From Armatimonadota bacterium (lineage in GTDB: Bacteria; Armatimonadota; Armatimonadia; Armatimonadales; Armatimonadaceae), in assembly GCA_026392155.1 (NCBI GenBank), contig JAPLCP010000076.1:1-58738 (forward strand): a stretch of 58,738 nucleotides of DNA, read 5' to 3'. The notes beneath the pieces are model-generated. The model was not told the DNA's origin and did no database searches. It worked only from the letters and a program-made list of their open reading frames with translations. Below are positions 1-58,738 of the stretch, piece by piece (within the stretch, counting starts at the first letter, position 1; every line of letters begins with the position of its first letter). A program made the translations under genes and the position numbers.

Positions 1-112
1 AATCTTCCATCCAATGAAAGGGGATAATCCAAGCTGTCAAATAAATTAAAAACAGAAAGCACCAGTATTTTTGCGACTTAAGTAAATCCCATAAATTTTG
101 AAGATTGTCCAT
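1..112 (-). CDS. Small membrane protein, partial (runs off window start)
   Basis: An open frame starts at ATG 112 and stays open to the window edge, giving 37 residues beginning MDNLQNLWDLLKSQKYW followed by a hydrophobic stretch (CFLFLIYLTAWIIP). It begins 5 bases after the stop of the upstream lipoprotein gene, and a GGAGAA purine run at the end of that gene is well placed as its ribosome-binding site, so it is probably the next gene of the operon. The LWxxLKxxKxWW-like start followed by one membrane helix recalls the very small DUF5989-type proteins found near exosortase-like loci. That likeness is from memory and weak, because the C-terminus is missing. Confidence 0.5.
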   Translation of the reverse strand, partial: MDNLQNLWDLLKSQKYWCFLFLIYLTAWIIPFHWMED

Positions 113-116
113 TTTT

Positions 117-812
117 CTATTCTCCTCGTATCATGTAGCGTTCTAAATTTTGAACTGCTGGTCGTCCATCATCGGCATAGCTTCGTCGTATGAAGCCAAT
201 GTCCCGAGAGAGCCAACGGACAGAGGGGAAATGAAGAGTAATATCATTAGGACGAATCATAGAAATTACGGAATCAAGTCGGTAGGCTTGAAATCTACCC
301 ATTTGAGTTTGAAGAGTTTCTAAAGAAGTAACACGGCAGTACCCTGTTGCTTCGTATCGCTTTGATTTAAAAAGAATATTTCCTTTCCAATTTATTTCAT
401 CACCTTCATGAAAGGAGGAAGCAAGCAAACGCATGGGAGGATCGAGTTGCAGAAGATCTACTTGTTTTTCACCAAAAGCCATAAGCCAAATCCCTGTTGC
501 GTCATTGCGATAAACCTCTTGACGCCACAGTGAACCGTTCCTAAGAAGCTTGACGAGCAGGCCATTTTTCCTCGCAACTTGGATAGGACCGACAACCTCG
601 ATTTTATCTTTTGTTTTGTTTTTCTCACTGATTGCAGTCATTTCCCAGTAATTTCCAGGAGCAAGTGGCAGAAGAGGCTTGCTCTCTATTCTTTGTCCAT
701 TACTTTGGAGGTTTTTGAGATACTCAATGTCTTCTCCGCCTGACGAAAGCTGTGAAGTACAACCACTTATAACACTAAGAGTCAAAAACAATATCACTGA
801 AGTAACTCTCAT
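117..812 (-). CDS. Putative lipoprotein of the exosortase-linked operon
   Basis: 231 residues with a clear lipoprotein signal: a charged N-terminus, a hydrophobic stretch and a lipobox VISGC with Cys18 as the acylation site. The mature part is soluble, rich in beta-type sequence, and has no motif I recognise. Its 3-base overlap with the upstream EpsI-like gene (which ends at 809) and the 4-base gap to the partial gene at 112 place it in one minus-strand operon with a degenerate exosortase. A role in envelope or surface-polymer assembly is inferred from context only. Base composition is more A+T-rich than in the rest of the window. Confidence 0.75.
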   Translation of the reverse strand: MRVTSVILFLTLSVISGCTSQLSSGGEDIEYLKNLQSNGQRIESKPLLPLAPGNYWEMTAISEKNKTKDKIEVVGPIQVARKNGLLVKLLRNGSLWRQEVYRNDATGIWLMAFGEKQVDLLQLDPPMRLLASSFHEGDEINWKGNILFKSKRYEATGYCRVTSLETLQTQMGRFQAYRLDSVISMIRPNDITLHFPSVRWLSRDIGFIRRSYADDGRPAVQNLERYMIRGE

Positions 813-1459
813 GATTTTTCCTTCGTGTTATGTTTATAGATACTATGGGCAATACGATCTAGTGTACGTCTAGCCTGCGCACCATTTTTGTCAGACGATG
901 CAATGTTTACATATAGTCGCGCAAGACATATGGGTTCATTTCTAATTAGACCTAAGCCATTTAAACGAAGGCGCTCTAAGAAATTAGGCTCCATGCTACG
1001 GTCACCAAATAATGTCGTACTCCCTCTAGGTGACTGTAGCCAAGCATAAACCAACAGGCGCTGCTCCGTGTTGGGGACTTTTAAAATCCAGGCGCGGACA
1101 AACTTATCAGGCCCGAAGAGAGGTAAGCTTCGCTGAGCACTAATTTGTAGCTGAGAAAACAGATCAGGCTCACGGTAGGACTCGAACGAGCGGGGAGCAA
1201 TAAACTGGCACCGAACTCTTTCATCAAGAGGATTGCTAAACTCTAGTCCCTTAGTATGAGCCCCTCCTAGTGTTCCTAATGTTTCTTGTGGTAGAGGTAT
1301 CTCTGAAACATTCCAGGAATCAACAGCGATTGGTGCTTCTAAAAGCCATTTGGATGTACGGTTTTGGCGAGCTAAAATTATGGACATGATTAACGCAAGA
1401 AACAGTAGTAATATTCCCATGCTTTTAATACGCTGATCCAGTACGGATTTTTCATTCAT
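809..1459 (-). CDS. EpsI-like exosortase-associated protein, probable
   Basis: The chosen start (ATG 1459) gives 216 residues beginning MNEKSVLDQRIKSMG, then one membrane helix (about residues 15-31) and an extracytoplasmic domain. A longer frame exists to 1747, but it would lie wholly inside the exosortase-like gene. The start codon overlaps that gene's stop as ATGA, the coupling seen throughout this window. An N-terminal anchor plus a domain containing a WNVSEIPL-type segment, directly after an exosortase-like gene, suggests an EpsI-family protein. The HxPxxC-like motif common in EpsI is not evident, so the family call is tentative. Confidence 0.6.
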   Translation of the reverse strand: MNEKSVLDQRIKSMGILLLFLALIMSIILARQNRTSKWLLEAPIAVDSWNVSEIPLPQETLGTLGGAHTKGLEFSNPLDERVRCQFIAPRSFESYREPDLFSQLQISAQRSLPLFGPDKFVRAWILKVPNTEQRLLVYAWLQSPRGSTTLFGDRSMEPNFLERLRLNGLGLIRNEPICLARLYVNIASSDKNGAQARRTLDRIAHSIYKHNTKEKS

Positions 1460-2400
1460 ACTACAATCTCTTGGTTTCTTATATGTGATCGGAGAAATTT
1501 TTTGCAGAAGGCATGAATTACTAGCAGGCACAAATATGTTGTTAATATAGTAGGGATGAACAGTAATTGATTTTCGAGTAATTTTGCAAAATCCGGCGTG
1601 ATTCGAGCGATAATGCCCAGGAGTGTCAGACGGAGTGCATTGCCAAGGAATGTGACAAATGCAGCAACTACTAAAACAACAAGCCCCCGAAGGAACGGAC
1701 TTCTTCGCCAACCAAGGTAGCAGATTGTGCTCACGAGCACAAAACAAAAAATCCCGACACCACTAAGGGTTGGATAGATAAAAATGGTGTGTCCGGCATC
1801 TTGAATGACAACGATTGCTCCTTGGATCCTCGTCTTAATTCCTATCAGTCCAAGGGTACTTCCCATCATAGAGGCGGAGATTACTTGAAATTTTTGCACA
1901 ATTCCAGAGAACAATCCGATGGGTGGGGGGATTGCCAGCAAGAGGAAAGCCAGTGGTGTCAGCATAACCCGCAACAGAAAAGGACCAAATAGGTACCAAA
2001 TCGCGCCTACGACCATGACCCAGATGCTAAAGATCATGAGAGGAGGCATCGCACCAATCTGACTCATCAAAAGTAAGGCTCCCCCAACTATCACGAACAC
2101 TATGTTGCCTGAACGACGAGCATCTTTTGGGTTGGGAAAGAGTGTGGTCAGTTCCTCATGTGTCCGGTTCCATTCGTCGCGGCGTGACCAAGCAAGCAGA
2201 GCAGCACCTGCAGGGACACAGACTTGAAAGAAGAGCTGGGAGCCTTCGCCGAACCAAAGACCTGCTCCACTTCGCAGTAGAAAGCCCAGAAGAATAAAAA
2301 AAGGGAAGAGGACCCAGACCCAGCGCCGAAGAAGCTGAGAAAATTTGATCGTTGGAGGCACAGTCGCTGGAGTCGTGTCGGAAGTCACAATAGTTGTCAT
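1456..2400 (-). CDS. Exosortase-like membrane protein lacking catalytic Cys and His
   Basis: 314 residues from ATG 2400; an upstream in-frame start at 2457 would overlap the preceding gene. It has about eight hydrophobic segments. The exosortase core is recognisable but altered. Where active enzymes have (x)CSG, this protein reads TLSG (residues 211-214), with Leu212 in the place of the nucleophilic Cys. The Arg motif is kept (NALRLT, Arg257). The His expected after it is not found in the following loop. The intact exosortase at 3455 shows all three residues. It may therefore be a non-catalytic paralogue, for example a binding or scaffold subunit. Frame and length are intact, so it is not an obvious pseudogene. 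Confidence 0.75.
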   Translation of the reverse strand: MTTIVTSDTTPATVPPTIKFSQLLRRWVWVLFPFFILLGFLLRSGAGLWFGEGSQLFFQVCVPAGAALLAWSRRDEWNRTHEELTTLFPNPKDARRSGNIVFVIVGGALLLMSQIGAMPPLMIFSIWVMVVGAIWYLFGPFLLRVMLTPLAFLLLAIPPPIGLFSGIVQKFQVISASMMGSTLGLIGIKTRIQGAIVVIQDAGHTIFIYPTLSGVGIFCFVLVSTICYLGWRRSPFLRGLVVLVVAAFVTFLGNALRLTLLGIIARITPDFAKLLENQLLFIPTILTTYLCLLVIHAFCKKFLRSHIRNQEIVV

Positions 2401-2422
2401 TTTACCATAGTAAGTGTCAGAT

Positions 2423-2617
2423 TTAGTTCTTTCGGGCAATTCGGGCCGCGAGCGCAAAAAGACCGATGAGACCGGTCAGTACAACCCCAATGGTAGCCCC
2501 AAAATATTCGGGAGCCCCTAAATATTGGGAAATCCATGCGCCAATAAATCCCATCAAAACCGTTGCAATTGACCAGCTGACAAATGTTCTCCACCAATAC
2601 GGTCTCTGCTGTTTCAT
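2423..2617 (-). CDS. Small two-helix membrane protein
   Basis: 64 residues, MKQQRPYWW start, with two predicted membrane helices (about residues 10-28 and 35-58) and a short basic C-terminus (ARIARKN). Its ATG overlaps the stop of the upstream gene as ATGA, and the exosortase-like gene follows after 22 bases, so translation of the run is probably coupled. No family is recognised. Its position makes it a candidate accessory subunit of the membrane complex encoded by this operon. Confidence 0.65.
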   Translation of the reverse strand: MKQQRPYWWRTFVSWSIATVLMGFIGAWISQYLGAPEYFGATIGVVLTGLIGLFALAARIARKN

Positions 2618-3030
2618 AGTTCCTGACTGCCTTGCTTTTTTTGTTTAACGGTAAGTCGTGCTTGGCTGCCAATATTTTGTGGATCGAAGAGCTGCGCCTG
2701 AATCCCCATTAGTGGAGCCAGTAAAGCCTCCGCATCCGCAAGACGATTGGCGTTTAGATAGGCAACCCCTAGCGCGATTCGCCAGCCCCAGTTGCGGCTA
2801 ATATCCTTAAAGAGAGCAATACCGCAGAAGAGTGCCCCAAGCCCAAAGAGCACGTTTTCAAGCCAGAGCCGACCCACCCACAGCGGCTTTAGGAGAGTCA
2901 GTAGCAAGCCCCATGCCACAAGGCGCACGAGAACTAAGATGACAGCTCTGAGCTGACGGCGGAGAAGCTGCCTAAGAGCAACCTCTCGCTCAGGTAGCGA
3001 AATTTCGTTAGGAGATTTTGACTGCGGCAC
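2614..3030 (-). CDS. Membrane protein with TPR-like tail, exosortase operon
   Basis: 138 residues from GTG 3030. A basic, Arg/Leu-rich amphipathic N-terminus (about 15-35) precedes two membrane helices (about 33-50 and 58-76). After these comes a helical stretch ([22 protein letters not shown]) that reads like a single TPR-type helix pair. A TACAAT hexamer lies 5 bases upstream of the GTG (3036-3041), so the transcript may start at or next to the start codon. It is probably the first gene, or an internal promoter point, of the minus-strand operon that runs to the window start. Function unknown. Confidence 0.6.
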
Positions 3031-3041
3031 AGCTCATTGTA
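3031..3041 (-). promoter_or_regulatory. Leaderless-type -10 element before GTG 3030
   Basis: On the minus strand TACAAT occupies 3041-3036, followed by 5 bases (GAGCT) and the GTG start of the 138-residue membrane protein. No convincing -35 or Shine-Dalgarno site was seen. Confidence 0.5.
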
Positions 3042-3063
3042 CCGCTATAAGGCGTGTTGAGAG

Positions 3064-3456
3064 CTATGCTGCACGGCCGCCAGGGACAATAGTGAGATGT
3101 CCACAGGCGCGAGCCACAAAAGAAGGGGGGGGAGGCTCGGGCTGGTTTTTTCGCTCAATGACCACCCACTCTGCCACCACTTTATTGTCTTCGACGAGCG
3201 CAAGGCGGCGCGGTCGGCGGGGAATTTCAAGATCGCGCTCAGCGGCCCACTGTGCGATTTCCCGACGTGCTTGGGCACGGCTCTGCTGGTCACTGGAGAC
3301 CAGTAGGCAAGTTTTATTGGTGCGTGTCGGAAAGATGTTGATCATGAACTTAATATCGGCTACATCGCTCTTTTGGCTCAGGGGACTTGAGAGAAGAACC
3401 GGTAAATTCGCCAGCATGGTAACGAAGTCGGGGAGTCGGGCGTATAATAGAGCCAT
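3064..3456 (-). CDS. Hypothetical protein divergent from exosortase
   Basis: 130 residues if started at ATG 3456. Start sites further in (Met14 at 3417, Met38 at 3345) are equally possible and would clear the overlap with the divergent exosortase start at 3455. The body reads like a real protein: [12 protein letters not shown], then an Arg/Gln-rich helix, then a beta-type stretch ([21 protein letters not shown]) and a Pro-rich segment coded by a G-tract. No motif or family is recognised. It lies 33 bases upstream of the small membrane-protein operon and may lead it. Confidence 0.5.
3443..3454 (+). promoter_or_regulatory. Leaderless -10 element of the exosortase gene
   Basis: TATAAT at 3443-3448, then six bases (AGAGCC) and ATG at 3455. 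The start point expected from this hexamer coincides with the ATG, so the mRNA should lack a leader. Confidence 0.7.
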
Positions 3457-5143
3457 GTCTACTGAGCCCTTGGCGACATCGAAATACGAAAAGCCCGTTT
3501 TCCCCTACCTGGCTCCCTTTGTTTTGGGTATCCTATTTTTCTGTTTGTACGGGCTGGGAAACTGGCCAGGGATGCCTGGCTTTGCCGAAGGGCAGCAGTC
3601 TACACTTGGTTTTCTCGGTTACCGCTGGGCGACAGATCCTAGCGCCACGCATGGCTGGCTGATCATTCCCATTGCCACCACGGTCGTCTGGTACAAGCGC
3701 GAGAAGCTGCGTCGCACGCCTCTCAGCTCCGATAAGCGGGGGCTGTGGGTTGTGTTGCTGGCGCTCCTGATGCACCTCTCCGAGAAAGCGCTGGATCTCA
3801 ATGGGCCTTCACCGCTCTCGATTCCTATCTTTCTAGCAGGAGCTGTCTGGTACTTGGCGGGAACGGCGTGGCTACGGGAGCTGGCATTTCCCCTGGCCTA
3901 CCTGACGTTCTTCTTGCCCATCCCCGGTGGCCTGACGCAGCCTGTCAGCTTTCCCCTCAGGCTGATCGCCACCAGTGGGAGCAAGTGGATTGTCGAGCAC
4001 CTCTTTAATGTCCACATGACCGGAGCGGGCATGGACATGGAGTTCCCCTTTCTCAAGACCGGCGAGGCAGTGCGTGTGAAGATCGCCGATCCGTGCTCGG
4101 GAATTCACTCGCTGATGGCGATCAAGGCGCTGCACGCGATCACGGCCTATATCTCGCGGCTAGATCTCAAGTGGAAGTGGGTGCTGTTCTGGCTCGCGCT
4201 CCCCATCACGCTGGCGGCCAATGTGATCCGCATCACGCTACTGATTCTGGTGTGTACCTACTACGATCCGAAGTTTGGGCTGGGAACATTCCATGACGCG
4301 TCTCCGTATCCGCTCTTTATCATCGTACTGCTTCTTTTGGTGAGCATTGGCCGATTCCTAGAGCGCGTGACAGGCGGCGAAAAGCGCTGGAAGGCACGCC
4401 AGGAAGCGGAAAAAGCGGACTGGGCAGCCAACCCGGCTCCCGCAAAATGGAACCGGACGGGGGGGGCTCCGAAGCTCATGCCACTTGGTGCGATGATGGC
4501 GGCGACCCTGATGATCTCACTCGTCGCATCGGCCCGCTCGACGTTTAAAGCGCCCTCGGTGGACGTGAAGATGATTCCGGCGGAGCTGGGGCGCTGGAAA
4601 TGCCCTGAGGGCGATATCTCGGATGCGGCACTGGCCGAGTCGGACTCCTACTTGATCCGGCAGTATGTCCGTGATGATGGCCAGCAAGTTCAGCTTCTGG
4701 TGGTCTACAGGCGCTACGGAAGGCGTGAGTTTGCGCACCGGCCCGATCAGTGCTTCCCGGCGGGTGGCTATGTCCAGCTCCTCAAGGACACGACAACACT
4801 TCCTTGGGCGGGGCGTGAAGACACGGCGGTACACATGCTCTTCGACGGTAGCAAAGTCGAGTACAGGGAAGGTAAGTTTGGGGTGCCCGTGGCAACCGTC
4901 AGCTATTTCTTTGCTTCCGGGAACCGTACGGAGTCGGACTTTATGCGCCAGCAGCTCATCATGGCAACGGAGCGGCTCTTCCCGAATAAAAATGGGTGGA
5001 CCTTTGTGCGCTTAGTCACCCATCGGACAACCACGGACGAAGCAGCTCTGGCGGCACAGAAAGACTTCATGAAGACCTTCGAGCCGGAGATACGGAAAAT
5101 CATTACCACAGATCCTGAGACCGCAGGGAAAGAGGGCGCGTGA
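3455..5143 (+). CDS. Exosortase fused to EpsI domain
   Basis: 562 residues from ATG 3455. The long upstream extension of the frame runs through the promoter and over the divergent gene, and is rejected. The N-terminal half is a polytopic membrane exosortase with the complete catalytic set: Cys214 in ADPCSGIHS, Arg259 in NVIRITLL and His280 in GTFHDASP. After a basic linker (about 310-340) and one further helix comes an EpsI-type extracytoplasmic domain containing [21 protein letters not shown], the analogue of the HxPxxC motif (quoted up to its 20-residue core in two parts: [10 protein letters not shown] and [11 protein letters not shown]). Exosortases cut PEP-CTERM-type sorting signals on secreted proteins, often alongside exopolysaccharide loci. 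No clear PEP-CTERM substrate is encoded in this window. purN follows with a GTGA overlap. Confidence 0.9.
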
Positions 5144-5781
5144 CGGAGATAAAGCCACTGCGGCTGGCGGTATTTATCGGGACGAAGGGGCGTGGCTCCA
5201 ACCTGATGGCGATCTACGGCGCAATGCAAGAGGGACGGCTGAGCGGTGAGGTGGCCCTAGTGATTGGTACCAAACCCGATGCCCCCGCGCTCCTGCGCGC
5301 ACAAGAGGCAGGGATTCCTGTGGCGGTGATCGCTCCTAGTGACGACTACGAGGCCAAGCTCCTCATCGCCTTAGACCAGGCTCATGCGAACACTATCGCC
5401 TTGGCGGGGTATCTCCGGAAGCTCCCCGAGGCGGTGGTGCAGCGCTTTCGCAATCGGATCGTCAATGTGCACCCGGCCTTGCTTCCGGCGTTTGGTGGCA
5501 AAGGAATGTACGGCCACCATGTTCATGAAGCCGTCGTTGCCTACGGCTGTAAAGTCAGCGGCTGCACGGTGCACTTTGTGGACTCCGAGTACGACACGGG
5601 CCCGATTGTCCTTCAGCGGACGGTGCCCGTGCTCAATACCGATACCCCGGAGACTCTGGCGGCCCGCATCCTTCCTGAGGAACACGCCGCCTATATCGAG
5701 GCCCTCCAGCTCCTCGCCGAAGGGCGGATCTCGCTGGAGGGGCGACGGGTGATGATTACCAGCGGTAGTCCACGGTCTTGA
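5140..5781 (+). CDS. purN: Phosphoribosylglycinamide formyltransferase
   Basis: 213 residues. PurN transfers a formyl group from 10-formyl-tetrahydrofolate to GAR in purine synthesis in the cytosol. Visible motifs are the phosphate-binding GRGSN near residue 20, [17 protein letters not shown] with catalytic Asn109 and His111, and the Asp at 152 in YDTGPI. Length fits the family. The GTG start overlaps the exosortase stop as GTGA, so this housekeeping enzyme is translationally coupled to an envelope-sorting gene. The 3' end overlaps the convergent SGNH hydrolase gene by 26 bases. Confidence 0.92.
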
Positions 5782-6391
5782 GGAAGACGCGGGAAAGAAC
5801 CATGTGACCCGTGGGACTGGGGTGGACTTTGTCGCCTGCCAGAGCCCCGAAGGCCATGCTCTTAAGCGCTTTGTCGTAGGCGGCTTGTGTGTCCCCAAAG
5901 CGGCAACCATGCTCTTTTGCGATCTGGCGCACCAGCTTGCCGTACTCGTCCATTCGTTTACGCATCGGCTGGTCGCGATCCGGCTCGACATAGAACGGTG
6001 TCAGAAGGGTGATTCCCTTGACCAGTGGCTTTGTCTGAAGGAGCAGCTCGCTATAGGTCTTGACAAACTCCTCGGGGAAGACGCTATCGGGGTTGTTGGT
6101 GCCTGAAAACTGCCGCCAGACATCGTTGGTGCCGATCATAATACTCAGCCAGTCCGGCTTGAGGTCGATGACATCTTTCTGCCAGCGTGCCTTTAAGTTC
6201 CGAATGGTATTGCCGGATATGCCCGTGTTTAAGACGCGAATCTTGCGCTCTGGGTAGGTTGAGCCCAGCAGCATGTTGACCTGCGCGGGGTAGCCGCCGC
6301 CCAATCCACTGCCCTCACCGACGGGCCGTGCCCGTCCTGCATCCGTGATCGAGTCGCCGATAAATAGCAGCGTCCCACCTTCAATCTTCAT
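5756..6391 (-). CDS. SGNH/GDSL hydrolase (downstream tandem copy)
   Basis: 211 residues from ATG 6391, chosen because it overlaps the upstream paralogue's stop as ATGA; the longer frame to 6466 lies inside that gene. Block I is FIGDSITDAGRARPVG with nucleophile Ser14. The SGNT Gly/Asn stretch, block III GTNDVWR and block V DKVHPSPTGH (catalytic Asp/His) are all present. The family includes esterases, carbohydrate deacetylases and lipases. No signal peptide is seen, so it should act in the cytoplasm. It is a duplicate of the gene directly upstream. Confidence 0.88.
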   Translation of the reverse strand: MKIEGGTLLFIGDSITDAGRARPVGEGSGLGGGYPAQVNMLLGSTYPERKIRVLNTGISGNTIRNLKARWQKDVIDLKPDWLSIMIGTNDVWRQFSGTNNPDSVFPEEFVKTYSELLLQTKPLVKGITLLTPFYVEPDRDQPMRKRMDEYGKLVRQIAKEHGCRFGDTQAAYDKALKSMAFGALAGDKVHPSPTGHMVLSRVFLKTVDYRW

Positions 6392-7041
6392 AGTGCTCCA
6401 ATTCCTTGTAAAAATGCGTGGGCGATGGTCATGTGACCGACCGGCCCGGGGTGAATCCGATCCCACGCCACGCTGGCGGGGTGGTTGTGCTCTAAAAGCG
6501 CGTCGAAGGCGGCCTGTGTGTCCACAAAAACGGCCTCGAACTCGTCTGCGATCTCTTGAACCGCCGCCCCGTACTCGTCCATCCGCTGGCGCATCGGGTC
6601 GTGGAGGTTGGCATCTATCACATAGGGAGTCATGAGCACTAGCCCCTTGAGCTTAGGCCGCGTGCGGTGGCAGAGGCTCCAGAGCGTCTCCGAGTACTCG
6701 GCGAGGGGCACGGCGCGTTCGGGGGCAAGAGGAGAGTCAAACTGTCGCCAGACATCGTTGATCCCAATCATCACGGAGAGCCAGTCCGGGGCGAGATCGG
6801 TCACATCGGACTTCCAGCGGGCCGCCAGATCGCGCACCGTGTTGCCACTGCTGCCCACGTTGCGAATCCGAATCCCACGCTCGGGATAGGCCGCCCCAAT
6901 CGTCGCCGCCACATCGCGGACATAGCCATTGCCAATCTCTCCCCAGTTCCACGGATTCGCCTCACCAACAGGCCGGGCGCGACCACAATCCGTGATCGAG
7001 TCCCCGATAAAGAGTAGATTAGAGCTAGCTTCGATGCGCAT
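6388..7041 (-). CDS. SGNH/GDSL hydrolase (upstream tandem copy)
   Basis: 217 residues. It has FIGDSITDCGRARPVG (Ser15), SGNTVRDLAARW, block III GINDVWR (Ile instead of the Thr of the paralogue) and block V DRIHPGPVGH. It resembles the downstream copy along its whole length, including the WKSDV/WQKDV and DWLS segments, so the pair arose by tandem duplication. No signal peptide. Substrate unknown; a deacylase acting on a sugar or acyl-ester intermediate is possible. Confidence 0.88.
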   Translation of the reverse strand: MRIEASSNLLFIGDSITDCGRARPVGEANPWNWGEIGNGYVRDVAATIGAAYPERGIRIRNVGSSGNTVRDLAARWKSDVTDLAPDWLSVMIGINDVWRQFDSPLAPERAVPLAEYSETLWSLCHRTRPKLKGLVLMTPYVIDANLHDPMRQRMDEYGAAVQEIADEFEAVFVDTQAAFDALLEHNHPASVAWDRIHPGPVGHMTIAHAFLQGIGAL

Positions 7042-7090
7042 GGCAGAAAATTCGGCAAACGTTCGGCTATTTCCTGCGTTGGAGTTACGA

Positions 7091-7124
7091 CTCCGAGCAC
7101 GGCAACTTTTTACTGTGCTCGGAG
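7091..7124 (-). terminator. Hairpin downstream of the 7141-7779 gene
   Basis: A perfect 10-base inverted repeat, CTCCGAGCAC at 7091-7100 and GTGCTCGGAG at 7115-7124, lies 16 bases past the stop codon of the minus-strand gene ending at 7141. There is no U-tract on that strand, so termination strength is uncertain. Confidence 0.45.
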
Positions 7125-7140
7125 GCCCAGGACTGCCTGC

Positions 7141-7779
7141 TTACTTTCCGGCGAGGCGGCGGCGCTCGAAGAGGAGGTAGCCTATAAGCGCGGGCTCGGA
7201 GCCGACCATGGAGCCGACGCGCTCTAAAGTTCGGGAGAAGGCACGCTCGCTCTGGTCGCCGCCGGCGGTTCCGAGCTGATCTATCGCTTCGTCAATCATG
7301 GCAAGGGCATCAACCATAAACCGGCCCTTGCCGGAGGCCATGGTGCGGTAGTCGTAGCTGGTCCAGAGGCGGTTGAGGCGCTCGTAGACATCGTCCCAGG
7401 TGGCAGTGTCCGCAACGGCAGTGGGGTTGGCGTTCAGGCGGTCTTGCTGCTGCTGCTGCATCTTGGCCAGCGCCACTTCCCCAGCTTTGACCGAGTTCCA
7501 TGCCTCAAGGGTGGGGGAGTCCAGCACCTTAAGCTTGAGCTCACGATTGCCCGTGATATGCCGAAGCGCCTGCTCAATCTTCAGCTGGGAATCGTTGGAC
7601 TTCAGGGTGCCATTGAGGAGCCCATCCGTGCTCTCAATCCCCACGGCGAAGACATTGCCTTCCCAGGCAATGGGGACACTTGCATCCAGTGCCCGGTACA
7701 TGGCCGGAGCCACGGCTGCCTTCTTTGCCATCTCGACAACTTGTGTCCAAATCGCGATCATCTCTGTCTTATCTGCCAT
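7141..7779 (-). CDS. Hypothetical protein with possible DnaA-N-like start
   Basis: 212 residues from ATG 7779 (MADKTEMIAIW). The longer frame to 7941 runs into the divergent gene and lacks the promoter. The first 90 residues (IWTQVVEMAKK..., a VAPAMYRAL segment, then VPIAWEGNVFAVGIES and a helix ending in IEQALRHITG) have the pattern of a DnaA N-terminal-type protein-interaction domain. This is an impression, not an alignment. A Gln-rich run (MQQQQQD, coded by a CTG-type microsatellite near 7446) separates it from a helical C-terminal half (VYERLNRLW...GRFMVDALAMIDEAI). No AAA+ motor is present. A leaderless-type promoter precedes it. Confidence 0.75.
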   Translation of the reverse strand: MADKTEMIAIWTQVVEMAKKAAVAPAMYRALDASVPIAWEGNVFAVGIESTDGLLNGTLKSNDSQLKIEQALRHITGNRELKLKVLDSPTLEAWNSVKAGEVALAKMQQQQQDRLNANPTAVADTATWDDVYERLNRLWTSYDYRTMASGKGRFMVDALAMIDEAIDQLGTAGGDQSERAFSRTLERVGSMVGSEPALIGYLLFERRRLAGK

Positions 7780-7792
7780 GTTGCGTATTGTA
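7780..7792 (-). promoter_or_regulatory. Leaderless -10 element before ATG 7779
   Basis: Minus-strand TACAAT at 7792-7787, then seven bases and the ATG. It is back to back with the promoter of the divergent gene; the two start codons are only 42 bases apart. Confidence 0.65.
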
Positions 7793-7809
7793 CCTGAAAC
7801 AAAACATGC

Positions 7810-7821
7810 TACAATAGCGAC
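7810..7821 (+). promoter_or_regulatory. Leaderless extended -10 element before ATG 7822
   Basis: TACAAT at 7810-7815, preceded by TGC (an extended -10), then six bases (AGCGAC) and the ATG at 7822. Confidence 0.7.
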
Positions 7822-10356
7822 ATGAAAGCTGTCGTCATGGCGGGCGGCGAGGGGACGCGGCTTCGGCCCCTTACCTCCAACCGGCCAAAACCTCTCGTCC
7901 CTATTCTTAACAAGCCGATCGCGCAGCACATTATCGAGCACCTCAAGCGTGCCGGAATCAATGACATTGTTGTCACCCTCTACTATCTCGGTGAGGAGAT
8001 CCAGCGCTACTTTGGCGATGGCTCTGACATGGATGTCAACCTTATCTACTCTGTTGAAGAGACGCCGCTAGGTACGGCGGGCTCGGTCAAGCAAGCAGAA
8101 GAGCATCTCAAAGATGGGACTTTTGTGATTGTCTCGGGCGATGCCCTCACTGATGTGGACATTGACAAGGCGCTGGCATTTCACCGCGCCAAAGGCGCTG
8201 AGGCGACCCTGATCCTCAAGCCCGTTCCCAATCCTGTCGAGTTTGGTGTCGTCATGACCGAGCCCGATGGGCGCATTATTCGCTTTTTAGAGAAGCCTGA
8301 TAAAGCCGAAGTCTTTTCCGATGCAGCCAATACGGGAATGTATATCCTAGAGCCCAGTGTTTTTGAGCTGATGGAGCACGGCAAGAGCTACGACTGGTCG
8401 CAGGACATCTTCCCGCAGCTTCTTGAGGATGGCCGTCCGCTCTATGGCTACACCATGGAGGAGTACTGGTGCGATGTGGGCTCACTGGAGCAGTACCGCC
8501 AGGCACAGTACGAGATGCTAGAGGGACAGACCGCGCTTCCGATTCCCGGCGCAAGCCATCCCAATCGCATTTTTGTTGGCGGGGGGACCGAGATTCATCC
8601 CACGGCTAAGATCATCGGGCCTGCCGCTATCGGCTCGGATTGCCGCATTGGTCCTGGTGCGGTCATTGGCCCAGACTCTGTTCTCGGCGATGGGGCGATT
8701 GTGGAGGCCAATGCGAAGATTGAGAAAGCCATTCTCTGGCGCTCAGCCTATGTCGGGGCGGGGGCGCAGCTCACGGCCTGTACGGTCTGTAACCATGTTC
8801 ACCTGGGTGTCAATGTGAAAGTGGAAGAGAGCGCTGTCATTGGGGACAAGTGCTCGGTCGAGGCGGGAGCGACCATCCGCTCGCGGGTCAAGCTCTGGCC
8901 TGATAAGCTAATCGAGGAGCGCTCGGTGGTGACCGAGAGCCTTGTCTGGGGCGCGAAGGCGTACTCGAATCTCTTCCGTGGCCTGGGTGTGCCGGGGATT
9001 ACCAATATCGAGCTGACGCCGGACTTTGCGGCAAAGCTGGGGTCGTCTTTTGGTGCGTTTCTGAAAAAAGGTGCGACCGTGGTGGTCAGCCGCGATGGTC
9101 ACCCAGCGAGCCGTATGCTCAAGCGTGCCCTCATGGCCGGGCTGTCGTCGGTGGGCGTGACCATGGTGGATGTCGAGGAGATGGCCCTGCCGGTTCTGCG
9201 CACCACGGTTCGTGCCAACCGCGCACGCGGCGGTGTCCATGTTCGGCAAGACCCGGACCATGCCGGTCGCACCCTCGTGGAGCTCTTCGATGAGCGGGGC
9301 ATCTATCTTAATAAGAACAATGAGCGCAAGATCGAGACGATCTTCTTCCGCGAGGACTACGGGCGTGTGTTGATGGACGAAGTGGGGACGATCAATGTCG
9401 CGACTCGTCCGCTGGAGCAGTACACGCAACTCTTCTTGAAGCAGATCGCCGCCAAAGATATCGAGCGCCAGGAGTTCACCGTGGTGATTGACTATGCCTA
9501 CGGCTCGTCGCTGGCCCGTGTCCTTCCCTCGATTCTCGGTCAGCTGGGCTGTAAAGTCTTTGTGCTCAATCCCTACCCGGACTGGAAGCGCTCGCCCAAG
9601 AACTCCCAAGACCGTGAAGCGCTGGTGGCAGGGCTGGCACAAGTCGTTCACCAGCAAAAAGCCGATCTCGGGGTCATGATCTACTCCGATGGCGAGCGCT
9701 TAGAGCTGGTGGATGAGCTGGGTAACCCGCTCAACCGAGCACGCTTGCTGGCGACACTGGCGACCATGGTGGCGCAGACCACGCGGGCAGGGGAGTGCAA
9801 GATCGCAGTGCCTCTGAACGCACCGTCGGCGATTGAGAGCATTCTCTCGCGCAGTGGCGGTGTCGTGACCCGCACCAAGACCGACCCGCGTTTCTTGATG
9901 AATGTTGCTTCGTCTACCGCCGAGAAACTGGTGATGGCGGGGGATCTGGCCGGTGGCTTTATCTTCCCCGGCGGCGAAGAGGCGTTTCACCCCACGTTCG
10001 ATGGTCTCTTTACCTTTGTGAAGACCCTGGAGATGATGGCGCTGCACCAGCGCCGTCCGCTCAGCTCGTTTGTGGCGGAGCTTCCTCCAATGCACCTCTC
10101 CAGCCAGACCCTGAGCTGTCCTCAGTCGGATAACGGGCGGGTGATGCGGATTTTGACGGAAGAGGCACAGAACGCCTCGGGTGCGCTGGAGCTTCTCGAT
10201 GGCATTCGTGTGGTCGAGTCGCCCAACACCTGGACCCTGGTGCTCCCCGACCCGGCAGAGCCCTCAATCCATGTGCACAGCGAGGGCGTCTCGGTCGCGG
10301 ATGCCAATGCCAGAACCCAGCGCTACGCCGATAGAATCGCCGAGCTGGTGAACTAA
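7822..10356 (+). CDS. Mannose-1-P guanylyltransferase-like / phosphohexomutase-like fusion
   Basis: 844 residues in three parts. Residues 1-230 are a nucleotidyltransferase domain with the signature MAGGEGTRLRPLTSNRPKP and the acceptor motif VSGDALTDVD. Residues about 245-375 form a left-handed beta-helix of hexapeptide repeats. Residues about 380-844 are an alpha-D-phosphohexomutase domain. In the mutase domain the phosphoserine loop TASHNP is not conserved: the aligned segment reads HVRQDPDHAG, with Asp477 where the catalytic Ser should be. The metal loop is SDGERLE and the phosphate loop PDPAEPSIHVHSEG. The synthase half should make an NDP-sugar, probably GDP-mannose; the mutase half is probably not catalytic. 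Fused proteins of this layout are known. Confidence 0.88.
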   Translation: MKAVVMAGGEGTRLRPLTSNRPKPLVPILNKPIAQHIIEHLKRAGINDIVVTLYYLGEEIQRYFGDGSDMDVNLIYSVEETPLGTAGSVKQAEEHLKDGTFVIVSGDALTDVDIDKALAFHRAKGAEATLILKPVPNPVEFGVVMTEPDGRIIRFLEKPDKAEVFSDAANTGMYILEPSVFELMEHGKSYDWSQDIFPQLLEDGRPLYGYTMEEYWCDVGSLEQYRQAQYEMLEGQTALPIPGASHPNRIFVGGGTEIHPTAKIIGPAAIGSDCRIGPGAVIGPDSVLGDGAIVEANAKIEKAILWRSAYVGAGAQLTACTVCNHVHLGVNVKVEESAVIGDKCSVEAGATIRSRVKLWPDKLIEERSVVTESLVWGAKAYSNLFRGLGVPGITNIELTPDFAAKLGSSFGAFLKKGATVVVSRDGHPASRMLKRALMAGLSSVGVTMVDVEEMALPVLRTTVRANRARGGVHVRQDPDHAGRTLVELFDERGIYLNKNNERKIETIFFREDYGRVLMDEVGTINVATRPLEQYTQLFLKQIAAKDIERQEFTVVIDYAYGSSLARVLPSILGQLGCKVFVLNPYPDWKRSPKNSQDREALVAGLAQVVHQQKADLGVMIYSDGERLELVDELGNPLNRARLLATLATMVAQTTRAGECKIAVPLNAPSAIESILSRSGGVVTRTKTDPRFLMNVASSTAEKLVMAGDLAGGFIFPGGEEAFHPTFDGLFTFVKTLEMMALHQRRPLSSFVAELPPMHLSSQTLSCPQSDNGRVMRILTEEAQNASGALELLDGIRVVESPNTWTLVLPDPAEPSIHVHSEGVSVADANARTQRYADRIAELVN

Positions 10357-10395
10357 GCATAGACCGCCCCCCGCACGGCGGGGGGCGGTCTATGC
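10357..10395. terminator. Strong bidirectional hairpin between convergent genes
   Basis: A near-perfect inverted repeat: the left arm GCATAGACCGCCCCCC (10357-10372) pairs with 10380-10395, plus one inner G-C pair, leaving a 5-base loop. It begins directly after the stop of the sugar synthase and ends 7 bases from the stop of convergent ychF, so it can serve both. There is no T-tract on either side. Confidence 0.75.
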
Positions 10396-10402
10396 GGGGC
10401 AA

Positions 10403-11518
10403 TTAGCCACTACACAAAAACTCGACCACGTCACCGTCTTGCATGACGTAGTCTTTGCCTTCGGTGCGGAGCCAGCCTCGGTCGCGTGAGGCGGCAATGC
10501 TCCCTGCCTCGACGAGCTTTGTCCAGTCAATCACCAAGGCGCGGATAAAGGTGCGCTCTAAGTCCGTGTGGATCACGCCCGCCGCTGTGGGGGCTTTGTC
10601 GCCCTGGCGGATGGTCCAGGCACGGACTTCTTTCTCGCCCGCCGTTAGGAATGTCTGCAAGCCGAGTAATCGGAAAGCGACCCGCACGAGGCTATTCATT
10701 CCGGGCTCACTCAGCCCGAGGTCATTGAGAAAGACCAGCGCCTCCTCGGGATCGAGCTCGGAGAGCTCGGCTTCGATCTGCGCGGAGATCGCCACCACGT
10801 CCATGCCTTCGTCTTGAGCCATCTTTTTGAGGGCGGCATAGTGCGGGTTGCTGCCACCATCGGGCAAGTCCGAGTCGGGGACATTGGCGACATAGACCAT
10901 GGGCTTGGCGGTGAGCAGGCCGGACTCTTTGTAGAACTTAGCCAGCAGCTCGGGGTCGTTCCAGACGAATGTCCGGGCGGGACTGCCTTCACTCAGGTGG
11001 GCCACGAGGCTCTCGACCAGCGGCACCAGCAGGGCATCATCTTTGCTGGACTTTGCGTTTTTCTTCAGGCGATCCAGCCGCTTCTCTAGAATCTGCAAGT
11101 CCGCCAGCGCCAGCTCTAAATTGATCGTCACCGCATCACCGACAGGGTCTACATGCCCCTCGACATGGATGATCTCCTCGCTCTCGAAGCAGCGCACCAC
11201 ATGGGCCACGGCGGCAACCTCGCGGATATTGGCGAGGAACTGATTGCCTAGCCCTTCCCCTTTGTGTGCGCCTTTGACAAGCCCCGCAATGTCCACGAAC
11301 TCGACGATGGTAGGAACCACGGGGGGCACGCGGTCGCCCTTGGTGTAGACCTTCGCCAGGGCATCGAGGCGCTCATCGGGGAGCGTGACGATACCGACGT
11401 TTTTATCAATCGTCGCAAAGGGGTAGTTGGCCGCGACCGCGCCCGCTTTGGTGATTGCGTTGAAGAGCGTGGACTTACCCACGTTGGGCAAGCCCACAAT
11501 TCCGACTCCTAGTGCCAT
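10403..11518 (-). CDS. ychF: Ribosome-associated GTPase/ATPase YchF
   Basis: 371 residues, the usual family length. The G1 motif GLPNVGKST (residues 9-17) is followed by the switch region VEFVDIAGLVKGAHKGEG and a coiled-coil insertion rich in Leu/Lys. The C-terminal TGS domain ends VVEFLCSG. YchF is an OBG-family protein that prefers ATP and binds ribosomes; it is broadly conserved. It reads convergently to the sugar synthase. A TACTCT hexamer 8 bases before the ATG may be its promoter, but the spacing is looser than in the other cases. Confidence 0.95.
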   Translation of the reverse strand: MALGVGIVGLPNVGKSTLFNAITKAGAVAANYPFATIDKNVGIVTLPDERLDALAKVYTKGDRVPPVVPTIVEFVDIAGLVKGAHKGEGLGNQFLANIREVAAVAHVVRCFESEEIIHVEGHVDPVGDAVTINLELALADLQILEKRLDRLKKNAKSSKDDALLVPLVESLVAHLSEGSPARTFVWNDPELLAKFYKESGLLTAKPMVYVANVPDSDLPDGGSNPHYAALKKMAQDEGMDVVAISAQIEAELSELDPEEALVFLNDLGLSEPGMNSLVRVAFRLLGLQTFLTAGEKEVRAWTIRQGDKAPTAAGVIHTDLERTFIRALVIDWTKLVEAGSIAASRDRGWLRTEGKDYVMQDGDVVEFLCSG

Positions 11519-11546
11519 AACGCCACAGAGTACCGCACAAACGCGC

Positions 11547-12650
11547 CTATAGCACGTCCTGGAGGATAATCACGACCATGCGAGTCGTGCCCGTGGCGGT
11601 GCGAACCGTGGCTTGAACCTTAGTTCCGGGGGCTCTGCGGAAGATCTCACGGCTACCACTAAGGCCCAGGTCTTTTGCCGGTTGGCCATCGAGCACGGTC
11701 AGGACATCGCCTTTTTTCAGCCCCGCTTTCTCCGCCGGGCCACCCGGAGTGATGGTCAGCACCTCGTAGCCATCGCCCTCAAACGTCCCTGAGAACCCAA
11801 CACGAGAGAAAACAAACGGCTGGTTGAAGTCCGCGTTTTTTGTGAGAAAGAAGCGCTTTCCTGGGTAGTCCAGGGTGACCGTGAAGCGAGAGAGTACCTC
11901 GCCGCCGAGCAAGGCGATGGTTCCCGTGTCGGCGAGGGCACCGCTCTTATCTCGAGAAAGGCCGGTGACGACCTTGGGGACTTTGATTCCTCCCATTTCC
12001 AGTACGCCGATCCGTGTTACCTCTCCAATGGTGACGCCACCAAGCCCTTTTCCAAGGACGGTCTCCACACGCTTTGGGTATTTTTTATCGAGCGCATTTT
12101 TCGAAACCGTCGGTGAGGTGAACGTCAGTGTTCCGGAGTATCCCGTGTCTACCCGGAGTGCACCAGCAATGCCATCTATCTTGCCCGGAATCTCCGGGAT
12201 GTTCATCCGCAGGTTCATCGGGAGCAGCTGGGCTTTCGGGTCGGGGGAGAAGCCCTTGGGCTCGATAAAGCACACTTTTTTCGTGGCGTAGTCAATCTGC
12301 ACGACATAGTTTCGCAAGAACGGGTAGCCGACGATGCCATCGAACTCCCCTTTAGACCCGCTGGGCAGGTCGAGAATCACGCCAAGCTGCTGGGTCTGAA
12401 TGGCTCCCCCGATCTCGATCTTGGCATTGGTAATTTTTGCCGGTACCAGTTTCTCTCCGCCACCCCCGACGAGCGTCTGTCCCATGCTCTTGAGCTGGAG
12501 CTTCTCGGCGGACTTGGGGGTGTAGAGCCCCGCTCCGGCTCCCGTGTCTAAGATCAGGCGTGCGGGCTGGTCATTGACCTTGCCCTCGACCACAATCAAG
12601 TAGCCTTCGTAGGTAAAGGGCACCTCATAGCTCTGCTGCAAAAAAATCAT
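11547..12650 (-). CDS. Tandem retropepsin-like aspartic protease with PDZ domain
   Basis: 367 residues. Two DTG active-site-type motifs are visible: LILDTGAGAGLYTP (about residue 37) and LRVDTGYSGTLTF (about residue 165). The protein thus carries two retropepsin-like halves that could form one pepsin-like active site within a single chain. A PDZ domain follows at about 285-350 (GGPAEKAGLKKGDVLTVLDG). The N-terminus (MIFLQQSYEVPF) has no evident signal peptide, unusual for a PDZ-linked protease; an upstream start was not found. An AGAGGA purine run 9 bases before the ATG fits a ribosome-binding site. Substrates unknown. Confidence 0.8.
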   Translation of the reverse strand: MIFLQQSYEVPFTYEGYLIVVEGKVNDQPARLILDTGAGAGLYTPKSAEKLQLKSMGQTLVGGGGEKLVPAKITNAKIEIGGAIQTQQLGVILDLPSGSKGEFDGIVGYPFLRNYVVQIDYATKKVCFIEPKGFSPDPKAQLLPMNLRMNIPEIPGKIDGIAGALRVDTGYSGTLTFTSPTVSKNALDKKYPKRVETVLGKGLGGVTIGEVTRIGVLEMGGIKVPKVVTGLSRDKSGALADTGTIALLGGEVLSRFTVTLDYPGKRFFLTKNADFNQPFVFSRVGFSGTFEGDGYEVLTITPGGPAEKAGLKKGDVLTVLDGQPAKDLGLSGSREIFRRAPGTKVQATVRTATGTTRMVVIILQDVL

Positions 12651-12719
12651 AAACTCTAATCCTCTCGCATTAAAGACGGCTGAGAAGGGGAAAAGTGACG
12701 AAAAGTTGAATCTACTGTC

Positions 12720-13583
12720 GTGGAATTATTTCGTTACCTGCACCCCGAGCAAGGCCCGCGCCTCGGTGCCGAGACTTCTGAGGGTTTTTTCGATCTGACG
12801 GCATATGATCCTGAAGTATTTGCCTCGATTTCGTCGTGGCTGGCGCACGAGCGCCCGGCGGAGATTGCGCTGCTGGCGGAGAAGGCAGTGAGTCGCTACG
12901 CCGAGATAGATCCCGACTGGCAGATCTTGCCGCCGGTAGATGGCAAGATGGAGGTCTGGGCGGCGGGCGTGACCTACGAGGACTCCAAGCGTGCGCGAAT
13001 GGCGGAGTCCGAGGGCGGGGGCGATTTCTATGATCGCGTTTATGACGCAGACCGGCCCGAGCTTTTTTTCAAGGCCAACCCCTGGCGGGTAGTCGCGCCC
13101 GGTGATCCCGTCAGCATCCGCACCGACTCGCGCTGGGATGTCCCCGAGCCTGAGCTGACATTGGTGCTCTGCGCCTCAGGCCGCATTGTGGGCGTGACGG
13201 TGGGCAACGACATGTCGTCGCGCTCTATCGAGGGCGAGAACCCGCTCTATCTGCCACAGGCGAAGAGCTACGCGGGAGCCTGCGCGGTTGGCCCGACGAT
13301 CCGAATCGTGGACGTGGACGTAGAGCTCAAGAACCTGCCGATCACGCTGGAGATCTCGCGTGAGGGAGAAACGGCGTTTTCGGGCGAGACGAGCACCGCG
13401 CGGATGAAGCGCACCCCACACGAGCTCGCGGAGTGGCTGTTTAAGACCCTGCCATTTCCCGATGGGGCACTGCTGATGACCGGCACTGGCCTCATCCCCC
13501 CCGACAGCTTCACGCTCCAGAGCGGCGATGTGGTCACGATCTCCATTGGGGGAGTCGGAACATTAATCAATCCGGTGGCGTAG
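12720..13583 (+). CDS. Fumarylacetoacetate hydrolase family protein
   Basis: 287 residues from GTG 12720. The FAH fold is shown by PELFFKANPWRVVAPGD, EPELTLVLCASGRIVGVTVGND (metal-binding acidic cluster, Glu in PEPEL and the Asp of GND), MSSRSIEGENPLYLPQAK and the C-terminal TGTGLIPPDSFTLQSGD. These enzymes cleave or hydrate 2-oxo and beta-diketo acids in aromatic or sugar-acid breakdown, such as 2-keto-3-deoxysugar-acid handling. The exact substrate cannot be set from sequence. The next gene begins 10 bases on, but with its own promoter element inside the gap and gene end. Confidence 0.85.
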   Translation: MELFRYLHPEQGPRLGAETSEGFFDLTAYDPEVFASISSWLAHERPAEIALLAEKAVSRYAEIDPDWQILPPVDGKMEVWAAGVTYEDSKRARMAESEGGGDFYDRVYDADRPELFFKANPWRVVAPGDPVSIRTDSRWDVPEPELTLVLCASGRIVGVTVGNDMSSRSIEGENPLYLPQAKSYAGACAVGPTIRIVDVDVELKNLPITLEISREGETAFSGETSTARMKRTPHELAEWLFKTLPFPDGALLMTGTGLIPPDSFTLQSGDVVTISIGGVGTLINPVA

Positions 13584-13593
13584 AATAGAGGCA
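13581..13593 (+). promoter_or_regulatory. Leaderless -10 element before ATG 13594
   Basis: TAGAAT at 13581-13586, overlapping the stop codon of the FAH gene, then seven bases (AGAGGCA) and ATG. The AGAGG inside the spacer could alternatively act as a weak ribosome-binding site on a read-through message. Confidence 0.5.
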
Positions 13594-15369
13594 ATGGACT
13601 CTCCCCAACCGTCGGATCGCCCAGCGCTGATCCGGCGGCTTATCGCCTTTATCTCGCCCTTTCGCAAGCAGCTTGCTCTTGGTTTGCTCAGCAGCGCTCT
13701 CTCGGCGGGGGCACTCCCACTTGCGATGAAGTCCATGACGGATTTTATTGATTCCGTGCGCCGTCAGCAGGTGCAGGGAAGTGCCGCCTACCCACCAGGA
13801 GCCGAGCAGCAGGTCGTTCACGTTGGGCTGACGATTGTTGCCGCCTACACGGGGCTGCTGGTCTTTCGGTTTGCTCAGGGGCTCTTTCTCTCCGAAGTGG
13901 CGCAGCGCGTGGGGATGCTGATCCGGGCCTCGATCTTCTCCCATCTTCAGCGGATGCCGCTCGCGTTTTTTCATAGCCAGCGTACGGGCTCCCTTCTGGC
14001 GACACTCACCAACGATGTGAACCGGCTGCAAAATGCGGCGATGTTGCTGCGCGATGGTGTGGTGCTTCCTATTCAGGCTGTCATTTATTTTGTGATGATG
14101 CTGCGCGCCTCGCTGGAGATGGCGGTGGTCACTCTGGTCACGGTTCCGATCATGGTGGGAGCGGTTCAGCTCATTACGCGCAAGCTACGGGCCTTCAGCA
14201 CGGAATCCCAAGCCCGCTTGGCGGATGCGACGAGTATTCTGAGCGAGACGCTCTCCGCTCCCCGTGTGGTGCAAGCATTCTCTGCCGAGAGTCGCGAGGT
14301 GGAGCGCTTCAACCAAGCCAATGAGAGCGCGTTTCAGGCGGCGATGCGCGGGATTCGCCGCACGTCGCTGCTGACTCCGACTGTGGACTGGATCGGTGCG
14401 CTCGCGATGGCATTGATTCTGTATGCTGGGGTTCACTTTCAGGTGCCGCTGGGCAGTTTTCTGCTTTTTGTGATGATGGCAAATCTTCTGTCGGGCTCGA
14501 TTAGCGGTTTTGGAAATGTCCGGGGGCAGTTCGAGGAGCTTCTGGGGGCGGCGGATCGAATCTTTACGCAAGTGCTTGATGTGGTTCCCAGTATTCGGGA
14601 TGCAGAGGACGCGACCCCACTTCCGGCGCTTGCCGGCCGCGTCGAGTTTGAGGACGTGAGCTTTGGCTACGATGCTGAGCAGCTGGTGTTAGAGAGTATC
14701 TCGCTGACGATTGAGCCAGGCGAAGTGGTGGCGTTTGTGGGGCCGACGGGCGCGGGTAAGTCCACGCTCGCCGATCTGATACCGCGCTTTAATGACCCGA
14801 CGCGTGGGCGAGTCTTGGTGGATGGGGTGGACATCAAGACCGCCACCATTGCCTCACTCCGCCAGCAGATTGGGCTCGTGCCCCAAGATAGCGTCCTGTT
14901 TTCGGGGACAATCAAGAGCAATATCGCCTACGGCAAGCCGGAAGCTACGGAGGATGAGATTGTTGCTGCCGCCTGCGCCGCCAACGCCCACGAGTTTATT
15001 CTGGCGCAAGCCCAGGGCTACGAGACGCTCGTCGGGGAGCGTGGCACGACACTCTCGGGGGGACAAAAACAGCGTCTTGCCATTGCACGGGCGCTTCTCA
15101 CCAACCCGCATATCCTGATCTTCGATGAGGCCACCAGCGCTCTGGACACGCAGACAGAGTCCGTGGTTCAAGAGGCGCTGGGGACGTGGTTCAAGGGCCG
15201 CACGACCATTATCATCGCCCACCGCCTCTCCACGATTGTCAACGCCGATAAGATCGTGGTTCTGAAAGATGGAAAGATCGCCGAGGTCGGAACGCACACC
15301 GAGCTTCTCGCTTCCAGTGGGCTCTACAGCCTGCTCTACAACGCACAGCAGCGAGGCATCGACGCGTGA
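13594..15369 (+). CDS. MsbA-like ABC exporter
   Basis: 591 residues: an N-terminal six-helix membrane domain (about 20-320) fused to an ATPase domain. The ATPase has Walker A GPTGAGKST, Q-loop GLVPQDSVLFSG, signature TLSGGQKQR, Walker B ILIFDEATSAL and the H-loop His in IIAHRLS. It should work as a homodimer in the inner membrane. Its partner, overlapping by GTGA, is a DUF374 acyltransferase, a pairing typical of lipid export, so a lipid-A or glycolipid flippase role is likely. A multidrug exporter is the alternative. Confidence 0.9.
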   Translation: MDSPQPSDRPALIRRLIAFISPFRKQLALGLLSSALSAGALPLAMKSMTDFIDSVRRQQVQGSAAYPPGAEQQVVHVGLTIVAAYTGLLVFRFAQGLFLSEVAQRVGMLIRASIFSHLQRMPLAFFHSQRTGSLLATLTNDVNRLQNAAMLLRDGVVLPIQAVIYFVMMLRASLEMAVVTLVTVPIMVGAVQLITRKLRAFSTESQARLADATSILSETLSAPRVVQAFSAESREVERFNQANESAFQAAMRGIRRTSLLTPTVDWIGALAMALILYAGVHFQVPLGSFLLFVMMANLLSGSISGFGNVRGQFEELLGAADRIFTQVLDVVPSIRDAEDATPLPALAGRVEFEDVSFGYDAEQLVLESISLTIEPGEVVAFVGPTGAGKSTLADLIPRFNDPTRGRVLVDGVDIKTATIASLRQQIGLVPQDSVLFSGTIKSNIAYGKPEATEDEIVAAACAANAHEFILAQAQGYETLVGERGTTLSGGQKQRLAIARALLTNPHILIFDEATSALDTQTESVVQEALGTWFKGRTTIIIAHRLSTIVNADKIVVLKDGKIAEVGTHTELLASSGLYSLLYNAQQRGIDA

Positions 15370-16028
15370 GCACACCCCGTCCTTTAACCTTCAAAGTGCG
15401 GGCGCTGGCGGCGACGATTAGCGGTCTCGTGCGCTTGCTGGCAGGCACGGCGCGACTGACCATTGTTGGCGAAGAGGCGGCAATGGCGACGCTGAAGGAG
15501 CACAATGGCGGGATCTTGGTGACGTGGCACGGTCGCACGCTCCTCTCGCTCTACCGCTACCGCAACCGAGGCTACTGGGCGCTGGTCTCGCTCTCCAAAG
15601 ACGGTGACATCCAGGCGCGTAACTTCGAGAGTTTTGGCTACCAGATTGTCCGTGGCTCCACGGGCCGGGGTGGGGCGCGTGCTGCTGTCCAGATGCTACG
15701 CGAGCTAGAAAAAGGCGGCGTCCTCGCCTTCACCCCCGACGGCCCACGCGGCCCCGCCCGAAAAGTCCAGCCCGGCGTCGTCTTCTTTGCCCGGCGCTCC
15801 GGCAAGCCCATTATTCCGCTGATCGCCACTGCAACTCCCCGAAAGCTGCTCACTACCTGGGACGACTACCAGCTTCCCGCCCCGTTCAGTCGCGCCGCCT
15901 GGGTCTTCGGCGAGCCAATTTTTATCGGAGAAGGCGAGTCCGATGAAGACGCCTGCCGACGCGTGGAAGAAGCCCTGAATGCCTGCGAAGCACAGGCAGA
16001 GGGGATGCTGAGCAAACCTACCCCCTAG
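15366..16028 (+). CDS. DUF374 lysophospholipid acyltransferase family protein
   Basis: 220 residues from GTG 15366, overlapping the exporter stop as GTGA. It has WHGRTLLSLYRYRNRG (position of the acyltransferase catalytic His), LVSLSKDGD, the RGSTGRGG segment and FTPDGPRGPARKVQPGVV. These are the hallmarks of the DUF374 branch of acyltransferases acting on lipid A or phospholipids at the inner membrane. The last codons (KPTP, stop) lie in the left edge of a palindromic repeat (16021-16055), so the C-terminus may have been set by repeat insertion. Confidence 0.88.
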   Translation: MSTPRPLTFKVRALAATISGLVRLLAGTARLTIVGEEAAMATLKEHNGGILVTWHGRTLLSLYRYRNRGYWALVSLSKDGDIQARNFESFGYQIVRGSTGRGGARAAVQMLRELEKGGVLAFTPDGPRGPARKVQPGVVFFARRSGKPIIPLIATATPRKLLTTWDDYQLPAPFSRAAWVFGEPIFIGEGESDEDACRRVEEALNACEAQAEGMLSKPTP

Positions 16029-16055
16029 CCCCCGCTCGCCGGGGGACTGGGTTCA
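16021..16055. repeat. GC-rich palindromic repeat, copy A
   Basis: Core CCCCCG-CTCGC-CGGGGG (16029-16045) flanked by CCTAG and ACTGGG. It covers the stop of the acyltransferase gene and lies before the SMI1-like gene. The sequence CCTAGCCCCCGCT is shared with copy D at 31799-31811. It could also act as a transcription attenuator. Confidence 0.7.
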
Positions 16056-16068
16056 AGAAAAGCAATCT

Positions 16069-16518
16069 ATGGAAAACGAAACACCGTTAGAGGCGGTTCA
16101 TACGCAAATCCGCGCGCTTATTGCGGAGCACGGCAAACCAAGATCATTCACCGGCGGCGTCTCACAGGAAGTCATCGACGAGATTGCCAAAGACCTTTCC
16201 GTTATCCTCCCCGAAGGCTATATCTGGTTTCTCAAAAACTACGGTCATGGGAATATATTTGGCTCCGAGATCCTCGGGACAGGTTTGGTGAAGCCTTACA
16301 GTGTCGTAAAGCGGACACTGTACTGCCGAGAGCGTGGGATGCCCGCGCACTTTATTGCCATTGTCCACTGCGACGAGTACTACTACTGCCTCGACACAGA
16401 GACAGGAAAGGTCTTGAACTGGAGCCCCTATGAATCGGGTATCTACCTAACTTCGGAGAGTTTCTTAGACTACTTTCTTGAAGACCTGGAAGATGCTGTG
16501 CTTAACATGTACGACTAG
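16069..16518 (+). CDS. SMI1/KNR4 (SUKH) family protein
   Basis: 149 residues. The SUKH pattern is visible: a helix with VSQEVIDEIAKDL, the LPEGYIWFLKNYGHGNIFGSEILG core, and a C-terminal YLTSESFLDYFLEDL. In bacteria this superfamily includes immunity proteins against polymorphic or contact-dependent toxins. No toxin gene is adjacent, so it may be an orphan immunity protein or serve another role. It follows a palindromic repeat and is convergent with a hypothetical gene with a 4-base overlap. Composition is somewhat more A+T-rich than its neighbours. Confidence 0.82.
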   Translation: MENETPLEAVHTQIRALIAEHGKPRSFTGGVSQEVIDEIAKDLSVILPEGYIWFLKNYGHGNIFGSEILGTGLVKPYSVVKRTLYCRERGMPAHFIAIVHCDEYYYCLDTETGKVLNWSPYESGIYLTSESFLDYFLEDLEDAVLNMYD

Positions 16519-16907
16519 CCGAGCGATGGCAATGCCCCTAAGTCGGGCTCCACAAACTCGGCGCGTGCCTGTTGGCTCTTGAGAAGCTCGGGGCTGTAGT
16601 GTTTTTGGATGCAGGTGAAGCTCAGTAGATCGGGGTTTGCGGCGACGAACACGGGCCAGTCTAGGTTTTCCGTGAGGCGCGATGCAATCAACCGGGCGAA
16701 GGCGATGGTGATGGTGTGGTGGTAGCCGGTTTGGTTGCCCTTGGCGGCGTTGTAGCGCTGAATGCCCGCGATGATTTTTTCTTCTGCCTCGGCGTAGGAC
16801 AGGCGGCTCAGGTAGAGAAAGCCCATCCGAACGTGGGAGAAGTGCGTCCACTCGTAGCGCGGAAGGCTGGTGTCTTCAAAAGCCTCCAGAAACATTTCGT
16901 CGGTCAT
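16515..16907 (-). CDS. Conserved hypothetical protein (WTHFSH motif)
   Basis: 130 residues from ATG 16907 (MTDEMFLEAFED). This start has a GGGGA purine stretch upstream; the longer frame to 16949 lacks one. Conserved-looking features are LPRYEWTHFSHVRMGFLYL, a helix EAEEKIIAGIQRYNAAKG and a YHHTITIAFARLI stretch, giving two clusters of His that could bind a metal. I recall similar unnamed proteins with WTH and YHxT motifs in many bacteria but no assigned function. No signal peptide; cytoplasmic. Confidence 0.72.
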   Translation of the reverse strand: MTDEMFLEAFEDTSLPRYEWTHFSHVRMGFLYLSRLSYAEAEEKIIAGIQRYNAAKGNQTGYHHTITIAFARLIASRLTENLDWPVFVAANPDLLSFTCIQKHYSPELLKSQQARAEFVEPDLGALPSLG

Positions 16908-16954
16908 CTTCAAATCCCCGCCAATTGAAAGCGGCGTGTATAGGCGCAAGCGCC

Positions 16955-16996
16955 AAAAAGTCGCTCCGCGACTACAGATTTTTAATCGCGGAGCGA
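16955..16996 (-). terminator. Rho-independent terminator of the minus-strand operon
   Basis: Inverted repeat TCGCTCCGCGA (16961-16971) and TCGCGGAGCGA (16986-16996), followed on the minus strand by a TTTTT run (16959-16955). It lies 24 bases past the stop of the phosphotransferase gene. A smaller GGCGC/GCGCC hairpin follows at 16943-16954. Confidence 0.8.
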
Positions 16997-17020
16997 TTTC
17001 TCAGCCGAAGCATGAGGCTT

Positions 17021-17899
17021 TTAGACGCCGATTTCAACCGGCGGCAATCCGAGTGCACGTACCGCCCACGGCAGCGCGGATTCGAGCTGGGTGCGCTGGA
17101 CGGTGCGGACGGTGGGGGCTCCTTCCGGCGGGGGGAGGCCCGCCGAGCTTCCAAAGAACCCAGCCAGCGCGGCGGCCCACGGCGCGGCATCGGGGAGTAT
17201 CGTCTCGGGGAGCGGGCCGCCTTCGGAGTGTAGGCTCGGGAGCCAGCACGCAATGTCGGCGTCGCCACTGCCTACAGACGACCAGTTCCAGTCCACGATG
17301 ATCGCCCGATCACCCATAAAACAGAGGTTGTCGGAGCGCACGTCGAGGTGTAGAAAGTCCGTGCCGTCCAAGTTCAGAGCTTTTTCAGCATCGAGAAGCG
17401 TCGGGAGGGCGTTTTCCAGCCAGGCAGCGCTACACAAGCCAAGCGATAAAAAGGGCGCTGGGTTCTCGGCGATGGCTGCCCAGCGCGTGAGCACCGCCCG
17501 TTCGGCTTCCAGCGTGGGAGTTTGTGGGGGAAGTGGCGCACGGCGAACGTCGGCAAGTGCATAGAGCACTGCGTCCACTCGTGCGGGTGTCCACGGCGGT
17601 GGCCAGTGCGCCTCGCTTAGGTCTTCCAGCAAGAGAAACGGCTGATTAGGGTCGTCGTCCCAACCCAGAAACTCCGCCAGAAATGACTGCGTTCCCAAGT
17701 GCTCATAGACCACGGCCTCGCGCCGCAGCCAGCGGGCCGTGTCCTCTGTCGTGGCCACTTTCGCGAAGGCAAAATTTCCGTTTGCCAGCTCCAGCCGAAG
17801 CCGAAGCGCCAGTGAGTACCCGCCCATGCGCCGCTTGATATTGATGATCCGCTGCCCAAGAGTGGTCTCTAAGCGGGCTTGAAGTTGCGGTGTTATCAA
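17021..17899 (-). CDS. Phosphotransferase / aminoglycoside-kinase-like protein, TTG start
   Basis: 292 residues if started at TTG 17899, which overlaps the DinB stop as TTGA, the minus-one-codon coupling used across this window. A longer ATG frame to 18127 would lie inside the DinB gene and has a low-complexity, unprotein-like N-terminus. Kinase motifs: a Lys in FAFAKVATTEDTARWLRREA, the EDLSEAHWP hinge, the catalytic loop FLHLDVRSDNLCF (HxDxxxxN) and the metal loop AIIVDWNWSSVGSGDAD. The APH fold acts on small molecules such as sugars, choline or antibiotics. The substrate is unknown. Confidence 0.8.
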   Translation of the reverse strand: MITPQLQARLETTLGQRIINIKRRMGGYSLALRLRLELANGNFAFAKVATTEDTARWLRREAVVYEHLGTQSFLAEFLGWDDDPNQPFLLLEDLSEAHWPPPWTPARVDAVLYALADVRRAPLPPQTPTLEAERAVLTRWAAIAENPAPFLSLGLCSAAWLENALPTLLDAEKALNLDGTDFLHLDVRSDNLCFMGDRAIIVDWNWSSVGSGDADIACWLPSLHSEGGPLPETILPDAAPWAAALAGFFGSSAGLPPPEGAPTVRTVQRTQLESALPWAVRALGLPPVEIGV

Positions 17900-18378
17900 G
17901 CAGGTCGCTTTCGTTGTTGCAGCAAAAGCAGAATGGCTTGGCCGCCGTGATACGCCTCGTGGACGATCACATGGGTCATCAGCCAGCTCAGGGTGAACTC
18001 CCGCTCTCCACGCATCGCGGTGTGCTGGGGACTGTCCAGCGCCCCGATCAGTCGCTTCGTCTTCTCCCGTGTCGTGGTGAGTAGTGCTTTGTAAACGCTC
18101 AGCGGATGCGGCGGTGGCGTTGGCCACTTGATCCCAAACTGGTCTATCTCTGCATTGAGTACGTCGCCTTCAATATCCTGATAGGGCTCACCGCACGCGA
18201 TGTGGTGGAGCCAGTAGGCCTCGACCTCGGCGATATGCGTGAGTACGGAGCCAATGCTATGGCCATCAGGGAAGGCTTGCCAGGTCAGCTCAGTCTCGGT
18301 CACTTCGTCGCCTAGCTCGCCAAGCCACTCGTGGGTCGCTTGATCGAGCTGCTGGAGCCAGTTCTTAATCTCTTCCAT
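17896..18378 (-). CDS. DinB-family putative metal-dependent enzyme
   Basis: 160 residues forming the four-helix DinB fold. The metal-binding triad is His48 (VLTHIAEVE) and His140/His144 in THVIVHEAYHGGQ. Members act as thiol transferases or metal-dependent hydrolases on small molecules; their tie to DNA damage is historical. It is coupled downstream to a small-molecule kinase and preceded 6 bases away by the LURP-one-like gene. A GAGG purine run lies about 10 bases before the ATG. Confidence 0.85.
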   Translation of the reverse strand: MEEIKNWLQQLDQATHEWLGELGDEVTETELTWQAFPDGHSIGSVLTHIAEVEAYWLHHIACGEPYQDIEGDVLNAEIDQFGIKWPTPPPHPLSVYKALLTTTREKTKRLIGALDSPQHTAMRGEREFTLSWLMTHVIVHEAYHGGQAILLLLQQRKRPA

Positions 18379-18384
18379 GGAAGC

Positions 18385-18972
18385 CTATCCTCGGTTCTTC
18401 GCGGCGAGAATCATGACCAAGAGCCCAAGCAAAGCAAGCGTCTCTTCCGCTTCGGAGAGATCTGTGTGCTTTTCCAGCTGGAACTTACTCTCAAACAGAG
18501 ACGGCTTCTTGACGAGGCGGAGCACTTTGGCATCGCCGCGCTTGACGAGATAGGCAGGATGAAAAAGAAACGACGTTGCCAGTCCCAGCACAGGAATCTC
18601 TCCGACGACCGAGTCAATGACCTTGATCCACGGGTTTTCCTCGTCAATGGAGAGTGTTGCATTGTCCAGCCCCGTAGGGCGGATCTGGTAGTCAATGTTC
18701 CAGAGCGATTTCCAGCCGTTACACGTCACGCTCCCCAGCTCTGCGCCGGTGCGGGCATCGGTAAATGTGTAGATTGGATTGACGGCAATCACTTTGTTGC
18801 CCTCGATATAGTAGAGAGGCTGAGTCTGCCCAGAGTCCGTGAAGATCGTGATCTTCTCTTTCCAGGAGAGCTTACGCTTTAGATAGCAGACGGTCGCCCC
18901 CGATCCATCGGTGACTTCGAGCTGGCTGGTAAACGTGAGGAGCTTAAACGAGATGTTGAGAGGGTAGTTCAT
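18385..18972 (-). CDS. LURP-one/scramblase-related protein
   Basis: 195 residues from ATG 18972, chosen for its ATGA overlap with the peptidase stop; the upstream extension lies inside the peptidase gene. It has a beta-barrel-like pattern with the FKLLTFTSQLEVTDGSG start, VCYLKRKLSWKEKITIFTD, a run of short strands, and a hydrophobic C-terminal helix (TLALLGLLVMILAA) followed by a basic tail. This fits the LOR/tubby-like scramblase superfamily. Its biochemical role in bacteria is unclear. It is translationally linked to an S9 peptidase. Confidence 0.72.
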   Translation of the reverse strand: MNYPLNISFKLLTFTSQLEVTDGSGATVCYLKRKLSWKEKITIFTDSGQTQPLYYIEGNKVIAVNPIYTFTDARTGAELGSVTCNGWKSLWNIDYQIRPTGLDNATLSIDEENPWIKVIDSVVGEIPVLGLATSFLFHPAYLVKRGDAKVLRLVKKPSLFESKFQLEKHTDLSEAEETLALLGLLVMILAAKNRG

Positions 18973-21920
18973 GGGGTTTTGCTTTCGGGCTTCGTGTAGA
19001 GCGGGCGCAGGTCGCGGACGCCGCGCTCGGTATAGGGCACTCCGGACTTCATCCAATCCGGGCGTGGCGTGTCGAGTAGATAATGGTCGAAGAACTCGGC
19101 CATGTGCACGGTCCAGTGCTTCATGTTCTCCCGGCCCGTCAGGCCGTGGCCCTCGCCGTTGTAGTTGAACATAAAGGCTTCTTTTCCGAGGCGACGCAGG
19201 GCGGAGAAGAACTCAATTCCCTGTGTCCATGGCACCGCGCCATCGGCATCGTTGTGGATGGAGAGGTAGGGGGTCTGCACTTTATCCACCCAGAAGATCG
19301 GGGAGTTCTCGATGTACTTGAGTGGATCCGTCCACGGTGGCCCTCCAATGCGGCTCTGGGTGCGCTCGTACTGAAATGCCCGGCTCATGCCACTCTCGTA
19401 GCGAATCCCCCCATACGCACTGACCATGTTGGAGACGGCGGCCCCGGCCTCGACCGCTCGGAAGAGATTACTGCGCGTGATCAGATAGGTGATCTCGTAG
19501 GCTCCCCAGCTATGGCCTTGAATCCCGATTCGCTTGTCGTCAATGCTGACGAGGTGCTGCGCTTCTTGGATCGCAGGGAGCACGCACTTCATCGCCGACT
19601 CGCCGGGGTAGCCGGTGCGGTAGGTAATATCCGGCCTCAGAACGATATAGCCATTGCTGACAAAGCGGCTCACGTTGATGCTCGTGCCCACCCCCGGCCG
19701 CACGTAGTTGTGGAGCTGGTCGGCCATGCGCTCGTAGATATAGACCATGAGCGGGTACTTTTTATTGGGGTCGTAGTTATCGGGGAGTGTCAGGACGGCT
19801 TGAAGCTTCTGCCCATCACCGGTGGTGTAGGTCATGAGCTGGCTCTTGCCCCAGACAAACTCGTGCTGCTGTGGGTTGGCATCGGTGAGCTTGGTGGCCT
19901 GTGGGATCTTCTCTAGGCGCGGAGCGAGCCAGAGATCGGGGAACTGGTCAAAGCGCTCGCGGGTGAAGAGTACCGTGTCGGCATCGCGTGCCTTGACCGG
20001 CGCGCCAAACGAGCAGTCATCCAGAGCTATCTTTGTCGGGCGACCGTCTTTGAGGGAGTCCAGCCGCCAGAAGCCCTCGGCCCGTGATGTCTCATCCGTG
20101 ACCGAGAAGAGAATCGGCTTGTCGGTGGGGACAGCGGGCTGGTCGGGATCGAAGCCCACGCGACTCATCCGAAAAGTCATGCGGGCCTTGCGCCCACCCG
20201 TCACTTGTCGCGCCTCGCCGTTTTCTGGGTTTACCTCCCACAGATCGTACTTATCGTAGACCAAGATGGACTTATCATTGGCAGTCCAGCCCGCCGAGCC
20301 GTAGGGTGGTGGTGGCGCGGGGTGGTCATCGTCGACGTTCCAGAGCGCATGCGGAATCTTTGCTCCTAAATCGACCACCTTTTCACTATCAATGCCACGG
20401 CAGAGCCACGTTTTCTGCTCCTGGCTCCACCAGACCAGATACTTCTCGTTAGGCGAGAGAAGCGCCGCGCCGCCCTGCTTGGTGAGAACTTTCTTCTTCG
20501 CGCCTGACTCTAAATCTACCAGGTAGAGATCGCTGTAGCTCTGATCCCACGAGGTAAGCTGCTCGTAGGGCTTCGCATCGCGCCCCAGGCTCCAGCGCTT
20601 GGTATCCTCACCCACGGCAACCGTCGGCTGATCTGGCCCCGAGAGCACGACCAGCTTGCCACTCTTGAGGTTCAGCAGCGCTGGGTAGCTGGGCTTGGCA
20701 TTGGCGCGGAGCTTTTGCATGGTCTGCAGCAGCGGATCTAGGGAGCTCCAGACATCGACATTGATCGGCTCGATGGGGTCTTTGGGTTTCGGCGTGGGCT
20801 TGGGCGCAAGCGCGAGGCTCAGCCGCTGGCCATCTTTGAGAAAGCGTGCGCTACCGCCGTCCGCGAGCTGCCAGCCCGTCGGGACGCCCACCGTTTTCTC
20901 TGTCACCAGCTCCGTCGCCTTCGCCTCACCGACTTTCCAGTGCCATAAAGCTGCAACAGCTCCCCCACTTGTGGGGGCGGGGGAGGCAGCTTTGGGAGCC
21001 TTGATAAAGACCAGCTGCTCTCCCGCATCGTCCCAGTCGAGGCCGCGCAGGGTTGCGGCCCCCGTGCTCAGGGCCAAATCACCGTCTTTGCCAAGCTCTC
21101 GAACAAACAGCCCGTCTTTGGGGTCGTCTTTACTGTCTACGATATAGGCAAGCCGAGAGCCGCTCTTATTCCAGGTGAAGTCCGTGACATCCGCAAGTGT
21201 GGTGCTCTGCCCGGTGGCCAGCTCTCGCAAGACGAGATCGGCTCCTACGGGCGCGGCAGGCGCTTGGGGCGTGGCCCCTGCCGCACCGGGCGCTCCCGCA
21301 GGCCGTCGTCCTCCTTGGCGTCCTCCGGCAGGGGGCTGGTCTTTGCCAGAACCTGTAGCTCCCCCGCTCGCGGGGGGGGAGGGGGCGACTTTCTCAACTT
21401 GGTAGGCCAGCCAGCGACTTCCCTCCGTTGCCAGCGTAAAGCGGCGCACTTTCTCCATGATCTCAGTCTTGCCTGTGGTGATGTCGAGAATTCCGAGTGC
21501 GGAGGGTAGGGCAGGCTTTTTCTCTTTTCGTGCCTTCTCGCTCTCCGCAAATGGCGGTGCAATCGTGAAGATCACAAAGCGACTGTCGGGCGTCACTTGA
21601 GGGCCACGGCCCCGTGGGATTTCGTAGCTGGCACCGCCCGAGGTGCTTCGGATGTAGAGGGTGCCATCGCCTTCCGTCGGAGCGATCACATAGACAGCCC
21701 ACTTGCCATCCCGCGAGAGCTGGGGGAGCTGGATGGACTTCCAGAGCTCGTAGTCGTAGTGCTTCAGGGGGCGCTTCGGGGCGAGACTTGGCGTGGCAGG
21801 CTGGAGCTGGTTGATGGTTCCCCCGCCATTGACACGGGCGGGCAAGGTCTGCTGAGCATGAGTCGTGGTGAGAGCTAGCAAGCAAAAGGCAAGCGAAAAC
21901 GCAAGACGAGTTCTAGTCAT
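18969..21920 (-). CDS. Secreted S9-family (prolyl-oligopeptidase-like) peptidase
   Basis: 983 residues with a signal peptide (about 1-22, ending TTTHAQ). The N-terminal two thirds form a beta-propeller. The C-terminal alpha/beta-hydrolase domain holds the triad: Ser near residue 803 in GIQGHSWGAYE, Asp near 893 in NDADGAVPW and His near 925 in GEGHGL. It should cleave peptides in the periplasm or outside the cell. Two in-frame copies of the palindromic repeat (B and C) lie in the propeller region and code for flexible segments such as ASPAPTSGGAVAA and APSPPASGGATGSG. Transcription starts leaderless, 37 bases from the divergent gene's ATG. Confidence 0.9.
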   Translation of the reverse strand: MTRTRLAFSLAFCLLALTTTHAQQTLPARVNGGGTINQLQPATPSLAPKRPLKHYDYELWKSIQLPQLSRDGKWAVYVIAPTEGDGTLYIRSTSGGASYEIPRGRGPQVTPDSRFVIFTIAPPFAESEKARKEKKPALPSALGILDITTGKTEIMEKVRRFTLATEGSRWLAYQVEKVAPSPPASGGATGSGKDQPPAGGRQGGRRPAGAPGAAGATPQAPAAPVGADLVLRELATGQSTTLADVTDFTWNKSGSRLAYIVDSKDDPKDGLFVRELGKDGDLALSTGAATLRGLDWDDAGEQLVFIKAPKAASPAPTSGGAVAALWHWKVGEAKATELVTEKTVGVPTGWQLADGGSARFLKDGQRLSLALAPKPTPKPKDPIEPINVDVWSSLDPLLQTMQKLRANAKPSYPALLNLKSGKLVVLSGPDQPTVAVGEDTKRWSLGRDAKPYEQLTSWDQSYSDLYLVDLESGAKKKVLTKQGGAALLSPNEKYLVWWSQEQKTWLCRGIDSEKVVDLGAKIPHALWNVDDDHPAPPPPYGSAGWTANDKSILVYDKYDLWEVNPENGEARQVTGGRKARMTFRMSRVGFDPDQPAVPTDKPILFSVTDETSRAEGFWRLDSLKDGRPTKIALDDCSFGAPVKARDADTVLFTRERFDQFPDLWLAPRLEKIPQATKLTDANPQQHEFVWGKSQLMTYTTGDGQKLQAVLTLPDNYDPNKKYPLMVYIYERMADQLHNYVRPGVGTSINVSRFVSNGYIVLRPDITYRTGYPGESAMKCVLPAIQEAQHLVSIDDKRIGIQGHSWGAYEITYLITRSNLFRAVEAGAAVSNMVSAYGGIRYESGMSRAFQYERTQSRIGGPPWTDPLKYIENSPIFWVDKVQTPYLSIHNDADGAVPWTQGIEFFSALRRLGKEAFMFNYNGEGHGLTGRENMKHWTVHMAEFFDHYLLDTPRPDWMKSGVPYTERGVRDLRPLYTKPESKTP
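20947..20993. repeat. GC-rich palindromic repeat, copy B (inside S9 peptidase)
   Basis: CTCCCCCAC-TT-GTGGGGG followed by C and GGGGGAG; the whole is bracketed by an outer inverted repeat AAAGCTGC / GCAGCTTT. It is read in frame on the minus strand as a Ala/Ser/Pro/Gly-rich segment. Confidence 0.75.
21356..21391. repeat. GC-rich palindromic repeat, copy C (inside S9 peptidase)
   Basis: AGCTCCCCCGC-TC-GCGGGGG then GGGAGGGGG. It shares AGCTCCCCC and the double G-run with copies B and I. It is read in frame, coding for a Pro/Ser/Gly segment next to an Ala/Pro/Gly-rich linker. Confidence 0.75.
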
Positions 21921-21933
21921 GCCTGCAATTATA
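21921..21933 (-). promoter_or_regulatory. Leaderless -10 element before ATG 21920
   Basis: Minus-strand TATAAT at 21933-21928, then seven bases (TGCAGGC) and the ATG of the S9 peptidase. Confidence 0.7.
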
Positions 21934-21945
21934 ACGGTTTTCTGT

Positions 21946-21957
21946 TATGATTGAGCC
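21946..21957 (+). promoter_or_regulatory. Leaderless extended -10 element before ATG 21958
   Basis: TATGAT at 21946-21951, preceded by TGT (extended -10), then six bases (TGAGCC) and ATG. It is only 12 bases from the divergent -10. Confidence 0.7.
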
Positions 21958-22626
21958 ATGAAAATTGTGATCTTGAGTATTGTTTCTCTGACTCTGGCGA
22001 GTGGAGCATGGGCACAGAGTGCGCCGGGTGGGCCACTGACACCATCGGCGGGCTGGGCTGCACAGAGCGCGGGAGTGGGGCCTGTGGGCTCGCAACCTGC
22101 AATCTTAGGCAAAGGCCAGTTTTTCCTCTCGACACTTTCCAACTCCGCGATTGCGGGCAAGACCGAGACGGCACTGCGCTACGGGTTTAGTGACAAGCTC
22201 TCCGTGGGCCTTTTGAGCTTGCAGAAGCAGGCTAAGACACGCCCGAATGTCAACTACACGCTCACGTCGGAGACGGTCGAGTCGCCCTCGTTGAACGTCG
22301 GGTTCTACGACAGCAGTGTGGGGGGCAAGGGCTCTGTGTTCTATGCCACGGCGGGCCGGACGATCTCGGACATGGGGCCTGTACCGTTTTCGGGCTATCT
22401 GGGGGTGGCCAAAGTCAGTGGGGAGTCGGCTCCCCGCCTTCTTATCGGAGCTGCAATGCCCCTTGCCAACAACCGGGTGACCGCATCGGCACAGTGGGAA
22501 GGTAAGAAACTCTCGCTGGGGCTGGTGGGCGAAGTCGGGATGATTGGCAAGTATCCGGTACGTCTTGGCTTAGTTGCGGTCGGAAACTCGGTCGGAACTC
22601 TTGGTGCAACGACTTGGGGCCGCTAA
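21958..22626 (+). CDS. Secreted beta-rich protein, RND-operon leader
   Basis: 222 residues with a signal peptide (MKIVILSIVSLTLASGAWAQ, cleavage after AWA-Q likely). The mature part alternates short amphipathic strands and Gly/Ser turns (TALRYGFSDKLSVGLLSL, LNVGFYDSS, RVTASAQWEGKKLSLGLVGEVG), the pattern of a small outer-membrane beta-barrel. No family is recognised. The RND adaptor starts 10 bases downstream, so the three genes probably form one transcript. A role as an outer-membrane partner of the pump is possible, but it does not look like TolC. Confidence 0.7.
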   Translation: MKIVILSIVSLTLASGAWAQSAPGGPLTPSAGWAAQSAGVGPVGSQPAILGKGQFFLSTLSNSAIAGKTETALRYGFSDKLSVGLLSLQKQAKTRPNVNYTLTSETVESPSLNVGFYDSSVGGKGSVFYATAGRTISDMGPVPFSGYLGVAKVSGESAPRLLIGAAMPLANNRVTASAQWEGKKLSLGLVGEVGMIGKYPVRLGLVAVGNSVGTLGATTWGR

Positions 22627-22636
22627 AAAAACACGA

Positions 22637-24238
22637 ATGCAACTGCGCTCAATTATCCCCTACACCGTTCTTGCCGCTGCCCTGGCGGGCGGCATTATAT
22701 GGCGGCTACAAGACAAGCGTGCCGTGGCAGGTGACCTGGTTAAGTCGCAGGCGGCCCGTAAAAACTCCTTGCCCAGCGTGGTGCTCGGAGTGGCTGGTCC
22801 CAAAAAACTAGTTCAGACTCTGGAGCTCGTCGGCTCGTTGGAATCGCCGAACACCGTGAAGCTAGCGGCGCGCTCGGCGGGACGAGTTACCTTTCTCGCG
22901 GCGCGTGAAGGCAGCACGGTTGCGGCGGGGCAGACTCTGGTGCGCATTGACCCCGTGGATCTGAAAGCGGCTGTCGCCCAGCAGGAAGCAACGGTCGCCG
23001 AAGCAAAGGCCCGGCTGGCGCAGGCGCAAGCGACGATGGACACGGGGCGTGTCTCTGTTCTGACAGGAATTGAGCAGCGTAGTGCCGCCGTGGAGAGCGC
23101 TCAGGCAACGCTAAGCCGTGCGCAGCAGAGCCGTGATGCCTTGCTCGCCGCCGCCAAAGCCGCCGTCGCCGATGCGGATGCTAGGGTGCAGAGCGCCCGT
23201 GTGGTGGTCGAGAACACGAAAAATGACCACGCAAGCGCCCTCGCCAACCAGAGCAACCTGAAGGCTAGGCTTTCCCGCGCCGAGTCTCTCTTGGAGAAAG
23301 GCTTTGTCTCTGCCCAGGCGGTTGAGGATGCCCGAACCGCGCTAGAGGTTCAAGGCAATGTCGTCGCCACCGCGCAGGGGCGCATTGCCACGGCAGAGGC
23401 CGCGCTGGAGTCTCAGAAGGCGCTCCTTATCGCGGCAAAGGAGCAGGTGACGGTCGCGGAAAAAGGCGCCATCAGCGAGATTGGCACGGCTAAAGCCGCC
23501 AAGAAGCAGGCGGAGTCCGCGCTGGTTTTAGCCAAGTCGAACCGCTCTCAGTCCGTGGCTATGCGAGAAAATATCGCCGCGCTCCGGCAGGCCGTGGCAG
23601 CGGCGGAAAGCCAGCTCGCACAAGCCCGTGCTCGGCTCGGGGAGACAGAACTTCGGAGCACGATCTCGGGGATTGTGACCGCTAAGCCCATAGACGAAGG
23701 CTCTAGCGTGACGGCAGGGCAGACGATTCTGACCATTCAGCAGCTCGATAGCCTCTATCTCACGGTGGGTGTCCCTGTGGAGCAGAGCAGTGCTGTTGGC
23801 ATCGGCACCAAGGCGGAGGTAGTGCTGGATGCCCTCCCTGGAAAGCCATTTCTCGCGACGGTTGCGGAGGTCAATCCTGCCGCCGATCCCCAGAGCCGCC
23901 AGTTTATCGTGCGCTGTAAACTAGAGAATGCAAGCGGCAAGCTCCGCCCTGGGATGTTTGCACATCTCACCCTAGAGCTGCGGACGATCAATGCGGCTGT
24001 GGTCGTCTCCAGCGACGCGGTTAAGACAACCCCGAAAGGCTCCACGGTCACGGTGGTGGATGCGGAGAGCACTTCCTCTGTCCGTCAGGTGACGCTCGGT
24101 ACCAAAGTCGGCAGCGATGTCGAGATTCTCTCAGGAGTCCGTGCCGGTGAGCGTGTCGTCATTCTGTCCTACTCACCCGTCAAAGACGGCCAGAAAGTCA
24201 AACCTGCGTCTGGGGCGTTGTCCGAGGTGAAGAAGTGA
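22637..24238 (+). CDS. RND efflux periplasmic adaptor (membrane fusion protein)
   Basis: 533 residues from ATG 22637; the frame is open further upstream, but that part overlaps the previous gene. An N-terminal membrane anchor (IIPYTVLAAALAGGII) is followed by a lipoyl/barrel half (AARSAGRVTFLAAREGSTVAAGQTLV, quoted in part) and an unusually long Ala/Gln/Lys-rich coiled coil at about 110-350. The second lipoyl half and beta-barrel follow (TISGIVTAKPIDEGSSV, PGKPFLATVAEVNPAAD). The coiled coil is longer than in AcrA-type adaptors and may span more of the periplasm. It ends in a GTGA overlap with the pump gene. Confidence 0.9.
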   Translation: MQLRSIIPYTVLAAALAGGIIWRLQDKRAVAGDLVKSQAARKNSLPSVVLGVAGPKKLVQTLELVGSLESPNTVKLAARSAGRVTFLAAREGSTVAAGQTLVRIDPVDLKAAVAQQEATVAEAKARLAQAQATMDTGRVSVLTGIEQRSAAVESAQATLSRAQQSRDALLAAAKAAVADADARVQSARVVVENTKNDHASALANQSNLKARLSRAESLLEKGFVSAQAVEDARTALEVQGNVVATAQGRIATAEAALESQKALLIAAKEQVTVAEKGAISEIGTAKAAKKQAESALVLAKSNRSQSVAMRENIAALRQAVAAAESQLAQARARLGETELRSTISGIVTAKPIDEGSSVTAGQTILTIQQLDSLYLTVGVPVEQSSAVGIGTKAEVVLDALPGKPFLATVAEVNPAADPQSRQFIVRCKLENASGKLRPGMFAHLTLELRTINAAVVVSSDAVKTTPKGSTVTVVDAESTSSVRQVTLGTKVGSDVEILSGVRAGERVVILSYSPVKDGQKVKPASGALSEVKK

Positions 24239-27200
24239 ACATCGCGCGTTTCTCGGTTCAGCGGCCTGTCGCGGTGGTGATGCGTATTGCGGCGCTGGTG
24301 CTACTGGGCGTTGTCTGTCTGATGAAGCTTCCCGTGGACTTGCTGCCCAAGATCACCATTCCAACGGTCTTGGTCAGTACCACCTGGCCCAATGTCGCGC
24401 CGGAGGAGATGGAGACCCAGGTGACGCGGCCTATTGAGCAGGCGGTCTCGGCGGCACCAGGAATCCAGCTTATCAGCTCTAGCTCTACCACAGGTAGCTC
24501 GTCGGTGCGGGTGCAGTTCAACTGGGGGACGGATATCGGCCAGGCTGCCATTGATGTTTTGCAGCTTGTCCAGCGCGCCAAGCAGCAGCTTCCCGATGAC
24601 CCGACTCTTCAGGCTCCGGTCGTTTATAAGTTCGATCCGGCCACACTTCCCATTCGCATCTACGGAGTCTCGGGGATCTCGGACATTGTCAAGCTTCGGA
24701 GCCTCTTGGCCAACGAGGTCTCACCGCTTTTAGCCTCTGCGGAGGGAGTTGCCACCGCCACCGTGACGGGAGGACAGACCCGCTCGATTATCATTGAAGT
24801 AGACCCCGTGAAAGTTCAGGCATATGGTCTGTCCATAGATCTGGTGCAGCGGCGGCTCTTGCAGGAGAATATCAATGTTCCCGCGGGGATCGCACGGCAG
24901 GGCGAGCGTGAGCTGACCATTCGCACGGTCGGGTACTTCAGCAGCCTCGCCGATGCCGAGAAGATCACGCTGGCACAGGTAAACGGACAGCCTGTACTCC
25001 TCACGGATGTCGCCAAAGTCGAGGACAGCCATCTGGAGACACGCATTCTGACGCGGCTTAACGGGGAGCCTGCTGCGAGTCTTGCGATTACGAAACAGAG
25101 CGAGGCCAACACGGTCGCCACTGCCGAGGCCATTGAGAAAAAAATTGAGCAGGTCAACAAGCTCTACCCGCAGCTCAAGTTCCAGGTGGCCTACGACCAG
25201 TCGGGCTTTATTCAGAACTCCGTCACGGATCTTCAGCACACGGCGATCATTGGGGGCGTGCTGGCGGTTCTGATCCTGCTGTTTTTCCTCCGCAATCTTC
25301 GGAGCACGTTAGTGGTGGCGCTCTCGATTCCGGTCTCGATCTTCTCGACGTTCTCGCTGCTCTACTTCTGTGGCTTCACGCTCAATACGATCTCGCTCTC
25401 AGGCCTGGCGCTGGCGGCGGGGCTGATCGTGGACGATGCCGTGGTGGTGCTGGAGAATATCTTCCGGCACATCGAGCGCGATAAGAAGTCCGCCGTGGAA
25501 GGAGCTGTCTCGGGGGCCAGCGAGATCACGAGTGCGGTTGTCGCTTCGACGATCACGGTGATGGTGGTCTTTCTTCCGATCTTGCTGATCAAGGGCCAGA
25601 CAGGCCAGATGTTCACGCAGTTCGCGCTGGTGGTGATCTTCTCCATGGCGGTCTCGCTTTTGGATGCCACGACGCTGGTTCCGATGCTGGCCTCGCGCCT
25701 CATCCACCGCGAGGAGCTGGAGCAGGAAAAAGAGAGGCCGTCACGGGGCTTTTTTGGCTGGGCGGGACGCTATCTCGACAGCCTGGATGCCAACTACCGG
25801 CGCCGTCTGGCCTGGGCACTTTCTCATCGCTGGTGGGTTCTGGCAGGTGCCGCTTTGATCTCGGCGGCGAGCTATTTCTTTGTCCCGCTGATCGGCTCAG
25901 AGACACTGCCTCAGACCGATAGTGGCGACTTTACCGTGAGTGTCAAGCTTCCCATCGGCACGGCGTTTCTCAAGACCAGCGAGACCATGAAAGAGGTCGA
26001 GAAGCGGATTCTGGCCAACCCGGATGTCGAGACGGTCTTTGCCGCGTCCGGGGCGACCCTGAGCCTGCGTGGCTCGGTGCGGGATCAGGCAGGCCATATC
26101 GGAAGCGCAACCGTGCACCTCAAGGCTCACCGAAAGCTGCCCACACAGCAAGTCATCAAAGATGTCCAGAAGAGCCTGGGGAGTATTCCAGGGATCCGTG
26201 CCACGGTCTCGCCGTATGACCTGGTGACGCAGCTTCTCACGGGGGGCGCAACCAACATGGAGATTGATGTCTTCGGACAGGACAATAAGTCGGTTGCAGC
26301 TCAGGCCAAGAAGGTGATGGACGCGCTCAAGGGAGTGCCCGGCCTGGAGGCGCTTGACCTTGGTGTCCAAGACGCTACCCCAGAGCTCCAGTGGAAGATT
26401 GACCGCGACAAAGCCTCGGCGCTGGGTGTCTCGTTTGCCGATATTGCCAATACGATCAACTCCAGTACAGGCGGAGCGCAGGCGGGCTATTTCTTAGAGA
26501 AGGGCTACCAGTACCCGATCTACGTAATCCTACCCGAGAAAGATCGCAAGTCTGTGGAGTCCCTGGCGAATCTGGCGATTAGCCCCAAGAGTGGGGGTAA
26601 GCCGCTCTTGCTAAACCAAGTCGCGACGCCGTTTGAGACCGTCGGCCCCAACGAGATCACGCGGCTGGATCGGCAGCGCTATATCGCGGTGAACGGACGG
26701 CTGGCGGATCGCTCCCAAGGCGAGGTGGAGGCTGATGTGACCAAGATTCTGGAGAAAGTGGAGTTTGTGCCAGGTACCTACTGGGACTTTGGCCAGAACC
26801 AGAAACGGCGCGGCACCGAGTTCGCCGGTCTTGGCGTGGCGGTTGTGCTGGCCGTGGCGCTGATCTACATGCTCCTCGCGTCACAGTTCGAGTCCTTTGT
26901 CTACCCGCTGATCGTGCTGACGTCGGTGCCGCTCTGCGCGGTGGGTGTGGTGCTGGCACTCTTTCTCACAGGCCGCGCGTTTGGAATCACGGCCTTTATT
27001 GGCCTCTTGATGCTCGTTGGCATTGTCGTGAAAAACGGAATCCTCTTGGTGGACTACACGAATCAACTGCGAGAGCGGGGCACCCCGCGCGACGAGGCCA
27101 TCCTCACCGCAAGCCCGACCCGTCTGCGCCCGATTCTGATGACCACGTCCGCAGCCGTTCTGGGAATGCTCCCGCTCGCGCTTGCTCTTGGGCAAGGCTC

Positions 27201-27330
27201 GGAGACCCAGGCTCCGCTCGCCACGGCCGTGATCGGTGGCTTGATTACGTCCACGGTTCTGACGCTTTTTGTCGTACCCTGCGTCTACACACTCTTCGAT
27301 GATCTTGGCCAGCGCCTTCGGCGGCGATAG
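24235..27330 (+). CDS. RND-family efflux pump permease (AcrB/MdtB type)
   Basis: 1031 residues from GTG 24235, overlapping the adaptor stop. Typical HAE1/AcrB-family features: N-terminal helix with FSVQRPVAVVM, large periplasmic loops after TM1 and TM7, TM4 motif GLALAAGLIVDDAVVVLENI with the paired Asp residues of the proton relay, and the TM10-11 segment FIGLLMLVGIVVKNGILLVDYTNQLRERG (quoted in part). It exports drugs or lipophilic compounds with the adaptor and an outer-membrane channel. No TolC-type gene is present in the window. It is convergent with the hypothetical gene ending at 27357. Confidence 0.93.
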   Translation: MNIARFSVQRPVAVVMRIAALVLLGVVCLMKLPVDLLPKITIPTVLVSTTWPNVAPEEMETQVTRPIEQAVSAAPGIQLISSSSTTGSSSVRVQFNWGTDIGQAAIDVLQLVQRAKQQLPDDPTLQAPVVYKFDPATLPIRIYGVSGISDIVKLRSLLANEVSPLLASAEGVATATVTGGQTRSIIIEVDPVKVQAYGLSIDLVQRRLLQENINVPAGIARQGERELTIRTVGYFSSLADAEKITLAQVNGQPVLLTDVAKVEDSHLETRILTRLNGEPAASLAITKQSEANTVATAEAIEKKIEQVNKLYPQLKFQVAYDQSGFIQNSVTDLQHTAIIGGVLAVLILLFFLRNLRSTLVVALSIPVSIFSTFSLLYFCGFTLNTISLSGLALAAGLIVDDAVVVLENIFRHIERDKKSAVEGAVSGASEITSAVVASTITVMVVFLPILLIKGQTGQMFTQFALVVIFSMAVSLLDATTLVPMLASRLIHREELEQEKERPSRGFFGWAGRYLDSLDANYRRRLAWALSHRWWVLAGAALISAASYFFVPLIGSETLPQTDSGDFTVSVKLPIGTAFLKTSETMKEVEKRILANPDVETVFAASGATLSLRGSVRDQAGHIGSATVHLKAHRKLPTQQVIKDVQKSLGSIPGIRATVSPYDLVTQLLTGGATNMEIDVFGQDNKSVAAQAKKVMDALKGVPGLEALDLGVQDATPELQWKIDRDKASALGVSFADIANTINSSTGGAQAGYFLEKGYQYPIYVILPEKDRKSVESLANLAISPKSGGKPLLLNQVATPFETVGPNEITRLDRQRYIAVNGRLADRSQGEVEADVTKILEKVEFVPGTYWDFGQNQKRRGTEFAGLGVAVVLAVALIYMLLASQFESFVYPLIVLTSVPLCAVGVVLALFLTGRAFGITAFIGLLMLVGIVVKNGILLVDYTNQLRERGTPRDEAILTASPTRLRPILMTTSAAVLGMLPLALALGQGSETQAPLATAVIGGLITSTVLTLFVVPCVYTLFDDLGQRLRRR

Positions 27331-27356
27331 AGGTGAAATTGTCCCCGCTAGCTCGT

Positions 27357-28097
27357 TTATTGTGGCGGAATATTGGTATTCTGGTTCACACGCACTTCCA
27401 TCCGGGTTTTGCCATCGTCATTGGAGACTTTAATATCTGCATTGACAGGGTTGCCATCCGGGCCGGGGAACTGGACTTTATAGCTGCCGGGTGGGATGTC
27501 TTTGAGATCGCTGACCCCAAGCTGTTTTTGGAGCAAGTCCGTGATGTTCGCACCACCAAACATGCCGCCGGGGCCGCCGGGGCTCCCGAAGGCCATCATG
27601 GGTTTGCGTGGGTTGCTGAGAATGTAGTAGGAAGTCAGATCTAGCTTCTTCACGAGAGGCGCGGCTTCTGCCTCGGTCATCACGCGGCCCATGACCTCTA
27701 CCATTCCCGGCTTCGATGTCCCCACTTTGCCGCCAAAGAGGCTCGCCTGTGCAAAGGCATAGCGGGAGAGATTGTCTGCGGCGTAGCGCTTGCCCTCTTG
27801 CGGTTTGGGAAGATAGAGCTTGGCCCACGCGGCGCCATCGGGCAGCTTGCGGACGAGTGCATCAAGCTGCTCTTCGAGGTTCGTTTTCGTCGTGGCTTTC
27901 GCCAGTGCCGGGGCACGAAGCATCGCGAGGCTGGAGTCCACCAGCACATTTTGGCCGCTCTCTTGACCAAGCTGACGAACAATCAGGCTAACCACAACGT
28001 CGCGCTCGGTCTTGGGACGCGATGATGTCGAGGTTTCTTGCCCATGAGCAAGTGTGGATGCCAGCAGAAGTGTGCAGGCAAGTAAGGCGTATTTCAT
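27357..28097 (-). CDS. Secreted hypothetical protein
   Basis: 246 residues with a signal peptide (MKYALLACTLLLASTLAHGQ). The mature part has helical and strand segments (VVSLIVRQLGQESGQNVLVD, NLEEQLDALVRKLPDGAAWAKLYLP), a Gly-rich loop (FGSPGGPGGMFGGANITDLL) and a short C-terminal domain (IPPGSYKVQFPGPDGNPVNADIKVSNDDGK, quoted in part). The VVSLIVRQLGQESGQNVLVDSS segment recalls secretin or STN-type short domains, but the likeness is weak. The stretch opposite it on the plus strand is a shadow. Function unknown. Confidence 0.75.
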   Translation of the reverse strand: MKYALLACTLLLASTLAHGQETSTSSRPKTERDVVVSLIVRQLGQESGQNVLVDSSLAMLRAPALAKATTKTNLEEQLDALVRKLPDGAAWAKLYLPKPQEGKRYAADNLSRYAFAQASLFGGKVGTSKPGMVEVMGRVMTEAEAAPLVKKLDLTSYYILSNPRKPMMAFGSPGGPGGMFGGANITDLLQKQLGVSDLKDIPPGSYKVQFPGPDGNPVNADIKVSNDDGKTRMEVRVNQNTNIPPQ

Positions 28098-28153
28098 AAA
28101 ATTTCGGTTTCTCCAGAGGTCAAGGACGAGATGACGCTACGATTCCGCGAATG

Positions 28154-29959
28154 CTACTTGAGATAGCCATGGTAGACCCCGAGCCAGTAGCCCAAGAGCC
28201 AGGCTCCAGGGTCGTCTGCGCCCTTCCCATCGCCGCCGCTATCGGCCTCCCAGTAGCAGGCGTTCCAGCGACTCACGCGTCGCTCAGCGGGGGAGAGCAC
28301 CCGGTCGGTCTCCATTCGATTGCGTCCACCACCGGGCGCAAGACGAAGAGTCACGTCCATCCGAGTACTATTTTTCATGGCCCACTCGGTCTGCTCCAGT
28401 GGCCAGTCTTGGAGGTTGAGCAGGGCGCTCTCCACATCGCACGAGTTGCCTGTCAGGCCGCCGTACATGAAGTTATAGAATGGGCTGGCCTCGGCCTTGA
28501 TCGTCTGCTCGGTCAGCGACGGCTCCCAGGTCTTGGCGAGGCTCTGCGAGAGAATCTGCCGTCGCGCCGGGTCTTTCTCGAGGAGCATTAGTGGGTAATA
28601 AGCGAGGTATGCCAGCTCGTCATCGCTGTGATTCAGCTTCCACCAGGGATTGTTGCGCCGGTAGTTGAGCGTGTTGAGGAGATAGTGATGATTATTGATT
28701 AAATCTTCGTAGGCATCGTTGTAGCGCTTCTCACCCGTCAGATGATAGGCCACTTTCAGGTGCGAGAGAATCTCCAGCGAGTTAAGCCCACGCTCCTCTT
28801 TCCAGCGCGGGCTATCGTTCATCAGCGCGGGCTCCCAGTGTCCCCAGCGCGTGGGGCGCGTGGTGTGGTCACAGAGGGTGTAGTTATGATCGAGAATATG
28901 ATCCGTCACGCGCTTGCACGTCGCGGCGATACGCTTCTTCTCCGTGGCATCGGCGACATGCTCGGAGTAGAGATACCAGGCGAAGTAGTGACCGTCTATC
29001 TCGTCGCTTGAGGTATCGCCCTTCACCCAGACATTTTTCTCAATCGGCGAGCGGAACCAGATCAGCGCCGTCTCGCCAGGCGCATTGACGGTTCCCTTGG
29101 GATCAAGCCCCGTGACTCCGGCCTTTAGCTCCTCGTCCGTAACCGTGGCGCGGGCAGGGAAGCCTGAGATTCCGGTGAGGCGCTCCAGCTCCAGAAGCGC
29201 GTTCAGTGATTTTTGCGCGAGAGTCCTGGCTGCCGGGTCTTTGGTCACGCCGTAGCGCAGGCACTCCGCCCCCAGATAGACCGCCGTCCAGAGTCCATCG
29301 TTGTCGCTGGCCTCGTGGAATGTTCCCAGCTCGGGCTTTCCGGCCACCTTATAGCTACAGTTGGAGACATAGCCACGCCGGTTGTGGTACTTGGCCGTGA
29401 TGTTCTCAAAGTGTGTCGCTTTCTCCGCGAGCGTCATGGACTTCTCTTCCAGACAGGCAAACCCTGTGTCGGTCTCGACCCAGCAGCGGTTTTTTGCATC
29501 GCACCAGACCCGCTTCACATGATCACTGGGGAGCCAGCGGCGGCTGGCAAAGTACCGAAACTTGCCCTCCCGCAGCCGCCAGACCCCACTCTGCGTCCCA
29601 CCCCATAAGTCGCCGTTGCTAGCCAGCGCCACACTGGTCATCCGAATCTGCGGCATGCCATCTTTATGGTCAATCGGCTGCCACCAGTCTTTTCCGTTGG
29701 TCAGCACTAAGCCAAAGGTCGTGGCGAGATACCAGTGACCTTTGCCGTCGGTGATGGCCTGCACGACATCAGTGTCCTCATCAATCTGTGGCTGATGCGG
29801 CTTGAAGGTAGTCGGAAGCTCGATGCGCACTGCCCCCCGGCCCGCGTCCAATGGGGGAGCAGCGGGAGCCTCAGCGGGGAGCGTGGCGAACTGACGAGAG
29901 AGAAGCTGGCCATAGGTGGCAGCAGGTGCGGTGAGAGCGGCAGGTATGGGAAGCAGCAT
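28154..29959 (-). CDS. Propeller-like N-terminus joined to alpha/alpha-toroid-like domain
   Basis: 601 residues. Residues about 60-185 resemble ligand-sensing propeller repeats (AITDGKGHWYLATTFGLVL, ALASNGDLWGGTQSGVWRL, RVWCDAKNRCWVETDTGFACL), of the type seen in hybrid two-component sensors. The remainder is Trp/His/Tyr-rich and helical (DNDGLWTAVYLGAECLRYG, TSSDEIDGHYFAWYLYSEHV, WEPALMNDSPRWKEERGLNSLEILSHLKVAYHLTGEKRYNDAYEDL in part), like the alpha/alpha toroids of glycoside hydrolases or lyases. No signal peptide is evident. It follows a sugar ABC operon, so a role in oligosaccharide handling is plausible. Confidence 0.72.
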   Translation of the reverse strand: MLLPIPAALTAPAATYGQLLSRQFATLPAEAPAAPPLDAGRGAVRIELPTTFKPHQPQIDEDTDVVQAITDGKGHWYLATTFGLVLTNGKDWWQPIDHKDGMPQIRMTSVALASNGDLWGGTQSGVWRLREGKFRYFASRRWLPSDHVKRVWCDAKNRCWVETDTGFACLEEKSMTLAEKATHFENITAKYHNRRGYVSNCSYKVAGKPELGTFHEASDNDGLWTAVYLGAECLRYGVTKDPAARTLAQKSLNALLELERLTGISGFPARATVTDEELKAGVTGLDPKGTVNAPGETALIWFRSPIEKNVWVKGDTSSDEIDGHYFAWYLYSEHVADATEKKRIAATCKRVTDHILDHNYTLCDHTTRPTRWGHWEPALMNDSPRWKEERGLNSLEILSHLKVAYHLTGEKRYNDAYEDLINNHHYLLNTLNYRRNNPWWKLNHSDDELAYLAYYPLMLLEKDPARRQILSQSLAKTWEPSLTEQTIKAEASPFYNFMYGGLTGNSCDVESALLNLQDWPLEQTEWAMKNSTRMDVTLRLAPGGGRNRMETDRVLSPAERRVSRWNACYWEADSGGDGKGADDPGAWLLGYWLGVYHGYLK

Positions 29960-29971
29960 TGCGAAATATTA
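29960..29971 (-). promoter_or_regulatory. Leaderless -10 element before ATG 29959
   Basis: Minus-strand TAATAT at 29971-29966, six bases, then ATG. An AAAGGA run just upstream (minus strand, within the end of the small ORF) could serve as a ribosome-binding site with long spacing instead. Confidence 0.5.
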
Positions 29972-30112
29972 TCCTTTAGGGCGATGGGACGATGGGCTGT
30001 GCAAGATTCCCAGGAGAATCCTGAAAAGCTCAATGAGGTCTTCGGGGGATCGGTAGTAGTCGTGGAAGCTGGTGACCAATGTGGGAAGTGTCAAGGGAGT
30101 TCGTGAACTCAT
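29969..30112 (-). CDS. Possible 47-residue small protein
   Basis: A short frame too small for most gene finders: ATG 30112, 47 codons, TAA. The middle, FHDYYRSPEDLIELFRILLG, reads like a real amphipathic helix; the tail is Pro/Ser/His-rich. It fills the gap between the sugar permease gene and the propeller-toroid gene, ending 9 bases before the latter. A TAAAAT hexamer sits six bases before its ATG, the same arrangement as at verified-looking genes in this window. No family is recognised. Confidence 0.4.
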   Translation of the reverse strand: MSSRTPLTLPTLVTSFHDYYRSPEDLIELFRILLGILHSPSSHRPKG

Positions 30113-30124
30113 AGCCCCATTTTA
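30113..30124 (-). promoter_or_regulatory. Leaderless -10 element before the 47-codon ORF
   Basis: Minus-strand TAAAAT at 30124-30119 overlaps the permease stop codon and is followed by six bases (GGGGCT) and ATG 30112. Confidence 0.4.
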
Positions 30125-30931
30125 TCCCTTGAGGCCACTGAGGACAATTCCCTTGACAAAAGTCTTCTGGACGAGTAAGAAGACGAGAATCATCGGGAGG
30201 GTAATGACGGTTGAGGTGGCCATGAGCAGGTTCCACTGGCTCTCGTGGCGACCAAGAAACGACTGTAAGCCCAGCGCGAGCGTGTACTGGTTCTCGTCAT
30301 GGAGATAGATGAGCGGGCCTTGAAAGTCCGTCCAGGCTCCCAGAAACGCAAACAGACCCACCGTGGCGAGCGCGGGGCGTGCGAGCGGCAGGATCACGCG
30401 CCAGAAGATGCCAAAGTCCGAGCAACCATCGAGCCGCGCAGCATCGGAGAGCTCCTGGGGAATCGTCAGGAAGAACTGGCGCAGCAGAAAGATCGAGAAC
30501 GGGTTGCCACAAAACGTGGGAATAATTAACGGCAACCAGGAGCCCGACCAGCCAAGCGTGCGAAAGAGCAGAAAGGTCGGCAGAAGGGTCACTTGCGCGG
30601 GCAACATGATGGTCGCCAGCATGATGAAAAACAGCGGCTCGCGAGCCTTGAACTTTAGCCGCGCAAACGCATACGCCGCGAGTGAGGACGCGAGGCATGT
30701 TCCCAGCACGGTCAGAGCGCAGATAAAGAGCGTGTTGCCCACGTAGCGCCAGAACGGGAAGCGCGAGAGGGCATCGGGGTAGTTCTTCCCGGCCACCGGG
30801 CTGGGAAGCCACTCCATGGTCGCCGTGAAGATCTTCTCCGGCGACTTGAGCGATGTGCTCACCATGAAGGCAAAGGGGGCCAGAAAGAGCAGGCCCAGCG
30901 CGATAAGAATGCCATAGCGGAGCCCTCTCAT
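30122..30931 (-). CDS. Sugar ABC transporter permease, MalG type
   Basis: 269 residues with six membrane helices. The EAA-type cytoplasmic loop that docks the ATPase is ELSDAARLDGCSDFGIFWRV, followed by LPLARPALATVGLFAF. The N-terminal LLFLAPFAFMVSTSLKSPEKIF is typical of the MalG-like CUT1 subfamily. It forms a heterodimer with the permease encoded directly upstream, overlapping by ATGA. No ATPase gene is present, so a shared MalK/MsmK-type ATPase elsewhere must drive it. Confidence 0.93.
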   Translation of the reverse strand: MRGLRYGILIALGLLFLAPFAFMVSTSLKSPEKIFTATMEWLPSPVAGKNYPDALSRFPFWRYVGNTLFICALTVLGTCLASSLAAYAFARLKFKAREPLFFIMLATIMLPAQVTLLPTFLLFRTLGWSGSWLPLIIPTFCGNPFSIFLLRQFFLTIPQELSDAARLDGCSDFGIFWRVILPLARPALATVGLFAFLGAWTDFQGPLIYLHDENQYTLALGLQSFLGRHESQWNLLMATSTVITLPMILVFLLVQKTFVKGIVLSGLKG

Positions 30932-31836
30932 GCCTTTTCGCCCTCGTAGTAGACCCAGCGCGCCGACGATTTGAAGACCAGCCAGGTTGCGGCAATTGTC
31001 AGTAGAAATAGCACCCAGGCCATGGCGCAGGCGAGGCCCATGCGGAAGTACTCGAAGGCGTTCTGGTAGAGATAGAGTGCATAAAAGAGCGTGGACTTAT
31101 CCGGGCCACCCTTGGTCATGAGAAAGGTCTGGGTGAAGTACTGGAACGTCCCGATGACACCTAGGATTAAGTTGAAGAAGATCACCGGTGAGAGCGACGG
31201 TAGCGTGATGTGGCGCAGGCAGTGCCAGCCGCTGGCACCATCCAGCTCGGCGGCTTCGTAGTAGTCTTGCGGGACACCTTGAAGCGCAGCCAGGTAGATC
31301 ACCATGCTCCCCCCGACACCCCAAAGATCCATGAGGATGATCGCAGGCTTTGCCCAGAGCGGTGAGGCGAGCCAGGTGGGAGTGGGGATATGGAGCGTTC
31401 GTAGCGCTTCGTTAATCAGCCCGTGCTCGGGGTTGAGCAGCCAGAGCCAAAGCATAGAGCTGGCGACCGTCGGCACCAGCGCCGGCACGTAGAAGATCGT
31501 CCGAAAGAGCGCCATGCCCTTGAGCTTCTGGTTGAGCAAGAGCGCCAGAGCCAGTCCAAGTAAGAGTGAGAGGGGTAGCTCCAAAAACAAAAACGCCGTG
31601 TTGCCTAGAGAGGGCCAGAAAGTCTCGGTGTCGGTGAAGAGCTCTTTATAGTTCTCCAGCCCCACCCAGCGCGGCGGTGAGAGCACGCGGTAGTCCGTGA
31701 AGCTGAGGTAGAGCGTCGCGAGGACGGGGCCGATGGTAAAGACCAAAAGCCCGATGAGCCAGGGAGCGAGGAAGAGGAGGGCCACCCCCCCATCCCGCCT
31801 AGCCCCCGCTTGGCGGGGGTACAAAGAAGAGCTCAT
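30928..31836 (-). CDS. Sugar ABC transporter permease, MalF type
   Basis: 302 residues, six membrane helices, EAA loop DYYEAAELDGASGWHCLRHI then TLPSLSPVIFFN. It partners the MalG-type permease downstream (ATGA overlap) and the binding protein upstream (ATGA overlap). The cytoplasmic N-terminus (about residues 5-18, YPRQAGARRDGG) is coded by palindromic repeat copy D, so the tail before the first helix appears to be of repeat origin. Confidence 0.93.
   Translation of the reverse strand: MSSSLYPRQAGARRDGGVALLFLAPWLIGLLVFTIGPVLATLYLSFTDYRVLSPPRWVGLENYKELFTDTETFWPSLGNTAFLFLELPLSLLLGLALALLLNQKLKGMALFRTIFYVPALVPTVASSMLWLWLLNPEHGLINEALRTLHIPTPTWLASPLWAKPAIILMDLWGVGGSMVIYLAALQGVPQDYYEAAELDGASGWHCLRHITLPSLSPVIFFNLILGVIGTFQYFTQTFLMTKGGPDKSTLFYALYLYQNAFEYFRMGLACAMAWVLFLLTIAATWLVFKSSARWVYYEGEKA
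31787..31820. repeat. GC-rich palindromic repeat, copy D (permease N-terminus)
   Basis: Core CCCCCGC-TTG-GCGGGGG at 31803-31819, preceded by CCCCCCATCCCGCCTAG. It is close in sequence to copy A. It lies within the first 20 codons of the MalF-type permease and is translated. Confidence 0.75.
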
Positions 31837-33065
31837 CGGTACTTCTCCAGCTCGCGGGAGACTTTGGCTTGGACGGTGCGTAGGGCATCTTCTGGGGATT
31901 TGCGCCCGTAGCGTACGGCATCGCAGGCGGCGGTGAGCTCACTTTGGTAGAGCGCGGCGACGGGAAGGACGGGGAAGTGGGAGGCGCGGGGGCTGTTAGC
32001 CAGATCCAAAAATCGCGCAAAGAGCCCTCGCCAAGGAGCGCCGGTTCGTAGCGTAGGCGCTTGCAAGATCGCCCGCTGGTTGGGAACCCCGTGCATTGTC
32101 TCCGCAAATCGGAGCTGCCCGGCTACAGTCTGGCTCCACGTCAGAAACGCGAAGGCGTCGTCGGTGCGCTTGCCCTCGCGGGGCAGGCAGAAGAGATTTC
32201 CCCCGAGCCACGCGGTACCGGCAAGCTCGGGGCGGCTGGCGGGGTAGGGCAGGGGTGCGACTCCAATCTCCTCTCCCGGTGTGTACTTAAAGACCCAGTT
32301 GGCGTTCCACTGGCCCGAGAACTCCATCGCGGCGAGACCCTTGAAAAACGGATTGCTGGAGCCCATGTCTTCCGCAAAGCCCGCTGAGAACGCCTCGACC
32401 GCTTCGTTGCCGCCTTGTGCGTCCATTAGGCGCTTGTACCAGCGCAGTCCGTCGCTATTGTTAGGGTGATCCGCCGTGAGGCGCTCGGATTTTTCGTCCC
32501 AGAACTGAGCTCCTGCCGCACCCAGTAGCTGCACGGCTTCGGGGGGACGCAGGCCGATCTGGGTGATCCGACCCGAACTATCGCGCTTGGTGAGGCGCTT
32601 GCACAGCTCCTCCAGCTCTTCGAGGGTGCGCGGCGGCTCTTTGATGAGCCTTTTATTGTAGAGAAGCACCATGCAATCGAGCAGGTAGGGGATGGCGTAG
32701 AGCTTGCCCCGGAAGCGACACTGGCTGAGTGCACCGGGCGTAAAGTCAGCGTCTTTGAGCCCCGCGGTGACAAAGAGCTCGTCGAGGGGCCGGAGCGCTT
32801 GATTTGCCGCGAGGGCCCCAAGCGCCGAGGGGTCTTTGAGAGTGAAGAGGTCGGGGGGAGCGCCTGCGACTAATGCCCGGATGGTTTTATCGTCCGCAAC
32901 CGACGGTAGGTTCTCGATGGTGGGATCGTAGGCACGCAGAACATTGCGAAAGACCGTCTCCTCATCACCGCCCCACATGCTCCAGACCCGCAAGCCACGC
33001 TGCGTTGGGGGATTTTTGGTACAGCCAGCGGCGAGGGCCAGGGTGAGTAGGGTGACGGAGCGCAT
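31833..33065 (-). CDS. Sugar-binding lipoprotein of ABC importer
   Basis: 410 residues with a lipobox LAAGC (Cys15). The mature protein is a family-1 extracellular solute-binding protein: it starts RGLRVWSMWGGDEETVFRNVL, and contains GAPPDLFTLKDPSALGALAAN and the C-terminal EDALRTVQAKVSREL. It captures oligosaccharides or glycerol-phosphate-type ligands at the outer face of the membrane and passes them to the two permeases. It is the first gene of the operon, with a leaderless-type promoter 90 bases from the divergent cytochrome-module start. Confidence 0.92.
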   Translation of the reverse strand: MRSVTLLTLALAAGCTKNPPTQRGLRVWSMWGGDEETVFRNVLRAYDPTIENLPSVADDKTIRALVAGAPPDLFTLKDPSALGALAANQALRPLDELFVTAGLKDADFTPGALSQCRFRGKLYAIPYLLDCMVLLYNKRLIKEPPRTLEELEELCKRLTKRDSSGRITQIGLRPPEAVQLLGAAGAQFWDEKSERLTADHPNNSDGLRWYKRLMDAQGGNEAVEAFSAGFAEDMGSSNPFFKGLAAMEFSGQWNANWVFKYTPGEEIGVAPLPYPASRPELAGTAWLGGNLFCLPREGKRTDDAFAFLTWSQTVAGQLRFAETMHGVPNQRAILQAPTLRTGAPWRGLFARFLDLANSPRASHFPVLPVAALYQSELTAACDAVRYGRKSPEDALRTVQAKVSRELEKYR

Positions 33066-33077
33066 GACGACATCCTA
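33066..33077 (-). promoter_or_regulatory. Leaderless -10 element before ATG 33065
   Basis: Minus-strand TAGGAT at 33077-33072, six bases (GTCGTC), then the ATG of the binding-protein gene. Confidence 0.6.
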
Positions 33078-33120
33078 ACCCAAGTGCGCAGATCAGACAA
33101 GGCTTTTATTGCGGAGTGCA

Positions 33121-33155
33121 TTGACGCTGATACGGGTAGCGTCTACAATAGAGCC
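33121..33155 (+). promoter_or_regulatory. Full -35/-10 promoter, leaderless, before ATG 33156
   Basis: TTGACG at 33121-33126, a 17-base spacer, TACAAT at 33144-33149, then six bases (AGAGCC) and the ATG. This is the only leaderless site in the window with a good -35, and it supports reading the hexamers elsewhere as -10 elements. Confidence 0.8.
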
Positions 33156-36041
33156 ATGACCTCAACGATGCATGGTAAGCTTGCTGTTTTTGGACTCGCT
33201 GCCCTGATGAGCATGGCCGCGCTTGCTGCGCCACAAAGGCCAGAGCTGGTGCGCTTCAACCGGGATATTCGCCCGATCCTCTCAGACAACTGCTTTGCGT
33301 GCCATGGCCCCGATAAGAACAAGCGCTCGGCGAATCTGCGGCTCGATCAGCCGAATCGTGCGGTGGTTGCGGGCGATATTCTGGCAAGTGAGCTGGTGAG
33401 CCGTATCAATAAGCCTAGCGACGATGCCTTACAGATGCCCCCAAGCACGTCGCATAAAAAGCTAACGGCAGAGCAGAAACGGCTTCTCATGCGCTGGATC
33501 GGCGAGGGAGGCAAGTATGAGGGGCACTGGAGCTTTGGCCCCCTCGCCCCCACGCGTGGGGGAAGCATTGATGGGTTAATCGCCGCACGCCTCACCAAAG
33601 AGAAGCTTGCGCCAGTGCCACTGGCGGATAAACGGACGCTGATCCGGCGGGTGTCGCTGGATGTCACGGGGCTGCCCCCGAAGCCCGAGCGGGTTGCGGC
33701 GTTTGTGGCAGATTCCCGGCCCGATGCCTATGCGAAACTGGTGGACGAGCTACTTGCCTCGCCGCACTACGGCGAGCGCATGGCGGTGCCGTGGCTCGAT
33801 GCAGTGCGCTATGCCGATACGGTGGGCTACCACGGCGACCAGAACATGAACGCATGGGCCTACCGCGACTGGGTGATTGAGGCGTTTAATGCCAACATGC
33901 CCTTTGATCGGTTCACAAAAGAGCAGCTCGCCGGGGACTTATTGTCAAACCCTACCCCCAGCCAGCTCACGGCGACGTGCTTCAATCGTCTGAACATGGT
34001 AACCCGTGAGGGGGGAGCGCAGCCGAAAGAGTATCTCCACAAGTACGCCACGGACCGCGTCCGCACGGTGGGGATGGCGTGGATGGGGCTCACCACAGGC
34101 TGTGCCGAGTGCCATGACCACAAGTTCGACCCGTTGACCCAGCGGGATTTTTACTCTTTGGCGGCATACTTCGCCGACGTGAAACAGTGGGGCGTCTATG
34201 CCGACTATGGCTACACGCCCAACCCCGACCTGCGGGGTGTCAACAACGACTATCCGTTCTTTCCAGAAATTACTGTCGAGAGTAAGTATCTCAAGCAGCG
34301 AATTGCCCAGCTCCAGGGCCAGATCGAGAAACTTGCCGCGCCGCTCTCCATAAGCCAGAGCTGGCTTGGCGCGATGAACTCCTACTACCAGGCCAACCCC
34401 GATGGCTGGGAGAGCGACGAGAAAGTTGTCGTGACAGGTGCTAAGGCGACCGATGTGGTGCGGACACTCTCGCCCCAGCAACGCGCAATTGCGAGTGTGC
34501 GGCTGGAGCTTTTCCCGATGGAGGGGAGCCTTTTTCGTAAAGGAGTGCGCTCGGAGACGGTGATGCTGAATCTGGCGGTGATGGGCAAAGACGGTAAGCT
34601 GAAAAATCTCGCGGTTCGACATGCCGCCGCCAGCGCTTTTGAGCCCACCTACCGCAACTCGTTTGCCCTGCTCGGGGTGCAGCGCGGTTGGAAGCTGGTC
34701 GGAAGTCAGGCAACCGTCCCCCAGGCTGCTGTCTATCGTTTAGAGAAGCCCGTCACCCTGACCGACGGCGAGACGCTTCGGGCCACTCTGCCAAGCTGCG
34801 ATCTGGCAAGCTTCCAGCTGAGTACATCACCACTCGTGCCCCGCAACCCCGATGGTCTCACTCTCCCCGATAAAGCCCTCACGCCACGTGACTACCTCCT
34901 CGCGACAGCAGATGACGCCGAGGCATTTACCAAAGCGAAGGCGCTGGAGGCCGAGATTACGAGCTATCGAGGTGGCCAGACTCCCGTGATGGTGACTGAG
35001 AAGGCAAAAACGCCACTGACCATGCGCATCGTCCCCCGTGGCAACTGGCAGGATGAAACCGCGCCCGTCGCAAACCCCGCAACCCCTGGGTTTTTACCGA
35101 AACCAACTCAGGGAACCCGGCTAGAGCTTGCCAACTGGCTGATGGACAAGAGCAACCCTCTTACCTCACGGGTTTTTATCAATCGACTCTGGAAGCACTT
35201 CTTTGGCGTCGGGCTCTCGCCTAGCATCGAGGATCTCGGGGCACAGGGCGAGCCGCCGACCTACCCGGAGCTGCTTGACACGCTGGCCGCTGACTTTCAG
35301 CGCGACTGGAATGTCAAGCGGGCCGTGAAGCAGCTCGTGCTGAGCGAGGCGTATAGAAGGTCGTCGGTGATGAGCGCGGCGCAGAAACTAAAAGATCCGC
35401 AGAACAAGCTCTGGGCATCACAGAACCCACGGCGGCTGGAGGCGGAGTTCGTGCGCGACAATGCGCTGGCCATCGCGGGGCTGCTGAATCCGTCGGTGGG
35501 CGGCCCACCTGCAATGCCCTACCAGCCCGAGGGCTACTACGCCCCATTGCAGTTCCCCGACCGCAGCTATGTCGCGGATAAGAGTGACTCACAGTGGCGG
35601 CGTGGGGTCTACATGCACTGGCAGAGGACGTTTCTGCACCCGATGCTCGCCAGCTTCGATGCCCCCAACCGTGACGAGCCTTCGTGTACGCGAACGCTTG
35701 CCAACACGCCGCAGCAGGCCCTGACGCTCCTCAACGACCCCGAGTTTGTGGAGGCGGCGCGGGTCTTTGCGGGGACTCTAAAAGCCAAGATCGACGATGC
35801 CAAGCTCACCGAAATTTATCAGCGGGCACTGGCACGTGCTCCCAAGCCACAGGAGCAAAAGTCACTGCTGGCTTTCTTAACAAAAGTCCGCGCCGAGTAC
35901 GCCTCCCGCCCCGACGATGCCAAGAAGCTCCTCGCCATCGGCAACAGCCCGGTTCCCATGGGAGACGCCAATGAGCTGGCGAGCTGGGCCATGGTCTGCC
36001 GCGTCGTTCTGAACCTGCACGAGACAATCACAAGGTACTAA
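33156..36041 (+). CDS. PSD1/DUF1549-DUF1553 secreted cytochrome-like protein
   Basis: 961 residues from ATG 33156; the frame is open 72 bases further up, but that runs through the promoter. A signal peptide (about 1-25) is followed by a planctomycete-type cytochrome domain with haem motif CFACH (46-50). DUF1549 follows, holding a second haem-like motif CAECHDHKFDP, then a middle region and DUF1553 near the C-terminus (NRLWKHFFGVGLSPSIEDLG, RRLEAEFVRDNAL). Such proteins are always paired with a DUF1501 protein, which is the next gene here. Their function is not settled; roles in periplasmic electron transfer and sulfated or complex glycan breakdown have been proposed. Repeat copy E lies within (residues about 130-138). 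Confidence 0.9.
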   Translation: MTSTMHGKLAVFGLAALMSMAALAAPQRPELVRFNRDIRPILSDNCFACHGPDKNKRSANLRLDQPNRAVVAGDILASELVSRINKPSDDALQMPPSTSHKKLTAEQKRLLMRWIGEGGKYEGHWSFGPLAPTRGGSIDGLIAARLTKEKLAPVPLADKRTLIRRVSLDVTGLPPKPERVAAFVADSRPDAYAKLVDELLASPHYGERMAVPWLDAVRYADTVGYHGDQNMNAWAYRDWVIEAFNANMPFDRFTKEQLAGDLLSNPTPSQLTATCFNRLNMVTREGGAQPKEYLHKYATDRVRTVGMAWMGLTTGCAECHDHKFDPLTQRDFYSLAAYFADVKQWGVYADYGYTPNPDLRGVNNDYPFFPEITVESKYLKQRIAQLQGQIEKLAAPLSISQSWLGAMNSYYQANPDGWESDEKVVVTGAKATDVVRTLSPQQRAIASVRLELFPMEGSLFRKGVRSETVMLNLAVMGKDGKLKNLAVRHAAASAFEPTYRNSFALLGVQRGWKLVGSQATVPQAAVYRLEKPVTLTDGETLRATLPSCDLASFQLSTSPLVPRNPDGLTLPDKALTPRDYLLATADDAEAFTKAKALEAEITSYRGGQTPVMVTEKAKTPLTMRIVPRGNWQDETAPVANPATPGFLPKPTQGTRLELANWLMDKSNPLTSRVFINRLWKHFFGVGLSPSIEDLGAQGEPPTYPELLDTLAADFQRDWNVKRAVKQLVLSEAYRRSSVMSAAQKLKDPQNKLWASQNPRRLEAEFVRDNALAIAGLLNPSVGGPPAMPYQPEGYYAPLQFPDRSYVADKSDSQWRRGVYMHWQRTFLHPMLASFDAPNRDEPSCTRTLANTPQQALTLLNDPEFVEAARVFAGTLKAKIDDAKLTEIYQRALARAPKPQEQKSLLAFLTKVRAEYASRPDDAKKLLAIGNSPVPMGDANELASWAMVCRVVLNLHETITRY
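33541..33565. repeat. GC-rich palindromic repeat, copy E (inside PSD1 gene)
   Basis: A perfect 16-base palindrome CCCCCACGCGTGGGGG at 33547-33562 with CCCTCG before it. It is read in frame as part of GPLAPTRGGS. Confidence 0.7.
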
Positions 36042-36044
36042 GCT

Positions 36045-37451
36045 ATGTTCGATCAAGAAGCGTTTATCCAAAGCGTCAACCGGCGCACGTTTTTAAAGCA
36101 GTCTGCCTATGGGGTCGGGGGATTGGCCCTTGGTGCCTTGTTTGGCGCAGAAGCACGCGCCGATAGTGGGAAGCTGCCGCACTTTGCGCCACGCATCAAG
36201 CGGGTGATCCATCTCTGCATGGCAGGCGGGCCGAGCCACTTAGAGACCCTGGACTGGAAGCCGAAGCTACGTGAGCTCCATGGGCAGCCTTTTCCGTCGT
36301 CGTTTACCAATGGGCAGCAGCTAGCCCAGCTCCAGAACGCGGTCTTGAAAGCCTTTGGGCCGCAACATGAGTTCACGAGCTACGGCAAGAGCGGTCTGTA
36401 TCTGAGCACGGCACTTCCTCGGATTGGGAGCCTCGCCGATGATATCTGCGTCGTGAAGTCCATGGTGACGGAGCAGATCAACCACGACACGGCGCATGCG
36501 TTTATGAACTCGGGCTCGATCCTCAAGAGCCGCCCGAGCATGGGCTCTTGGGTGCTCTATGGGCTGGGAGCCTCGACCAAGAACCTGCCAGGCTTTATCG
36601 TGCTGACGTCGCAGGGGCGGGGTGGGGCACAGCCCGTCTCCGCGCGCCAGTGGTCGTCGGGGTTTCTGCCCAGCAAGTTCCAGGGCGTCCAGCTCCAGAC
36701 GCGCGGCGATGCCGTTCACTATGTCGGGAGCCCGGAAGGGGTCTGCCAGAGCACCCAACGCTTAGTCGTCGAGGAGATCGCGCGGCTCAATGGAATGCTC
36801 GCCGCCGAGAAGACCGACCCGGAGATCACCACGAGAATTGCCCAGTACGAGCTGGCCTTTAAGATGCAGGCGTCGGTGCCGGAGCTGACGGACATGGCAA
36901 AAGAGACCCAGGCGACGCTTGATCTCTACGGTGTCAAGAAGCCGGGCGATGGCACTTTCGCGAGCAACTGCCTGCTGGCTCGCCGATTAGCGGAGCGCGG
37001 CGTGCGCTTTATCCAGCTCTACCACCGTGGCTGGGATCACCATGGCGGCGTCAAGAACGGCATCACGCAAGCCGCCGCCGAGTGCGACCGCGCCACTTGG
37101 GCGCTGATCACGGACTTAAAGCAGCGCGGGATGCTCGACGACACGCTGGTAATCTGGGGCGGGGAGTTTGGCCGCACTCCAATGGGCCAGGGTGATGGGC
37201 GCGACCACCACATCAACGCCTTCTCGATCTTTCTTGCGGGCGGCGGAATCAAAGGCGGAACCACCTACGGCAACACCGACGAGCTGGGCTACAAGTCCGT
37301 CGAGAATGTTGTTAGCGTTCATGACCTTCACGCCACCATGCTCCATCTCTTCGGCATAAACCACGAGCGCTTCACGGTCAAGTTCCAGGGCCTAGATGCC
37401 AAGCTCAGCGGCGTCGAACCCGCCCGAGTGGTCAAGGAGATTCTCACATAA
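36045..37451 (+). CDS. DUF1501 Tat-exported protein, partner of PSD1
   Basis: 468 residues, starting 3 bases after the upstream stop. A twin-arginine signal is clear: NRRTFLKQSAYGVGGLALGALFG. The mature domain is sulfatase-fold-like (HLCMAGGPSHLETLDWKPKL, WDHHGGVKNG, and VIWGGEFGRTPMGQGDGRDHH, each a part of the metal-site pattern seen in DUF1501). With the preceding PSD1 protein it forms a standard two-gene module of Planctomycetota and related phyla. It probably folds with metal in the cytoplasm before Tat export. Confidence 0.92.
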   Translation: MFDQEAFIQSVNRRTFLKQSAYGVGGLALGALFGAEARADSGKLPHFAPRIKRVIHLCMAGGPSHLETLDWKPKLRELHGQPFPSSFTNGQQLAQLQNAVLKAFGPQHEFTSYGKSGLYLSTALPRIGSLADDICVVKSMVTEQINHDTAHAFMNSGSILKSRPSMGSWVLYGLGASTKNLPGFIVLTSQGRGGAQPVSARQWSSGFLPSKFQGVQLQTRGDAVHYVGSPEGVCQSTQRLVVEEIARLNGMLAAEKTDPEITTRIAQYELAFKMQASVPELTDMAKETQATLDLYGVKKPGDGTFASNCLLARRLAERGVRFIQLYHRGWDHHGGVKNGITQAAAECDRATWALITDLKQRGMLDDTLVIWGGEFGRTPMGQGDGRDHHINAFSIFLAGGGIKGGTTYGNTDELGYKSVENVVSVHDLHATMLHLFGINHERFTVKFQGLDAKLSGVEPARVVKEILT

Positions 37452-37454
37452 CTG

Positions 37455-37925
37455 TCAGATGAAAATCGTGCCAAATCTTTCTTCCAGTTGGGAACGAGCT
37501 ACCAACATTTCTTCTATCGCTGCCTGCTGTCGCTGAGTGCATTCAGCGCAAAATACCAAGCAGGTGTCTGGGGATGCTAGGATTTGTGGCAGTGGTTGCT
37601 GCCGAAGATGGATTTCCTCACAGCAACTGGAACAGGTGGAATCAGTGGGATGGCGAAGCGTAGGTATCTGGCTGTTCCCCAATGTTGCCAGGTTTCGGAT
37701 GCTGGTTTCATACTGGTCGATCCAGAAAAATCGGTCGATATTGCTCGGAAAATGAGTTCGACAAAGGATGCGCAGCTTGTCAAGACAGGTCAAGCACTCC
37801 GTCCATAATTCTGCTCGAACGATACTGGACGCAACTGTCATCTTCTGCCCATTTCCCATGATGGCATCTATCAAGCCTGAAGCGCGGAAGATGTGCTCGG
37901 TCATGGGGGAGTCGAGTTCAAGCAC
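37455..37925 (-). CDS. Hypothetical protein with Cys-pair (zinc-ribbon-like) motif
   Basis: 156 residues from GTG 37925, or 149 from ATG 37904. The C-terminal half holds CSSCCEEIH and CLVFCAEC, spaced by about 20 residues, a plausible zinc-ribbon. The N-terminal half is helical with TECLTCLDKLRILCRTHF. It reads opposite to and between the two cytochrome modules, and ends 4 bases from the DUF1501 stop. Composition is more A+T-rich than the flanks, so it may be an insertion. No family is recognised. Confidence 0.6.
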   Translation of the reverse strand: MLELDSPMTEHIFRASGLIDAIMGNGQKMTVASSIVRAELWTECLTCLDKLRILCRTHFPSNIDRFFWIDQYETSIRNLATLGNSQIPTLRHPTDSTCSSCCEEIHLRQQPLPQILASPDTCLVFCAECTQRQQAAIEEMLVARSQLEERFGTIFI

Positions 37926-38090
37926 CGGCGAGTTCCAGTCTTGCTGTATGACAGAGAGTGCTGGTGGTGACGGTGCTCATAAATCCATTCTACCGTGCTG
38001 GCAGGGGACTCAGAAACGGAGTTTAACTTAAATTTGGGGAACTGAAGACGTATTTTTTTTGCTATCGTACTCAGTGAAGAAAGAATTCGG

Positions 38091-38103
38091 TACACTTAAA
38101 GCA
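38091..38103 (+). promoter_or_regulatory. Leaderless -10 element before ATG 38104
   Basis: TACACT at 38091-38096, seven bases (TAAAGCA), then ATG. The 178 bases between 37925 and here otherwise hold only an A/T-rich stretch with an eight-T run (38052-38060) and no other feature. Confidence 0.6.
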
Positions 38104-40482
38104 ATGAACCGTAAACTCCAACCGGTCTTGTTTTGTTTGCCACTGGCGGCTCTTGTCGCGATGGGAGCGACCGCACGGCCTCAGCAAAAGAAACCCGCAG
38201 CAGCGCCGAAGAAACCAGCGGCAGACAAGCCGAGCACGGGGGGCTTTGAGCGGGATGTCGCGCCTCTGGTGAAGAAGTACTGCGTGAGCTGTCATGCGGC
38301 TCCCAAAGGCACCGGTGGGGTGAGCCTGAGCGCGGAGAAAACCTTTCAGGCGGCTCTGAAAAATCGAGCGGTCTGGGAACAAGTCAGCTCGGCGGTACTG
38401 GAGAGCCGAATGCCGCCTGCCGGTGTCCCGCAGCCCAGTGCCGCTGAGCGAAAGCGCCTCGGAGAGACACTGGAGAGCCTGTTTTCACAGGTGGACTGCC
38501 AGATCAATGACCCTGGTCGGGTGACCATGCGCCGTTTGAATCGCGCGGAGTACAACAACACCGTGAGGGATCTGCTCGGGGTCACGCTCCGCCCCGCCGA
38601 TGACTTTCCCAACGACGATGTGGGCTACGGCTTCGACAATATCGGGGATGTGCTCTCGATCTCGCCGCTGCTGATGGAGAAGTATCTCAATGCCGCGGAG
38701 AAAGTGGCGGCAGAGGCGGTGGTGCTGCCGGGCAATGGCCCCAAGGCACAGCGCGTGACGGCGCGTGCTTTGGCGGGACTGGGAAATGCGGGGGGCGACT
38801 CTGGAGAGGGCTACGAGCTAGGGCGTACGGGCGACACGGCCACCGCCAGCTTTGACTTTCCCACCGCCGGAACGTATAAAGTGCGAATCCAGGCCTACGG
38901 GCAGCAGGCCGAGCCGCGTCCCGTGAAGATGGGGGTCTCGCTGAGTGGGAAGCAAGTGCAGAGCATAGATGTCCCCGCAACCGCGCAGAATCCCCAGCTC
39001 TCCGAGCTCACGGTTACGATTCCTAGGGCAGGGAGCTACAAGATCGGGGCGACGTTTCTCAACAACAACGACCAGGCTCCCGAGGATCTTCCGTTTCGCC
39101 GAAAGGGCCAGGACCGGAACCTCTACATCAACTACATCGAGGTGCAGCTTCCTGAGAGTGTGAAGCACGGAATTGCGCTCGTGCTCCCTAAAGACAGCTC
39201 GGATGCGGCGTGGGACGATGCCACTTGGACGACTCTGGGAGGGCTTGCAAAGCGTGCCCTGCGGCGGCCCGTAACCCCGCAAGAGAAGACTAAGCTCATC
39301 GGGCTGGCGCGGCTGGCGCGGGAGAAAAAAACCACGGCAGAGTTTGCTGAGGGCGTGCAGCTTGCGCTCCGTGCCGTTCTGTCCTCCCCGAGCTTTATCT
39401 TCCGCCCCGAGCCCGATGCCAAGCCCAACGACCCTACGGCACGGCGGCTTCTGAATGACTACGAGCTGGCCACCCGCCTCTCGTATTTCTTGTGGTCGTC
39501 GCTGCCCGATGATGAGCTTCTGACGCTGGCGGATCAAGGAAAGCTCAAAGACACGACCGTGCTCGTTGCCCAGGCGCGGCGTATGCTCAAGAGCCCCAAG
39601 GCGGCGGCGCTGGCGGAGAACTTCGCGGGGCAGTGGCTCCAGCTCCGCAAGCTTGCCGTCGTCCAGCCCGATGACACCACGTTCAAGCCGCCCTTGCGCA
39701 AAGCCATGGAGACTGAGGCGCTACGGTTCTTTACCGGCGTGGTGCAGGAAGACCGGAGCGTCCTGGAGTTTCTGGATGCCCGCTACACCTACCTCAACGA
39801 GACCCTCGCCGAGCACTACGGGATCTCCGGCGTGACAGGTGAGGCGTTTCAGCGGGTGACGCTCACGGACAACCAGCGCGGGGGGCTTCTTGCGATGGCG
39901 GGTGTCTTGACCCTCACCAGCAACCCCAACCGAACGTCGCCGGTGAAGCGTGGTAAGTGGGTCTTGGACAACTTCCTGGGGACACCGCCGCCGCCACCGC
40001 CGCCCAATGTGCCGGAGCTAGACAAGCCTGGTGGCCCGATCGTTGCCGAGACACTTCGTAAGCGTCTCGAAATCCACCGCACGAACCCGGCTTGTGCCAA
40101 CTGTCACTTGCAGATGGATGCGATTGGCCTGGCGCTGGAGAACTACGACCTGATCGGGCGCTGGCGCATGAACGATGGCGGGAAGGCAATTGACACATCG
40201 GGTGTGCTCCCGGATGGCAGTAAGTTCAATGGCCCTGGTGAGCTAAAAAAAGTGCTGCTCACAAAGAAAAGTCAGTTCACCCACACGCTCACGGATCGGC
40301 TCCTGACCTACGCACTGGGCCGTGGGATCGAGCGCACGGATCGCTGCAACCTTGACAGCATGACAAAATCGGTAGAAAATAAAGGCTATAAGTTCTCGGC
40401 GATTGTCGAGGCCGTGGTCACGAGCCCGCCGTTTCGAGAGCGGCGCGGTGACGAATCGGGAAAGAAAGTGGCAAAGCAATGA
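38104..40482 (+). CDS. DUF1592/DUF1587/DUF1588 secreted di-haem cytochrome-like protein
   Basis: 792 residues from ATG 38104. Signal peptide, then a Lys/Pro/Ala linker and haem motif CVSCH (60-64). DUF1587 follows (RRLNRAEYNNTVRDLLG), a carbohydrate-binding-like middle (about 220-350), then DUF1592 and DUF1588 with RKRLEIHRTNPACANCHLQM (second haem motif CANCH) and C-terminal DUF1585 (DRLLTYALGRGIERTDRC). A Pro run (PPPPPP) precedes the DUF1588 part. The usual partner is a DUF1552 protein; here it lies 786 bases on, beyond an inverted HNH cassette. Confidence 0.92.
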   Translation: MNRKLQPVLFCLPLAALVAMGATARPQQKKPAAAPKKPAADKPSTGGFERDVAPLVKKYCVSCHAAPKGTGGVSLSAEKTFQAALKNRAVWEQVSSAVLESRMPPAGVPQPSAAERKRLGETLESLFSQVDCQINDPGRVTMRRLNRAEYNNTVRDLLGVTLRPADDFPNDDVGYGFDNIGDVLSISPLLMEKYLNAAEKVAAEAVVLPGNGPKAQRVTARALAGLGNAGGDSGEGYELGRTGDTATASFDFPTAGTYKVRIQAYGQQAEPRPVKMGVSLSGKQVQSIDVPATAQNPQLSELTVTIPRAGSYKIGATFLNNNDQAPEDLPFRRKGQDRNLYINYIEVQLPESVKHGIALVLPKDSSDAAWDDATWTTLGGLAKRALRRPVTPQEKTKLIGLARLAREKKTTAEFAEGVQLALRAVLSSPSFIFRPEPDAKPNDPTARRLLNDYELATRLSYFLWSSLPDDELLTLADQGKLKDTTVLVAQARRMLKSPKAAALAENFAGQWLQLRKLAVVQPDDTTFKPPLRKAMETEALRFFTGVVQEDRSVLEFLDARYTYLNETLAEHYGISGVTGEAFQRVTLTDNQRGGLLAMAGVLTLTSNPNRTSPVKRGKWVLDNFLGTPPPPPPPNVPELDKPGGPIVAETLRKRLEIHRTNPACANCHLQMDAIGLALENYDLIGRWRMNDGGKAIDTSGVLPDGSKFNGPGELKKVLLTKKSQFTHTLTDRLLTYALGRGIERTDRCNLDSMTKSVENKGYKFSAIVEAVVTSPPFRERRGDESGKKVAKQ

Positions 40483-40487
40483 GGCAT

Positions 40488-40949
40488 CTATTGCCTCTCG
40501 CCTAGCTGACGGCGTAGCAGGGTGATCTCGGCTTCCATTGCCGCAAAACGCCGGTCAATGAGAACATCTCTGGCTTGGCGTATAGCTTCCTCATACTGGC
40601 GGGTTCGGTGGGCGATAAGTTGGGAGCGATTGAGGCGTAATACCTCGATATGGACTCTCCCACGCTCCGTGAGACCGATCAGGCGATGATCCAGGGCTTC
40701 GATAAGATGCAGGGTGAGATCATCCTGTTTGGGGTGAAGAAGTTGCTGATTGGGGGCGATGCTCCACCAGTCGCCTTTGAAGGAGTTACAGGCAGGGCAA
40801 CAGTACACCAGATTCTCTGTGCCATGTGCTCCACCGTGGATGCGGGGCTGGAAGTGGTCGCGGGTGAGCCGCGCTCCCACATCGTCTTCGTGGACACCAC
40901 AGTAACCACAACGAAATTGATAGCGCTGGCGGAGTGAGAGGCGCGGCAT
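40488..40949 (-). CDS. HNH endonuclease
   Basis: 153 residues. The zinc and active-site motif is complete: CGYCGVHEDDVGARLTRDHF, then NLVYCCPACNSFKGDWW. This gives the C-x2-C ... DH ... N ... C-x2-C ... K pattern of McrA-like HNH nucleases. A charged helical C-terminus (QYEEAIRQARDVLIDRRFAAM) follows. It lies in opposite orientation between two genes that are normally adjacent, directly after a small coiled-coil protein gene (gap 9 bases). It could be a homing-type or defence-type nuclease, or a general HNH protein. Confidence 0.88.
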   Translation of the reverse strand: MPRLSLRQRYQFRCGYCGVHEDDVGARLTRDHFQPRIHGGAHGTENLVYCCPACNSFKGDWWSIAPNQQLLHPKQDDLTLHLIEALDHRLIGLTERGRVHIEVLRLNRSQLIAHRTRQYEEAIRQARDVLIDRRFAAMEAEITLLRRQLGERQ

Positions 40950-40958
40950 TGCAGGGTT

Positions 40959-41237
40959 TCAGGCGGCTTGTTGCCACTCACGGCGAATGGCATTGGCCTC
41001 GTCTAAGAGCTGGCGTAAGTGCTGGAGGAGGGCTTCTTCACGGGCCAGTAGCGCTTCACGCTGCTGTATTCGCTGTGCATGTCTCCAAGCTTGCTGCTCC
41101 GAATGGGCCACGGCGGGAGCGAGTTGCCGTGCTTCATTGGCATCACATTCCGCAAGGTAGCGCTCTAGTGCTTGCAACTCCACTTCGGTAAGCGTCTCGC
41201 CGCGGACGCTGCGGTGGTGAAGTTCGGTCATGTTCAT
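40959..41237 (-). CDS. Small coiled-coil protein, partner of HNH nuclease
   Basis: 92 residues from ATG 41237, set by a TATAAT seven bases upstream; an alternative ATG is two codons in (41231). A longer frame to 41525 lies inside the divergent gene and is rejected. The sequence is almost all helix, Gln/Glu/Ala/Arg-rich (EEALLQHLRQLLDEANAIRR), with a N-terminal TLTEVELQALERYLAE segment. No DNA-binding motif is clear. Its tie to the HNH gene suggests a regulator, antitoxin-like or subunit role, by inference only. Confidence 0.65.
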   Translation of the reverse strand: MNMTELHHRSVRGETLTEVELQALERYLAECDANEARQLAPAVAHSEQQAWRHAQRIQQREALLAREEALLQHLRQLLDEANAIRREWQQAA

Positions 41238-41250
41238 GTTTTTGATTATA
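41238..41250 (-). promoter_or_regulatory. Leaderless -10 element before ATG 41237
   Basis: Minus-strand TATAAT at 41250-41245, seven bases (CAAAAAC), then ATG of the coiled-coil gene. It is the left half of a symmetrical bidirectional promoter. Confidence 0.7.
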
Positions 41251-41256
41251 TCGCGG

Positions 41257-41268
41257 TATAATTTTCTC
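41257..41268 (+). promoter_or_regulatory. Leaderless -10 element before ATG 41269
   Basis: TATAAT at 41257-41262, six bases (TTTCTC), then ATG. With the opposite TATAAT it forms ATTATA-TCGCGG-TATAAT, so two start codons are served within 31 bases of spacer. Confidence 0.7.
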
Positions 41269-42639
41269 ATGAACACAGAAGCTTTAATCTCGCGACGGAC
41301 GATCTTGCGGGGGCTGGGAACCGCGATGGCGCTTCCTTGGCTGGAAGTGGCGCAGGCCCAGACGACTAAAGGGGGCCAAAAAAGATCCGAAGCCCCTGTG
41401 CGTATGGCGTTTTTGTTCGTGCCTAATGGCATCAACATGAAGCACTGGGTTCCCAGCACGGACGGTGCACTGGGGACACTACCCTCGACACTGGCACCTC
41501 TCGATGGGCTCAAGAGCCACTTCAATGTCTTAACGGGCCTGAGCCAGTACGGCGCGGAAGCTCAGAAAGATGGTGCTGGGGATCATGCGCGCTCGGCGGC
41601 GGCATGGCTGACGGGCTGCCATCCGAAGAAGACCAATGGCGCAGATATTAAGGCGGGGCCCTCAGCGGATCAGATCGCGGCCCTGAAGCGTGGTCACCAG
41701 ACTCTCTTTCCGAGCCTAGAGCTTGGCTGTGAGCGCGGCTCGATGGCAGGCAACTGCGACTCTGGCTACTCGTGCGCCTACTCGCACACGATCTCTTGGC
41801 GCTCCGAAACATCGCCCGTCGCCAAAGAGACCGACCCGCGCCTGGTATTTGAGCGCCTGTTCCGTGTGGACGATCTCCGGGAGTCTGCTGAGGCGCGGGC
41901 AAAGCGCAAGCGCTACAACCAGAGTATCTTGGACTTCGTGCAAGACGATGCACTGACTCTTCAGAAAAAGCTCGGGGCACATGATCGGCAGAAGCTCGAC
42001 GAGTACTTTACTGGGATTCGGGAGATCGAGCGCCGGATTGCGTTTTTGGAGGACGCCCGCAAAGCCACGGGAGTCAACCCCGAGAAGTTCAATGCGCAGC
42101 TTCCCAACGGGGGGCGGCGTGGCAACCCCGACTATCCGGAGCAGATCAAGCTTCTTGGGGACATGATGGTGCTGGCGTTTCAGGCGGATATCACGCGGAT
42201 CTCGACCTTCATGTTCGCCGACGAGGGCTCGGGGCATGCGTACCAGAACCTTGGGATCAAAGATGGTCACCACGATCTATCTCACCACGGCCGGGTTGAG
42301 GAAAAGCTGGAGAAGCTGCGCCAGATCAACCAGTACCATGTTGAGCAGCTTGCCTATATTCTGAATAAGATGCAGGGCATCAAAGAAGGCAGCCGCACGC
42401 TCCTGGATAACACGATGCTGGTCTACGGCGGCGGAATCAGCGATGGTGACCGACACAACCACAATGACCTGCCAATCTTGCTCTGCGGCGGTGGTGGCGG
42501 CATGATCAAGACCGGTCGTCATGTCCGCTACCCCGACAAGACTCCGATGGGCAACCTGCTAATCACCATGCTGGATCGCTTTGGGGTTCCTGGTGAAACC
42601 CTGGGGGACTCCACCGGAAAACTCTCCCAGTTGTTTTAG
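41269..42639 (+). CDS. DUF1552 Tat-exported protein, partner of DUF1592 protein
   Basis: 456 residues from ATG 41269, as fixed by the promoter. Tat-type start SRRTILRGLGTAMALPWLEV. The DUF1552 domain shows FLFVPNGINMKHWVP, the NVLTGLSQYG segment, GDHARSAAAWLTGCHPKK and the C-terminal VYGGGISDGDRHNHNDLPI. It is a planctomycete-type secreted protein that pairs with DUF1592-family cytochromes. Its 3' end overlaps the convergent aldo/keto reductase by 4 bases. Confidence 0.92.
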   Translation: MNTEALISRRTILRGLGTAMALPWLEVAQAQTTKGGQKRSEAPVRMAFLFVPNGINMKHWVPSTDGALGTLPSTLAPLDGLKSHFNVLTGLSQYGAEAQKDGAGDHARSAAAWLTGCHPKKTNGADIKAGPSADQIAALKRGHQTLFPSLELGCERGSMAGNCDSGYSCAYSHTISWRSETSPVAKETDPRLVFERLFRVDDLRESAEARAKRKRYNQSILDFVQDDALTLQKKLGAHDRQKLDEYFTGIREIERRIAFLEDARKATGVNPEKFNAQLPNGGRRGNPDYPEQIKLLGDMMVLAFQADITRISTFMFADEGSGHAYQNLGIKDGHHDLSHHGRVEEKLEKLRQINQYHVEQLAYILNKMQGIKEGSRTLLDNTMLVYGGGISDGDRHNHNDLPILLCGGGGGMIKTGRHVRYPDKTPMGNLLITMLDRFGVPGETLGDSTGKLSQLF

Positions 42640-43556
42640 TTCCCCGAGACGCTATCGAGCCCCTGAAAAACCCGCATTAGTGTCTCGCGCTGATGCGGGG
42701 GCATCGGTGGGCCCATTAGCGCCTGAGCATTGGCTTCCAGGTGCGCCGGGTTTCCCGTCCCCGAGAGCACGATGTCAATGCCCGGCTCGTCGCGGCAGAA
42801 CTGGTAGGCTCGCTGGGTAGTATCGCCTTCTGGGAAGACCGTGAGTGCCTCGTCGGGAAGCTGGCCGCTGGCGACAAGCTCTGCGAGAAGCGTTTTGAGG
42901 GCATCCGGGTTGCTCAAGACGCGGCGCACGGCGAACATGCAGAGCGTCCCGATGTTCTTTGCTTGCGTGTGGGCAAGAACCCGCTCCCGCGCCGACTGAT
43001 TGAGGATATTAAAGCCCACCATCACGACGTCCCAGCAGCTGTCGTTTGCTACCGCCGGGCCAAGCATGGCGTGCTGTGGATCGGGGCCAAACGCCTCCGT
43101 GATTCCCAGAAAGCGAACCTTGCCTTCGTCGCGCAGCTCCAAAAGTGCGGGAACCAGCTCGCTCTGGCAGTAGGCGTACTCGTCAGTGGTGACGCCATGG
43201 AGGTTCAAAAGATCGACGTAGTCGGTCTGAAGGCGTGTAAGATTTCCCTCGAAGCGTGTCTTGAACGCCGATTTCGTGGAGAAGCTCTCGCCACTCTTCG
43301 GCCCCAGCTTCGTTGAGATCACCACGCTCTCACGTGGTGTCTTCGCCAGCACCAGCGCCTTGCCGACTGCTATCTCGGTCTTGTAGCTCTCGGCGGTGTC
43401 GATAAAATTAATGCCCCGCTCCAGCGCCTTGTGTACCACCGAGATTGCATTGGCTTCGTCTTTTCCCGTCGCCAGGCCCAATCGGCTGTGTCCACCGCAG
43501 CCCAGGCCCATCTTGCTAACCAAAAGGCCCGTTCGGCCCAGCGTGGTGAAGTTCAT
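42636..43556 (-). CDS. Aldo/keto reductase
   Basis: 306 residues from ATG 43556 (MNFTTLGRTGLLVSKMGLGC), chosen because TACACT lies six bases upstream. The catalytic tetrad is visible: Asp53 and Tyr58 in FIDTAESYK, Lys83 in STKLG and His120 in LLNLHGV. It is an NADPH-dependent TIM-barrel enzyme reducing sugar or other carbonyls in the cytoplasm. It is convergent with the DUF1552 gene. The substrate is not predictable, though the neighbourhood is rich in sugar genes. Confidence 0.92.
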   Translation of the reverse strand: MNFTTLGRTGLLVSKMGLGCGGHSRLGLATGKDEANAISVVHKALERGINFIDTAESYKTEIAVGKALVLAKTPRESVVISTKLGPKSGESFSTKSAFKTRFEGNLTRLQTDYVDLLNLHGVTTDEYAYCQSELVPALLELRDEGKVRFLGITEAFGPDPQHAMLGPAVANDSCWDVVMVGFNILNQSARERVLAHTQAKNIGTLCMFAVRRVLSNPDALKTLLAELVASGQLPDEALTVFPEGDTTQRAYQFCRDEPGIDIVLSGTGNPAHLEANAQALMGPPMPPHQRETLMRVFQGLDSVSGN

Positions 43557-43568
43557 GGCTAGAGTGTA
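43557..43568 (-). promoter_or_regulatory. Leaderless -10 element before ATG 43556
   Basis: Minus-strand TACACT at 43568-43563, six bases (CTAGCC), then ATG of the aldo/keto reductase gene. Confidence 0.6.
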
Positions 43569-43752
43569 CCCGCCCACGAATTAGCCTCTGCGAAAAGGAC
43601 TGTAAGCAGGTTGGATACCAAGGATGGGTAGAAGAGCAATATGCCAATCTTCCCATAGGAACGTGAGATGCCTGAGACTATGCTATTTTCGTACGAAGGT
43701 ATCTGCCGCGCTTTTGTGGAACAGGTGCTCGAAACTCGAAAGAGAAATTTTA

Positions 43753-44508
43753 ATGAACTCACAGCGTTTTTCGGTTGCGACACCACAGCCGCGCACCGAC
43801 GAAAACTCTAAAATAGCGCACCAGCAGCTCGTTGCCAAGGCCAAGACCGGCGGGATTGATCTCTATTTCCTAGGCGACTCCATCACCCGGCGCTGGGGCT
43901 GCACCGACCCCGTTTGGTCGGCGATGCTCACTAACTGGAAGCAGAACTTCTTTGGCTGGAACGCGGGTAACTTCGGGTGGGGCGCGGATGGGATTCAGAA
44001 CATCCTCTGGCGCATCCAGAACGGCGAGCTTGAGGGCGTCCATCCCAAAGTGATCGTGATTCTGGCGGGAACCAACAATATCGGCTCCCATCCCGCCCCC
44101 AGTCCGCAAGCGGCGTTGGAAAAAGTGACGGGGATCGTGGAGGGGATTCAGGCGCTCATCAAGACCTGCCGAGAGAAAGCCCCCAAAGCAAAGATCATTG
44201 TCACAGGCATTTTCCCACGCAACGATAATAAAGCCGTCTTGCCTGAGATCGCGCTTGTGAACCAGGCAGTCGCCAAGCTCGCCGATGGAGAGAGTGTCTT
44301 CTATCTCAACGTCAACGACAAGCTCGCCGATGCCCAAGGAAATCTGTTCGAGGGCATGACGGGGGATCGGCTCCATCTGTCGGTAAAAGGCTATCAGGTC
44401 TGGGCTGAGGGGCTGAGCCCACTCTTAACAAAGTTCCTCGGAAAACCCGCCAGCACCGACCATGCCCCACCTCCCACCGGCGATCCTTCCCTCACGCGGC
44501 CCAAGTAG
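43753..44508 (+). CDS. SGNH/GDSL hydrolase, PAF-acetylhydrolase-like
   Basis: 251 residues from ATG 43753; the longer frame has an unprotein-like N-terminus. Blocks: LYFLGDSITRRWG (Ser43), WNAGNFGWGADGIQNILWRI (Gly block II), ILAGTNNIGS (Asn block III) and DRLHLSVKGYQVWA (Asp/His block V). The pattern matches the platelet-activating-factor acetylhydrolase-type SGNH group, often sugar or lipid deacetylases. No clear signal peptide. It differs from the two tandem SGNH genes near 6 kb. The 196-base stretch before it holds nothing else I recognise. Confidence 0.88.
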   Translation: MNSQRFSVATPQPRTDENSKIAHQQLVAKAKTGGIDLYFLGDSITRRWGCTDPVWSAMLTNWKQNFFGWNAGNFGWGADGIQNILWRIQNGELEGVHPKVIVILAGTNNIGSHPAPSPQAALEKVTGIVEGIQALIKTCREKAPKAKIIVTGIFPRNDNKAVLPEIALVNQAVAKLADGESVFYLNVNDKLADAQGNLFEGMTGDRLHLSVKGYQVWAEGLSPLLTKFLGKPASTDHAPPPTGDPSLTRPK

Positions 44509-44511
44509 GCG

Positions 44512-45378
44512 ATGGCGAACTATCCCATTCCCGAGCGCTTGAGCGCAACGTGCCCGCATAAACCCGAGTGGCGCGAGTGGCTCGGAAACCTGCCGTCGGT
44601 TTTATCGGAGCTAGAGCAGCGCTGGGAGCTCGTGCTGGGCGTGCCGTTTGAGGGCCCGAATGTCTCCTGCTCTTGGGTGGCTCCCGCGCGGCGCAAAGAC
44701 AGCACGTCGGTGATCTTCAAGATGGGCCTCCCGGCGATGGAGAGCCGGGATGAGCTTGCGGGACTGCGCTTCTGGGACGGCGATCCGACGGTATTTCTCT
44801 ACGAATCTGATGAGGCGCACAACGCTTTTCTGCTAGAGCACTGCGAGCCCGGGACACTGCTCAAAATGCTCCCGGAACCCAAGCAAGATGACGTGCTCGC
44901 CGCGCTGCTCAAGCGCCTCTGGCGCAAGCCCTCCGAGCCGCATGTCTTTCGTCACCTCTCGGAAATGCTGGTGTTTTGGGGGAGAGAGACGCGCATGGAC
45001 GAAGCTCGCTGGCCCGATCCCGGGTTGGTACGGGAAGGTTTAAGGCTCTTTGAGGAGCTTTCACGGCCCGATGACAAAAGTGACGTGCTCCTAGCCACCG
45101 ATCTTCATGCCAGCAATATTCTCGCCGCACAGCGCGAGTCGTGGCTCGTGATAGATCCCAAGCCCTTTGTCGGGGATGCGGCCTACGATGCCACGCAGCA
45201 TCTCCTGCACAACTGCACCGAGCGCCTGCGCACCGACCCGTTCGCCACAATGCGGCACTTCGCCGATTTGCTCGGGGTGGACGACGCCCGTGTGCGGCTC
45301 TGGATGTTTGCCCGTGCCGCCGCCGACCCGCGCGATAACTGGGACGATCTTTCTCTCGCTCGCCTGCTCGCTCCGTGA
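44512..45378 (+). CDS. APH(6)/streptomycin-kinase-like phosphotransferase
   Basis: 288 residues, starting 3 bases after the SGNH stop. The catalytic segment LLATDLHASNIL (Asp as base, Asn for metal) and WLVIDPKPFVGDAAYDATQHL match the aminoglycoside 6-phosphotransferase/hydroxyurea kinase group, in which IDPK-xxxGDxxYD is typical. FLLEHCEPGTLL matches the hinge. Such chromosomal kinases often act on natural small molecules rather than drugs. Resistance cannot be inferred from sequence. Confidence 0.87.
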   Translation: MANYPIPERLSATCPHKPEWREWLGNLPSVLSELEQRWELVLGVPFEGPNVSCSWVAPARRKDSTSVIFKMGLPAMESRDELAGLRFWDGDPTVFLYESDEAHNAFLLEHCEPGTLLKMLPEPKQDDVLAALLKRLWRKPSEPHVFRHLSEMLVFWGRETRMDEARWPDPGLVREGLRLFEELSRPDDKSDVLLATDLHASNILAAQRESWLVIDPKPFVGDAAYDATQHLLHNCTERLRTDPFATMRHFADLLGVDDARVRLWMFARAAADPRDNWDDLSLARLLAP

Positions 45379-45383
45379 CGCGC

Positions 45384-45396
45384 TATAATACGAGTC
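45384..45396 (+). promoter_or_regulatory. Leaderless -10 element before ATG 45397
   Basis: TATAAT at 45384-45389, seven bases (ACGAGTC), then ATG. It lies directly after the stop of the kinase gene. Confidence 0.7.
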
Positions 45397-46251
45397 ATGG
45401 AAAACAGAGAACTGACACGGCGGTCGTTTTTGGGAGTATCGGCAGCGGCGACACTGGGGCTGGCCATGCCTGCGGCGGCAAAAAAGCGCGTGCCTATCGG
45501 GCTGGAGCTCTACTCGGTGCGGGATATGCTGGCCAAAGACCTGATGGGCACGGTGCGCGAGGTGGCCAAGCAAGGCTATGAGGTGGTGGAGTTCTACTCG
45601 CCCTACCAGAGCTGGACGGTGGAGTACGCCAAAGACGTCCGCAAGCTCCTCGATGAGCTGAAGATCAAGTGCCTCTCGACGCACAATGGCCGCAATGCAC
45701 TCACGGGGGATGGGCTAAAAAAGGCGATTGAGCTCAATCAGATTCTTGGCTCTAAGACCATTGTCACGGCAAGCCCGGGCCGTGTTCAGACCCAAGACGA
45801 CTGGAAAAAGCTCGCCGATGAGCTTACGGCGGCATCGCAAGCCCTTAAGCCACTGAAGATGCGTGTCGGCTACCACAACCACCAGACAGAGTTTCGCGAG
45901 CTTGAAGGCGGCTTCCGTCCGATCCAGCTTCTGGCAAAAAACACCCCCAAAGATGTCACGCTCCAGTTCGACGTGGGCACTTGTATGGAGGTTGGCTACG
46001 ATCCCATTGCCTGGGTCAAGGAAAACCCCGGACGTATCCGCTCACTGCACCTGAAAGACTGGGGCAAGGCTGAGGGCTACAAAGTCCTCTTTGGCGAGGG
46101 CGAGACCCCCTGGGCGAAGCTGCTCGACCTCGCCGCGAGCAAAGGCGGCGCAGAGTGCTTCCTGATTGAGCAAGAAGGCAGCCGGTTTCCCTCACTGGAG
46201 ACCAGCCAGAAGTGCCTGGAGAACTACCGAAAGCTCCGTGGTAAGTCGTGA
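45397..46251 (+). CDS. Tat-exported sugar-phosphate isomerase/epimerase-like TIM barrel
   Basis: 284 residues with a twin-arginine signal TRRSFLGVSAAATLGLAMPA. The TIM-barrel (xylose-isomerase-like AP endonuclease 2 superfamily) is shown by IGLELYSVRDMLAKDLMGTV, GYHNHQTEF, LQFDVGTCMEVGYDPIAWV and RSLHLKDWGK, which hold the metal-binding His, Asp and Glu. Exported members often act on sugars or inositols. It overlaps the GH39 gene as GTGA, so both probably handle the same plant-type substrate. Confidence 0.9.
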   Translation: MENRELTRRSFLGVSAAATLGLAMPAAAKKRVPIGLELYSVRDMLAKDLMGTVREVAKQGYEVVEFYSPYQSWTVEYAKDVRKLLDELKIKCLSTHNGRNALTGDGLKKAIELNQILGSKTIVTASPGRVQTQDDWKKLADELTAASQALKPLKMRVGYHNHQTEFRELEGGFRPIQLLAKNTPKDVTLQFDVGTCMEVGYDPIAWVKENPGRIRSLHLKDWGKAEGYKVLFGEGETPWAKLLDLAASKGGAECFLIEQEGSRFPSLETSQKCLENYRKLRGKS

Positions 46252-47828
46252 GTGTTTCCATCACCGTGGATGCTGCAAAGAAGCTCGGGCCGCTGAAGCC
46301 GATCTGGCGCTTCTTTGGGGCCGATGAGCCCAACTACGCCTACATGAAAGACGGCAAGAAGCTGCTCAAAGACCTAGGCAAGCTCGGCAAGCCACAGGTA
46401 TTTTTCCGGGCGCACAGCCTGCTCTGCACCGGCGATGGGACGCCCGCGCTGAAGTGGGGGAGCACCAATGCCTACACCGAAGATGCGCAGGGCAACCCCA
46501 TCTACGACTGGACAATCGTGGATCGTATCTTCGATGCCTATCTCAAGAACAACGTCAAGCCCTATGTCCAGATCGGGTTCATGCCCAAGGCACTCTCAAC
46601 AAAGCCCGAGCCCTACCAGCACTCCTGGACGCCGAAAGCCAAGTACGAAGAGATCTACACCGGCTGGGCGTACCCGCCCAAAGACTGGGACAAGTGGGGC
46701 GAGCTGGTCTACCAGTGGACCGCGCACTGCGTCAAGAAGTGGGGCAAGTCCGAAGTCGAGAGCTGGTGGTGGGAGGTCTGGAACGAGGCCAATATCGGCT
46801 ACTGGCGCGGCACGCCCGAGGAGTTTCGCAAGCTACACACAGTTGCCATTGCCGCGGTGCGGCGTGCGCTTCCCACAGCACGCGTCGGCGGCTCGGATGT
46901 GGCGGGGGATGGGGGGCAGTTCCAGCGGGACTTCTTCACGCACTGCCTCAAGAACAACTCCCCGCTGGACTTTGTGAGCTTCCACGCCAAAGGCGCACCG
47001 ACCTTTGTCGATGGCCATGTGCGTATGGGAATCGCCGCCCAGCTCCGCACCATTGACGCGGGCTTCAAGATAATCGCCTCGTATCCAGAGCTGAAAAACA
47101 AGCCTATTGTCATTGGCGAGTCCGACCCAGATGGCTGCGCGGCGTGCCAGGGACCACAGCTTGGGTACCGCAATAGCACCATGTTCTCCAGCTACACGGC
47201 GGCGGTCTTCGCCCGCAAGCATGAGCTCGCCGACCGGCATGGGGTCAATTTAGAGGGCGCACTGACCTGGGCCTTCACCTTTGAAGACCAGCCGCTCTTT
47301 GCCGGTTTCCGCCAGCTCGCCACCGGCGGCCTGCCACTGCCCGTGCTCAATGTCTTTCGGATGTACGGCAAGATGGACGGTGAGCGCCTCGCCACGCAGA
47401 GCAGTGCGGGGCTTTCCCTGGATGCCATAATGCGTGACGGCGTGCGAAGCACTGCCCCGGATATCTCGGCTCAGGCGGCGATCTTGGGGAAGAAAGCCTG
47501 GGTACTAGTCTGGCACTACCACGACGATGAGCTTGCCGGGCCGGATGCGGAGATTGCGCTGACTCTCGAAAACCTGCCCAAGACCCGAGGAGCAGCAAAA
47601 CTGGTGCACTGGCGCATTGATGAGAACCACAGTAATGTCTTTACGGCATGGAAATCTATGGGATCGCCACCAAAGCCAACCACAGCCCAATATTCCCGGC
47701 TCGAAGCCGCCAGCAAGCTGGAGCCGCTCGCGCCTCCCGTAAGCGTGATCATAGAAGCGAGCCGCGTGATGCTCCCCTTCACCCTCCCTCGGAGCGGTGT
47801 CTCACTGTTGCAGCTGGAGTGGCGTTAG
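46248..47828 (+). CDS. GH39-family glycosidase (beta-xylosidase-like)
   Basis: 526 residues from GTG 46248. GH39 features: [14 protein letters not shown], the acid/base Glu in [13 protein letters not shown], the nucleophile Glu in [11 protein letters not shown], and a C-terminal beta-domain ([19 protein letters not shown] in part). It should release xylose or related sugars from short glycans. No signal peptide, so it acts in the cytoplasm on imported oligosaccharides, or its export is not evident. Its 3' end overlaps the convergent catalase gene by 50 bases. Confidence 0.9.
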
Positions 47829-49275
47829 AAACGTTATTGTTGATCCCAAGGCGCTCCGCCATCTGGCTGCCGTAGTGGGGATCGGCTTTGTGGAAGTGGC
47901 GAAGCTGGCGCACCTGGATGTCGCGCGGCACCGATTTGAGCGCCGCCACTAAGTTGCCAATCAGCTGCGCCTTTTGGTCGCTCGTCATCAGGCGATAGAG
48001 AGCGCCTGCCTGCTGGAAATCCTCGTTGCCCTCGTGGTGATCGAAGCGATCGGCATCGCCACTAAGTTGCAAGGGCGGCTCTTTGACGGTCGGGTTTTCT
48101 ACCGGGCCATTGAAGCTATTGGGCTCGTAGTTGACGAATCCGATACCGTTGCTATCAAAGCGCATCTCGCCGTCACGGTGGTAGGTATTTACGGGGCTGT
48201 GTGGCTCATTGATGGGAAGTGCTGCGTAGTTGATTCCGAGGCGGTAGCGATGGGCATCCGGGTAGGAAAGCAGCCGCGCTTGCAGCATCTTGTCCGGCGA
48301 TGCGCCCATTCCCGGTGGCATGTTCCCCGGCTCAAAGGCCGCTTGCTCCACCTCTGCGAAGTAGTTCTCCGGGTTGCGGTTCAGCTCCAGCATCCCCACA
48401 TCAATGAGCGGGTAGTCACGGTGTGGCCAGACTTTTGTCAGGTCAAAGGGGTGGATGGGGTAGCTCCCTGCCTCTATTTCAGGCATGATTTGGATCTGCA
48501 CCCGCCAGCGTGGATAGTCATCACTAAGTATCGCATCATGCAGGTCGCGGCGGTGGTAGTCCAGATCTGTGCCCGCGATCGCCGCGGCTTCGTCGTTGGT
48601 GAGGGTCTTGATGCCCTGGACGGTCTTGAAGTGCCACTTCACCCAGAAGCGCTCGCTTGCGTCGTTCCACAGGCTGTAGGTATGGCTGGAGTAGCCATTC
48701 ATGTTGCGAAGCGTCGCAGGAATTCCCCGGTCTGAGAAGAGAATGGTCACCTGGTGCAGCGACTCGGGCGAGAGGCTCCAGAAGTCCCACTGCATCACAT
48801 TGTCGCGCAGGCCCGTGGCGGGATCGCGTTTTTGTGAGTGGATAAAGTCGGAGAACTTGAGGGGATCGCGGACAAAGAAGACCGGTGTGTTGTTGCCCAC
48901 CATGTCCCAGTTGCCTTCCTCAGTATAGAACTTCAGAGAGAAGCCGCGGGGATCACGCGCCGTGTCTGCAGAGCCGGACTCTCCCGCGACCGTGGAGAAG
49001 CGTGCGAAGATCGGGCAGGAACTACCCACTTTAGCAAAGAGCTTGGCACGGGTGTAGCGCGAGATATCGCCCGTCACCACGAAGCTGCCGTGTGCGCCTG
49101 CGCCTTTGGCATGCACCGCACGCTCAGGAATGCGCTCCCGGTTGAAGTGCGCCAGCTTCTCCATGAGCTGGTAGTCCTGCATTAGCAGTGGGCCGCGTGG
49201 CCCGGCGCTCTGTGAGTTCTGGTTGTCTGCTACGGGCGTACCTGCCGCCGTGGTTAGCTGAGGTCTCTTATCCAT
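47779..49275 (-). CDS. katA: Monofunctional haem catalase
   Basis: 498 residues from ATG 49275, chosen because AGAAGG (minus strand, 49289-49284) stands 8 bases upstream; GTG 49284 is the alternative. The family is clear: active-site His55 in [22 protein letters not shown], the distal Asn in [13 protein letters not shown], and the proximal haem Tyr in [14 protein letters not shown]. It breaks down H2O2. The short clade-3 type lacks the extra C-terminal domain. It is a monocistron, and one of the few starts here with a normal ribosome-binding site. The 215-base region upstream has no clear -10 and may hold the regulatory sites. Confidence 0.95.
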
Positions 49276-49477
49276 TGTGTTCACCTTCTCTCTTCTTTCC
49301 CTTACGCTGCCGCATCGATTGCTTCGACCTTCACCCGAAAGAAGAGCGCGACCGGTTTCCTTAGTGGCCTGATGAACCGTACTTACCTCAGGTTCCCTCT
49401 ATACTTTTAGCATTTTCTGGAGACCCTCCCAAGACGCGTATTTTTACTGCACGGCGGCGAATTATTGCTAAAGAGGC

Positions 49478-49490
49478 TACAATAACCGTC
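49478..49490 (+). promoter_or_regulatory. Leaderless -10 element before GTG 49491
   Basis: TACAAT at 49478-49483, seven bases (AACCGTC), then the GTG of tsaE. Confidence 0.6.
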
Positions 49491-49928
49491 GTGAAATTTG
49501 AGGAGTTCTTGGTAGATTCAATCGAGGGGACTAACGCGGCGGCACGCTGGCTGGCAGAGCGCCTCAAGCCCGGTGATCTCGTGGGGCTGTCCGGGGACTT
49601 GGGGGCGGGAAAGACGACCTTTACGCGTGCACTCGTGGCCGCTTTGGGCTCAAGCGCTTCTGTGTCATCTCCAACGTTTACCCTGATGCACGACTACGAG
49701 GGAGTTATCCATATGGATGCCTACCGGCTCGGCAGCGGCGCGGAGTGGGAGGCAGCGGGCCTTGCGGAGTACCTCGATGGGCGCAGCATCATTCTGATCG
49801 AGTGGCCTGAGTGCATCGCAGATGCCTTGCCAGAGCACCACTGGCGCGTCACACTGATCGAGACCGGGCCAGAGTCACGAGCCATTAGAATATCTCCCCC
49901 CTTCATGGGGGGCGGGGGGCTTTCATGA
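49491..49928 (+). CDS. tsaE: tRNA threonylcarbamoyladenosine biosynthesis ATPase TsaE
   Basis: 145 residues. Walker A is GDLGAGKTTFTRAL (near residue 40), followed by the VSSPTFTLMHDYEG switch-like region and IILIEWPECI. TsaE works with TsaB and TsaD to build t6A37 on ANN-decoding tRNAs. The last residues (ISPPFMGGGGLS) are coded by repeat copy F, so the C-terminus has been extended or replaced by the repeat. It overlaps tsaB as ATGA. Confidence 0.93.
   Translation: MKFEEFLVDSIEGTNAAARWLAERLKPGDLVGLSGDLGAGKTTFTRALVAALGSSASVSSPTFTLMHDYEGVIHMDAYRLGSGAEWEAAGLAEYLDGRSIILIEWPECIADALPEHHWRVTLIETGPESRAIRISPPFMGGGGLS
49894..49921. repeat. GC-rich palindromic repeat, copy F (end of tsaE)
   Basis: CCCCCC-TTCAT-GGGGGG at 49896-49912, then C and another GGGGGG run. 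It codes the last residues of tsaE and sits just before the tsaB start, where its hairpin could affect tsaB translation. Confidence 0.7.
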
Positions 49929-50596
49929 AGATACTGGCGTTGGATACATCCGGGGACATCTGCTCTGTGGCGGTGGCCGATGGCGCGGAGCTGCTCTCGG
50001 AGTTTAGCTTTGCCCACCACCGTCGGCTGACCGAGCGCTTGCCAGGTATCGTAGACTTTGTCTTAAGCGAGGCGGGTCTCACGCTAGAGGAGCTAGATGC
50101 GATCGGGGTGGGATTGGGACCGGGGAGCTTTACGGGCGTGAGGGTCGGGGTGACCATGGCCAAGACGTGGGCAGAGGTCTTAGGAAAGCGCCTGATTGGG
50201 ATTAGCAGCCTGGATGCAATGGCGCGCTCGGTCTCCGGTTCGGGCGCGGCGGTTGTGGTCGTGGTGCCCTCGCGCAAAGATGAGGTGATCGCGGCGTTCT
50301 ACAAACCAGATCGTCCCAACCCGGTCGTCGAGCCAAAGGTCATGCCCACAAGCGATGTGCTGGCACAGGCGGTTGAGGCGCTCGGGGAGACGAAGCTCTT
50401 GGTGCTGGGGGAGTGTGCCCACTGGATTCCGCCCTCGCCCTTGGCCGCTATCCGCGCCGCCTCCCCCCGTGCCTTTCAGATCGCAAGACTGGGGCAGGCC
50501 CGCCTCCGTGTCCACGGCCCCGACGACCCCGCGACCCTTGCCCCGTCTTATGTCGCGCCTCCACCCATTCGTACTCCACAGGCAGCAACCCCATGA
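49925..50596 (+). CDS. tsaB: tRNA threonylcarbamoyladenosine biosynthesis protein TsaB
   Basis: 223 residues with the ASKHA start MKILALDTSGDICSVAVADG and the IGVGLGPGSFTGVRVGVTMA segment that are typical of TsaB. It is the scaffold partner of TsaD in t6A synthesis, and the tsaE-tsaB order is common. It overlaps both neighbours by 4 bases. The C-terminal tail (about 165-223) is Pro/Ala/Arg-rich and variable. Confidence 0.93.
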   Translation: MKILALDTSGDICSVAVADGAELLSEFSFAHHRRLTERLPGIVDFVLSEAGLTLEELDAIGVGLGPGSFTGVRVGVTMAKTWAEVLGKRLIGISSLDAMARSVSGSGAAVVVVVPSRKDEVIAAFYKPDRPNPVVEPKVMPTSDVLAQAVEALGETKLLVLGECAHWIPPSPLAAIRAASPRAFQIARLGQARLRVHGPDDPATLAPSYVAPPPIRTPQAATP

Positions 50597-51978
50597 CCTT
50601 TCGCGACCTGCCGTCGGTGGAGAGACTGAGCGCGGAGCTGGCTGAGCTGAATCATGAGCTGGCAGTGCTGGTGGCACGGCAGGCGATTGATGAGGCGCGT
50701 GAGAAGCTCAGAACCCACCCTGGCCCTCCCTCGACGAAGGGGGGGGATCTGGCGACGCGTGCGCGGGCACTTGCCGCCGCGCTGGGGCGCAACCAGCTAC
50801 GGCGGGCGATCAATGCGACGGGCGTTTTGCTCCACACGAATCTCGGGCGCGCGACACTGGCTCCGAGCGCCGTGGCTGCGGTGGAAGCCGTTGCGGGTGG
50901 CCATGCGACTCTTGAGGTGGATGAAGAGACAGGGGGGCGGGGGAGTCGGCAGACGGTGATCGCGCAGCTTTTTCGTGAGCTGACTGGGGCTGAAGACGCA
51001 ATCGTGGTCAATAACAATGCAGCGGCCACGGTGCTGGCGCTGGCCGCACTCGCAAACGGCAAAGACGTCGTTCTCTCGCGGGGGGAGCTGGTGGAGATCG
51101 GGGGACACTTTCGCCTGCCCGAGGTGATCGTGCAGTCCGGTGCACGGCTTGTGGAAGTGGGCACAACCAACCGCACCCGAATCGCGGACTATGAGAAAGC
51201 GCTTACGGAGAATACCGGAATGCTCCTGCGCTGCCACCCGAGCAACTTTCGAGTCGTGGGCTTCACAGAAGCCGCAACTCTGGAAGAATTGGTTGCACTG
51301 AGCAAACGAAGCGTGATTCCGTTTGGCGATGACATTGGCTCAGGTGCCCTCGTAGACTTTACGCCGTTCGGCCTCACCGACGAGCCACAGGTGCAAAAGA
51401 GCGTGTCGGCGGGCGCGGATTTGGTGTGGTTCTCGGGCGATAAGCTGCTCGGAGGGCCACAAGCCGGGATTCTAGTGGGGCGTAAAGACCTCATCGCGAT
51501 CTGTAAGTCCCATCCCCTGATGCGTGCCCTGCGCCCCGACAAGCTGACGCTCGCCGCACTGGAAGCGACCCTACGACTCTATAAAACAGGCCGAGCCTGG
51601 GACGAAATCCCGATCCTACGTCGCATCAAGAGAGAGAGTGGGCAGATTGATCGCCGCTGTCGCCTTGTCGCAGGAAAGCTACGCAAGCTCGGCTACGAGG
51701 CCACGGTCGAAGCCACTTTTGCGCAAGTGGGCGGTGGCTCGCTCCCCGGTAGAATGCTCCCGTCACACGCCGTCGCAGTCCGTGCCGAGAACTTGCCCGC
51801 CCTCGCCCGAGCACTGCGTCACGCGCAAACCCCCGTCTATGGCCGCATCGAACGCGACAGGCTCTTGCTAGATCTCCGTGCCGTAGACAAAGACGAAGAA
51901 GCCGCACTCGTCTCCGCCTTCGCCCCTCTTCCAGCGACGAAGGAGCGATCTAGGGAAGAGGGGGTGGCCGAAGCATGA
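50593..51978 (+). CDS. selA: L-seryl-tRNA(Sec) selenium transferase
   Basis: 461 residues from ATG 50593, overlapping the tsaB stop as ATGA; an upstream extension lies within tsaB and is rejected. It has the family core LRRAINATGVLLHTNLGRA, ETGGRGSRQ, VVNNNAAATVLALAAL and the PLP-binding Lys near residue 285 in WFSGDKLLGGPQAG. SelA converts Ser-tRNA(Sec) to Sec-tRNA(Sec) using selenophosphate. The organism should therefore make selenoproteins; no selB, selC, selD or Sec-coding gene is seen in the window. Residues about 41-52 are coded by repeat copy G, and the C-terminus by copy H. Confidence 0.95.
   Translation: MTFRDLPSVERLSAELAELNHELAVLVARQAIDEAREKLRTHPGPPSTKGGDLATRARALAAALGRNQLRRAINATGVLLHTNLGRATLAPSAVAAVEAVAGGHATLEVDEETGGRGSRQTVIAQLFRELTGAEDAIVVNNNAAATVLALAALANGKDVVLSRGELVEIGGHFRLPEVIVQSGARLVEVGTTNRTRIADYEKALTENTGMLLRCHPSNFRVVGFTEAATLEELVALSKRSVIPFGDDIGSGALVDFTPFGLTDEPQVQKSVSAGADLVWFSGDKLLGGPQAGILVGRKDLIAICKSHPLMRALRPDKLTLAALEATLRLYKTGRAWDEIPILRRIKRESGQIDRRCRLVAGKLRKLGYEATVEATFAQVGGGSLPGRMLPSHAVAVRAENLPALARALRHAQTPVYGRIERDRLLLDLRAVDKDEEAALVSAFAPLPATKERSREEGVAEA
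50717..50752. repeat. GC-rich palindromic repeat, copy G (inside selA)
   Basis: TGGCCCTCCCTCGACGAAGG followed by a run of six G and ATCTGG. It is translated in frame as THPGPPSTKGGDL, between two helices of the SelA N-terminal domain. It shares CGACGAAGG and GATCT with copy H. Confidence 0.7.
51922..51969. repeat. GC-rich palindromic repeat, copy H (3' end of selA)
   Basis: Arms CCCTCTTCC (51924-51932) and GGAAGAGGG (51954-51962) around AGCGACGAAGGAGCGATCTA. Translated in frame as PLPATKERSREEGV at the SelA C-terminus, directly before the next gene's start. Confidence 0.7.
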
Positions 51979-52757
51979 GGCCGGGGGAGATGGCAGTCAC
52001 CTTCCTCGGAACAGGAACATCCACGGGCGTCCCATTACTTGCCTGCGACTGTGCGGTCTGCCTCTCGACCGACCCTCGCGACAAGCGCACGCGGCCCGCG
52101 CTCACGGTGCAGGGGCCGGAGGGGACAATTCTAGTAGACGCGGGCCCGGATTTTCGTACCCAGTGCCTCGCGCAGAAAGTCCGGCGCGTGGATGCCTGCA
52201 TCTTGACGCACACCCACGCCGATCATCTCTTTGGCCTCGACGATCTGCGGCAGTTCAACTTCCAGTACAACATTCGAATCCCGGTCTACGGCACGGCAGA
52301 GACCCTGGAGCGCGTGCAGAGTGTCTACGACTACTGCTTCAAAACGACCCAAGAAGGGGGAGGGAAGCCGCAGCTGGACTTGGTGGAGCTGATCCCATTT
52401 CAGCCCTTGATGCTTTGCGGCATCGAGGTGCTCCCACTCTGGCACTGGCACGGGGAGGTAAGAGTCACCAGTCTTCTCTTCAACAAGACCTTTGCCTATG
52501 TCACCGATGTCTCAGAGATTCCCGAGGAAACAAGGCCGTCTCTGCAAAATCTCGACACGCTTGTGCTCGGAACGGTGCGCTACGAGCCACACCCGACCCA
52601 TTTTCACCTAGAGCAAGCAATCGAGGAAGCCAAAGCACTCGGGGCACGGCAGACCTACTTCACCCATCTCTCGCACTACTTCAGCCACAAAGATGTGTCT
52701 GAGGAGCTACCCAAAAGCATCGCACTGGCCTACGACGGGCTACGATTGGCGTTTTAA
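51975..52757 (+). CDS. PhnP-like metallo-beta-lactamase-fold hydrolase
   Basis: 260 residues, ATGA overlap with selA. The MBL zinc motif is THTHADH (His79, His81, Asp83, His84). An N-terminal ACDCAVC cluster (Cys24, Cys26, Cys29) matches the structural zinc site of PhnP-type cyclic-phosphate phosphodiesterases. Later metal ligands are in PLWHWHGE and THLSHYFSH. It should hydrolyse a phosphodiester, probably a cyclic or nucleotide-type one, in the cytosol. Confidence 0.88.
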   Translation: MRPGEMAVTFLGTGTSTGVPLLACDCAVCLSTDPRDKRTRPALTVQGPEGTILVDAGPDFRTQCLAQKVRRVDACILTHTHADHLFGLDDLRQFNFQYNIRIPVYGTAETLERVQSVYDYCFKTTQEGGGKPQLDLVELIPFQPLMLCGIEVLPLWHWHGEVRVTSLLFNKTFAYVTDVSEIPEETRPSLQNLDTLVLGTVRYEPHPTHFHLEQAIEEAKALGARQTYFTHLSHYFSHKDVSEELPKSIALAYDGLRLAF

Positions 52758-52803
52758 CGCAAGAGGCTCTCTGTAATATGCAAAGGAAATTTTGCGATTC
52801 AGG

Positions 52804-52816
52804 TACAATGCCTCCC
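52804..52816 (+). promoter_or_regulatory. Leaderless -10 element before ATG 52817
   Basis: TACAAT at 52804-52809, seven bases (GCCTCCC), then ATG of the tricorn-like protease gene. Confidence 0.65.
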
Positions 52817-55800
52817 ATGAAACGCCTCTCTCTTGCACTCGCCGCGACTGTGCTGGCCTCGGCGAGCTTTGCTCAAACTTCCGTCTCTTTTCCGCGCTAC
52901 CCTGGACTCTCCCCCGATGGGAAGACCCTTGTCTTTTCCTATCAAGGCGATCTATGGGTCAGCCCCACCGAGGGGGGAGCACCGGCGCGACGCTTGACAT
53001 CACATCCCGCCTACGATGGACGTGCGCAGTTCTCGCCCGATGGCAAAGAGATAGGCTTCCAGTCTCTGCGCTATGGCCGCAACGAGGCGTTTGTGATGCC
53101 CGCAAACGGTGGCCCCGCGCGACGGCTGACGAACTATGGCGGGGGCAACGGTTTTCAGGGCTGGGCCGCAGGCGGCAAGAAGGTGCTGATTAGCTCCGTG
53201 CGTGAGCTGACCCGGCGGGGGCAGACCCTCTACACGGTCAATAACTCCGACAAGCCCGGTCGGCCTATCCCGGTGCTCGGGCTCAACAATCTTATTGGAG
53301 GACAGCTCTCCCCCGACGGTACCAAGCTGGTGTTCTCGCGTGGTGCAACCGACTGGCCACGCATCGGCTACCGGGGCAGTGCCAACGCCGATATCTGGGT
53401 CTACGATCTCAGCACCAAAGAGTTCAAGCAGCTCACCGATTTTGATGGTCAGGACATGTGGCCGCTCTGGATGCCCGATAGCAAGAACGTCGTTTTTGTC
53501 TCGGAGCGTGATGGTGCCTACAACCTCTATAAAATCAGCGCCTCGGGCGGGAAGGCCACACAGCTCACGAAGTATGTCGGGGAGGGGGTTCGCTTTCCCA
53601 CGGTTTCTGCTGATGGCTCCCGTGCTGCCTTCGAGGTAGGGGATCGAATCGAGACGGTAGCCCTAACTGGAGCGGCAAGTGCGCCTAAGATGGTAGCTTT
53701 GGCAGTGGCGGCTGATGACAAGAGTAACCCGGTCGAGAACCTGACACTCAGTAGTGGCGCGTCTGAAGTGGTTCCCAGCGGCGATGGTGAGCAAGTGGGT
53801 TTTGTGGTGCGGGGGGATGTCTTTGCAGCTCCAGCCACGGGCGGAAAGGCAGTACGCCTCACCGATGGGCCGCAGCGCGAGGGCGATCTTGCCTGGTCAC
53901 CCGATGGCAAGACCCTGATCTATGTCAAAGACGGTGACTTCTACGCCCTCACTAGCACCGACACCGACGAGCCCAAGCTCAGCAAGTCGCTCAAGCGCAG
54001 CAGCACGCGGCTCACCAGCACCGCCTCCCCTGAGAGCAGCCCGCACTTCTCGCCCGATGGTAAGAAGCTGGCCTATGTCCGTGGCAAGGGCGAGCTGGTG
54101 GTCTCGGATGCCGACGGTAAAAACGACAAGGTGGTGATCAAAGTCCTGAACCTGCAAGAGCTAAACTGGTCGCCCGATGGTAAGTGGCTGACCTACTCTG
54201 CGGAGGACGAAGAGTTCAACAGCGAGATCTTTGTGCTCTCTCTTGAGCCAGGTAGCAAGCCGATCAATGTCAGCCGCCACCCGCGCAACGACTACGCACC
54301 GTCTTTCTCGCCCGATGGCGGCAAGCTGATCTGGATGAGCGAGCGCTCCGAGCGCCAGTTCGATATCTTCTGGGTCTACCTCAAGAAAGATGATGACGAG
54401 CGCACAACCGAGGGCTGGCAGCGCCTTAAGGAGAAGAAGAAGCCCGCAGGCCCACCTACGGCACCACCAACAGCCCCAACATTGGCTCCCCCGAACTCGG
54501 GGGCGGGGGGGGGAGCTGCGGTGGCAGTGGATGCGGAAGGGATTCATGAGCGGACGCGCCGCCTGACTGCCTCACCGGGCAATGAGACGGGGCCCGTGGT
54601 GACGGCGAGCCCGGATGGCTCGACTCTTGTGGCGTTCTCCGCTGGGCCGGAGATTCAGCTTGCGGTGATCGCCGATGGTGCACCCTCGCAGCCGCCGCGC
54701 CGCATGGCGGCGGGAGGGGGAGGGCTCACCTGGGCCAAGGGAACTCTGTTCTATCTTGCTCAAGGCGGCACGATTGCTGCCGCCTCGCCCGCCGCCCCCG
54801 AGGCACGCCCCGTGGCGTTCCGGGCAAAGCTAACCGCAGATAAACGCGAGCTACAGAAAGCCGTCTTTGAAGAGGCGTGGGAGGTCATGAACCAGGTCTT
54901 CTACGATCCGAAGTTCCATGGTGCCGACTGGCCTGCTCTGCGCGAGAAGTACCGCCCGATGGCCGCCGCCGCCTCCGACCCGATGGACTTCTACGACGTG
55001 ATCCGCTTGCTCATGGGGCACCTGAACTCGTCGCATATTGGCATTACGCCTGGCATTATCTCGGATGGGGGAGCCACCCCAATTCCCACGGGCCTGCTCG
55101 GAACGATCTGGGACGAGAGCTACAGTGGCCCTGGCCTCAAAGTGGCGCGGGTTCTGAAAAGTAGCCCCGCCGACCGTGCGGAGTCCAAGCTGCTTCCCGG
55201 TGAAGTTATTCTGGCGATTGGGGGAACCACCCTCACCGCAGACACTAACCCCGATGAGCTACTCGCCGACACGGTGGGGGAGAAGCTCCCGCTGACCGTT
55301 AAAGGCACCGATGGTAAAGAGCGCGAGGTCTTGATCGTCCCAGCTGCCACCACTGCCGTGGGGAGCCTGCTCTACGACGACTGGACGTCCTCGCGCCAGG
55401 AGCTCACCCACAAGCTCAGCGGCGGCAAGCTGGCGTATCTGCACATTCAGGGCATGGACAAGCTCAGCCAAGACAAGTTCGAGGCAGGGCTCTATGCCGA
55501 AGCCTATGGCCGCGATGCGCTGCTCATTGATGTCCGTGACAATGGAGGCGGCTCGACGGCGGACTACCTGCTGACAATGCTCTCGCAGCCACGCCATGCC
55601 TATACCATCGCCCGTGACGGTGCCCCGGGCTACCCAACGGATCGCCTCCCGTACTACCCCTGGCGCAAACCGGCGGGCCTGCTGATCAACGAGAACAGCT
55701 ACTCCAACGCGGAGATCTTTGCCCACGCCTTCAAGCAGCTCGACCGTGGCCCGATCTTTGGCATTCCGACCTTTGGCGCGGTCGTCTCCACCGGAGCCGC

Positions 55801-56044
55801 CTCGCTGCTAGATGGCTCGCAGATTCGCACACCAGGCCGTGGCTGGTACCGCGTGAGTGATGGCGTGAACGAGGAGCACACGGGTGCCGAGCCAGATACC
55901 AGAGTCGAGATCAGCCCCACCGATGAGCTCGCAGGCCGCGATCCGCAGCTAGAAGCTGCGGTAAAAGCCCTGATGAGCAAGGCAAAACCCGTCAAGCTCC
56001 CTGAGGCCAAGCCCGGTCGTCTTAGCACGAGCACGAAGAAGTAG
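52817..56044 (+). CDS. Secreted tricorn-like S41 protease
   Basis: 1075 residues from ATG 52817; an upstream ATG at 52778 precedes the promoter and is rejected. Signal peptide MKRLSLALAATVLASASFAQ. The N-terminal part (about 25-560) is a TolB/tricorn-type beta-propeller with repeated SPDGKxLxF blades. A core with a PDZ domain (about 770-840, PGLKVARVLKSSPADRAESK) and an S41 domain follow; the catalytic Ser is in ENSYSNAEIFAHAF (near residue 960), with LLIDVRDNGGGST before it. It degrades peptides in the periplasm or outside. Repeat copy I lies in the linker after the propeller. Confidence 0.92.
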   Translation: MKRLSLALAATVLASASFAQTSVSFPRYPGLSPDGKTLVFSYQGDLWVSPTEGGAPARRLTSHPAYDGRAQFSPDGKEIGFQSLRYGRNEAFVMPANGGPARRLTNYGGGNGFQGWAAGGKKVLISSVRELTRRGQTLYTVNNSDKPGRPIPVLGLNNLIGGQLSPDGTKLVFSRGATDWPRIGYRGSANADIWVYDLSTKEFKQLTDFDGQDMWPLWMPDSKNVVFVSERDGAYNLYKISASGGKATQLTKYVGEGVRFPTVSADGSRAAFEVGDRIETVALTGAASAPKMVALAVAADDKSNPVENLTLSSGASEVVPSGDGEQVGFVVRGDVFAAPATGGKAVRLTDGPQREGDLAWSPDGKTLIYVKDGDFYALTSTDTDEPKLSKSLKRSSTRLTSTASPESSPHFSPDGKKLAYVRGKGELVVSDADGKNDKVVIKVLNLQELNWSPDGKWLTYSAEDEEFNSEIFVLSLEPGSKPINVSRHPRNDYAPSFSPDGGKLIWMSERSERQFDIFWVYLKKDDDERTTEGWQRLKEKKKPAGPPTAPPTAPTLAPPNSGAGGGAAVAVDAEGIHERTRRLTASPGNETGPVVTASPDGSTLVAFSAGPEIQLAVIADGAPSQPPRRMAAGGGGLTWAKGTLFYLAQGGTIAAASPAAPEARPVAFRAKLTADKRELQKAVFEEAWEVMNQVFYDPKFHGADWPALREKYRPMAAAASDPMDFYDVIRLLMGHLNSSHIGITPGIISDGGATPIPTGLLGTIWDESYSGPGLKVARVLKSSPADRAESKLLPGEVILAIGGTTLTADTNPDELLADTVGEKLPLTVKGTDGKEREVLIVPAATTAVGSLLYDDWTSSRQELTHKLSGGKLAYLHIQGMDKLSQDKFEAGLYAEAYGRDALLIDVRDNGGGSTADYLLTMLSQPRHAYTIARDGAPGYPTDRLPYYPWRKPAGLLINENSYSNAEIFAHAFKQLDRGPIFGIPTFGAVVSTGAASLLDGSQIRTPGRGWYRVSDGVNEEHTGAEPDTRVEISPTDELAGRDPQLEAAVKALMSKAKPVKLPEAKPGRLSTSTKK
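54484..54516. repeat. GC-rich palindromic repeat, copy I (tricorn-like protease)
   Basis: GGCTCCCCCGA-AC-TCGGGGG, then C and a run of eight G with AGCT. Same pattern as copies B and C. Translated in frame as APPNSGAGGGAA within a Pro/Ala-rich linker. Confidence 0.75.
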
Positions 56045-56060
56045 CCTACGGCTGTAAAGC

Positions 56061-56089
56061 CCGTGCCGGGCTAATTTAGCCCGGCACGG
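56061..56089. terminator. Bidirectional hairpin between protease gene and rnpB
   Basis: Perfect 14-base inverted repeat: CCGTGCCGGGCTAA (56061-56074) and TTAGCCCGGCACGG (56076-56089). It lies between the protease stop (56044) and the 3' end of rnpB on the opposite strand, so it can end both transcripts. Tails are not T-rich. Confidence 0.75.
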
Positions 56090-56097
56090 AATCTGTT

Positions 56098-56472
56098 GGA
56101 GTGGGCCTATAAGCCGGGTTCTGTGTTTGTGTGGTCATCTATCTGCGACGCACGTTACCGTGCGCCTCTTGCGGTCTACCGGAAGGCTCCGCGAGCCGCC
56201 TCAACACCTTCCTTTGACCTTGCTTCGAGTGGGGTTTGCCGGGCCGGTACGTCACCGCACCGCCGGTGCGCTCTTACCGCACCATTTCACCCTTACCACC
56301 CTCCTCCCTGGCCCTCCTCCCAATTCTGGGAGGAAGGGGAAGGGGGTGGCGGTATCTTTCTGTTGCACTTTCCGTCGGGTCACCCCGCCAGGCCGTTAAC
56401 CTGCACCCTGCCCTGCGAAGCCCGGACTTTCCTCAGGCAGCTTACGCCCCCTGCGACCACCCGTCCCACTCC
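56098..56472 (-). ncRNA. rnpB: RNase P RNA, bacterial type A
   Basis: About 375 bases on the minus strand. Ends were set by the P1 helix: GGAGTGGG (forward 56465-56472) pairs with CCCACTCC (forward 56098-56105). Conserved cores are at the right places, given as forward complements: GAGGAAAGTCCGGGCT (56419-56434), ACAGAAA (56357-56363), GGTAAGGGTGAAA (56285-56297), AGATAGATGACC (56133-56144) and ACAGAACCCGGCTTAT (56109-56124). It is the catalytic subunit that matures tRNA 5' ends. The variable P12 arm is formed by palindromic repeat copy J. Frames reading across it on the plus strand are artefacts. Confidence 0.95.
56301..56349. repeat. GC-rich palindromic repeat, copy J (P12 arm of rnpB)
   Basis: Inner hairpin TCCTCCCA-ATTC-TGGGAGGA at 56315-56334, with CCTCCCTGGCCC before and AGGGGAAGGGGG after. 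It occupies the P12 position of the RNase P RNA, between the ACCGCC and GGTAAGGGTGAAA cores. Confidence 0.75.
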
Positions 56473-56477
56473 AGCGG

Positions 56478-57320
56478 CTATTCTATCAGGCTCACGCGCT
56501 CACCCGCCCGAAGAACCCGATAGGGCTGGCCAATTCGCTCACAAGTCGAGACAAAAAGCTCGGGCGGCTCGGTGTTAAACGTGAACAGCTCATAGTGGCC
56601 GGGAATCGCAAGCTTAGCCCCGCTGGCTTTCGCCAGAGTTGCTGCCTCGTCGCCCCAAAGATTGCCTGAAACGCGTCGCTCAGGGAGGCGGCCATTGATG
56701 GGAAGCAGCGCGAGGGTGGGGGAGTAGAGCGCAAGTAGAGCTTCCATGCCCTCATAAGGAATCGTATCGCCGCTGTGATAGAGCGTCCACGGCCCCAGTT
56801 CAATGATAAAGCCCGCGTAGCAGGGGAGGAGCTCCTCATGGGCGGCGGGAACAGCGGTGACGAGTACGCCGGGGAGTCTGACGGTCTTGCCGATCTCCAC
56901 TTCCGTCAAGCGTAGATCATCTGTTTGCCAGCCCAAGCGCTCTGAGGCAAACGTCAAGTTTGCCTCAGGGAGAACGAGCACAGCGTCGGGGTTTGTGGCG
57001 AAAATCGGAAGGAGTGTCTCGGCGTCTAAGTGATCCGTATGGTTGTGACTGCTGGTAATAACGGTGATTTGCGTCAGAAGCTCTGGGGCGATCACACGCT
57101 CCGTCATGCGGGTATGAGGCTTGTCTGTCGCGGCGTATTTTTTCGTCAGCGAGTCCGAGAGATACGGGTCGAGCAGGATTCGAGTCTGGCCATAGATCAC
57201 CAAGTAGCCGCTCTGGCCCAGCCACCAGAGATGGAGGGCATCGGGCTGGCTGGTGCACGCGGCGTCGACATCGGCGAGGAAGGCATCGTCTTTGAGGAAA
57301 GGAACTATCACGCTTCCCAT
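56478..57320 (-). CDS. UlaG-like MBL-fold metal-dependent hydrolase
   Basis: 280 residues. It has LWWLGQSGYLVIYGQTRILLDPYLSDSL, typical of UlaG/YcjY-like MBL hydrolases (quoted in part), the zinc motif SSHNHTDHLD, AVPAAHEELLP and a late IPGHYELF. UlaG acts on L-ascorbate-6-phosphate lactone; relatives act on other lactones or N-acyl compounds. The substrate here is unknown. rnpB follows on the same strand with its own promoter at the gene's stop codon. It is divergent from the 57335 gene by 14 bases. Confidence 0.88.
   Translation of the reverse strand: MGSVIVPFLKDDAFLADVDAACTSQPDALHLWWLGQSGYLVIYGQTRILLDPYLSDSLTKKYAATDKPHTRMTERVIAPELLTQITVITSSHNHTDHLDAETLLPIFATNPDAVLVLPEANLTFASERLGWQTDDLRLTEVEIGKTVRLPGVLVTAVPAAHEELLPCYAGFIIELGPWTLYHSGDTIPYEGMEALLALYSPTLALLPINGRLPERRVSGNLWGDEAATLAKASGAKLAIPGHYELFTFNTEPPELFVSTCERIGQPYRVLRAGERVSLIE
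56480..56488 (-). promoter_or_regulatory. Extended -10 promoter of rnpB
   Basis: Minus strand TGATAGAAT (56488-56480): an extended -10 whose TAGAAT overlaps the stop codon of the upstream hydrolase gene. Seven bases on is the expected 5' end of rnpB (56472/3). No clear -35. Confidence 0.7.
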
Positions 57321-57322
57321 TG

Positions 57323-57334
57323 TACACTGTGCCT
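57323..57334 (+). promoter_or_regulatory. Leaderless -10 element before ATG 57335
   Basis: TACACT at 57323-57328, six bases (GTGCCT), then ATG. It begins 3 bases from the divergent start codon at 57320. Confidence 0.55.
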
Positions 57335-57709
57335 ATGAATCCCCTGCTTGTCCTTTCGGGTGTTTGCCTGATTTTATTGTTCGTGATCGCCGTCTTAGCC
57401 AAACGCGTCCGAGCGCTTTCCGAACAGCTCTCCGATGCCGATTTCCAGCAGCGCTCGCTCTCCACAACCTACGGGAAGATCTCCGAGCAGTGGTTTCCGC
57501 TGATGGAGCAGTACCCCTACGACCCACAAGGCTTTCGGTTTCTGGGCTCGCCTATAGACGGCGTGCAGTTCGAGGAGGATCGGATCATCTTTGTGGAGTT
57601 CAAGGCCAACCGCAGCCAGCTTGCCAAGAACCAGCGTCGCTTCCGCGATCTCGTCGAGGCAGGCGAGGTCTACTTCGAGGAGTTTCGATTTACGGAACCT
57701 ACGGATTGA
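57335..57709 (+). CDS. Membrane-anchored Holliday-junction-resolvase-like nuclease
   Basis: 124 residues from ATG 57335, chosen from the promoter; an in-frame start 15 bases earlier would precede the -10. An N-terminal membrane helix (LLVLSGVCLILLFVIAVLA) leads into a short coiled part. The C-terminal half has the PD-(D/E)xK pattern FLGSPIDGVQFEEDRIIFVEFK then ANRSQLAKNQRRFRDLVEAG, with Asp and the E-x-K triad (quoted in two parts). This matches the resolvase-related endonuclease family PF10107. DNA cleavage is inferred; a role in uptake or repair near the membrane is possible. Confidence 0.8.
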   Translation: MNPLLVLSGVCLILLFVIAVLAKRVRALSEQLSDADFQQRSLSTTYGKISEQWFPLMEQYPYDPQGFRFLGSPIDGVQFEEDRIIFVEFKANRSQLAKNQRRFRDLVEAGEVYFEEFRFTEPTD

Positions 57710-57845
57710 GGCTACAGTCAGAGTAGCAACGGGCCGAAAATAGGTCTATGGTGAGGCAAATCACAGGCAAAAAAACGGCGGCGTCGCCGGAATTGAGGGA
57801 ATCTGCATGATAAACTGGAAAGCAACTTCCGAAGGAAATCAGACA

Positions 57846-58064
57846 ATGACGACAGTAAGTAAGAAAGCCTATTGGGTTGTAGGAATCGTAGCGGCGACCG
57901 CATCAGCGGCGACAGCGGCATATTTAATCTGGTCGCGTGGCAAGAAAGCGGGTGTCGAGGCCGCCTCCGATACCGTCGAGGATTTGCTGGACCGCTGTCA
58001 CGACCAGGTTCAGCGGATCGAAAAGCGTCTGGGCGAGCTACCGCAAGCAATCCAAAGTAGCTAG
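57846..58064 (+). CDS. Small YtxH-like single-helix membrane protein
   Basis: 72 residues from ATG 57846, with AAGGAA 8 bases upstream as ribosome-binding site; ATG 57807 (85 residues, behind a GAGGG run) is the alternative. MTTVSKKAYWVVGIVAATA starts a membrane helix reaching about residue 26, followed by a basic RGKKAG and an amphipathic helical tail (VEDLLDRCHDQVQRIEKRLGEL). This layout resembles YtxH-type stress or envelope proteins, without sequence proof. The 136 bases before it hold a short GC hairpin only. Confidence 0.65.
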   Translation: MTTVSKKAYWVVGIVAATASAATAAYLIWSRGKKAGVEAASDTVEDLLDRCHDQVQRIEKRLGELPQAIQSS

Positions 58065-58068
58065 AGAA

Positions 58069-58089
58069 ATGTCCCACTTTTTGGGACAT
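58069..58089. repeat. Operator-like inverted repeat
   Basis: ATGTCCCA (58069-58076), CTTTT, TGGGACAT (58082-58089): a perfect 8-base dyad. It abuts the -35 region of the gene at 58138 and lies 4 bases after the preceding gene's stop. It may be a repressor site, or a weak terminator. Confidence 0.5.
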
Positions 58090-58137
58090 GACAATATGAA
58101 GTACTTCGATATATAATTCCTCAGAGGAGTTTGAAGT
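58089..58137 (+). promoter_or_regulatory. Promoter and ribosome-binding site of the 58138 gene
   Basis: TGACAA (58089-58094), a 17-base spacer, TATAAT (58112-58117), then GAGGAG about 8 bases before ATG 58138. Unlike most genes of the window, this one has a leader with a canonical Shine-Dalgarno site. Confidence 0.65.
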
Positions 58138-58738
58138 ATGCCAACTAGAAGAGAGTTAATCCTTTCTACAACAGTAACCGTCCTGGGAGCTTCCGCTCTG
58201 GGGGCATCTGCTACCAAGATATTGACGAATGAGAAAACAGCCTCACGTGGTTGCTTATCATGTGGCCCTGTCCAAGGATCGAGCGTTGATGGTGATCCAG
58301 ACCAAGAATTCTGTGAATCTCTTATTGTAGATGCTGGAGAGGAAATAGAATTAGTACCATCTGGTGGGGAAAAAACAGAAACCGAAGAGTGGATACCTTT
58401 GTTTGGAGTAATAAATGTAGCTCAGGATGGGATCATTCACTACACAGCCCCGGCTTATCGTCCTCCATATGGTATGGATTATTTTTACAGAGTAGATGAT
58501 CTAGGGCAAACTACACATTTAAGGTTGAAAATCGTTAATGGAGTAACACCTGCTGACTTCATATCTACTACTGATCAAGACGGACAAGAGATACCTATTG
58601 ATTTGTCTGATCCTGAATGGATAGATGAGCCTTGTCCGGCTGTTTCGCTGTTGCCTAGTATCGCTGTTTCTGATATTCCTATCTTAAATGTCATTGAAGA
58701 AGGAAATGTTGAAGTAATCGCATCAGAAACTCTAGAAC
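58138..58738 (+). CDS. Secreted A+T-rich protein, partial (runs off window end)
   Basis: An open frame of 200 codons reaches the window end. It begins MPTRRELILSTTVTVLGASA, a Tat-type signal (TRRELI then a hydrophobic stretch). The mature part starts with a CLSCGPVQG pair of Cys and continues as acidic, beta-rich sequence (EFCESLIVDAGEEIELVPSG, GIIHYTAPAYRPPYGMDYF) suggestive of an Ig-like or cadherin-like extracellular protein. Codon use is clearly A/T-leaning compared with neighbours, which hints at an acquired or surface-adapted gene. No family is recognised. Confidence 0.7.
   Translation, partial: MPTRRELILSTTVTVLGASALGASATKILTNEKTASRGCLSCGPVQGSSVDGDPDQEFCESLIVDAGEEIELVPSGGEKTETEEWIPLFGVINVAQDGIIHYTAPAYRPPYGMDYFYRVDDLGQTTHLRLKIVNGVTPADFISTTDQDGQEIPIDLSDPEWIDEPCPAVSLLPSIAVSDIPILNVIEEGNVEVIASETLE

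Follow-up and report, generated by a model that had tools for sequence, protein, structure and literature searches.

The P12 arm of the RNase P RNA of one Armatimonadota bacterium is, as judged from its sequence, a copy of a hairpin repeat dispersed through the bacterium's own genome. The gene lies in a 58,738-nt stretch of DNA, the whole of which we refer to as the window, from a genome of 4.77 Mb in 228 contigs (G000); we name the repeat REP_A, and a relative of the same genus is designated G001. An Rfam search returns rnpB as the sole RNA gene in the window, at 56,094–56,472 on the minus strand, with a full-length match to the class A RNase P RNA model (RF00010; 281.1 bits, model positions 1–367) and a conserved core; a single copy of rnpB was found in the genome. 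The original prediction, that a complete rnpB core carries a dispersed palindrome as its P12 arm, is borne out on both points, the second by a near full-length copy of a repeat with 127 pattern matches genome-wide.

The arm is placed by Rfam alignment and folding at about 56,294–56,353 (minus strand), lengthened into a long hairpin to which the alignment assigns 34 inserted nt, palindrome included. Its apex is the central palindrome of the REP_A copy, TCCTCCCA-ATTC-TGGGAGGA (56,315–56,334); these 20 nt, TCCTCCCAATTCTGGGAGGA, occur once in the window, where 0.01 occurrences are expected with up to 3 mismatches. Folding of the RNA likewise yields an extended P12: the 60-nt arm is predicted to form one long hairpin at −44.6 kcal/mol, and the 57-nt arm reaches −38.8 kcal/mol, compared with −19.5 ± 3.1 when its letters are shuffled (lowest of 500, −31.7). 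The extended arm would presumably take up this hairpin fold in vivo.

Alignment with 29 genomic copies defines REP_A as a unit of roughly 50 nt, ACCCTCCTCCC(C)NNGCCCCTCCTCCCAATCCTGGGAGGAAGGGG followed by a purine-rich tail. The repeat extends beyond the palindrome first reported: the P12 copy spans about 56,298–56,346 on the plus strand, with a C-rich head (3' in the RNA), palindrome, and G-rich tail, and is a near full-length member whose loop is altered to AATTCT. Allowing up to 3 mismatches, the pattern CCCTCCTCCCAATCCTGGGAGG has 63 + 64 = 127 matches in the whole G000 genome, corresponding to slightly fewer loci because perfect palindromes count on both strands, and none in a reversed control. 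The same pattern has one match in G001, one in G006, and none in the seven remaining genomes of the family that we searched; eight matches occur in G014, a member of the same order, nearly all with three mismatches. By these counts, REP_A is restricted in lineage. Many copies elsewhere in the genome form opposite-strand pairs 40–130 nt apart, the architecture of a REPIN, while the P12 copy is a single unit rather than an inverted pair, and no second copy was found within the window. With its high copy number in one genome and its predicted single-strand hairpin, REP_A is REP/REPIN-like. A scan of 30 REP_A-bearing or related loci for other RNA genes found only one tRNA, directly upstream of one copy.

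The arm has low sequence complexity, C-rich facing G-rich, and could in principle have grown locally by C-rich/G-rich slippage, its likeness to C/G-rich palindromes of the genome being coincidental, and many long P12 arms do exist without dispersed copies. Against this, a 91-base query has 72 matches in G000, the best beyond itself at E = 9.5e-12; near-identical copies, at about 90% identity over 45 nt, are present at tens of loci genome-wide, with none in the reversed control; and agreement extends to the loop and spacer, whose letters are non-repetitive. We consider slippage strongly disfavoured and exceedingly improbable, and read the arm as a REP_A copy.

P12 arms of close relatives

Outside P12, rnpB of G000 and G001 is 95.0% identical (304/320), and other family members stand at 84–88%. 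P12 itself varies widely in length, from 17–19 nt in G003, G005, G009, and G010 (and similar in G011) through 30 nt in G007 and 50 nt in G002 to 100 nt in G006, with C/G-rich repeat arms of 57 nt in G000 and 51 nt in G001. The first reading of the sequence had made shared descent of this P12, with nothing similar elsewhere in the relatives' genomes, the finding that would overturn it; P12 is not common by descent, as G001 carries another repeat there and the tips of G003, G005, G009, G010, and G011 are short and empty.

The G001 arm contains CCTGCCCCCCCCCAGCCCCCGCTCGCGGGGG, which resembles a second repeat, REP_B (CCCCCYAGCCCCCGCYYGGCGGGGG), with 132 matches in G001, 123 in G000, and 0–1 in the rest of the family. 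Searched by BLAST against its own genome, the G001 arm has one match only (1.6e-4), and we therefore treat this case as resting on weaker evidence. An alignment of the two arms brings 39 of 49 letters into agreement at the cost of 10 gaps, which says little, since both are C runs against G runs; their orientations are opposite (REP_B head 5' in the RNA of G001, REP_A head 3' in that of G000), and their loops differ. The simplest reading is that the arms represent two independent occupations of one site. Alternatively, the ancestor of G000 and G001 may already have had a P12 repeat, in which case recombination with a different repeat of the genome would later have converted or replaced one arm. 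The similar length and C/G-rich composition of both arms would fit such a history, as would the presence of REP_B in both genomes; the single REP_A match in G001, the opposite orientations, and the different loops speak against it, and we consider it unlikely. The genomes compared include no strain in which P12 is empty and rnpB identical; insertion is therefore deduced from a comparison of species that differ by at least 5%.

REP_B copies also occur at gene ends within the window, at 16,021–16,045 and 31,795–31,819; the latter supplies N-terminal residues (about 6–14) of a 302-aa ORF. A further palindrome in the window, a perfect 18-bp inverted repeat whose loop is 3 nt, lies at 10,357–10,395, flanked by two convergent ORFs, and may be a terminator.

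Repeats in RNase P RNA across lineages

We searched the P12 arms of 27 genomes of the phylum, each against its own genome. Clear dispersed copies were found for six arms (G000, G006, G060, G022, G020, and G234), with a different sequence in each and 14 to 33 own-genome matches among the matches listed, a range that includes both-strand palindrome matches and thus corresponds to fewer loci. Counting G001, on its weaker evidence, 7 of the 27 arms are unrelated, genome-specific repeats. The other 20 gave none or one weak own-genome match (G002, G027, G028, G036, G037, G042, G059, and 13 further members of the phylum, the weak match being in G213). With P12 removed, rnpB of the seven genomes matches only itself, bar a short partial rnpB duplicate in G020, so P12 is the place of the repeats within these genes. 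Short partial duplicates of rnpB ends were seen elsewhere in the genome at G020:C48:40701-40757 and G281:C28:19981-20056. At G234:C32:26372-26463 (L248), the P12 arm consists of a palindrome, CTCCTCCAGGTAAGGTACCTGGAGG, that matches its own genome about 30 times, in some cases in tight arrays.

Further afield, pattern scanning of a single genome from each species yielded at least 80 rnpB loci with P12 arms of 65–95 nt. For 27 such long arms from many phyla, taken in order, we found no own-genome copies at E ≤ 1e-4 (up to 11 candidates scored per genome). Since none of these 27 unselected arms had such copies, a long P12 alone is not evidence for repeats, and long P12 arms do not generally show the phenomenon. 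Own-genome repeats were clear in 3 of 9 long arms chosen by eye, a choice from which no frequency can be derived: those of a Nitrospirae bacterium (L143), a Candidatus Brocadiaceae bacterium (L147), and a Desulfobacterales bacterium (L160). The same dispersed repeat lies in both P3 and P12 of the L143 gene (2187–2665), and in both P9 and P12 of the L147 gene (3078–3638). Such additional positions favour tolerance of peripheral hairpins over a rule confined to P12.

Two other accounts of this recurrence deserve consideration. Repeat-built P12 arms recur in several lineages as long, stable hairpins, which might mean that long P12 hairpins are selected, the repeat having been recruited to stabilise the RNA or bind a protein. 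Yet separate lineages have unrelated sequences in the arm, congeners have different ones, several relatives manage with a P12 of 17–19 nt, and a passage of PMC2858038, citing cyanobacterial work, notes P12 as sometimes dispensable; we judge recruitment for a function very unlikely. The presence of unrelated repeat families in the same arm across several lineages could also mean that insertions are aimed rather than just tolerated, the P12 hairpin being a preferred DNA target of single-strand transposases that move repeats; Y1-type transposases, which act on single-stranded hairpins, are present in G000. If so, P12 extruded as a single-stranded hairpin would attract transposases, and this would account for the recurrence of unrelated families in it across phyla. 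However, most REP_A copies lie elsewhere than in P12, and P3 and P9 (in other groups) as well as protein linkers are occupied too, as tolerance predicts. Targeting of this kind therefore strikes us as improbable, if somewhat less so than recruitment, and tolerance of repeats at peripheral positions remains our preferred reading.

Protein hosts, proposed mobilisation, and precedent

The gene for a 1025-aa PSCyt1-PSCyt2-PSD1 protein elsewhere in the genome (G000:C129:49862-51607, L230) contains two in-frame copies of REP_A: at residues 129–144, directly before PSCyt2 (145–350), and at residues 688–710, at the start of PSD1 (710–969). The idea that one element occupies both RNA and protein genes is upheld by this gene, though not by the palindromes in protein genes of the window, which we rejected as copies of the P12 element because they belong to a REP_B-like family. 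One REP_B-like stretch (33,539–33,563) encodes residues 152–160 of the window's own PSCyt2/PSD1 protein (ORF 33,084–36,041), in which PSCyt2 begins at residue 162; it occupies the linker that matches the pre-PSCyt2 linker holding REP_A in the protein described above. The protein linker, like P12, thus hosts different repeat families in different genes. Placement of REP_A beside protein domain borders suggests that RNA and protein hosts follow one rule, occupation of peripheral positions compatible with the fold. Rickettsia palindromic elements (RPE) are said to lie in frame in protein genes at positions that the fold tolerates; REP_A shares the in-frame placement, but has another sequence, belongs to another phylum, and also has RNase P RNA as a host.

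Very probably, then, a REP-like repeat spread in this species' lineage, landed in P12, and was tolerated there. A short, non-autonomous, REP/REPIN-like hairpin would have multiplied in the lineage, and one copy would have entered the tip of P12. Being nearly self-complementary, its transcript would form a hairpin that stacks on what is left of the P12 stem, which would leave the ribozyme core unchanged and allow the insertion to be tolerated. Copies arriving in conserved parts of rnpB would be removed by selection, and P12 would act as a recurrent landing site, where repeats enter, persist, and may differ between sister species. On this account, the repeat is probably kept by tolerance rather than benefit.

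REP and REPIN elements (PMC3116915, PMC2817692), which REP_A resembles as a short hairpin with more than 100 copies, often in inverted pairs, are also the basis for supposing that REP_A may be mobilised by a transposase acting in trans, perhaps a Y1/IS200-type enzyme. REPs are extragenic by name, whereas REP_A also occurs within genes, one for an RNA and one for a protein. Y1/IS200-type transposase (Y1_Tnp) matches occur at three places in the G000 genome, one of them broken; the two intact proteins score above the cut-off of the IS200/IS605 model and only below that of the RAYT model. These loci are flanked by other hairpins, one kind being AAAGCCCG...CGGGCT; a hairpin of the same kind, AAAGCCCGTGCCGGGCTAATTTAGCCCGGCACGG, lies directly 3' of rnpB at 56,056–56,089 in the window. 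No RAYT gene flanked by REP_A was found at the three Y1_Tnp loci. We therefore describe REP_A as REP-like rather than as an established REP of a RAYT.

In cyanobacteria, STRRs (short tandem repeats) reportedly make P12 longer, bear no relation to one another even among close strains, and are dispensable for activity in vitro. The present case is alike in that genome repeats lie inside the RNase P RNA gene, at the P12 position, and differ between close relatives. It differs in that REP_A is a single dispersed hairpin unit rather than a tandem repeat, occurs in another phylum, and is also found in frame in a protein gene. The original prediction called this a case independent of the cyanobacterial one; it is not unique, recurring as it does in other lineages. 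Repeats within rnpB of heterocystous cyanobacteria are the subject of Vioque (1997, NAR 25:3471), a paper cited by title in PMC2858038. In the literature searched, we found no report of dispersed REP-type repeats in rnpB. The finding broadens the known precedent of cyanobacterial rnpB repeats to a wider taxonomic range.

An essential ribozyme has been repeatedly invaded by its host's own hairpin repeats, mostly in the same peripheral arm and in several bacterial phyla, and the occupant of P12 can differ between sister species. Occupation by repeats helps explain why P12 is unalignable between species, and it now supplies natural insertion variants for testing the role of P12.
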